DNA of 34,346 nt, taken from Candidatus Poribacteria bacterium (GTDB lineage: Bacteria; Poribacteria; WGA-4E; JAJDTR01). A model generated the notes under the pieces. It had not been told where the DNA came from. It was given only the letters and a program-made list of their open reading frames with translations, and searched no databases. Shown piece by piece: positions 1 through 34,346 of this stretch (position 1 is the stretch's first letter; each line of letters begins with the position of its first letter). The translations under genes were made by a program, and so were the position numbers. The stretch covers positions 1-34,346 of the forward strand of contig JAPPIK010000022.1 of assembly GCA_028820655.1 (NCBI GenBank), read 5' to 3'.

Positions 1-16
1 GGAAACAGCAAATCCG

Positions 17-45
17 GATAGAGATTCCGGCGCGATAGAAATCCC
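17..45 (-). repeat. Partial copy of dispersed repeat A
   Basis: Bases 30-45 match the reverse complement of the start of the repeat found in three copies at 25240-25486: CGCGATAGAAATC is identical to the complement of copy 3. A GGATA block lies upstream, as it does in that repeat. The middle of the element differs, so this is a degenerate or partial copy in the opposite orientation. Confidence 0.4.
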
Positions 46-109
46 GAAATCTCTTGACCGTGCATTTGCTCCATTGGTCACTCAACGCTGTGAAAAAGCC
101 CCTAAACGA

Positions 110-139
110 CTGACAATATTTTGGAAAGATGTCTATTAT
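110..139 (+). promoter_or_regulatory. Candidate sigma-70 promoter for the AAA/nuclease gene
   Basis: CTGACA (110-115) is followed after 18 bases by TATTAT (134-139). Each hexamer matches five of six consensus bases. Transcription would start near 146, just ahead of the ATG at 166, which favours that start over the in-frame TTG at 121. Confidence 0.4.
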
Positions 140-165
140 CAGACCATTGTAAAATCGCGCCGTCC

Positions 166-1776
166 ATGCAAACACCAAACCGCACCTTTGAAACTCGCGG
201 TCCCGTTTCGCCGGACCGCAACTACGTTGTCCCGCGCACAGCGGAAATTGCCGATCTGGTTGAACGGATGAAGAAGGGGCGGTATATCTCCATCTTCGCT
301 CCACGCCAGACGGGCAAGACCACCTTTTTCCGGTGGGCTCTGGATGTACTCACGGCTGGAGATAGCGACTATTTCCCGATTCAACTCGACTTTGAGACCT
401 ATAGGAACGTGAGCGTCGATAGTTTTTATGCCAGCGTACGGCGCGACATACGTGATGAGGTAGTCCGAGAGCCTCAGCGGTTTGGGATTGATCTCACGCC
501 GGACTTCCGACAGTTCCTTGACAACTATCCGTTGAGAGATCACAATTCCTTCCAAATCTTCCTGCGAGAACTCGCTTCACACCTTGGAGATCGAAGGATC
601 ACTATTATCATCGATGAGTTTGACGGCATTCCGCGGGCGGCATTGAGCGATTTTCTTTACACACTTCGCCGAATCTATCTCTCAAGGGATACGAATCGAT
701 GTCCGTACAGCGTCGGAATTGTCGGGGTCAAGAACATTCGCCAACTTAACTACGATCGAAGTATTTCCCCGTTCAATATCCAAGACGAGTTTGCGCTCTC
801 CAACTTTACCCTTGATCAGGTGGATACCCTATTGGGACAGTATACCGAAGAGGCAGGGCAAGCCTTTGCCCTGAAGGTGGTTGAGAGTATCCACACGCAG
901 ACGGCGGGCCAACCCTTTCTGGTCAACCGAATGGCGCAGATTCTAGCGGAAGAGATGAACATTCCTCTGTCAGAGACGATTCGCTGCGAGCACTTTGAGG
1001 TTGCCTACAAAAAGATTCTGAATGAATCGAATGTGCATATCTCACACTTGACAACGAATATACGCCGGGAGGCGCGATTTGAACACGTACTGATGCGTGT
1101 CATTCTCAATGAACAGATACTCCCATTCAGCATAGATGACCCGACAATGAGTGAGTTGTTCACCTACGGTGTCATGCTCCCGGACGAAGACGGAAATTGC
1201 AAGATTCAAAACCCCATATACCAGTATCGGATAGTTCGAGCATTTCAACCGCTGTTCAACGGTTTGGAAATGCAGTATCTCCCGGAGGATACCGATGCGG
1301 GTTTTCTTGATTACCTGATCTCCGATGGGAAGATTGATATGCGGCTTCTGCTGTCAAATTTCCGCGATTTCATCGCTCGTGCGGGATATCGTATCCTCGA
1401 GGTTCCGGAAACTCCCAAGGAATTTGTCGGACAATATCTATTGTTTGCTTTTCTGGATTCCTTCGTACAGCAGATTCGAGGTTTTATGTGTCTTGAAGTC
1501 AGGACCGGGCGAGGACAGATGGAATTGATTATTCTGCATGCCGGTGAGAAATACATCGTCGAGACGAAGATTTGGGGTGGTGAAAGCCTCTATCAAGCAG
1601 GCAAGGCGCAACTGGCGGCATATCTAAGTTCTGAAGGTGTGCACGAGGGATACTACATCGTGTTTGATCATCGCCGAAAACCTCAGGCGAGGGTGGAAGT
1701 GGAATCGATTGATGGCAACACAATTGTCAGCTATTGCATTCCCGCATTGCAAAACCGACCGTCCGACGAAACCTGA
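166..1776 (+). CDS. AAA-like ATPase with C-terminal PD-(D/E)XK nuclease domain
   Basis: The product is a 536-residue protein that fuses a P-loop ATPase to a nuclease-like domain. The Walker A motif APRQTGKTTF is at residues 45-54 and the Walker B motif ITIIIDEFD at about 145-153, as in the AAA-like (AAA_35/AAA_14) proteins common in cyanobacteria and many uncultured phyla. The C-terminus has a PD-(D/E)XK pattern: an acidic residue (E453, where Asp is usual), E466-T-K468 after a hydrophobic strand, and a QxxxY helix (Q482 to Y486). The biochemical role of the family is unsettled; mobile-element and defence links have been suggested. I chose the ATG at 166 because an in-frame TTG at 121 overlaps the candidate promoter and the protein aligns naturally from MQTPNRTFE. 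The gene ends 25 bases before the large ABC permease and may be co-transcribed with it. The E-for-D change leaves nuclease activity uncertain. Confidence 0.8.
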   Translation: MQTPNRTFETRGPVSPDRNYVVPRTAEIADLVERMKKGRYISIFAPRQTGKTTFFRWALDVLTAGDSDYFPIQLDFETYRNVSVDSFYASVRRDIRDEVVREPQRFGIDLTPDFRQFLDNYPLRDHNSFQIFLRELASHLGDRRITIIIDEFDGIPRAALSDFLYTLRRIYLSRDTNRCPYSVGIVGVKNIRQLNYDRSISPFNIQDEFALSNFTLDQVDTLLGQYTEEAGQAFALKVVESIHTQTAGQPFLVNRMAQILAEEMNIPLSETIRCEHFEVAYKKILNESNVHISHLTTNIRREARFEHVLMRVILNEQILPFSIDDPTMSELFTYGVMLPDEDGNCKIQNPIYQYRIVRAFQPLFNGLEMQYLPEDTDAGFLDYLISDGKIDMRLLLSNFRDFIARAGYRILEVPETPKEFVGQYLLFAFLDSFVQQIRGFMCLEVRTGRGQMELIILHAGEKYIVETKIWGGESLYQAGKAQLAAYLSSEGVHEGYYIVFDHRRKPQARVEVESIDGNTIVSYCIPALQNRPSDET

Positions 1777-1801
1777 TACGCCTTCCTCAGAGATTCCTTT
1801 C

Positions 1802-4800
1802 ATGCGTCGAAGCCTAATCCATTTCTGGCAAATCCATCTCGCCGTGTTGCTCGGCGCCGCCGTTGCGACGGCAGTCCTCACCGGGGCGCTTCTGGTAGGA
1901 GACTCCGTTCGCGGCAGCTTACGAGATTTGACGTTAAGTCGGCTAGGGGGCATTGACCATGTAATGCTCTCGGAACGTTTCATTCGAGAAACCCTCGCGG
2001 CGGAGTTGGCGAGCTCACCGGCGACGGATAAAGGACTCGACCGTGTTGTACCTGCTATGCTGTTGAGCGGCACTGCGGTTGACGCGACTACCAAGACTAG
2101 GGCATCGCGCGTCCAAATTCAAGGGATTGACGAGCGTTTTCTTGGTTTTTGGACAACCTCCGACAAAAGCGAGCTAAGCGCATTCCTAAAAAAGAGACCG
2201 GGACATCTCTTCCCGTCGGTCATTATTAACCAATCTCTCAAGAAGGAACTCGACGTAGAGGTTGGTGACACGCTTCTCATCTCATTTCAGAAACAAAACG
2301 AGATTCATCCCGAATTCCTGCTCGGACGTCGCGACACTCTAGATGTCTTGGAAACCCTTCGACTGTCCGTGTCGAAAATCATCCCAAATTCTGGTATGGG
2401 GCGATTCGGTTTGCGCCCGCATCAAAGTCTTCCATTCAATGCCTATGTTTCTCTCCCCGTTTTGCAAAATGCCTTGGATCAGGAGGCGAAAGTCAACGCC
2501 ATTCTAATTTCGTCACCGGCAATTCCCGCGGTGGACGCAGCGGAGCGTTTGAGGAAAGAACTCCGGCAGTTCTCAACTTGGGACGACTTCGGCTTATCGT
2601 TCCAGCGCGCCGACGACCATTTCTCACTTGAATCCCGTCAGTTCGTTCTCAAACCAAATGTCATTAAACTGGCGAAGAACGTCGCAGCCGAGAACGAGAT
2701 TCCCGTAACTACTGTCATGACCTACTTGGCGAATGAGATTTCGGCAAATGGGAAGTCGGTGCCCTATTCCACTATTTCGGCGCTTGGCGTGAATGAGGGG
2801 ATGCGGAAAGGCATCATAGAACAACCGGACGATCAAGTCCTGTTTCGCGCTGCGAGATTGGGCGATGATGAGATTCTGATCAACCAATGGGCAGCGGGTG
2901 AATTGAAGGCACAGCCCGGGGATAAGATTGACGTGAGTTATTACGTCATCGGGCACGAAGAACAGTATTTGACAAAGTTCGCCAAGTTTCGGCTCAAGGG
3001 TGTTGTCCCGCTAAAGGGATTAGCCGCAGACAGGACGTTGACACCGGAATTTCCGGGAGTTCACGACGCCGATGACATGTCCGACTGGGACGCGCCGTTC
3101 CCGGTCGATTTCAATCGAATTCGACCCGAAGATGAAGCCTACTGGGATGAATTCGGCGCGGCGCCCAAGGCCTTTGTTTCTGCAGCGGCGGGCGAGCGGT
3201 TGTGGAGCAGCCGGTTTGGCAGCCTGACGGCAATTCGCTTTGGGGCAATACCGGGTAAAGATCTTGAGACGACCCAAAAAATATTCCGAGAACAGTTACT
3301 GAATGTGATTAACCCCGATCAGATTGGGTTTGGGTTCCAACCCGTGAAAGCGCGCGGCTTGGAAGCCGCCGCAGGCGCCACCGACTTCAGTATGTTGTTT
3401 GTCGGATTCAGCCTTTTTCTCATCGTGTCTGCGGCGCTTCTCGTAGGGTTACTCTTCCGACTCGGCGTCGAGGGACGAGCGGGAGAAATCGGGATTCTAT
3501 TGACTTCCGGCTATTCACGCTCCAAGGTGCGTTGGCGTTTCATGCGGGAGGGAGGTATTGTTGCAGCAATTGGAGGTGCGATAGGTGTGGTTGGGGCAAT
3601 CGGCTACGCCTGGTTGATGATGGCGGGCTTGCGGACCTGGTGGGTGGCAGCAGTGGGAACCCGATTTCTGTCCCTTCATGTCAATCCATTGAGCCTGTCC
3701 TTCGGTTACTTGATTTCCATCGTCGTCGTTCTCGCTTCAATTGGCTGGACAGTCCGACGGCTGGGTAAAGTCTCGGTCCGCTCTTTAGTCGCAGGGGCTA
3801 CCGAGGTTGAAGAAAAGGCATCGGGACGTGCAGTACGCATCGTTTCTTTTGCGACTACCGGGATTGCGCTGTCGCTTTTGCTGTTTGCGCTTATTGAGGA
3901 TATGGCATCGTCACCCGCGCTCTTTTTCGCTGTCGGGACCCTTCTTCTGACGGCAGGATTTTCCTTTCTTAGTTTATGGTTAAAGTCGGATCGCGCGTCC
4001 GAAGATTCGTGTTCAAAGCACAGTATAGCGCGACTAGGCGTCCGGAATTGCGGGCGTCGTCCCGGGCGGAGTATACTCTGTGCGGCGCTGGTGGGTTGCG
4101 CCTGTTTCGTCATCGTTGCGGTCGGTGCAAATCGACATCCTAATAGTGATCACGGCGCGTCTCTGGAGAGAACCTCCGGCGCAGGCGGGTTTACGCTGGT
4201 CGCGGAGGCGGACATCTCGCTGCATCATGATTTGAACTCTGTAACCGGAAGATTGGAATTGGGTTTCTCGGACCGGGATGAGACGGTACTGGCTCAAACC
4301 CGAATTATTCCATTTCGCGTGCTGCCCGGCGAGGACGCAAGTTGTCTGAACCTCTATCAGCCCCGGAATCCTCGGATACTGGGCGTCCCCGAAAATCTCA
4401 TTTCACGGGGAGGCTTCCAATTCCAGTCGAGAGTGGACGGAGAGGGCTCCGCATGGCAGCTTCTATACGAGGAACTCGAAGAAGGGGTAGTACCGGCCAT
4501 CGGGGATTACAATTCGGTGATGTGGATTCTTCACCTTGGGCTTGGCAAAGATCTTGTTGTCCGGGACGAAGTGGGCAAACCGTTGAATCTCCGGCTCGCA
4601 GGCCTTTTGCAAGGCAGCATTTTTCAGAGTGAACTGTTAATCTCCGAAGAGAATTTTACCACATACTTTCCGAGCCAGAGCGGGTATAGGTATTTCCTAA
4701 TCCAAACGCCTCCCGAAGATGCCGAAGCGGTGACGCAGGTGCTTGAAAATGTACTTCGCGATCACGGATTCGATGTGACCTCGACCGCCGAAAAACTCGA

Positions 4801-5203
4801 CAACTTCAGAACCGTCGAGAACACTTATCTTTCTACATTTCAGACGCTGGGCGGTTTCGGACTGCTGCTCGGGACATTGGGGCTTGGCTTGATTCTTCTG
4901 AGGAATGCGGTTGAGCGGCGCGGCGAATTGGCTACGCTGCGGGCATTTGGTTTTCGCCGATTAACGCTGTCCGCGATGCTCCTGGTCGAGAACGCATTTC
5001 TGCTCCTGGGGGGTATGGCGATCGGTGCCGTTTCTGCATTGGTTGCAGTCGCGCCGCACATACTTGCTCCCGGAACTCATGTTCCGTGGTTGTCCCTTGC
5101 GGTGACCTTGGGCGTCGTGTTTTTGGTGGGGATAATAGCTAGTGCTGTAGCAGTCTATTTTGTGCTGCGCGCTCCGCTACTTCCTGCGTTAAAAACGGAG
5201 TGA
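1802..5203 (+). CDS. Large FtsX/MacB-type ABC transporter permease
   Basis: This 1133-residue integral membrane protein is the first permease of an ABC exporter-like complex. A single N-terminal membrane segment (about residues 12-32) precedes a long extracytoplasmic region. The first FtsX-type membrane block starts near residue 525 and contains the typical GRAGEIGILLTSGYSRSKV loop. A second extracytoplasmic region follows, and a C-terminal FtsX block starts near residue 1007 with the matching RRGELATLRAFGFRR loop. These R-x-E-(I/L)-x-x-L-x-A-x-G loops contact the ATPase in MacB/LolCDE-type transporters. The frame is open back to 1637, but that would overlap the nuclease gene. The ATG at 1802 begins MRRSLIHFW, typical of this family, so I use it. 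The ATPase gene follows after 35 bases. Substrate unknown; a lipid or lipoprotein-like cargo is inferred from the family and the AttH-like neighbour. Confidence 0.88.
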   Translation: MRRSLIHFWQIHLAVLLGAAVATAVLTGALLVGDSVRGSLRDLTLSRLGGIDHVMLSERFIRETLAAELASSPATDKGLDRVVPAMLLSGTAVDATTKTRASRVQIQGIDERFLGFWTTSDKSELSAFLKKRPGHLFPSVIINQSLKKELDVEVGDTLLISFQKQNEIHPEFLLGRRDTLDVLETLRLSVSKIIPNSGMGRFGLRPHQSLPFNAYVSLPVLQNALDQEAKVNAILISSPAIPAVDAAERLRKELRQFSTWDDFGLSFQRADDHFSLESRQFVLKPNVIKLAKNVAAENEIPVTTVMTYLANEISANGKSVPYSTISALGVNEGMRKGIIEQPDDQVLFRAARLGDDEILINQWAAGELKAQPGDKIDVSYYVIGHEEQYLTKFAKFRLKGVVPLKGLAADRTLTPEFPGVHDADDMSDWDAPFPVDFNRIRPEDEAYWDEFGAAPKAFVSAAAGERLWSSRFGSLTAIRFGAIPGKDLETTQKIFREQLLNVINPDQIGFGFQPVKARGLEAAAGATDFSMLFVGFSLFLIVSAALLVGLLFRLGVEGRAGEIGILLTSGYSRSKVRWRFMREGGIVAAIGGAIGVVGAIGYAWLMMAGLRTWWVAAVGTRFLSLHVNPLSLSFGYLISIVVVLASIGWTVRRLGKVSVRSLVAGATEVEEKASGRAVRIVSFATTGIALSLLLFALIEDMASSPALFFAVGTLLLTAGFSFLSLWLKSDRASEDSCSKHSIARLGVRNCGRRPGRSILCAALVGCACFVIVAVGANRHPNSDHGASLERTSGAGGFTLVAEADISLHHDLNSVTGRLELGFSDRDETVLAQTRIIPFRVLPGEDASCLNLYQPRNPRILGVPENLISRGGFQFQSRVDGEGSAWQLLYEELEEGVVPAIGDYNSVMWILHLGLGKDLVVRDEVGKPLNLRLAGLLQGSIFQSELLISEENFTTYFPSQSGYRYFLIQTPPEDAEAVTQVLENVLRDHGFDVTSTAEKLDNFRTVENTYLSTFQTLGGFGLLLGTLGLGLILLRNAVERRGELATLRAFGFRRLTLSAMLLVENAFLLLGGMAIGAVSALVAVAPHILAPGTHVPWLSLAVTLGVVFLVGIIASAVAVYFVLRAPLLPALKTE

Positions 5204-5224
5204 AATAAGGAAGAATCGAAGAGC

Positions 5225-5240
5225 GGAAGGATGGAAGGAT
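5225..5240 (+). repeat. Tandem GGAAGGAT pair supplying the ribosome binding site
   Basis: Two exact 8-base copies of GGAAGGAT lie end to end, and the second contributes the AT of the ATPase start codon at 5239. The first copy provides the Shine-Dalgarno-like purines and also creates a tiny ATG-GAA-GGA-TGA reading frame at 5231 that overlaps the true start. The same purine motif recurs at 8528-8620 and, inverted, near 11301-11325. Confidence 0.6.
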
Positions 5241-5949
5241 GAGAAGTAGCGATGCAGTCCACAAACCGCTTATACGCATCAGCGGTTTGAGGAAAATATA
5301 CTGGGAAGGCGACCAAAACCATACCGTGCTGGACGGAATTACCGAAGAGTTCTATGGGGGTGAGTTCGTCTGCCTGCACGGAAAATCCGGCAGCGGCAAG
5401 AGTAGCCTGCTAAATCTCATTGCCGGCATCGACGCGCCTAGCGATGGCGATATCCTTATTCAAACACCTGACGACGAAATCGCTCTCAATCGCTTAACGG
5501 AGCGCGAACGCACCCTGTTCCGACGCGATCATATCGGTTTCGTTTTCCAATTCTTCAATCTCATACCAACACTGACTGTAGTTGAAAATGTATCACTTCC
5601 CTTAAACCTGATGGGCAAGAGGGACGCTCACAAGTCCGCGGCTTCGTTGCTGGATGCCGTTGGCCTCGGAGAGCGCACTAACACCTATCCCGACAAATTG
5701 AGTGGTGGTGAACAGCAGCGGGTCGCTATCGCTCGCGCGCTAGTGCACAATCCGCGATTTCTGCTTGCGGACGAGCCGACCGGAAACCTGGACGCCGAAA
5801 CGGGTGAATCCGTTCTTTCGCTGCTGCTGCGCCTAACCCGAGCTGCTGGCAAAACCCTCGTGATGGCAACTCATGCAACTGAAATTGCGGAGCGCGCGGA
5901 CCGTGTGTTTCACATTGACGGCGGAAAACTGAACTTGCAAAAGGGGTAA
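5239..5949 (+). CDS. ABC transporter ATP-binding protein (MacB/LolD family)
   Basis: This 236-residue cytoplasmic ATPase powers the flanking FtsX-type permeases. Walker A (GKSGSGKSS, residues 48-56), the ABC signature LSGGEQQ (about 154-160) and Walker B with the D-loop ([12 protein letters not shown], about 173-184) are intact, and the switch histidine sits in MATHATE. The Q-loop sequence [18 protein letters not shown] is diagnostic of the MacB/LolD subgroup. The start at 5239 is preceded by tandem GGAAGGAT purines. The permease gene 5960-8527 begins 10 bases downstream with GTG, so the two are almost certainly co-translated. The exported substrate cannot be read from the ATPase. Confidence 0.93.
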
Positions 5950-5959
5950 GATTGGCAAC

Positions 5960-8527
5960 GTGAGACATCTAGTGGTCTTGCTTCGGTTGGCTTGGGGAGG
6001 GGTTTGGCGCCGTCCGCTCCAAAGCCTGTTTTTCATCGTCGGGGTGTCCATCGGCGTCGCCATGATTATTGCCATCGACCTTGCCAACTCGTCGGCTAAT
6101 CGGGCGTTTACTCTGAGTACGGACGCCGTTGTTGGCAAGGCGACGCATCAGATAGTCGGCGGTCCCAGTGGAGTGGAGGAGGGTGTCTATCTTCGAATCC
6201 GGCGAGAACTCGGGTACCGCAACAGCGCTCCGATCATCGAGGGATACGTCAAGGTGAAGTCGCTTGACGGGCAGCCGATGCGTTTGCTCGGTGTCGAAAG
6301 TTTCGCTGAACGACCTTTTCGCGAAGAACTCGGCACCGCAAAGATGACGGGCTTGAATCAGACGTCGTTCAGCGCTTTCATGGCGGAACCAAACACTGCC
6401 CTGATAGGAGCAAATGTCAGCGATGAATACCGGCTTGCCATTGGCGAGAGCCTAGAGATACAGGTAGGGAGTTATCACCACAAACTACGAATTGTCGATG
6501 TCATTGCATCCGAAGATAGGCGAATTCGACGCTCTTTGAAAGACCTGCTGGTAACCGACATTGCAACAGCGCAAGAGGTGTTTGACAGAATTGGGAAGCT
6601 GGAAAGGATCGATCTTATCCTGCCAGACGACCCATCGAACACGGTAGCGCTCAAACGCATCGAATCGGTGCTGCCGCCCGGCGCCCGCATCGAAAGTTCG
6701 GATGCCCGACGCGGCGCGGTCATAGAGATGACCAAGGCCTTTCGGCTGAATCTGACGGCGCTGAGTTTGTTAGCCCTGGTGGTAGGTATGTTTCTAATCT
6801 ACAACACTGTCTCGTTTAGCGTTATTCAGCGGCGTGCGGTGATTGGGCGGTTGCGCGCCATCGGAATGACACGGCGCGAAGTCTTCGCCATGATTCTCGC
6901 CGAAGCGGCCGTGCTCGGTGTCGCCGGCGCTCTTCTCGGCGTTGGATTGGGAATCGTGCTTAGCCGCGGGGCGATAGGCATGGTAACCACCAGCATCAAC
7001 GATCTGTTTTTTGTCAGCAATGTCAGTGAAATCGATATCACATCCTTGACGCTGCTGAAAGGAGTGCTGCTCGGCATCGTGGCGGCGGCGATCGGAGCCT
7101 TAATTCCGGCGTATGAGGCGACGCGAGTGTCTCCCGTCAGCACGCTTCAGAGGAGCGCCATTGAATCTCGGACACGCCGCTCGCTCCGCTGGATTAGCAT
7201 CGGCGGCGTCGCCGCGTTATCCCTCGGCGCGAGCATGCTTCTCCCCGAATGGCATCTCGGGCTAACGTTCCTCGGTGTGCTCGCCGTACTCGTCGGAGTG
7301 GCGCTCCTGACACCTGCGTTCATGCGCGGATGTGCCGCGTTAGCAGGGACTCGTTGGCTGCGCCGAAGACTACCGATTCTGGGCAATATGGCGATTCGGG
7401 ACATTGACCGCGCGTTGAGCCGAACCTCGACCGCGGTTGCCGCGCTCATGATTGCTGTCAGTGTGATTGTCGGTGTGAGTGTCATGATCGGGAGCTTCCG
7501 CATGACGGTTGAACGATGGCTGACCGACCTATTGGGGGCGGACATCTTCATCTCACCGCCGGCGATTGCCAACAGCCAAATGGGGTCGAGGCTTGATCCG
7601 GACGCCCTCAAGCTATTTGAGACGTTTCCGGGTATCGCGCAAGTTGCCACGGCTAGGAGCGTTGAAGTCGATGCCGACGGAATGGGGCGTATTACGTTGA
7701 GCGCAATCACTCGGGACATAGCAGGGGAAAAACGCCACTACAAGTCCGCCGTCGGAAATCACGCCGAAACGTGGAATGCGTTCCAAGCGGGCGGGCTCAT
7801 TGTCAACGAACCGTTGGCCACCCGATACCAACGTTCTATCGGCGACACGATAATACTTCTGACGGACAAAGGTGAGAATCCCTTTGAGATTGTTGGCGTG
7901 GCTTACGATTATGATGTCCGACCGGGAGTGATGATGTCCGATGCCGTCTACCGAAGCTATTGGGACGATCCGCACCTATCGTCTGCCGCACTCTTTGTAA
8001 AACTTGGCGTTGATGTTGACGAGAAGATAGTCGAGCTGAAATCTGTTTTAGCGGGCAAGCTGGATCTGATCATTCGCTCGAATCGCGCGCTAAGAGCGAA
8101 TGCGCTTGGGGTGTTTGACCGTACGTTCAGCATCTTCGTTGCGCTGCAAATGCTTTCGGCGGTGGTTGCGTTTATCGGAGTGCTTTCGGCATTGATGAGT
8201 TTGCAACTGGAACGGACGCGCGAGATCGGCGCTTTGCGGTCTATCGGTATCACTCGCGGTCAGCTGGCAAAGCTGACTCTCCTTGAAACTGGACTGATGG
8301 GCGCCATCGCCGGAGTGATCGCAATGCCGACCGGTCTGGTCCTTGCGACTATTCTGATTTACATCATCAACCTGCGTTCTTTCGGATGGACGCTGCAGAT
8401 GCAGTTGCAACCTTCGCAGTTCTCTCTTGCCTTCGTGGTGGCGCTTATTTCGGCGTTGTTGGCGAGTATCTACCCCGCGTGGCGCATGGGACAGATGCAA
8501 CCCGCCGAGGCCCTAAGAACAGAGTAG
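5960..8527 (+). CDS. FtsX/MacB-type ABC transporter permease, second subunit
   Basis: This 855-residue permease starts at GTG (MRHLVVLLRLAWGGVWRRP), 10 bases after the ATPase. An N-terminal membrane segment (about 17-38) is followed by a MacB-type extracytoplasmic core. The first FtsX block starts near residue 264 and has the coupling loop RRAVIGRLRAIGMTRREV. A second extracytoplasmic region follows, and a C-terminal FtsX block starts near residue 723 with the loop RTREIGALRSIGITRGQ. The protein ends in QPAEALRTE, a common ending for these permeases. Having two FtsX blocks in one chain is characteristic of the AttF/AttG-like and YbbP-like permeases. Together with the preceding permease and ATPase it forms a three-gene exporter, with an AttH-like gene next. 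Confidence 0.9.
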   Translation: MRHLVVLLRLAWGGVWRRPLQSLFFIVGVSIGVAMIIAIDLANSSANRAFTLSTDAVVGKATHQIVGGPSGVEEGVYLRIRRELGYRNSAPIIEGYVKVKSLDGQPMRLLGVESFAERPFREELGTAKMTGLNQTSFSAFMAEPNTALIGANVSDEYRLAIGESLEIQVGSYHHKLRIVDVIASEDRRIRRSLKDLLVTDIATAQEVFDRIGKLERIDLILPDDPSNTVALKRIESVLPPGARIESSDARRGAVIEMTKAFRLNLTALSLLALVVGMFLIYNTVSFSVIQRRAVIGRLRAIGMTRREVFAMILAEAAVLGVAGALLGVGLGIVLSRGAIGMVTTSINDLFFVSNVSEIDITSLTLLKGVLLGIVAAAIGALIPAYEATRVSPVSTLQRSAIESRTRRSLRWISIGGVAALSLGASMLLPEWHLGLTFLGVLAVLVGVALLTPAFMRGCAALAGTRWLRRRLPILGNMAIRDIDRALSRTSTAVAALMIAVSVIVGVSVMIGSFRMTVERWLTDLLGADIFISPPAIANSQMGSRLDPDALKLFETFPGIAQVATARSVEVDADGMGRITLSAITRDIAGEKRHYKSAVGNHAETWNAFQAGGLIVNEPLATRYQRSIGDTIILLTDKGENPFEIVGVAYDYDVRPGVMMSDAVYRSYWDDPHLSSAALFVKLGVDVDEKIVELKSVLAGKLDLIIRSNRALRANALGVFDRTFSIFVALQMLSAVVAFIGVLSALMSLQLERTREIGALRSIGITRGQLAKLTLLETGLMGAIAGVIAMPTGLVLATILIYIINLRSFGWTLQMQLQPSQFSLAFVVALISALLASIYPAWRMGQMQPAEALRTE

Positions 8528-8620
8528 TGGGATTGGAATGGAAAGATGGAAGACGGGAAAACGAGAGGTGGGGAGGAGGAAGGCTGGAAGATGGGAAGGG
8601 CGGAAGGGAGGCAGTGGCTA
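8528..8620 (+). repeat. Purine-rich tract with GGAAGATGGGAAGG-like units
   Basis: About 90 bases immediately after the permease stop are more than four-fifths purine on this strand. They contain repeated GGAAGA and GGAAGG words separated by TGG or GGG. The tract sits between the permease and AttH-like genes and resembles the shorter copy at 5225-5240. No coding capacity is apparent. Confidence 0.6.
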
Positions 8621-8630
8621 ATGATCAGAG

Positions 8631-8714
8631 GATCTCTATCGATCGACTGAGATCAAACGAGCGGATAGCGAGTGCGATGGTAAATCCTACTCGCTATCCG
8701 CTCGCTCGATCTCC
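8631..8714. repeat. Palindromic copy of dispersed repeat A, strong hairpin
   Basis: The element opens with GATCTCTATCGATC, like the repeat copies at 25240-25486. It then forms a long inverted repeat: left arm 8651-8673 and right arm 8689-8711 pair over 23 bases with two mismatches, around a 15-base loop. The right arm, ACTCGCTATCCGCTCGCTCG followed by ATC, matches the second half of repeat A. No T-run follows either arm, so this is a mobile or REP-like element rather than a simple terminator. It separates AttH from the exporter genes. Confidence 0.75.
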
Positions 8715-8766
8715 TACAGTTGGTGCGTCGCATATGTGCAAACATGAATGGAATTGACTACAACTG

Positions 8767-9903
8767 ATGAACAAACTGCTTACGTTTTTCGCTACGATTA
8801 TCCTTGCTCTAGCTGTGTCTGCCCACGTTAACGGGGACACACGCCGGCAGAACATTACCGACATATTAAGCGGCGATAGCGAGGGTGCGTTTGCTCGTGC
8901 CATAGAGGCGATGAAGTTCGTGTTTCCCAAGGATCACGGACCACATCCAGACTACAAAATCGAGTGGTGGTACTATACGGGTAACCTGAAATCGGACGGC
9001 GGCAGAGAGTTCGGTTATCAACTCACGATTTTCCGAAGAGCGCTGGCGGCGGACATGCCCGTGCGAAAATCGCGCTTGGCGACAAATCAGATTTACATGG
9101 CTCACTTCGCCCTCACCGACGTTAGGGCAAGGACGCACACCAGTTTTGAACGATACAGCCGTGGTGCTGGTGGGCTGGCTGGGGCGCGAGGAGAGCCAAC
9201 CTACGAAGTTTGGCTTGAGGACTGGTCGGTGTCTCAAGACAGTGGGAGTATTTTTCGTTTGCGCGCGGTTGACGACCAGATTGATCCACGATTCGCGATC
9301 GATTTGAACTTGCGAGAAACGCGCCTTCCCCTGCTGCACGGGGAGCAGGGGTTAAGTCAAAAGGGACCTGAGCGTGGAAACGCAAATCACTACTATAGCC
9401 TAGTTGGGTTGGATACAAAGGGTACAATAACCAGCGGCGGAGAAGAATACCATGTTTCGGGCAAGAGTTGGATGGATCACGAGTTCGGAACAAGCGCGCT
9501 CAGTAAAGGCGTGGTTGGCTGGGATTGGTTCGGGCTGCAACTCGACGATGGTACCGCATTGATGTTTGGACGATTGCGCGTTGGCGAAGGCGGAGACCTC
9601 GGTATCTTTGAGGGGACGATTTCGTACGCCGACGGGCGACAGATTCCAATCCAACCGGGGGACTTCACGGTGACCGCCACGGGGAGTTGGAACAGTCCGG
9701 AGACCGGAATCACCTATCCTTCCGGCTGGCAGGTGCATTTCCCGTCTCTTGATATCGAATTGCACATTGAGCCCCTGGTTCCAAATCAGGAGTTATTCAG
9801 CGGCTTCACGTATTGGGAGGGCGCAGTGTCGGTGGAGGGAAAAATCGGAGGGCAAACCTCAAAGGGTCGCGGCTATGTTGAGTTAACGGGTTACGAGCGG
9901 TAG
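8767..9903 (+). CDS. AttH/CrtC-like lipocalin-domain protein, exported
   Basis: The product is 378 residues with an N-terminal signal peptide (about 1-23, MNKLLTFFATIILALAVSAH). It then has the hallmark start of the AttH/carotenoid 1,2-hydratase N-terminal domain: FPKDHGPHPDYKIEWWYYTG followed by FGYQLTIFRR. Further family blocks are the KSWMDHEFG segment, the GWDWFGLQLDDGTALM segment and a C-terminal YWEGAV and GRGYVELTGY ending. The family has two tandem lipocalin-like barrels that bind hydrophobic ligands. In Agrobacterium the equivalent gene follows the AttEFG ABC exporter, as here, so I infer an envelope partner of the upstream transporter rather than a carotenoid enzyme. A 239-base gap with a purine tract and hairpin precedes it, so expression may be partly separate. 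The ribosome site is weak. Confidence 0.85.
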   Translation: MNKLLTFFATIILALAVSAHVNGDTRRQNITDILSGDSEGAFARAIEAMKFVFPKDHGPHPDYKIEWWYYTGNLKSDGGREFGYQLTIFRRALAADMPVRKSRLATNQIYMAHFALTDVRARTHTSFERYSRGAGGLAGARGEPTYEVWLEDWSVSQDSGSIFRLRAVDDQIDPRFAIDLNLRETRLPLLHGEQGLSQKGPERGNANHYYSLVGLDTKGTITSGGEEYHVSGKSWMDHEFGTSALSKGVVGWDWFGLQLDDGTALMFGRLRVGEGGDLGIFEGTISYADGRQIPIQPGDFTVTATGSWNSPETGITYPSGWQVHFPSLDIELHIEPLVPNQELFSGFTYWEGAVSVEGKIGGQTSKGRGYVELTGYER

Positions 9904-9940
9904 GATTGTAATTGCACGGAAATTGCGGCTTCAAACAATG

Positions 9941-9968
9941 AAAAAGGAGGGGACTGGCTCCCCTCCTT
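9941..9968 (-). terminator. Rho-independent terminator for the LysM lipoprotein gene
   Basis: A perfect 10-base-pair stem AAGGAGGGGA/TCCCCTCCTT (9944-9953 with 9959-9968) encloses a five-base loop. On the minus strand it runs into five T residues. It lies between the convergent AttH and lipoprotein genes and may also slow plus-strand transcription. Confidence 0.85.
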
Positions 9969-10045
9969 CAATTCGCTCAGGAGTGCGTTGACACGGCAAA
10001 GGCGCGTCATCGCATGTTTCGGAAAAGAACAGGGTACTAGCGTGT

Positions 10046-10945
10046 TTAGTCGCCCCACGCAGGTCCTCGATCCGGAACCCACAACATCATGCCCGCTTTC
10101 AGACGCCGCGGATTAAAGTCGGAGTCGTCTTGGTTTGCCTCGACCAATCTTTTCCAAAGGTTGGAGTCGTCATAAACTTCGGGGCGTCCGGCGATCATCG
10201 GGAGTGTTTCGCCCTCTTTAACTCTATATTTGCGAACCTTTTCCGGATAAGAGACTGAAAAGCTGGAGGTGTGACTGGCAGCTTGGGCGTTGCCCTTTGC
10301 GTCTTTGAAATCTGACACGGTGACCGTATAGGTGCGCCCTGCCCGCATAGGCTCATCCGAGGTGAATGTGACCATGTTTCCCGATCCGCTCACGCTGCCT
10401 GCGACATCCCCCGATTCTTTGCTAATCGACTCGGGTGTTGATTCGACGGTGACGGATATCATCCCGCTCATGCTATCCACGTCTTCGCTAAACGTAAGTG
10501 AGACGGTGTTTCTCACATTAAGCGAATCTTCATATTCGGAGATAAGCGACCCGTCCGGCGGATCTACCGAGGTCACGGCCGGCGGTGTTGCATCGGTATA
10601 CGTGAACTTCTGCGAGAGCGTTGCCGGTTTCTCCACCTTCTTCTTGTTGGTCACGACGACTGCCACCGACTCGCCCGCGGTTCCGGCGGGGCTCACGGCG
10701 GTAATCTCCATCTTGCTCGGAACCGTGACGCTTTGCGCGTTCTTGCCGCCAAAGGTAACCGTTACGCCGTTTTTCATGTCGAACTTCTCGCCGCTAATCC
10801 GCACAGTCGTGCCGCCTGTTTCGGGTCCTTCAGTGGGGCTCATGCCCGACGGCAGCGGTTCGGGATTACAGCCTCCACATCCGGACATCCAAGTGAGCAC
10901 AAAAGCCAGTGCGATGACTGTAGTTATATTTCTGAGTTGAATCAT
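10046..10945 (-). CDS. Lipoprotein with IPT/TIG, Big_5 and LysM domains
   Basis: The product is 299 residues. I use the ATG at 10945 rather than the longer frame, because it gives a clean lipoprotein signal ending in MSGC (lipid-anchored Cys23) and has AGGAG ten bases upstream. Domains in order are an IPT/TIG immunoglobulin-like fold (about 31-118, with GPETGGTTVRISG), a bacterial Ig-like Big_5 domain (about 120-233, with PPDGSLI, TFSEDVD and RAGRTYTVTV) and a C-terminal LysM peptidoglycan-binding domain (about 238-293, YRVKEGETLPMIAG to LKAGMMLWVP). This should be a surface or periplasmic protein linking membrane and cell wall. A strong promoter is at 11031-11059 and a terminator at 9941-9968, so it is a single-gene transcript. 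No enzymatic domain is seen. Confidence 0.85.
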   Translation of the reverse strand: MIQLRNITTVIALAFVLTWMSGCGGCNPEPLPSGMSPTEGPETGGTTVRISGEKFDMKNGVTVTFGGKNAQSVTVPSKMEITAVSPAGTAGESVAVVVTNKKKVEKPATLSQKFTYTDATPPAVTSVDPPDGSLISEYEDSLNVRNTVSLTFSEDVDSMSGMISVTVESTPESISKESGDVAGSVSGSGNMVTFTSDEPMRAGRTYTVTVSDFKDAKGNAQAASHTSSFSVSYPEKVRKYRVKEGETLPMIAGRPEVYDDSNLWKRLVEANQDDSDFNPRRLKAGMMLWVPDRGPAWGD

Positions 10946-11030
10946 GAGATTTTTTCTCCTGAACAGTGTGGTTTTGAGGGTAGTCCTATTTCTTGGTACT
11001 AAGGAAAACTTGAGTCCGCAACACATCCAA

Positions 11031-11059
11031 AGTATACAGGTTAATGAAATCTTTGTCAA
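11031..11059 (-). promoter_or_regulatory. Sigma-70 promoter for the LysM lipoprotein
   Basis: On the minus strand TTGACA (11054-11059) is followed after exactly 17 bases by TATACT (11031-11036). The start codon at 10945 lies about 85 bases downstream of the -10 box. Confidence 0.75.
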
Positions 11060-11352
11060 CAGTTTTTCTCCGACGATCGGGACAACGCGCCTGATTCCAA
11101 GCACGGTTTACACAATGAGCAGTAATGATGAATTTCTACGATTTTTCAAGTCGCCGGCATCTCGTAAGGAACGCAGATCTACCTTCCCTACTACTGTAGT
11201 ATTGAACGCCAATAATCATTGCCAACCACCAATAGCATTCTTCTGTCTCGGTCCTTCTATTCTCTGTCGAAAACCAACGATTGGATGCTTTTGCCGGGGC
11301 CTTCCACCCTTCCAATCTTCCTCCCGCATTCGGGACGTGTTTTCTAATTTGC

Positions 11353-11381
11353 TTGACACCCTTAAACGGGTATTCTATAAT
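11353..11381 (+). promoter_or_regulatory. Perfect sigma-70 promoter for the small membrane protein
   Basis: TTGACA (11353-11358) and TATAAT (11376-11381) are both exact consensus hexamers, spaced by 17 bases. The start codon is 96 bases downstream of the -10 box. A perfect promoter suggests strong constitutive expression unless a repressor acts in the leader. Confidence 0.82.
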
Positions 11382-11477
11382 GCCAATTCGTTTAGAGTTT
11401 GACACTGTAGCTATTCTCAAGAACCTTTACGGCTCGATTGGGCGACTACGGTTATTCAATTCAGGAGGAAATGGCTC

Positions 11478-11915
11478 ATGTCAGCGTTGAAACGGATACT
11501 AGGTATTGTCCTTGTGGCTACTGCGATTGTCGTGGGTGTAAACTGGGTGATTACCCCTATCCACCACGATGGGGATAAGGCATATCCGGTCTGGAAGGTT
11601 GTGAACTGGTTCATGGCGTTTTCGGTGCTGGTAGCGCTAATCGCAAATATAGCCCGCAAACGAGCCGTTGGGTCTGAGGGCGCCAATAGTCCCATCACGC
11701 GTGAGTATTTGGAAGCCAACGTGGCGTTTTATGCCTCGCTCTTGCTGGCTCCTTGGTTCTTCACCAACTTTTTGACATACGACTTTTTTATGGGCAACAT
11801 ACCCCCTGCCGGGGTAGCAGCTAAAGATGTCTGGTGGGAATTCATTGACGGTATGTTCATATTGGTCGTCGGATCGACCGGTTGCCATCTGTGGTCTGGT
11901 GCGTCGGACTCCTAG
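11478..11915 (+). CDS. Small multi-pass membrane protein, unknown function
   Basis: A 145-residue protein that I do not recognise. Four hydrophobic segments are visible, at about residues 5-27, 40-60, 77-97 and 121-138, with little between them except a short charged loop (ARKRAVGSEGANSPITREYLE). The start at 11478 has AGGAGGAA closely upstream; the ATG seven bases earlier is in another frame and gives no sensible protein. It has its own perfect promoter and stands between a lipoprotein and dapA, neither obviously related. The aromatic-rich segment APWFFTNFLTYDFFMGN is the most distinctive part. It is probably an inner-membrane protein. Confidence 0.7.
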   Translation: MSALKRILGIVLVATAIVVGVNWVITPIHHDGDKAYPVWKVVNWFMAFSVLVALIANIARKRAVGSEGANSPITREYLEANVAFYASLLLAPWFFTNFLTYDFFMGNIPPAGVAAKDVWWEFIDGMFILVVGSTGCHLWSGASDS

Positions 11916-12033
11916 AATTAAAGTAATATTGCGCTGATGGTGCGCCGTGTAGTTCTACGTAAAAATGCGCTGTCTCAGAATCAATGATTCGCCTGCCGAC
12001 GGTTCCGGGACATTCTCACTAAAATTAGACAAC

Positions 12034-12062
12034 TTCACTTAAGTTTCAAAAAAAACTATAAA
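12034..12062 (+). promoter_or_regulatory. Possible sigma-70 promoter for dapA
   Basis: TTCACT (12034-12039) is followed after 17 bases by TATAAA (12057-12062). The matches are four of six and five of six. It lies 68 bases ahead of the dapA start in an A/T-rich stretch. Confidence 0.4.
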
Positions 12063-12129
12063 ATCCTCAAGGGACGATTCACAGGACTTATGACTACGGA
12101 TTTTCCACTAAATTGAAGGAGGTTCTGAC

Positions 12130-13005
12130 ATGTTCGAAGGATCCTTCGTTGCACTCGTAACACCGTTCGCGGACGATGAATCGCTAGACGAAAGCAAACT
12201 CAAAGAACTCTTGGAATTCCAGATCGAAGGCGGCACGGACGGCATTGTTCCCTGCGGCACCACCGGAGAATCCCCCGCGCTTACGGACGAGGAACATAAT
12301 CGCGTTGTCGACTTGACCGTCCAAACCGTGGACGGCCGAACGCCGGTGCTTGCAGGAACGGGCTCCAATTCAACAACGCGCACCTTGCACGCGACGGAAC
12401 ATGCAAAGGCTTCCGGTGCAGATGGCGTGCTCATTGTTACGCCGTACTACAACAAGCCGACTCAGAACGGTCTGTATGCCCACTATATGAAGATTGCCGA
12501 CAGCGTCGACATCCCGATTATCATCTACAACGTTCCCGGTCGATGCGGCACGGACATTCTGTCGGACACCGTTGCCCGCCTTGCCGAACACCCGAACATT
12601 GCCGGTCTCAAGGAAGCCACTGGAGATCTCAAACGCGCCAGCGAAGTGGTATCCATGTGTCCCGATGATTTTGTCGTGCTTTCGGGCGATGATGTCAATA
12701 CGTTGCCGATCCTCTCGGTCGGCGGAAAAGGCGTTATCTCTGTCGTGGCAAACGTGGCTCCCACGCCCATCGCCGAACTGTGCGGCGCCTTCAAAGCGGG
12801 CAATGTTGAGCTTGCCCGAAAACTGCACTATGAAACCATGCCGCTGGCGGTGGACCTATTTGTCGAGACAAACCCCATCCCCGCGAAGACAGCCTTGATG
12901 TTAATGGGCAAACTCAACGGAAAGATGCGTCTCCCTCTCGCACCGATGGCGCCTGCGAATCTGGAGCAACTCCGTCGTACCTTGGAATTCACGAATCTGA
13001 TATAG
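12130..13005 (+). CDS. dapA: 4-hydroxy-tetrahydrodipicolinate synthase
   Basis: This enzyme condenses pyruvate with aspartate semialdehyde, the first committed step of lysine and meso-diaminopimelate synthesis, in the cytoplasm. The 291-residue protein is the normal length. Catalytic residues fall at the same numbers as in the well-studied E. coli enzyme: the Schiff-base lysine K161 (GLKEATGD), the triad T44 (CGTTGES), Y107 (TPYYNKP) and Y133 (IIYNVPGR), and R138, which binds the aspartate semialdehyde carboxylate. A perfect AAGGAGG ribosome site lies just before the start. No other lysine-pathway gene is adjacent. The diaminopimelate product fits a peptidoglycan-containing cell, as does the LysM protein nearby. 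Confidence 0.96.
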   Translation: MFEGSFVALVTPFADDESLDESKLKELLEFQIEGGTDGIVPCGTTGESPALTDEEHNRVVDLTVQTVDGRTPVLAGTGSNSTTRTLHATEHAKASGADGVLIVTPYYNKPTQNGLYAHYMKIADSVDIPIIIYNVPGRCGTDILSDTVARLAEHPNIAGLKEATGDLKRASEVVSMCPDDFVVLSGDDVNTLPILSVGGKGVISVVANVAPTPIAELCGAFKAGNVELARKLHYETMPLAVDLFVETNPIPAKTALMLMGKLNGKMRLPLAPMAPANLEQLRRTLEFTNLI

Positions 13006-13064
13006 GAGATTGGACGTTGTTACGGCATTCCACTGAATAGAGTACAACTCTCGGTTGGCTGCTA

Positions 13065-14675
13065 ATGAAGTTCCAACGCAAGCTACTATTGACCTTTACG
13101 GGGATGGCGCTGTTTCCCACAATTATCCTCGTTCTAGTCGCCTACCATCTGATTAGCCAGAGCATTGAGCGCTGGGCAGACTATAAGATCGCGGCGACGT
13201 TGGAAAATTCGAAGAAGCTTGCCTATCAGCTTGAACTGTATGAAAATCAGCCGCTGACGTTTACGGCTGAAGAGTTGGCACTTGATGAAAACCTCGTTGC
13301 TGTTCTGGAAACTCCAACCGATTCCAGTCTCATCAATCAGCGAATGTCCGAACTCGCCGATGCGTATCAGGAATATATCCTCACCCTGTACGACACGTCG
13401 GGACAGGCGATTTATCGCACACATACCGACATTCCGCCAACAAACCTCACCGACTTTCTTTACCCTTTAGACGAGTTGCCCGAAGATCCGACGACGTCCG
13501 AGGAATTGAAGGGCGAAGGGGTTTTAATTTCCGGGATGCCCATCTTTTCAGAAGATGGGACCTCACGACTCGGAGCAATTGTCGTTGGCAAGCTTATTCC
13601 GTTAACCACGGCTCAGGCGCGCGACCAGTTGGCGACAATCCAGGGTCGTGTTGACGCTCTGACAACAAATATCGGTGCGTTAGCTACAGGTATTGACGAA
13701 GGCCAACTGGAATACCGGCGAACGGAAATACGTTCAACGCTTATCGCACTGTTAATCACCGCCGTCGTGGTGATTGCGCTATCATTCTGGTTAAGCCGCA
13801 TCCTCGCCAAGGGGATCAACACCCCGATCCAGTCGATTGTAAAAGGTACGGAGGAGATTGTCGATGGAAACTTGGACTATGAGGTCCACGTCCAAAGCAA
13901 AGATGAATTCGCCGTTTTGGCGCGTGCTTTTAATCAGATGGTTGGCGACCTACGGCGGCGGACGGAGGAGTTGAAACGTGCGGAAAAAATCGCGGCGTGG
14001 CAGGAGATTGCACAAAAACTGGCGCATGAGATCAAGAATCCGTTGACGCCGATTCAACTCTCCGCGCAGCGACTTCATCGCCGCTACCACAACAACCCGG
14101 GCGAATATGCTGATGTGCTTGAACAGTGCACGCAAACAATAGTTGCAGCGGTTGAAGGTTTGCGTCACCTGCTTGACGAGTTTTCGCAACTCGCCCGATT
14201 GCCGGCGCCGGAGTTAACATCTCTCAATCTGGACGACGTTGTCGAAGCCACGATAGATATTTTCGGCGAGTTTCCAAGGCACATAGATGTCCGTGTAGAT
14301 GTTCCAACCGATCTTCCGCCCGTCTTGGGGGATGCCGAGCATCTGAAACGCGCGTTCCTGAACCTAATCAAGAACGGGCTTGAGGCAATGGATGGCATAG
14401 AGAAAGGCACATTGACCATTCGGGTGTTTCCTTCCGCGGATAAATCCAAAGTGCAGGTACATTTCGCGGACACCGGGAGAGGGATTCCTCCCGATGTGCG
14501 GGAGAAGATATTCACTCCGCATGTTTCGACGAAACGGGATGGCATGGGGCTTGGATTGGCAATCGTCAAGAAGATAATGACGGATCTCGGGGGCGATATA
14601 CGCCTTGAAGACGCCCAACCCGGACAGTCGGGGACGACGTTTGTGTTGTGGTTGAGGACGAGCGTGAGTGATTAA
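13065..14675 (+). CDS. NtrY-like membrane sensor histidine kinase
   Basis: A 536-residue two-component sensor. Transmembrane segments at about 8-30 and 224-246 bracket an extracytoplasmic sensor region of roughly 190 residues. A HAMP domain (about 247-300), a HisKA domain and a HATPase_c domain (about 410-535) follow. The phospho-accepting His is H321 in LAHEIKNPLTPIQLSAQRL, and the stretch AWQEIAQKLAHEIKNPLTP is the signature of the NtrY subgroup. The ATP-binding N, G1 and G2 boxes are intact (NLIKNGLEAM, DTGRGIP, GMGLGLAI). No PAS domain is evident between HAMP and HisKA, where NtrY often has one. The probable partner is the sigma-54 activator at 16118-17479, but two unrelated genes separate them. 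The start has only a weak ribosome site. Confidence 0.9.
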   Translation: MKFQRKLLLTFTGMALFPTIILVLVAYHLISQSIERWADYKIAATLENSKKLAYQLELYENQPLTFTAEELALDENLVAVLETPTDSSLINQRMSELADAYQEYILTLYDTSGQAIYRTHTDIPPTNLTDFLYPLDELPEDPTTSEELKGEGVLISGMPIFSEDGTSRLGAIVVGKLIPLTTAQARDQLATIQGRVDALTTNIGALATGIDEGQLEYRRTEIRSTLIALLITAVVVIALSFWLSRILAKGINTPIQSIVKGTEEIVDGNLDYEVHVQSKDEFAVLARAFNQMVGDLRRRTEELKRAEKIAAWQEIAQKLAHEIKNPLTPIQLSAQRLHRRYHNNPGEYADVLEQCTQTIVAAVEGLRHLLDEFSQLARLPAPELTSLNLDDVVEATIDIFGEFPRHIDVRVDVPTDLPPVLGDAEHLKRAFLNLIKNGLEAMDGIEKGTLTIRVFPSADKSKVQVHFADTGRGIPPDVREKIFTPHVSTKRDGMGLGLAIVKKIMTDLGGDIRLEDAQPGQSGTTFVLWLRTSVSD

Positions 14676-14697
14676 AAATACAATACGGAGGAAGTAG

Positions 14698-15783
14698 ATG
14701 GTTGATGAAGTGCTAAGTGTGATAGAAAAATGGCAATCGGATGAACGTTTAACTTCACTTGGGGAAGCTAGGATAAGGACCGCCGTTATTGAACCTATAT
14801 TGCGCGGATTGGGATGGGACACGACGGACCCTGATGAGGTGTGGCCAGAGTTTCGGGTCGAAAACAACGAAGTAGACTATGCTTTACTAATTGACAAGAA
14901 ACTGAAAGTCTTTGTTGAGGCAAAAAAAGGAGGGGAACCGCTCGAAAAACACCAAGAACAACTGCTCGGTTACTCCTTTAAACAGGGCGTTAAAGTCGCA
15001 ATCCTTACCAACGGGGCGATGTGGTGGTTTTATTTACCACTTCAAGAAGGCAGTTGGGAGCAGCGAAAATTCGAGACCGTTGAACTCCATAGACAGGACA
15101 AAGCAGAGATTAGCCAAGAGTTGATAAATCTTCTTAGCAAAGAAAATGTCAACTCGGGCAAAGCAGTGCAAAACGCGGAGGACCTTCGCAAGAAGCATCA
15201 ATTCTTGAAGACCTTGCCAGATGCATGGAATCAGCTAGTGAGTGAACCTGATAGTTTCATCGTTGAACGCCTAGGAGAAAAGACACGGGAACTGTGCGGA
15301 CGTGAGCCGGATAAAAACAGCGTGGAACAATTTCTTTCGGAACATATCGACCGAATAAAGATTATGTCCTCCGCGGTCGCGCCTCCAACTCCCGATCATG
15401 GTCCGTCCTCTAAGCCCGCTACACCGCAGAGATCTCTACCTCGCACCAACCTTTCGGGCCGCTCGAGGAGCACGACATGTACAGCCTTTACATTCCGCGG
15501 AACCAGATATCCGGTTCAGTCGTGGGGAGACATGATAGTAAAATTATGTGAGATACTGCATGAGTCCCACGGCGATCGATTTGTTGACGAGGTGTTACGA
15601 CTAAGCGCAAATTATTCAAGAAATCCTAACGATATTGCTTCTGGGGCGTCTAGGCAGATTAGTGGAACGGATATCTTTGTTAACGTCCATGGCGGTATGG
15701 TAATTGAGAATCGCGCAAGAACGTTAATCAGCCGCTTTGGATACAACGCAAACGATCTGTCATTAGATATTGGCACATATTAA
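14698..15783 (+). CDS. Stand-alone HsdR-N-type PD-(D/E)XK nuclease-like protein
   Basis: A 361-residue protein whose first about 115 residues resemble the N-terminal nuclease domain of type I restriction HsdR. The active-site pattern is complete: D60 (EVDYALL), E74-A-K76 (FVEAKK) and a QxxxY helix (Q88 to Y92). HsdR helicase motifs and any HsdM or HsdS partner are absent. The middle is helical and charged. After a Pro/Ser-rich linker (about 225-260), a compact C-terminal domain of about 95 residues (FTFRGTRYPVQSWGDMIVKL onward) is unidentified. GGAGGAAG lies just upstream of the start, 22 bases after the kinase stop. The base composition appears more A-rich than the flanking two-component genes, consistent with insertion, though I only judged this by eye. 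It could act in defence or DNA repair. Confidence 0.75.
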   Translation: MVDEVLSVIEKWQSDERLTSLGEARIRTAVIEPILRGLGWDTTDPDEVWPEFRVENNEVDYALLIDKKLKVFVEAKKGGEPLEKHQEQLLGYSFKQGVKVAILTNGAMWWFYLPLQEGSWEQRKFETVELHRQDKAEISQELINLLSKENVNSGKAVQNAEDLRKKHQFLKTLPDAWNQLVSEPDSFIVERLGEKTRELCGREPDKNSVEQFLSEHIDRIKIMSSAVAPPTPDHGPSSKPATPQRSLPRTNLSGRSRSTTCTAFTFRGTRYPVQSWGDMIVKLCEILHESHGDRFVDEVLRLSANYSRNPNDIASGASRQISGTDIFVNVHGGMVIENRARTLISRFGYNANDLSLDIGTY

Positions 15784-15826
15784 TTATTGACGAGAGAGGA
15801 GGCATCAGACTCTTGACTATGTAAGT

Positions 15827-16066
15827 ATGCACTTCTCACCGATGGTGGAAAACAAGATGCAAGAATGGATTGTAACTCTTGAAAGAGACGAAGATGGCTG
15901 GTACGTCGTAGAATATCCGGCGATTCCGGGTTGTGTCTCGCAGGGACGAACGGAGGAGGAAGCGTGGGAAAACATCAGAGATGCCATCAATGAATGTTTA
16001 ATTGTTCGTGTGGCAGAGGGACTTCCATTAAGCGTTGAAGTTCCTACTGATTCTGCTGTTCGATGA
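15827..16066 (+). CDS. Orphan HicB-like antitoxin-family protein
   Basis: This protein of up to 79 residues has the HicB core: IVTLERDEDGWYVVEYPAIP, then GCVSQGRTEEEAWENIRDAI and an ending with EGLPLS. HicB proteins are usually the antitoxin for the small RNA-cleaving HicA toxin. No HicA-like frame lies directly before or after, and no separate DNA-binding domain follows the core, so this is a solo HicB of the short partially degraded RNase-H-like type. The start is uncertain: ATG at 15827, 15842 and 15857 are all in frame. The last begins MQEWIVTLERDEDG, closest to usual family starts. It lies between the HsdR-like nuclease and the sigma-54 regulator. Confidence 0.8.
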   Translation: MHFSPMVENKMQEWIVTLERDEDGWYVVEYPAIPGCVSQGRTEEEAWENIRDAINECLIVRVAEGLPLSVEVPTDSAVR

Positions 16067-16117
16067 TTTGAACAACGACAGACTAGATATCTAAACCCTT
16101 GAGATTACGAAAACAGT

Positions 16118-17479
16118 ATGAGTTCTAAATTCAAACCAAGCATTCTAATCATTGACGACGAAATCAGCATTTGCGAATCCCTAGAAGGCGTCTTGGAGGA
16201 CGAAGGATATACCGTCCAGACTGCTCTCAGCGGCGAGGATGGGGTTCGCCTCCTTGCGAGTGAGCACATCGATCTCGTTTTCTTGGATATCCTCATGCCC
16301 GGTGGAATGGACGGAATCGAAACGCTTAAGCGTTTGAAACAGATGTCACCCGACACGGAGATTCTCATGATTTCCGGCCACGGTACGTTTGACCTCGCCC
16401 TTGAAGCCGGGCAGTTGGGCGCCTCCGACTTCTTGGGGAAGCCGCTCTCGCTATACAGCATCCTACGAAAAGTTGAGGCAATCGGTGCGAAGATTGCCAT
16501 TAGGAATTCCGACAGCGATGCGGGCACGGACCCTCACGTACACGGAATTGTAGGAGACAGCCCGCAGATACATGAGATTCTACTGACGATTCGGCAGGTG
16601 GCTCCGACAAACGGACGGGTGCTCGTCACCGGCGAGAGCGGTACCGGCAAGGAACTCATCGCCCACGCCATTCACGCCTTTAGCGAGCGGGTTGATGCGC
16701 CGCTCGTCAAAGTCAATTGCGCGGCAATTCCCCAAGAATTGATTGAATCCGAACTGTTTGGACATGAGGCGGGATCGTTTACGGGAGCGTCGAAGAAGCG
16801 GGTCGGGAAGTTTGAGCAGGCGGATGGCGGGACGATATTCCTGGACGAGATTGGAGATATGAGCTTGTCAACGCAGGCGAAGGTTCTGCGGGTTTTGGAG
16901 GAACGGGAATATGAGCGAGTCGGCGGGAATCAGACGCTTAGGACGGATGTCCGCGTTATCTCGGCGACGAACAAGCATCTCCCCGACGAAATCGAATCGA
17001 GCAATTTCAGAGAAGATCTCTACTACCGATTGAACGTGGTTCCCATCCATGTGCCGCCGCTGCGGGAGCGGGTTGAAGATCTGCCGCTGCTTGCGGATTA
17101 TTTCCTGTCACGATTCTGCCGCGAAAACGGAAAACAGTCAATGTTCTTAAGTGATGCCGCCATGAATAATCTTCGCAGACGCGACTGGCTGGGAAATGTA
17201 CGCGAGTTGCGCAACCTCATGGAGAGAGCCGTTATCCTGTGCCCGAATCTGACTATAGACGAAATCGATTTATCTGAGGAAATACGGAGAGAAAACGCCG
17301 ACGGGGACAATTCGGAGACGTCTCTCAAGGATGCGCGGCAGGAATTTGAGAGTCGTTTTATCCTGAACTGCCTCAAGGGAAACAGTTGGAACATTACGGA
17401 AACCGCAAAACAACTCGGCATTGAGCGAACCCATCTGCATCGCAAAATGCGCCAGTATGAAATCGAGCGTGAACCTTAG
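16118..17479 (+). CDS. NtrC-family sigma-54-dependent response regulator
   Basis: A 453-residue transcription activator with three domains. The receiver domain (about 1-125) has D13/D14 and the phospho-accepting D57 in FLDILMPGGMDG, with the conserved lysine in GKPLSL. The AAA+ sigma-54 interaction domain (about 145-380) has Walker A GESGTGKE (about 172-179), Walker B GGTIFLDEIGDM and an arginine-rich sensor region. The sigma-54 contact loop reads GSFTGA (219-224) instead of the usual GAFTGA. The C-terminal Fis-type helix-turn-helix (about 425-450, ITETAKQLGIERTHLHRKM) should bind an upstream activating sequence. The cognate kinase is probably the NtrY-like gene 13065-14675. It ends 16 bases from a convergent gene. 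Target genes are unknown; I saw no convincing sigma-54 promoter here. Confidence 0.92.
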   Translation: MSSKFKPSILIIDDEISICESLEGVLEDEGYTVQTALSGEDGVRLLASEHIDLVFLDILMPGGMDGIETLKRLKQMSPDTEILMISGHGTFDLALEAGQLGASDFLGKPLSLYSILRKVEAIGAKIAIRNSDSDAGTDPHVHGIVGDSPQIHEILLTIRQVAPTNGRVLVTGESGTGKELIAHAIHAFSERVDAPLVKVNCAAIPQELIESELFGHEAGSFTGASKKRVGKFEQADGGTIFLDEIGDMSLSTQAKVLRVLEEREYERVGGNQTLRTDVRVISATNKHLPDEIESSNFREDLYYRLNVVPIHVPPLRERVEDLPLLADYFLSRFCRENGKQSMFLSDAAMNNLRRRDWLGNVRELRNLMERAVILCPNLTIDEIDLSEEIRRENADGDNSETSLKDARQEFESRFILNCLKGNSWNITETAKQLGIERTHLHRKMRQYEIEREP

Positions 17480-17495
17480 CCAGCCGCTGTCTACC

Positions 17496-17960
17496 CTAAT
17501 TCTCTGTGTCAGTACGGCGTTGGAGGGATTTGGGAGGTCCAAGAATTTCGCGCAATATAATCCCTTGACGAAACGTCTTAGATGTTAGCGAAATGCCCGC
17601 AATTGTACGAGGCGCCGTTCGGACAGGTGCGGCTTCTATTCGTTCCTTTGCGCGATCATAGGATGGCCGCTTTTCCGGTTTCGGCGGTGTGACTTCAGGC
17701 GGAGGTCCTGTTTCTTGCGCCGCTGTTAATGACGGCGCCGGTTCCGGTGAAGGTGATCGCTCCTCCTGTTCCAAGAAGTCGGGAAACCCTGTATTACCTT
17801 CCATCGTCTCGAGGTTTCCCCAAGGGGGCAAGGTCACTTCCTGCTCATCCTCCAGCACGACCTCCGGTTCCGATTCCCGCGGCTTCTTGCGGCGGAAAAC
17901 GCGTCCCAGTAACGTCAGCACTATAATGATCAGCGGAATTAGTTGAACTAGATCATCCAC
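17496..17960 (-). CDS. Small membrane-anchored protein with C-terminal REILGPP motif
   Basis: The 154-residue protein starts at GTG with AGGGT eight bases upstream. One N-terminal membrane segment (about 5-20, VQLIPLIIIVLTLLGRVF) is followed by RRKK, suggesting the rest is cytoplasmic. The middle is acidic and proline-rich and is likely disordered. The C-terminus contains RQGIILREILGPPKSL, a short conserved-looking motif that I recall at the end of small membrane proteins in several phyla, without a known function. It is last in the FloA/NfeD operon, 108 bases after floA, so a role at the same membrane domains is a guess. Confidence 0.65.
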   Translation of the reverse strand: MDDLVQLIPLIIIVLTLLGRVFRRKKPRESEPEVVLEDEQEVTLPPWGNLETMEGNTGFPDFLEQEERSPSPEPAPSLTAAQETGPPPEVTPPKPEKRPSYDRAKERIEAAPVRTAPRTIAGISLTSKTFRQGIILREILGPPKSLQRRTDTEN

Positions 17961-18068
17961 GCTTGTTTACCCTATTGGTAACTTCGTTCTAGCATTTCGT
18001 GTAAGTTCGATTGGCGACGTGTTTATCCTGTCGGTTCGCCACCGGACCTTCAAGGCTACTTCTGTTGA

Positions 18069-19100
18069 CTACGTTAGCCCAATGGAGTGCGACGATCGGG
18101 TGGTGTCAATCTCGGCGTCGCCGGCGGGTGAAGCAATGGCTTGGCGCATCTCCGTGTCGGCGAGGATATTCCTGAGGTTGTAGTAGTCCATAACGCTCAT
18201 TCGGCTCGAATCGAAGGAATCGGCAATTGCGCGGGGAACCTCGGCTTCCGCTTCGACAAGAGTGACGGTCATCTCTTCGACAAGCGCTTTGTTCTCCTCT
18301 TCCTCCGCCTGCGCTCGCGCACGCCGTTCCTCTGCTTTCGCTTGAGCGATTTTTAACTCGGCTTGCGCTTGATCGGTCTGCAGCTTGGCGCCGACGTTCT
18401 CGCCAACGTTGATGTCGGCTATATCAATCGATAGGATTTCAAAGGCGGTTCCGGCGGATAACCCTTTTTCTAGTACCGTTTCCGAAATGCGTACCGGGCT
18501 TTCCAAAACCTCCTTGTGGCTTGCCGCAGAGCCGATGGTCGTGATAATCCCTTCGCCCACCCTGGCTCTAATGGTTTCTTCGGTAGCCCCGCCGACGAGC
18601 CGGTCAATGTCCGCCCGTACCGTTACCCGCGCCTTGACGATCAGTTGAATGCCATCGCGCGCAACGGCGGTAATTCCGGTTTGGCTGTCTCCCTTGGAGG
18701 GGATGTCGATAATCTCCGGGGTGACGCTGACCTGCACCGCCTGCAACACATCGCGACCGGCAAGGTCGATTGCGGCAGCTTGTGCGAAGTCCAGCGAGAT
18801 ATTCGCTTTGTCCGCGGCGATGAGCGCCGCGACGACGCTGGCGACTCTTCCGCCCGCGAGATAATGCGCCTCTAGTTCATCGAGCGAAAGGTTGAGCCCC
18901 GCCTTGGTCGCGTTGATTTGCGGCTCTATGATGCCTTTGGGAGGCACACGCCGCAAACGCATCGCGACCAGATCGCCAAAGATCCGCACCCGAACATTCG
19001 CCGCGATCGCGGTGATCCATAAACCGATAGGGACGAACGTGGTGAGGAATATGAGAAATACAATAACAAGAACCGCGAGTATCGCAACAACTGACGGCAT
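18069..19100 (-). CDS. floA: Flotillin-like protein FloA
   Basis: A 343-residue flotillin-like protein that organises functional membrane microdomains and fluidity at the inner membrane. An N-terminal hydrophobic segment (about 5-35, ending [15 protein letters not shown]) is followed by the strongly conserved FloA core: [55 protein letters not shown] and [17 protein letters not shown] coiled-coil region rich in Ala, Glu, Gln and Lys (about 240-285, with [20 protein letters not shown]) and the typical tail [18 protein letters not shown] follow. AAAGGAGGG lies before the start. It is 14 bases downstream of a second FloA-type gene and belongs to the NfeD operon. FloA and NfeD are partners in Bacillus (yqfA with yqeZ) and many other genomes. 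Confidence 0.95.
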
Positions 19101-19114
19101 CTGAAACCCTCCTT

Positions 19115-20020
19115 TTATGATTGCGGTGTCAAGGTGCCTTCGCGGAACGCACCGGCTAGAGCACGGGGAACGGAAGCCTCGGCTTCGACAACGGTGGCTC
19201 GCATCTTTTGGACATTGGCTGTCATCTCCTGCTTGCGCGCGACTGCCATTGCTCGTCTTTCCTCCGCTTTAGCCTGCGCAACGACCAGATCGGCTTCGGC
19301 TTGCTCGGCTTGGAGTTCGGCTCCGATATTCTTCCCGACATTGACATCAGCAATATCAATGGATAGAATTTCATAGGCGGTGCCCGCGTCTAGCCCTCGA
19401 TCCAATACGGTCTTGGACATTACATCGGGATTTTCAAGGACATCCTCGTAGGTTTCCGCGGCGCCGATTGCGCTGATGATGCCCTCTCCGACCCGCGCAA
19501 TGATAGTCTCTTCGCCTGCGCCACCGACAAGCCTGTTGATGTTTGTCCTCACAGTGATACGTACGACGGCGATCAACTCAACGCCATCAAGTGCGACCGT
19601 GCTGATGCGCGGAGTCGTGATTACTCGAGGATTAACACTAACCTGCACGGCCTCAAAAACATCTCGCCCCGCCAAATCAATTGCAGCGGAACGCTGGAAA
19701 TTGAGGTCGATTTTCGCTTTATCCGCCGCAATCAATGCGTTCACAACCCTCAACACATTTCCACCTGCTAGATAGTGTGCTTCAAGATCGGTCGTTTTAA
19801 CCGTCAACCCTGCCTTCGTCGCGCTAATCTGTGCGTTGACAATTACGTTCGGATTCACCCGCCGTAAACGCATCCCGACCAAATCGCCGACAATGCGGAT
19901 TCGCACGCCTGCCGCTTGAGCGGCGATCCACAGACCGACAGGCACAAACCAAAAGAAAACTAACAGGAAAATCAATACCAGTACAGCGATAATTGCTGTG
20001 AAACCTGTTATATCAGGCAT
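19115..20020 (-). CDS. floA: Second FloA-type flotillin, C-terminally shortened
   Basis: A 301-residue paralogue of the downstream FloA, with the same membrane segment ([15 protein letters not shown]) and core ([55 protein letters not shown]). The coiled-coil part ([20 protein letters not shown]) is present. The chain then stops at [12 protein letters not shown] and lacks the YYNLRNI-type tail of its neighbour. It also lacks the [13 protein letters not shown]-type insertion after the core. GGAAGGAGAG precedes the start. The gene lies 27 bases after a short NfeD gene and 14 bases before floA. The pair may form mixed oligomers; the missing tail could change assembly or partner choice. That is inference. 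Confidence 0.9.
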
Positions 20021-20047
20021 CTAGGCTCTCCTTCCTTTAAATAACGT

Positions 20048-20350
20048 TTACCGGCTCCGGACTACAACCCGGCTCCCTTCTACGGCAACCACTTCCACCT
20101 CTGTATCAGACTCGATAAATTCTCCATCAGTAACCACATCCACCCGCTGTCCATCAATGAACGCTACTCCCGCCGGTCGAAGCGGAGATAGAGATTGACC
20201 GGAACGGCCTGTTAAAGCCGCCAATTCCTGCGGTGCTGCTTGGAATCCATCCGCGCTGCTTTGTGATGTCTTGAGTATGAGCGCCCGCACCAATTTCACT
20301 ACAGCGGCCAAAAGCACCGCAACGATCACCAAGGTTAGGATGGTATCCAT
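20048..20350 (-). CDS. Short NfeD-like protein, one membrane segment plus OB fold
   Basis: A 100-residue protein with an N-terminal membrane helix (about 4-25, LTLVIVAVLLAAVVKLV) and a C-terminal NfeD OB-fold domain (about 45-100). Shared family text includes ALTGRSGQSLSPLRPAGVAF, DGQRVDVVTDGEFI and a final VEGSRVVVRS, nearly the same as in the other two NfeD proteins here. It lacks the ClpP-like protease domain and most of the membrane bundle, so it is shorter than the usual short NfeD of about 140-150 residues. AGGT lies six bases before the start. It is the third gene of the operon, just upstream of the two flotillins. It probably derives from duplication of the larger neighbour. Confidence 0.85.
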   Translation of the reverse strand: MDTILTLVIVAVLLAAVVKLVRALILKTSQSSADGFQAAPQELAALTGRSGQSLSPLRPAGVAFIDGQRVDVVTDGEFIESDTEVEVVAVEGSRVVVRSR

Positions 20351-20376
20351 AACGACCTGTCCAATTTAAAGACCGT

Positions 20377-20859
20377 CTACTGGCTCCGTACGACAACCCG
20401 GCTTCCCTCGACGTCAATCACTTCGACCTCCGTCTCGGGCTGGATGAACTCGCCGTTAGTGACTACATCTACCCGCTTGCCATCGATTAAGGCAACACCT
20501 GCCGGTCTAAGTGGAGTCACGGAACGACCGGAGTGACCGACGAGTGTTGCTAACTCCTGCGGCGGGGCTTGAAAGCCTTCCTCGCTATTTTGGGCTGTCT
20601 TGAGAATGACGGTTCGTCCAAGTTTCGTTCGAGGTGCGAGCCACAACCCCAGTACAGACAGTGGAATGATAATCACAACGGTCCCGCCAGCGTATAGCGA
20701 CGCGGTTTCCCATCCGTTTTCGACCCAAACTATCCCGATTCCGACACATATAAGGATAATAGCGGGCACTCCAGCCGCTCCAAAGCCGGGCAGTAAGATA
20801 ATTTCAATAAATAGCAGTAAAACTCCCAAGCCGAGGAGAAAGAGGGGTAACGGCGGCAT
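20377..20859 (-). CDS. Short NfeD protein (membrane bundle plus OB fold)
   Basis: This 160-residue protein corresponds to the short NfeD class, which lacks a protease domain. Three membrane segments occur at about 3-25, 27-47 and 53-74, with the family LLFIEIILLPGFGAAGVPAI stretch. The C-terminal OB-fold domain (about 100-160) reads LVGHSGRSVTPLRPAGVALI, then DGKRVDVVTNGEFI and VEGSRVVVRS. AAGGAA lies just upstream. Short NfeD proteins interact with flotillin-type proteins and help them form microdomains, matching the two flotillin genes downstream. The gene follows full-length nfeD after a 93-base gap. Confidence 0.92.
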   Translation of the reverse strand: MPPLPLFLLGLGVLLLFIEIILLPGFGAAGVPAIILICVGIGIVWVENGWETASLYAGGTVVIIIPLSVLGLWLAPRTKLGRTVILKTAQNSEEGFQAPPQELATLVGHSGRSVTPLRPAGVALIDGKRVDVVTNGEFIQPETEVEVIDVEGSRVVVRSQ

Positions 20860-20952
20860 AAGAGCGTTCCTTCAATGGAAAATTATCACAGGACTCAATC
20901 CTTCCTTTACACGCTTAGCGAGGCGGAGTGCCTGTGTAAATCTAATTCTGTC

Positions 20953-22482
20953 TTACGCTGTGTTCGGTGCCTCCTCCGAGGCTTCGACAAAGACCTTTGA
21001 CCCTTCCACTTCAATTACTTTAACAGGAGTTTCGGAAGGGATGAAATCGCCCGCGGTGAGCACATCGACGCGTTTTCCGGCAAGGCGGATCGTACCAGCC
21101 GGACGTAAGGGCGTTATTGACGTTCCTATCTGTCCGATATAACTTTGGAAATCCTCGTCTCCTGCGGAATGAAAGCCTATGTCCGAACTCATCTCAGTTG
21201 CCAAAGCGAAATGCTTCCATGCGCGCGTCTTTGGGAAGAGATAGAACGCGGCTATCACGCCGATTGCGGTGAGGACGATAACAGATGAAAACGCCAAAAC
21301 CGCCGTTTCAAACTGATAGGCGCTCTTGAATACATAAAATATTCCGCCGAACATAAGAATGATGCCGGAGATACCCGCGACGCCAAATCCCGGCAAGACA
21401 AAAACCTCGACCATCATTAATCCCACTCCCAAAACAAAAGCCAACGCCGCCCACTGCGCGCCAATTTGGCTCAGCATATGACCGCCGAAGAAGATACCCA
21501 AACATAGCAAGCCGAGCATTCCGGGCACGCCGAACCCGGGCGATTGAATTTCTATCCATAGTCCAAGCATTCCTAGCGAGAGCAGTAACGAACTGATAAT
21601 AGGACTAGTGAGAAAGATGACAATCCGATCCGCCAATGAAACCAAGGCTTCGTCGGTTGTCGCACCTTCGAGCGACTTGACAAACCATACACTTTCGGCG
21701 CCAAGTTCTTCCTGTTTTTGCGCTATCGCTTCCTCTGTCAGCGCTTTCCTAATTCCATCAATCTCGACGATTCTATACATCGCCAAGAGCTCTTCAAATG
21801 AATCTGCGCGCCCATGCGCGAAACCATACTCCAAGGCTTGGTCGGTGGTCAATGTCAACAACTCACCTTCGGCGGAGATGACCTCCATCTCCTCGCCATC
21901 TTCCTTTTTGTCTTCAAAAATGTCCGGTCTGTACGAGAGAATTCTACCATCCGATAATCTAACAAGCACGCGTTTCTTGTCAACCATTGCAACTGCAATA
22001 TGTTCATTGTGTCCCTGTCGTTCCGCGGTTGTTTCGATGGTCGAGCGAACATAGGAAAGCGCTTTTTCCCCAGCCTCTTCACCCTGCATAGAGACCGGAG
22101 CGGAGTCGCCAATTGTTCCGCCCGATACCATCACAATCTGATCGCAGGCGATGGAAATCATTGCTCCTGCCGAGATTGCCTGTCTGTTTACGTAGGCGAT
22201 GGTTGGCACCTTCGTGTCTTGAATCGCGTCCATGATTTTCTGCGCGGAATCAACTCGACCACCGGGCGTGTCAACATCAAAAATTATGGCATCCGCATGG
22301 GCTGTTTCGGCGCGCAGAATACCGCTCTGGATGTAGGTCATTATCCCGCTGCCAATCTGATCGCGTATGTTGACGATATGCACCAAGGCGTCATCCTGTG
22401 CCGACGAGATCAATGACATGGCTAGGAGGCTAACGCCGAGTATTATGAATATGCAACTTGTCAAACGTGTTTTGCTAAACAT
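20953..22482 (-). CDS. nfeD: Full-length NfeD membrane serine protease
   Basis: A 509-residue NfeD1b-type protein: signal segment (about 1-27), ClpP-like serine protease (about 30-240), a multi-pass membrane bundle (about 285-415) and an OB-fold C-terminus (about 440-500). The catalytic dyad is S104 in QAISAGAMISIACDQIVM and K140 in EKALSYVRS, as in the archaeal homologue PH1510, which cleaves hydrophobic stomatin tails. FDVDTPGGRVDSA before it is the usual substrate-binding segment. I use the ATG at 22482 because AGAGGTG is spaced six bases from it; an in-frame GTG at 22491 overlaps that site. It is the first gene of the operon, with a perfect promoter at 22594-22622. Likely role: quality control or cleavage of the flotillins encoded downstream. 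Confidence 0.93.
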   Translation of the reverse strand: MFSKTRLTSCIFIILGVSLLAMSLISSAQDDALVHIVNIRDQIGSGIMTYIQSGILRAETAHADAIIFDVDTPGGRVDSAQKIMDAIQDTKVPTIAYVNRQAISAGAMISIACDQIVMVSGGTIGDSAPVSMQGEEAGEKALSYVRSTIETTAERQGHNEHIAVAMVDKKRVLVRLSDGRILSYRPDIFEDKKEDGEEMEVISAEGELLTLTTDQALEYGFAHGRADSFEELLAMYRIVEIDGIRKALTEEAIAQKQEELGAESVWFVKSLEGATTDEALVSLADRIVIFLTSPIISSLLLSLGMLGLWIEIQSPGFGVPGMLGLLCLGIFFGGHMLSQIGAQWAALAFVLGVGLMMVEVFVLPGFGVAGISGIILMFGGIFYVFKSAYQFETAVLAFSSVIVLTAIGVIAAFYLFPKTRAWKHFALATEMSSDIGFHSAGDEDFQSYIGQIGTSITPLRPAGTIRLAGKRVDVLTAGDFIPSETPVKVIEVEGSKVFVEASEEAPNTA

Positions 22483-22593
22483 GGCAATCACCTCTTCTTA
22501 AGTCCGAATGGCGAATGAGGTGGAAAAGTTTATGGATTTCTCGAGTTCGGTCTGGCCCAATCTGCGATCAAAGCGTACAGAATACACAACTCT

Positions 22594-22622
22594 ATTATAT
22601 CCATGATACCGTGACCTGTCAA
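22594..22622 (-). promoter_or_regulatory. Perfect sigma-70 promoter for the NfeD/FloA operon
   Basis: On the minus strand TTGACA (22617-22622) and TATAAT (22594-22599) are exact consensus and separated by 17 bases. The nfeD start is 112 bases downstream of the -10 box. It should drive the whole block to 17496. Confidence 0.82.
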
Positions 22623-23173
22623 GCCTTTTGAAACTCAACATCATCGGTGTTGACGCCCGTGACCGACTGACAATCTCGCTTGCCCGATAGTCCCGAGAAG
22701 TTGGGAAAACCGCTAATATTTGCACGTCGTCTAACGCCACTGTATTTGCGCTAACAACTCCTGATTTCTGCACGGAATTTGCCGTTTCTTTTCGATGTCG
22801 TCAACGCTGAATTGAAACGCGACGTGCCGGTAAGTGCGATTTCCAGATCGCGAGCACATTTTCCAGCTCTATCTAGATTCTGTGGAAAGGCATCTGAATT
22901 CAGGACTTGATATGCCGGGTACTTGGAATCTGTTTGTATAGACTATAGGGTAAAACACATGTCTAATCCTCCGATTTCCTCGATATTGGACAGAACTTAT
23001 CGTTGATTAGAGATTAACAGTCCAATTTTGAGTCATTGGAAGACCGCTGGCGAGTCGGTTGTCGCACACCCTATAAGTTTGTGATGATATTGTAATTGCT
23101 TTCTGCTGTGACGGGGAAAGTGATATCGCCTATGGACACTCGACCCGCGTGGAATCACCGCACCCAATTTTTC

Positions 23174-23202
23174 TCGACACAATTAACACAACGTGCTAAA
23201 AT
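23174..23202 (+). promoter_or_regulatory. Sigma-70 promoter for the FG-GAP protein
   Basis: TCGACA (23174-23179) is followed after 17 bases by TAAAAT (23197-23202). Each hexamer has five of six consensus bases. The start codon is 180 bases downstream, leaving a long untranslated leader. Confidence 0.55.
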
Positions 23203-23381
23203 GCTATCCAATTAGCGGAGACATTTTTAAACGTCATAAACCGAGTTGACGATGGAATCCTCGGTTTCAGTCGCTTTATGAGATACGAAGAGGTTCTTCC
23301 CACTGCATTACCTAAGTAGAATCGGATGTTCTGCAAACAGTATCCCCACCTAAAAATCTCTATCACGGAGGAGGGTTGATT

Positions 23382-25022
23382 ATGAAATTCTTGAGAATAC
23401 TTGCGGCTTGCTCGCTGCTCGGATTTGGGTTGTTAACCGCAGTTTTCGCGGAATCCAAGCTAATATCAAGCGATCCGAACAGGGGAGACCAGTTCGGTTG
23501 GTCGGTAGACATCAGCGGGCATACGATAATCGTTGGCGCCCCAATCAACAGCGAGAACAACCTTATCGAGCACGGATCAGCGTATATTTTTACGCTCAAA
23601 AGAGAGGGGAACAAGGACAACTGGGAAGAGAAGGCGGTGCTCGATCCGAAGGAAGACGGACGCCGCAACGACAACTTCGGTTACGCCGTGGCAATCGATG
23701 GCGACTACGTGGCAGTCGGATCCCCCGGGATCAACAGTTCTACCGGCGCCGTGTATGTGTACAAGCGCAGTGGGGGCGCTTGGAAGCAACAGCAGAAAAT
23801 CGAAGTTGCCGACGGCAAAAAGAGGGACAATTTCGGGCATTCCGTCGACATATTCGGAGAACATCTCATCGTGAGCGCTTATCTCGACGATAGCAAAGCC
23901 GGGTCCGCCTATATATTCATCCGCAACGGAGACAGATGGCGGCAGCAGGCGAAAATCACTGGTAACGACACCGCGAAAGGCGACAATTTCGGCGAAGCGG
24001 TTGCTTTCGCCGGTAACGAGAACGGCGTCGACTTTGCCATTGTTGGAGCGCCTAACAACACGCACAACGGAAAGAAGTCGGGCGCCGCATACATCTTTGT
24101 TCATGACGGAGGAAAATGGACGGAAGAGGCCAAGTTGGTATCCGCTGACGCTCAAACCTCCGACTTCATTGGAGATGCCGTATCCATTAGTGGGCACCGC
24201 GGCATAAAGCGTTATGCCCTCGTGGGAGCGCCCCATTTGGACTTGGCGCAGGACGTAGAGGGTAGGGGCAGCGCCGCATATATCTTCTCGAGCGATGGAG
24301 GCGCCTGGACGGAGGAAGCCAAGCTTACGGCAAAGGATAAGGAGAAGGCAGACGGCTTCGGATCGGGGGTTTCAATCAACCGTAATATCGCGTTAGTCGG
24401 CGTCCCTCGACACGGCGAAGGCGCCATTTTGGATGGTGAACTTAACGCGGGAATCGTCTACCCGTATCTGCGTGAAGGCGACCAATGGATTAGACAGGGA
24501 TCACGGGCGACCACAATACCTCCGGAATTTCCGGAACAGAGTTTCGGAAATGTGGTAATAGCCACGCAGGAGTTTATTGTCATCGCGGCGTACGGTTTGC
24601 AAAAGGGCAATCCGGATCGCGGCGATCCGAACGGTGGGGCGGTTTATATCTATTACACTCAAAGGGATTGGAAACTTCCCTACTCGGTCGAACCGTCATT
24701 GTTGAGGGCGGCAACGCTGGGAGGCATTAAGCGGACTGCGCTATTCCAAAACTTCCCGAACCCGTTTAATCCGGAGACTTGGCTGCCCTATCAATTGGGG
24801 CGCAAGTCAGATGTAGCTTTCCACATCTACAACACGCGTGGACAGCTTGTGCGCCGGTTAGACGTCGGACTACAGCCGGTGGGCAGTTATCAGGACAAAG
24901 ATACTGCTGCCTATTGGGACGGCCAGGATCAGTTGGGACAACCCGTATCCAGTGGCCTTTACTTCTACACACTGACCGCAGGCACGTCTCAAATCACGCG
25001 CCGGATGTTAATTTTGAAATAG
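23382..25022 (+). CDS. Secreted FG-GAP beta-propeller protein with FlgD/T9SS-like C-terminal domain
   Basis: The 546-residue protein has a signal peptide (about 1-23, MKFLRILAACSLLGFGLLTAVFA). Around seven repeats follow, of the form GDxFGxxVxIxGxxxIVGAP then GxAYIFxxxGxxWxxxxKL. These are FG-GAP (integrin-alpha-type) blades, which should build a seven-bladed propeller (about 24-430). The C-terminal domain (about 453-546) starts LFQNFPNPFNPETWLPYQLG and contains FHIYNTRGQLVRRLDVG and YWDGQDQLGQPVSSGLYFY, ending in RRMLILK. It resembles FlgD Ig-like and type IX sorting domains. The ATG at 23382 is preceded by GGAGGAGGG. It is probably exported and surface-attached, mediating adhesion or ligand binding. 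A strong terminator follows. No secretion-system gene is nearby. Confidence 0.9.
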   Translation: MKFLRILAACSLLGFGLLTAVFAESKLISSDPNRGDQFGWSVDISGHTIIVGAPINSENNLIEHGSAYIFTLKREGNKDNWEEKAVLDPKEDGRRNDNFGYAVAIDGDYVAVGSPGINSSTGAVYVYKRSGGAWKQQQKIEVADGKKRDNFGHSVDIFGEHLIVSAYLDDSKAGSAYIFIRNGDRWRQQAKITGNDTAKGDNFGEAVAFAGNENGVDFAIVGAPNNTHNGKKSGAAYIFVHDGGKWTEEAKLVSADAQTSDFIGDAVSISGHRGIKRYALVGAPHLDLAQDVEGRGSAAYIFSSDGGAWTEEAKLTAKDKEKADGFGSGVSINRNIALVGVPRHGEGAILDGELNAGIVYPYLREGDQWIRQGSRATTIPPEFPEQSFGNVVIATQEFIVIAAYGLQKGNPDRGDPNGGAVYIYYTQRDWKLPYSVEPSLLRAATLGGIKRTALFQNFPNPFNPETWLPYQLGRKSDVAFHIYNTRGQLVRRLDVGLQPVGSYQDKDTAAYWDGQDQLGQPVSSGLYFYTLTAGTSQITRRMLILK

Positions 25023-25052
25023 GTTTCCACAAGATTCGAGGATTGGTATTGG

Positions 25053-25082
25053 CAGGGCACCCACCGGTGCCCTGATTTTTTT
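25053..25082 (+). terminator. Rho-independent terminator after the FG-GAP gene
   Basis: A nine-base-pair stem CAGGGCACC/GGTGCCCTG (25053-25061 with 25066-25074) encloses a four-base loop. It is followed by A and seven T residues. Confidence 0.93.
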
Positions 25083-25175
25083 GTGATCGCAAAACGGAAA
25101 AGCTCTCGATTATTTGGACCGATTCTGTCAAGTAACACTCTCAGAAAGCTAGTCATAGAGCGGGAGTTGAGAGTC

Positions 25176-25608
25176 ACTTGATGAGGAAATTATTCCGCCC
25201 GGGATAATGTGCGCTATAGACACACAGTCGGGGTAAGGAGATCTCTATCGCTCTCACTATCCGTTCGCTTGATTCCCTCCTACATGGAAATTTGGGGCCG
25301 TTACTTGCTGAATGAATTACACCGACAGGGATAATGGCGTGCTCTCAAGTGACACTCGACATTGCCGGGATCTCTATCGCGGTCGCTATCCACTCCCTTG
25401 ATCCTCTGGAGTGCAGACGCGAGGAGGAATCGTGTTCTATTGACATCTAAGATTTCTATCGCGCTCGTTATCCACTCGCTTGATCTCCGCTGGAGTGAAA
25501 ACTCTACTACGAAGGAACACCTTCTCAAAGCCTGTCATAGATTCAAAGACGTAGTTGATACTTGCTGGATGAATTATTCTGATAGGAATAATGGGGTGCT
25601 ATCAAGGA
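25176..25608 (+). repeat. Array of two alternating intergenic repeat families
   Basis: Two unrelated short sequences alternate. Type A (36 bases; starts GATCTCTATCGCG, ends CGCTTGATC) occurs at 25240-25275, 25369-25404 and 25451-25486. The last two copies are followed by CTGGAGTG. Type B (about 40-50 bases; starts ACTTGCTG-ATGAATTA, contains ATAATGG-GTGCT-TCAAG) occurs at 25176-25215, 25303-25352 and 25560-25608. The copies are diverged and the spacing is irregular, with no conserved direct repeats plus unique spacers as in CRISPR. Type A also occurs near 17-45 and 8631-8714. No convincing gene lies in 25083-25686. Confidence 0.75.
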
Positions 25609-25686
25609 TTTCGTAGTTCCCCTGTCCCGATGGCGCAAACCGTTGCTTGCAAATACCGGTTACGTATTATAAAGGAGAACCGTGCA

Positions 25687-25812
25687 ATGAAAGCACTGCT
25701 TTTGGCAGCCGGTACGCTGGTCACACTATGCGTAACTATGAGTTTCGCCCAAGATTCGCCGCAATGGCGGCTGCCCGATGGCGCGAAGGCGCGCCCATTA
25801 ATGAAGACCTAG
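25687..25812 (+). pseudogene. Truncated start of an exported protein, probable WD40-family remnant
   Basis: An AAGGAG site and ATG open a 41-residue frame with a clear signal peptide (MKALLLAAGTLVTLCVTMSF, cleavage after AQ region). SPQWRLPDGAKARP follows and the frame soon stops. The QWxLPxGAKAR segment matches my recollection of the mature N-terminus of WD40 repeat proteins common in Poribacteria, where it leads into GKGRINEI. Reading one frame over gives APINEDL at that point, suggesting a frameshift and loss of the downstream propeller. It could instead be a real short secreted peptide. It lies 53 bases before the sialidase-like gene. Confidence 0.5.
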
Positions 25813-25865
25813 TTGACTTTAGATTACAAAAGCGACATCTCCAAAATTTGGAATGAGTCTAAAAT

Positions 25866-26978
25866 ATGATAATTGAACAGACACAATTATTCAATAACGG
25901 CGAGGACGGATATCGTGCTTATACCACTCCTTCGTTGACAAGAACAGTGGCCGGAACGATGCTGGCATTCTGCGAAGCCAGAAATAGTGACCCAACCGTA
26001 ATGGGCGGCGACTCGGGCGATATTGACATCGGTCTCAGACGCAGTTTTGACAACGGGCGCACATGGGGGCCCATGCAGATCGCCGTCCGCACCGGTCCGG
26101 ACACCGATGGAAATCCTGCCGCGGTAGTGGATAGGGATACGGGAACAATCTGGCTGGTGTTTTGCCAGAACTTTGCCGATGGTCCGGAGGACCTGATTGT
26201 CGAAGGCAAAGCGCCGCGTACCGTTTGGATCACGTCTAGCAAAGACGATGGGGAGACGTGGGATACGCCGCGGGAGATTACAAGCGAGGTAAAAGATCCT
26301 TCGTGGACATGGTACGCGACGGGTCCCGGGGGAGGAATCCAACTGTCAAGCGGTAGGCTCGTTATTCCGTGCGATCATGTGCAAGGTGTAGCGAGCGGCT
26401 ACAGTGACGTGGCATCCTCAGTGGCGACACTGGCGGCGTTTGGCCATTCGCACATCATCTACAGCGATGACCACGGTGAACATTGGCACATCGGCGGCGT
26501 GGCGCAAGCGGGCACGAACGAATCGAATGTCGTCCAAACGATTGACGGTGCCTTGTACTTGAACTGCAGGAATTACGTGGGCGACCACCGACGCGCCTAC
26601 GCTTGGAGTTATGATGATGGCTTGTCCTTTTTGGAGTCCGGTTGGGATGATACGTTGCCGGAACCGATTTGCCATGCGGGTATGACCCGCTTCACGGACG
26701 AAAATTCGCACGACAAGAATCGGGTTCTCTTTTCAAATCCTGCGAGCAAAAGCCGAAGAGAACGCCTGACCGTTCGAATTAGCTATGATGAGTGCCGCAC
26801 TTGGAACGCGGGCAAAGTCCTTCACGAAGACCATTCGTCCTACTCGGGTATCTGCACCGCCGGCGATATGAGCATCTGCTGCCTCTACGATCACGGCTTC
26901 GGAAGTGATTACGATGGGCTTACCCTCGCGCGATTCGACCTCGAATGGCTCACGGATGGGGCTGACAGCGTCGCATAG
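25866..26978 (+). CDS. Sialidase-like BNR/Asp-box six-bladed propeller protein
   Basis: The 370-residue protein is related to GH33 exo-alpha-sialidases. It keeps the first arginine in a YRAYTTPSL segment (R17, the counterpart of the FRIP motif). It also keeps the FCEARNSD and GDSGDIDIGLRRS segments that usually carry further active-site Arg and Asp residues. Five Asp-box-like turns are visible: SFDNGRTW, SKDDGETW, SDDHGEHW, SYDDGLSF and SYDECRTW. No signal peptide is present, so the protein appears cytoplasmic unless exported by another route. A sulfatase-superfamily gene follows after 114 bases in the same direction, suggesting a joint role in breaking down sulfated or sialylated glycans. 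Substrate specificity cannot be told; many relatives are not true sialidases. Confidence 0.8.
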   Translation: MIIEQTQLFNNGEDGYRAYTTPSLTRTVAGTMLAFCEARNSDPTVMGGDSGDIDIGLRRSFDNGRTWGPMQIAVRTGPDTDGNPAAVVDRDTGTIWLVFCQNFADGPEDLIVEGKAPRTVWITSSKDDGETWDTPREITSEVKDPSWTWYATGPGGGIQLSSGRLVIPCDHVQGVASGYSDVASSVATLAAFGHSHIIYSDDHGEHWHIGGVAQAGTNESNVVQTIDGALYLNCRNYVGDHRRAYAWSYDDGLSFLESGWDDTLPEPICHAGMTRFTDENSHDKNRVLFSNPASKSRRERLTVRISYDECRTWNAGKVLHEDHSSYSGICTAGDMSICCLYDHGFGSDYDGLTLARFDLEWLTDGADSVA

Positions 26979-27013
26979 CGTGTTGGAAATTCTTCGGGAG
27001 CCCTAAAGGAAGT

Positions 27014-27036
27014 GGTGGGCGGTGCCCACCCTACAA
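27014..27036. repeat. Short hairpin repeat GGTGGGC-GGT-GCCCACC
   Basis: A perfect seven-base-pair stem (27014-27020 with 27024-27030) encloses a three-base loop and is followed by CTACAAAAAAC. This is a recurrent intergenic palindrome in environmental bacterial genomes, as far as I recall. There is no T-run, so it is a weak terminator at best. It lies between the sialidase-like and sulfatase genes. Confidence 0.5.
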
Positions 27037-27092
27037 AAAACTTCATTTATCATGTTAGATGAGTAAGGCGGCCCGAAAGGAATCTTGCCACT

Positions 27093-28601
27093 ATGGAACA
27101 TCTGAACATCGTTGTCATTTGTCTCGACACATTTCGCGCCGACATTGTAGGGCCAAACAAGCGGTTCAGCGACATCGACACGCCGGCGCTTGATACGCTC
27201 GCCGCCGAATCGGCGCGATTCAATCGCTGTTTTACCGAACCCGGACAGACCGTCCAGGTGCGAAACGGCTGTTTCACCGGTATGCGCGGATTCCCGTACC
27301 TCCACGGCTACTACGGCTGGCACGAAATTCCGGACGAGTATCCCACGATTGCCGAGATTCTGCTGGATCATGGCTACGCCACGGGCTTGATCGCCGACAC
27401 GCCCCATCTGTTCAAGCCAAATATGAATCACCTCCGAGGTTTCATGACATGGGATCACATTCGAGGCGCCGGAGGCGACGGCTGGCACACCGGTTCTTGG
27501 GATCTCATCAGGGAACTGTATAAGGACTATTTTGGAGCATACGAATCTGCCGAGCCCGATGCTTCGCACTTGGGAGGCAGAGGCCACTTTCTGCAACATT
27601 TACACAATGTTCGGGACAGGAAAGAGGAAGCAGACTGGTTCGGTGCAAAGGTCTTCGCCAGCGCCAGTAGATGGCTACGCGACAATGCGGCGAATTCGCC
27701 GTTTTTCCTTTGGATCGACTGCTTCGAGCCGCACGAGGTGTTCGATCCTCCGCTGGATTACGTGCACCGCTACATCGACTCGTGGCAAGGTCCGAAATAT
27801 CAACAGCCTCGCCATATTCTTCATCGATCATTCTTTTCGGATATGAGAGGCGCGGATCTCGATGTCAAAACGCGGGATTATATTGATTACTATACCGCCT
27901 GTTACAAAGGCGAGATTACCTTTACCGATACCCATGTGGGTCACTTTCTCGATCAACTGGATACTCTCGGGCTGAAGGATGACACGGTTATTATCTTCTT
28001 CACCGATCACGGTACCGAGTTAGCCGATCACAAGGGCTGGGGCAAGCGCAACACGGAGTTGCATCCTTTCAACACGCAGCAAAACCTTACAATTCGACAC
28101 CCGAACGAAGGGTGGCAGGACCGTGACGTCGAAGCCTGGGTGCAAAACTACGACCTTGGTCCGACCATCCTTGATCTGGCAGGAGCACGGGAAGCGAGCG
28201 AGAAGATGGATGGAGAAAGTGTTTGGTCGTTGGTGACCGGCGAACGTGAATCGCTCCACCCGTACATCACTACGGCGTGGGGCGGACGCGTTTCGATTCG
28301 CGACGAGCGCTGGGTCTACGCCACGGGCTGGGATTTCGAGGATTCGAACCCCGAGTTATACGACTTGTCAGCGGATCCAGACGAGCGGCAGAACATGCAC
28401 GATCAGCAGCCGGAGGTAGTGAGTGAGTACCGGGCGCGGGTTGAAACTTTGCTTGGCACGCCGATTCCGCAGCCTTACTCGCAGGACCGCTTTGGTCCTA
28501 TCGTGGGGCCCTTGAGCAAACCGCTTTATGCCGAGTCTTATGCACCGGTGTTCTACAATGCTCGGCAGGAGTGGGATGAACCCCGCGCGCTTCCGAAATA
28601 G
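27093..28601 (+). CDS. Sulfatase-superfamily protein lacking the catalytic Cys/Ser
   Basis: This 502-residue member of the alkaline phosphatase/sulfatase fold has N-terminal NIVVICLDTFRADIVG with metal ligand D12. The second metal pair is D305-H306 in FFTDHGTELADHKGWGK. The sulfatase signature region reads TVQVRNGCFTG (53-63). It aligns with the usual C-x-P-S-R-x-x-L-L-T-G by its Arg and TG, so the residue that should become formylglycine is T53, and Pro and Ser are also lost. It may be inactive as a sulfatase or use Thr as nucleophile, as phosphodiesterases of the same superfamily do. The C-terminus has the usual ELYDLSADPDERQN segment. No signal peptide is seen. AAGGAA lies 11 bases before the start. 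It is probably co-transcribed with the upstream BNR gene. Confidence 0.85.
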   Translation: MEHLNIVVICLDTFRADIVGPNKRFSDIDTPALDTLAAESARFNRCFTEPGQTVQVRNGCFTGMRGFPYLHGYYGWHEIPDEYPTIAEILLDHGYATGLIADTPHLFKPNMNHLRGFMTWDHIRGAGGDGWHTGSWDLIRELYKDYFGAYESAEPDASHLGGRGHFLQHLHNVRDRKEEADWFGAKVFASASRWLRDNAANSPFFLWIDCFEPHEVFDPPLDYVHRYIDSWQGPKYQQPRHILHRSFFSDMRGADLDVKTRDYIDYYTACYKGEITFTDTHVGHFLDQLDTLGLKDDTVIIFFTDHGTELADHKGWGKRNTELHPFNTQQNLTIRHPNEGWQDRDVEAWVQNYDLGPTILDLAGAREASEKMDGESVWSLVTGERESLHPYITTAWGGRVSIRDERWVYATGWDFEDSNPELYDLSADPDERQNMHDQQPEVVSEYRARVETLLGTPIPQPYSQDRFGPIVGPLSKPLYAESYAPVFYNARQEWDEPRALPK

Positions 28602-28684
28602 CCAGAGTGCGTCGCAGTTATGCGGTGAATCGGCCAACAGATCTGTACTAGAACTTTCGCTTGCAACCAATGAGGCGCACATAT

Positions 28685-30718
28685 CTAGTCGGCTACTATC
28701 CGGCGCAAATTGAACCCGCTCCACACCCAGTGCGCGCGACGTTCATTTCCGGAAGCATGGATAACTAAGATAAGCGTTTTATCACTCACTTCAACGGTAA
28801 ATCTTCCCTTAACCATCTCATTGCTGTCGGGCGCCGCAGTCTGAATCTCGCGCCTTCCATTTGCGTAAAGATCGATGCTGTGCGCTTTCCCGTCATTCGA
28901 TTGGAAGCGGCACGTTACCTCATACTCTCCGTTCGGCAGGTCAATCCTGAAAGCCGCGTCCTCCGTGTCCCAAACGCCAGTGCCTAAAAAGTCGCCAGTA
29001 TTTTGGAAAGAATGTCTGGGATAAACCGTGTCCCAACCGAAACCTCCGGGTTGATACCGTGTGTCGACAAAGATTGGTATAGACATACCATCAAATGTGG
29101 CTGGACTGGAGGCATCTTTAGCTTGCATCTGAAAGTTTACTTGCTCGGCGTTCGCGTACTTTCGCCACGCTTGAGTGTTTTCGTTATGATTCCTGTGCCG
29201 AAAAATTCGATACGGTTTGGAATATTTTCGAGATTCGGGAGTGGAGTGGACAATAGCGTAGTCACCCCGATACTTGTCCATTTGAGGGCTGTTTTCCTCA
29301 ACGTTCCATCCCAATCGATAATCAATGAACCCGCCCGGGTATTGATGCCGCTTTTTGTCATCCTTGAAATTGAGCGGGAAATAGTTGAATTGCGCTTCGT
29401 AGTTGCCGATAAATACCCTGTCTCCCGGTATCATGTGGTACAAGTAGAGGTTGCAATGCGGATGCGGGATATCGGACTGCCACCTGTCATCCCAGTCGTC
29501 GTTATCGGGTCCCATATTTTCAAAGACAATGTGGTCCGGGAATGAGTCCAGCGCGTCACCGTAGTCGTCCATGGAGCGATTAAAGCCGTAGTAATCCCGG
29601 CAGGTATATCCCAAATGAACGACTGAGAGAAAAACCATCAATCCAACAGCGCACCACCGAACCGTCTTGTGGAAATCGAGGTTGAGCCACGGCAACAGGA
29701 TTGGTATCCAGAACATGTGAACTCGTTCATTGATGTAGCCGCCATCGCCTATCCACCGCGGCGCTTTGAAGTACGCAATCACGAAAACGATGGATAGGAT
29801 GAGAAATAGGTCCCGGTTCGCCAGCCATTGCCTCGGTTGGATTTTGTCCTTCCATAGTGTCCACAAAATGAGCAGCGCGATAAATCCGAGCAGCACGTAG
29901 TTTGTCCAGACATGGCTCTCGTTGAAGTACACGAGTGCCTTCGTCTGAAGAAAATATTCCCATAACTGCTCGGAACTCCAGTACCGATACAGCTTGTCCG
30001 TGGCGTCGTTGAGCAGGTAGTTGACCATGATAAATCCCGCCGGAAGCATATATCCAGCGAAGATGAGTAGCTTCCTCGGCGCAACAATCAGCCGTAAAGC
30101 GCAAATGGAGAGTGTCACCAACATCAGCCCATACGATGAAATATGGCAGAAATACAGCAAGATCATGAGAGCGTAAAACGCGCCGATGTTCGCGAGCGAC
30201 ATGGACTCATGGTGCCGCCACCAGTAGCCGAGGAGATAGAAGAAAACCGGGAAACTGATTGCGAAGTTGTAGAAGCCCATGTGGAGCAAATAGTTATATC
30301 CGAAAAGGAATCCGAGCAAACCGAGAATCTGGTTACCCGATCCGAATGCCGTCTCGGCATTGCCTCCGGCAATCGCGCGCAAAAAGTAAAAAAGCGATAG
30401 CGGCGCCAATGCGATGCAAAGGGTCAGCAGGATCTTCTCCGCGATAATCGGGGACACGAGAAACATCAAGCCAGCCATAAAAGCATGGGAAAACCAATTC
30501 GGGAAGAGAGTTAGGTTGAGTTCAAAACACTCCCGAACCTTATACATGGCGGGGTTGTTGTATTCTTTCAGCAGATAGGCGTTGTAGATATGGGACGCGC
30601 CGTCTTGCGACGGGAAGTATTTGAATACCCAGAGAGGCAGGAGGTGAGCGACAAGCAGCGCAATGGCGATGTATGTGAAGGTCGACCGCTTCCGGAAGAG
30701 GTGAAGATATCTATGCAT
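28685..30718 (-). CDS. GT-C-like multi-pass membrane protein with C-terminal carbohydrate-binding-like domain
   Basis: A 677-residue protein. The first about 370 residues hold roughly ten membrane helices. Just after the first helix an acidic loop (YFPSQDGASHIYN, D39) occupies the position of the catalytic Asp in GT-C-fold glycosyltransferases, which use polyprenyl-phosphate sugars. A soluble region follows, rich in His, Asp and Tyr (about 380-550). A C-terminal domain (about 555-677) has FxGTGVWDTEDAAFRIDLPN then GEYEVTCRFQSNDGKAHSID and ends WVWSGFNLRRI, which resembles malectin or galactose-binding modules. Activity is inferred from topology and the acidic loop only; the exact family is not recognised. 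It has its own candidate promoter at 30761-30789, after the terminator of the upstream BNR gene. Confidence 0.65.
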   Translation of the reverse strand: MHRYLHLFRKRSTFTYIAIALLVAHLLPLWVFKYFPSQDGASHIYNAYLLKEYNNPAMYKVRECFELNLTLFPNWFSHAFMAGLMFLVSPIIAEKILLTLCIALAPLSLFYFLRAIAGGNAETAFGSGNQILGLLGFLFGYNYLLHMGFYNFAISFPVFFYLLGYWWRHHESMSLANIGAFYALMILLYFCHISSYGLMLVTLSICALRLIVAPRKLLIFAGYMLPAGFIMVNYLLNDATDKLYRYWSSEQLWEYFLQTKALVYFNESHVWTNYVLLGFIALLILWTLWKDKIQPRQWLANRDLFLILSIVFVIAYFKAPRWIGDGGYINERVHMFWIPILLPWLNLDFHKTVRWCAVGLMVFLSVVHLGYTCRDYYGFNRSMDDYGDALDSFPDHIVFENMGPDNDDWDDRWQSDIPHPHCNLYLYHMIPGDRVFIGNYEAQFNYFPLNFKDDKKRHQYPGGFIDYRLGWNVEENSPQMDKYRGDYAIVHSTPESRKYSKPYRIFRHRNHNENTQAWRKYANAEQVNFQMQAKDASSPATFDGMSIPIFVDTRYQPGGFGWDTVYPRHSFQNTGDFLGTGVWDTEDAAFRIDLPNGEYEVTCRFQSNDGKAHSIDLYANGRREIQTAAPDSNEMVKGRFTVEVSDKTLILVIHASGNERRAHWVWSGFNLRRIVAD

Positions 30719-30760
30719 ATCAGCTTGTAGGTGCGGTGCTGTCTTAACGTTGTCGGACGT

Positions 30761-30789
30761 TTTTTACATCGTGGATGAAAACGGGTCAA
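30761..30789 (-). promoter_or_regulatory. Candidate sigma-70 promoter for the GT-C-like gene
   Basis: On the minus strand TTGACC (30784-30789) is followed after 17 bases by TAAAAA (30761-30766). The start codon at 30718 is 42 bases downstream. The promoter lies just past the terminator of the preceding minus-strand gene, as expected for an independent transcript. Confidence 0.5.
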
Positions 30790-30808
30790 CCACAATAGTA
30801 ATGGAGGC

Positions 30809-30865
30809 AAAAAATAAGGGGTAGATAGATGTTTTTGAAATCATAACACCACTATCTACCCCTTA
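30809..30865 (-). terminator. Rho-independent terminator after the second BNR gene
   Basis: A perfect 14-base inverted repeat TAAGGGGTAGATAG/CTATCTACCCCTTA (30815-30828 with 30852-30865) has a 23-base loop. On the minus strand it is followed by six T residues (complement of 30809-30814). The loop is longer than usual. Confidence 0.75.
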
Positions 30866-30906
30866 CGCGATTCTGTAAAGCCGAAAATTCCAGATGAGGT
30901 TGGCGA

Positions 30907-32148
30907 TCAAATTGGCGCGGAGCCGGACTGATCGAGCTCCAACCAAGCGAGGTTGAAACGGCAGACGTACGCGTCGTACGCGCATAAGATGGTGCCATCC
31001 TCCAACACCGCTAAAGACGAATACCCCGCTTGTTCACTGACGCGCCGTGATATCGACCACGTCTTGCAATCGTCATGACTCACGCGCACTGTCAGATCGC
31101 GGCGCTGACCAGCCTTTCCTCCTCGAGGGTGCAATTGACTCTTCCCCTCGTGGACTGCCGGATTGGAAAACAGGACACAACCCGGTTCATTGTCGTTCGG
31201 GAATGAGTAGCGCATCAGTGCCGCATGACAACGATTCTCAATAAGCGTTCGATCTACTCCAAACTCGGTGAAACTTTCGCCGCCATCCCGGCTAATGCAC
31301 CAGGAACGGTGACCCATCGATCTCGGATCGTGGTTGCGGTTGTTCATATAGATCGAGCCGTCGGATAATTCAACGATACACGCTTCGCCGCAATGGCCCT
31401 GCGAATTGCCGCCCCAATGCCAGGTTTCGCCGTGGTCGTCACTGTAAATGACCATGTTATGCGCTTCATGGTCGAGAACTTGCGCAATTTCTCCTATACC
31501 ATCGTCATAGACATCCCCCAAGGCAGGGTGATAGTAGATGATGTTATGCTCGGAAGGGTCTACCTCCTGCCAATTCCCGGTAAAGTATCTGCCCGGCACT
31601 ACCAACCGCCCCCGGTGCGAGCCGCGTTGGAGTTGGATGCCGGAACCGATAAACCATGCCAATCCAGCTCCCGGATAGGTGTAAAACTGCTCCGAGATGT
31701 CGGTTGAAGTCCACGTGCGGCCATCGTCCACACTGCGTTCCAGCGTCAAGCACGCACCCATCTGACGCCCTTTTTCATAATTGGCGATGAGCCAGCTCTC
31801 AGAGAGCGGCTTGCCGTGATCGTCCTGAAGGGGCCAAGTACCTTGCGTAAACATAAAAATTTCGCCCGTGCTGCGGTCGACAACACTGGCAAGCAAACCT
31901 CTTTTCTCGGGCTCCCACCAGTTCATCTCGTCAAGCGACCAACTACGACCGCTGTCGATGCTGCGTGCTCGAAGATGCATCCAAGGGAATCCGTGGTCGG
32001 CGCCGCCGGGCAAGCGAGCCGTCGGCAACGTGGTGCCGAAGGCGATAACCGCACCGGAGTTGGTCGCCTCCAAATAGATGTTGCCCTTCTTTGTTTGCCC
32101 CGGCACCGGGTCGAATACGCGAATCTGTTCGTAGAATGGTTGGTTCAT
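30907..32148 (-). CDS. BNR/Asp-box propeller protein, sialidase-like fold without the usual catalytic start
   Basis: The 413-residue protein has five Asp-box-like turns (SIDSGRSW, SVDDGRTW, SDDHGETW, SRDGGESF, SHDDCKTW), giving a sialidase-type propeller. Much text is shared with the BNR protein at 25866-26978, such as IYSDDHGETWHW, CHAALMRYS, VLFSNPA and LTVRVSHDDCKTW. The N-terminal FRIP-type arginine is missing (KKGNIYLEATNSG) and the EAR segment is replaced by AFGTTLPTARL. True sialidase activity is therefore doubtful; a lyase, a different glycosidase or a binding role are options. No signal peptide. AAGGAA lies 13 bases before the start. It follows the LamG gene 32190-32957 by 41 bases, likely in one transcript, and ends at the terminator 30809-30865. 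Confidence 0.75.
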   Translation of the reverse strand: MNQPFYEQIRVFDPVPGQTKKGNIYLEATNSGAVIAFGTTLPTARLPGGADHGFPWMHLRARSIDSGRSWSLDEMNWWEPEKRGLLASVVDRSTGEIFMFTQGTWPLQDDHGKPLSESWLIANYEKGRQMGACLTLERSVDDGRTWTSTDISEQFYTYPGAGLAWFIGSGIQLQRGSHRGRLVVPGRYFTGNWQEVDPSEHNIIYYHPALGDVYDDGIGEIAQVLDHEAHNMVIYSDDHGETWHWGGNSQGHCGEACIVELSDGSIYMNNRNHDPRSMGHRSWCISRDGGESFTEFGVDRTLIENRCHAALMRYSFPNDNEPGCVLFSNPAVHEGKSQLHPRGGKAGQRRDLTVRVSHDDCKTWSISRRVSEQAGYSSLAVLEDGTILCAYDAYVCRFNLAWLELDQSGSAPI

Positions 32149-32189
32149 ATCGAAAGGTATTCCTTAAGAGTTAGGATGTCACCCGGGCA

Positions 32190-32957
32190 TCACCGGATCT
32201 TCTTGATGCCGCCCCATGTTGTGGCGAGTTTTGCCCCCGGCTCTACGGATAAGGTCATCAAATCGGGAATTGCGCGGGCGGGCAACTGTTCGTCATGGAT
32301 TTTTAACTCGTCGACGATTGAGTATGTTGGGAACTTCGCAGGATCCGTTTCGTTGTTGTTGATTGACATCCGTTCGATGATATTGGCGGGGCCACCTTTG
32401 TACCGGTTTTGGGCGGCCAATTCACCGTCAAGATACAGATGGAGCCCGGCTGCGCCCCATGTGCCAGCCATGTGATGGATTTCACCCTCTTTCCAATTCA
32501 GCTTGGCGCTTACGGCGTTGTGCCACTCGTTACGCACTTCCCGCACTCGGAATTGCGCAACCGGACGATTTCTTCCTCCGCCAATCATTAAACCGATGGC
32601 ATCTGTTTGAGCTCTGTTATACGCCCAGAACATAAAGGCTTCGTCCTTGCCGGTTTTGTTGGTGAACTTATCTATGTCCCAACCCAATATCAACCAGCAC
32701 TCCAAAGTGCCTTCATCCAGGTAATGTTCACCCAATATCTTGTGCATGGGAAAGTGTACTACGGCGGTCCTCTCGTTACTGATGAATCCGTTCCCCCGCA
32801 CGCCCGGCACGAATTGGCCGCCGCCCACGACCGAGCCGCCTTCTCTCTTGACGGAGGCAGCGTTTTCCAACGTTGTGTGAAAGGTTATCTTGGCGGCGGC
32901 AGATAGTAGATGCACAAAAAACAGAGCGGCGGTGATACTATAGCATACCTTTTTCAT
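32190..32957 (-). CDS. Secreted LamG/concanavalin A-like protein, copy 2
   Basis: A 255-residue protein with a signal peptide (about 1-22, ending LLSAAA) and one LamG-type jelly-roll domain that probably binds a carbohydrate. It is a clear duplicate of the gene at 33236-34018. Shared blocks include GGSVVGGG-FVPGV-GNGFIS, GTLECWL-LGWD-DKF, TDAIGLM-GGG, FRVREV--EWH, WKEGE-HHM-GTWG and YSIVDEL-IHD-QL. The usual LamG ending, DDDEVAALYEQ in the other copy, has degenerated here to PARAIPDLMTLS. Both end in an AKLATTW tail. The ribosome site is weak and I found no strong promoter, so it may be read from the upstream copy. Its function beyond binding is unknown. Confidence 0.82.
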   Translation of the reverse strand: MKKVCYSITAALFFVHLLSAAAKITFHTTLENAASVKREGGSVVGGGQFVPGVRGNGFISNERTAVVHFPMHKILGEHYLDEGTLECWLILGWDIDKFTNKTGKDEAFMFWAYNRAQTDAIGLMIGGGRNRPVAQFRVREVRNEWHNAVSAKLNWKEGEIHHMAGTWGAAGLHLYLDGELAAQNRYKGGPANIIERMSINNNETDPAKFPTYSIVDELKIHDEQLPARAIPDLMTLSVEPGAKLATTWGGIKKIR

Positions 32958-33235
32958 AACTCGGCATTCCGCCTTCCATAAAGGATATCCTGGCCTTCGT
33001 CGTAGCTCTGTAATTGAATCACGTATCGCACGCCCCGGAATTATTACCCTCTAATATGCCGCCGATCTTCGGTGCTTCTCGAGCGACTAATCCGGCGTGT
33101 AGCTCAGGTACATAAAAGAATGGCTCATGCCAACAGGTCGTGCAGAACTCGTGCACGTAGTGTTTACATGAGCCAATGTCAACTGGTGTACTGAAATCCA
33201 ATCGATTTCAACTCACCATTGTTCGAGGTTATCTA
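32958..33235. other. Spacer between the LamG duplicates
   Basis: This 278-base gap has no credible gene. It contains a nine-base inverted repeat TGGCTCATG/CATGAGCCA (33121-33129 with 33168-33176). On the minus strand there is also a TTGACA without a good -10 box. Neither is convincing as a terminator or promoter. Confidence 0.45.
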
Positions 33236-34018
33236 CTATCGCTTCACCGCTGCCCACGTTGTGGCGAGTTTGGCAGTTGGATCGACAGATGTTGCAGCTT
33301 CCGCCACTCTTTGTTCATACAGAGCGGCTACCTCATCATCGTCGAGTTGAACGTCATGAATCCGCAGCTCGTCCACGATTGAGTACGTAGCGAAATTAGC
33401 CGGATCGGACTCGTTGTTGTTGATGGACAGCCTTTCGATAGGATTCTTGGGCCCCCCAACGTAAGGATCGTCCGCCGCCCATTCACCGTCCAAGTACAGA
33501 TTGACTGCGTTCGGTCCCCATGTTCCGAGCATGTGGTGGGCTTCGCCCTCTTTCCAGTCCAATTCCTCGCTAGCCGCACTATGCCATTCTTCGTCGACTT
33601 CCCTAACGCGGAACCAGGCAATCGGCGTATTATGACCGCCGCCGACCATCAAGCCGATGGCGTCTGTGCCGGCCTTATTGTAGGACCAGAACATGAAGGC
33701 TTCGGCTCTATCGGTGACATCGGAGAACTTGTCGAGGTCCCAACCTAGCACCAACCAGCACTCTAACGTCCCTTGTTCTTGATAACCCGGGATGTGACCC
33801 TCAAAGGGATAGTGCACCACAGCTTCCTTCTCGTCACTAATGAATCCGTTCCCGATAACGCCCGGAACGAAACTACCGCCGCCGACGACTGATCCGCCGG
33901 TCGCTTCCACCTGTTCCTTGCTTTCCAAAGCCGCATGGAAGGTTACCTTGGCGGATGCTGACAGAATCGGCATTACCACCAATGCGACACAGGTGAGGAT
34001 TAAACACGTTTTTTTCAT
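33236..34018 (-). CDS. Secreted LamG/concanavalin A-like protein, copy 1
   Basis: A 260-residue protein with a signal peptide (cleavage after about residue 23, ILSASA) and one LamG/laminin-G-like domain spanning most of the mature chain. The ending DDDEVAALYEQRVAEAA is the standard close of this domain in bacterial LamG proteins, so this copy is intact. A short conserved tail AKLATTWAAVKR follows. GGAG lies before the start and a good promoter is at 34149-34177. The protein should be exported and may bind glycans on the cell surface or in the surroundings. It heads a likely minus-strand transcript with the second LamG gene and a BNR protein, which suggests a glycan-handling module. Confidence 0.85.
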   Translation of the reverse strand: MKKTCLILTCVALVVMPILSASAKVTFHAALESKEQVEATGGSVVGGGSFVPGVIGNGFISDEKEAVVHYPFEGHIPGYQEQGTLECWLVLGWDLDKFSDVTDRAEAFMFWSYNKAGTDAIGLMVGGGHNTPIAWFRVREVDEEWHSAASEELDWKEGEAHHMLGTWGPNAVNLYLDGEWAADDPYVGGPKNPIERLSINNNESDPANFATYSIVDELRIHDVQLDDDEVAALYEQRVAEAATSVDPTAKLATTWAAVKR

Positions 34019-34148
34019 GGTTTCATCTCCAATATATTGAATTTTGACTGAACCGCCGTCTTAGCGGGTTCCAATCTATACCATGTTTCGTTGTATGCGG
34101 GGACTACACTGGGACGAATTTCCCGATGCAGCCCTGCTATAAACATTG

Positions 34149-34177
34149 AGTGTATCCATCCGCTTTGCTGATGTCAA
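34149..34177 (-). promoter_or_regulatory. Sigma-70 promoter for the LamG genes
   Basis: On the minus strand TTGACA (34172-34177) is followed after 17 bases by TACACT (34149-34154). The -35 box is exact and the -10 box matches four of six bases. The start codon at 34018 is 130 bases downstream. Confidence 0.6.
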
Positions 34178-34230
34178 GGAAAATCGAGTGAGCGACATGG
34201 GAAATGTAACTGATTTCTTAGCGACAATCC

Positions 34231-34346
34231 GTAGGTTGGGTTGAACTATCAAGCGAGAAGGTCGCGATTCGGAGATCGCTCCTACCGGTCAGGGATGGGG
34301 GATTGCTCCGACCGTATGATTCTTGTAGGAGGGAATTCCAGTTCCC
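34231..34346. repeat. Dispersed palindromic intergenic repeats at the window edge
   Basis: CGTAGGTTGGGTTGAAC (34231-34247) is a motif I recall as widespread between genes in cyanobacteria and uncultured phyla. It is followed by CGGAGATCGCTCCTACCG, a related GGGGGATTGCTCCGACCG, and an inverted-looking GTAGGAGGGAATTCCAG. The last pairs partly with the first, a REP-like arrangement cut by the window end. With 34019-34230 this leaves 328 bases holding only the LamG promoter and these repeats. Confidence 0.5.

Follow-up and report, generated by a model that had tools for sequence, protein, structure and literature searches.

Threonine in place of formylglycine is known in outline for the PF00884 sulfatase family: Barbeyron et al. 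(2016; PMC5066984) report it at the formylglycine (FGly) position in 30 of 59 seed sequences, and state that proteins with a T-x-N-x-E motif should not be regarded as functional sulfatases until experiments show them to be so. According to the same account, oxidation of threonine yields a ketone and never formylglycine (PMC5066984). Threonine is described as the nucleophile of the ENPPs (PMC11677397) and of MCR-1, a phosphoethanolamine transferase for which Asp465, His466, Glu246 and Thr285 are given as Zn1 ligands and His478 as a Zn2 ligand (PMC5216409). The phosphonate monoester hydrolases (PMHs) are reported to cleave phosphodiesters too, and to have Tyr at the LysA position and Asp or Thr at HisA; in the same report, replacing fGly by Ser in five ASs and four PMHs left about a tenth of kcat/KM on average, a roughly tenfold mean cost that covers both sulfate and phosphorus substrates (PMC5488252), so catalysis on this scaffold is possible with an ordinary hydroxyl group. 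For the arylsulfatase EfAS, the K110A mutation is reported to abolish function, and mutants of Q21 also lose it (PMC12421950, mBio 2025).

Here we describe a gene from a Candidatus Poribacteria bacterium, within a stretch of 34,346 nucleotides analysed at its full length (the window), whose product has the sulfatase fold and Thr at the formylglycine position. We suggest that the product is probably a working enzyme and, by analogy with the enzymes above, that its targets are phosphate-type bonds and not sulfate esters. The features on which the argument turns are the following.

25866..26978, + strand: upstream neighbour, a BNR sialidase-like protein (PF13088, 2.1e-32)
27093..28601, + strand: Thr-type sulfatase-fold hydrolase, 502 aa (open reading frame and translation, PF00884, SGSH_C)
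27126..27131, + strand: Asp12-Thr13, first metal ligand and next residue (subfamily alignment)
27249..27263, + strand: nucleophile motif T53-V-Q-V-R57, with Thr replacing the formylglycine Cys/Ser (translation, alignment)
27396..27407, + strand: D102-T-P-H105, where sulfatases have their G-K-x-H motif (subfamily alignment)
27732..27737, + strand: H214-E215 of the FEPHEVFDPP motif, a subfamily signature (subfamily alignment)
28005..28010, + strand: Asp305-His306, metal ligands (187 of 187 subfamily proteins)
28044..28046, + strand: Lys318, 13 residues after Asp305 (186 of 187, one gap)

In a Pfam profile search the window protein is a clear member of PF00884, and thus has a domain of the sulfatase fold (3e-30, 106 bits against a cut-off of 25), with an SGSH_C match at 1.2e-10; no signal peptide is evident from its N-terminus, and its sequence contains no membrane domain. 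The original prediction read the stretch 27249–27281 as TVQVRNGCFTG with Thr53 at the formylglycine position and with D12, D305 and H306 retained, and all of this is borne out: the translation gives that signature and those three residues, and Thr53 (codon ACC, 27249–27251) aligns with the nucleophile of solved sulfatases (STPAR in 7oz8, CVPAR in 9koq and SSPAR in 2qzu). Given that Thr occupies position 53, formylglycine is impossible there. The protein departs from the [CS]-x-P-x-R motif of formylglycine sulfatases (T-V-Q-V-R) and, at D102, from the GKxH motif with its LysA; neither does it have the Cys-derived FGly nucleophile of the PMH/PehA enzymes or their pairing of Tyr at LysA with His at AsnA, as His306 is present but position 102 is Asp rather than Tyr. 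The NPP family PF01663 falls just below its gathering score (22.9 bits against 23) and matches residues 274–324 of the protein only, and no NCBIfam model reached its cut-off for the window protein, for seven other subfamily or near-subfamily proteins, or for the locus L003.

To describe the wider group we counted as its subfamily those distinct proteins, among all fetched loci, that have H214-E215 and score at least 200 bits (E215 is therefore present by construction), which gave 187 proteins from Poribacteria, Chloroflexi and plasmids. Position 53 is Thr in 136 of them and Cys in 51, and none of the 187 has Ser as an intermediate between Thr and Cys. R57, D305 and H306 are each present in 187/187; K318 is found in 186 (one gap; 136/136 Thr members), D12 in 186 (one gap; 135/136 Thr members) and D102 in 186, comprising 135/136 Thr members and all 51 Cys members. 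Among the 136 Thr members, position 13 is Thr in 105 and Ser in 30, with one gap; at position 55, 80 of them have Pro and 51 have Gln. The replacement of the signature proline that the original prediction noted thus holds for the window protein (Gln55) but not as a trait of the group: the commonest motif is T-x-P-x-R, that is, the sulfatase signature with the nucleophile alone altered, and Gln55 is a later change common to part of the lineage. The original prediction asked whether the T-x-Q-x-R group is conserved; it is, as a part of this wider T-x-P-x-R group.

The Thr is fixed in a large and strongly conserved lineage. A single odd mutation or a sequencing error is ruled out by the 136 distinct Thr proteins and by the same Thr in a 91% identical gene (L038). 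Purifying selection is evident from the NG86 dN/dS of four pairs (0.107, 0.101, 0.078 and 0.062, the last from a pair with saturated dS), and these values of 0.06–0.11, together with the invariant ligands, point to a working enzyme and make a pseudo-enzyme unlikely. Outside the subfamily criteria, 50 proteins have a residue at position 53, 45 of them Cys and five Thr by alignment, one of the five (L098) being a misalignment whose true motif is C-T-P-T-R. Thr-bearing PF00884 proteins outside the subfamily were seen at L068:9897-11204 (motif T-G-P-G-F), L003:1333-2712 (T-T-S-A-Y) and L175:1180-2817 (T-N-A-S-H).

For the pocket, 17 Cys sulfatases from elsewhere were aligned with the 59 subfamily rows of the tree, of which 49 are Thr and 10 are Cys. 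Asp102 occurs in 58 of the 59 subfamily rows, where 15 of the 17 others have the Lys of GKxH; position 13 is Thr or Ser in 58 of 59 (one Trp), where its equivalent is most often Gln (8) or Asp (5). H214 and E215 are present in 49/49 Thr and 10/10 Cys rows, and R124, G125 and D129 in 59/59; H214 and K318 are retained, and E215 is absent from the residues listed for the 17 others. H306 is His as in the PMHs and EfAS, classical sulfatases having Asn, and the spacing of K318 (13 after Asp305) equals that of D311-K324 in EfAS and D465-H478 in MCR-1. By alignment, EfAS Q21 and K110 correspond to positions 13 and 102 of the window protein; the alignment of HisA is uncertain, as the subfamily has one extra residue between D102 and H105. 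Given that D102 is common to the whole Cys sister group (51/51), the loss of LysA does not track the nucleophile, and it may reflect merely a different sulfated substrate.

In the AlphaFold2 model of the window protein (17-row alignment, mean pLDDT 66.5, pTM 0.76), Thr53 begins a helix at 53–62; pLDDT falls below 50 at 213–216 and 308–327, which include H214-E215 and K318, so the pocket geometry is not trustworthy. Lys318 at the spacing of a Zn2 ligand speaks against a second metal site, an indication that has to be read against a model that is metal-free and poor at 308–327. The solved folds ranked top by Foldseek were PMH 4uph, EfAS 9koq and SpAS2 4upl, and VIA-align gave Z of 28–31 to sulfatases and PMHs alike (sulfatases over 340–395 residues). 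Sequence searches with Thr and Cys profiles found no solved structure from the subfamily, their best solved matches (E of 5e-51 and 3e-48) being other sulfatases and PMHs.

The Cys sister group with the same pocket signature was not anticipated by the original prediction. Thr and Cys lineages form one group (support 100/99 in the careful tree, 100 in a 106-row tree), the Cys lineage comprising haloarchaeal, alphaproteobacterial, enterobacterial, Paenibacillus and Chloroflexi-side proteins. Within the careful tree these Cys proteins are nested among the Thr rows, adjoining seven of them (100/97), and the 106-row tree, which has more border sequences, shows the same nesting at an SH-aLRT of 94. 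Near-duplicate rows had been removed at >85% identity for the 86-row tree and >70% for the 106-row tree, and further named rows were removed from the careful tree (eight), the 70-row set (eight) and the 106-row set (four). Thr as one clade was rejected on 78 rows (p-AU 0.000127) and on the reduced 70 rows (AU p 0.0074), but was not rejected in the most extensive sample, of 106 rows (AU p 0.26); one exchange of the nucleophile and several exchanges, in either direction, are all possible on these trees. We tentatively raise the possibility that formylglycine and plain Thr were exchanged more than once within an unchanged pocket (D102, RG-x3-D129, H214-E215 and K318), with one of the exchanges perhaps a reversion from Thr to Cys/FGly. 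If true, such repeated exchange would amount to a natural test of what formylglycine contributes.

Within the window's phylum the gene is near-universal (76 of 84 genomes match at E <= 1e-60), with one copy in most genomes of the Poribacteria family f4, and in a Chloroflexi-side sample of 301 genomes 44 match at E <= 1e-100, two of them (G094 and G107) with a Cys-type match only. Genes 91% identical to that of the window occur in L038 (Candidatus Poribacteria) and in a genome of the same genus (G013). The next-nearest relatives (L039-L050) are from Chloroflexi/Chloroflexota at 75–79% identity (one at 60%, one at 31%), whereas other genomes of the window's own phylum reach 35–48%; on this contrast of sequence identities, the gene was probably transferred between Poribacteria and Chloroflexi. 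These organisms are probably sponge symbionts. A relative at 33.5% identity, annotated as a sulfatase (WP_236953515.1), lies on a plasmid of Martelella mediterranea, a cultured species. An IMG/VR contig labelled viral (L136) starts with a Thr-type relative at 29% identity, the sole relative among contigs so labelled; phage records gave 17 weak matches.

The host genome (5.9 Mb) has 21 sulfatase genes above the Pfam cut-off, the alignable ones mostly of Cys type, and 13 PF03781 matches. It contains a second Thr member of the subfamily (L002) and, in L003, a Thr protein of another kind that is without the Arg. Among Thr-bearing Chloroflexi-side genomes, 8 of 36 have no match to PF03781 (FGE): a first search covered 12 genomes including the two Cys-type bearers, with 4 of the other 10 lacking a match, and a second, at a limit of E 1e-20, covered 26, with 4 lacking one. 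PF03781 includes members other than FGE. Given that two genomes (G088 and G288) have Cys sulfatases and yet no FGE match, such absence may mean incompleteness or another maturase, and it lends weak support to independence from FGly.

The gene neighbourhoods differ between subclades. Directly upstream, on the same strand, pyrF is found in 27 of 27 Poribacteria f4 loci (L010-L037 except L019), and argH precedes pyrF in L053, both genes scoring above NCBIfam cut-offs; in the f2 loci L054, L059 and L060, a nicotinate phosphoribosyltransferase gene (cluster c16, named from L054) lies directly downstream. In these three loci a xylose-isomerase-like TIM barrel gene stands on the other side of the Thr-type gene. 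The pyrF and nicotinate phosphoribosyltransferase neighbours tie two subclades to the synthesis of nucleotides and pyridine nucleotides, a hint at nucleotide-type phosphodiesters or pyrophosphates as substrate. For the window gene itself this hint is weak, as it adjoins the sialidase-like gene and not pyrF; that neighbour (cluster c39) occurs, among the loci shown, only in the same-genus L071 and L038, beyond which no conserved neighbourhood was found for the window's own subclade. In the Chloroflexi relatives the surrounding genes encode Band 7, aldo/keto reductase, PhyH, RtcB and Gfo/Idh proteins, and other contexts (methyltransferase, ABC transporter, gamma-glutamyltranspeptidase and WD40) show no pattern. 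Beside an Enterobacter Cys sister (L166) are PTS genes, with a gene annotated as aryl-sulfate sulfotransferase near, a context that hints at sugar sulfates. Elsewhere in the window, all on the − strand, are two adjoining FloA flotillin-like genes with an NfeD1b-type gene nearby (18069-22491), a 677-aa membrane-protein-like reading frame without a Pfam or NCBIfam match (28685-30718), and an apparent tandem pair of laminin-G-like proteins (32190-32957 and 33236-34018; cluster c41, also in L071).

From these observations we infer, with middling confidence, that the window protein is an active cytosolic enzyme that hydrolyses phosphodiesters or pyrophosphates with one metal and a Thr nucleophile, and that it belongs to the sulfatase/phosphonate monoester hydrolase (AS/PMH) branch within the alkaline phosphatase superfamily. 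A metal held by D12, D305, H306 and Thr53 would activate the Thr hydroxyl, and the alkoxide would attack phosphorus in line, in a phosphodiester or pyrophosphate possibly of nucleotide or sugar-nucleotide type. R57, H214 and K318 would stabilize charge instead of a second metal, and water would then hydrolyse the phospho-Thr intermediate. The reading for phosphorus is favoured by the loss of LysA both in the subfamily (D102) and in the PMHs (Tyr), by the PMH, EfAS and SpAS2 folds at the top of the Foldseek ranking, by the Thr-bearing genomes without an FGE match and by the pyrF and nicotinate phosphoribosyltransferase neighbours. Against it count a pocket signature, D102 included, that a Cys (FGly) sister group has as well, the sugar-sulfate hint from the Enterobacter locus, the fact that the nucleotide-related neighbours belong to other subclades, and the low confidence of the model at precisely H214-E215 and K318; moreover, the fGly-to-Ser data apply to sulfate esters too, which leaves room for a slow Thr sulfatase.

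Such a formylglycine-independent sulfatase, in which Thr attacks sulfur, the sulfo-Thr is hydrolysed and sulfate esters continue to be the substrates, seems to us unlikely. The closest curated models are indeed sulfatases (best NF010322 arylsulfatase, 147 of the 481 bits needed), the Cys-type sister group has the full C-x-P-x-R with the same pocket signature, the window genome is rich in Cys sulfatases, and AS fGly-to-Ser variants are reported to retain measurable activity on every promiscuous substrate, sulfate among them (PMC5488252). However, the LysA that is essential in EfAS (K110A; PMC12421950) is Asp here, and Thr is without the second diol hydroxyl that, as described for formylglycine, frees sulfate by elimination (PMC5066984). 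Quite improbable is a transferase that passes a phospho- or sulfo-group from donor to acceptor via a Thr adduct, as EptA/MCR do: the Thr nucleophile and Asp-His metal site are as in MCR-1 (PMC5216409), and there are weak profile matches to LtaS and MCR-3, but these lie far under their cut-offs (21.2 of 970 and 18.5 of 1075 bits) and the window sequence has no membrane domain. The original prediction had left a switch of reaction and a pseudo-enzyme side by side; the switch is now the better option, although still reached by reasoning, and a pseudo-enzyme that serves in binding or regulation is very unlikely. The lost canonical nucleophile and the replaced Pro55 would suit it, yet metal ligands, R57 and K318 are invariant in the 136 Thr members bar one D12 gap, most f4 genomes keep a single copy, and dN/dS is about 0.1. 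That another Cys (C46 or C60, both near Thr53) is the true nucleophile of an FGly-type enzyme is barely credible, as Cys occupies position 60 in 16/136 and position 46 in 25/136 Thr members and neither residue has a C-x-P-x-R context.

Databases name subfamily proteins as sulfatases (for example, the Martelella plasmid protein). Sulfatase counts serve to infer digestion by marine bacteria, sponge symbionts included. If Thr members carry out phosphorus chemistry, such counts are inflated; the Thr and Cys lineages with their common pocket also provide matched pairs for testing why sulfatases need formylglycine.

Set against known systems, the window protein resembles the FGly-sulfatases (SulfAtlas S1, PF00884) in fold, the D12/D305 ligands, Arg57, His214, Lys318 and an SGSH_C-like C-terminal part, and differs from them in having Thr for Cys/Ser, Asp102 for LysA and Thr/Ser13 for Asp/Gln. 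With PMH/PehA (RlPMH 2vqr, 4uph, NF045661) it shares His306 at the AsnA place, the loss of LysA and the top-ranked Foldseek fold, although it scores 77.3 of the 900 bits needed for NF045661 and the PMHs are described as having an FGly Cys, Gln after the first Asp and Tyr at LysA (PMC5488252). The Mn-dependent arylsulfatase EfAS (9koq, NF052527) has the same D/D/H metal set, the K324 spacing and 22% identity over the whole fold, but the window protein reaches 82 of the 850 bits needed for NF052527, and EfAS is reported to have C61 as nucleophile, with K110 and Q21 (PMC12421950). With ENPP/NPP, LtaS, EptA and MCR it shares a Thr nucleophile and an Asp-His metal site. LtaS and EptA differ in being membrane proteins and in their motifs. 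The ENPPs are described with two zinc sites (PMC11677397), unlike the single metal proposed here, and MCR-1 has its Zn2 ligand His478 at the spacing that Lys318 holds in the window protein (PMC5216409). The Thr example of Barbeyron et al. is T-x-N-x-E, as against T-x-[PQ]-x-R in this subfamily (PMC5066984), and our searches of open-licence PMC papers brought up no description of a T-x-P-x-R lineage with a pocket-sharing Cys sister. What is new is thus the delimitation of a Thr lineage in which the remainder of the sulfatase signature is intact and which has a Cys sister group.
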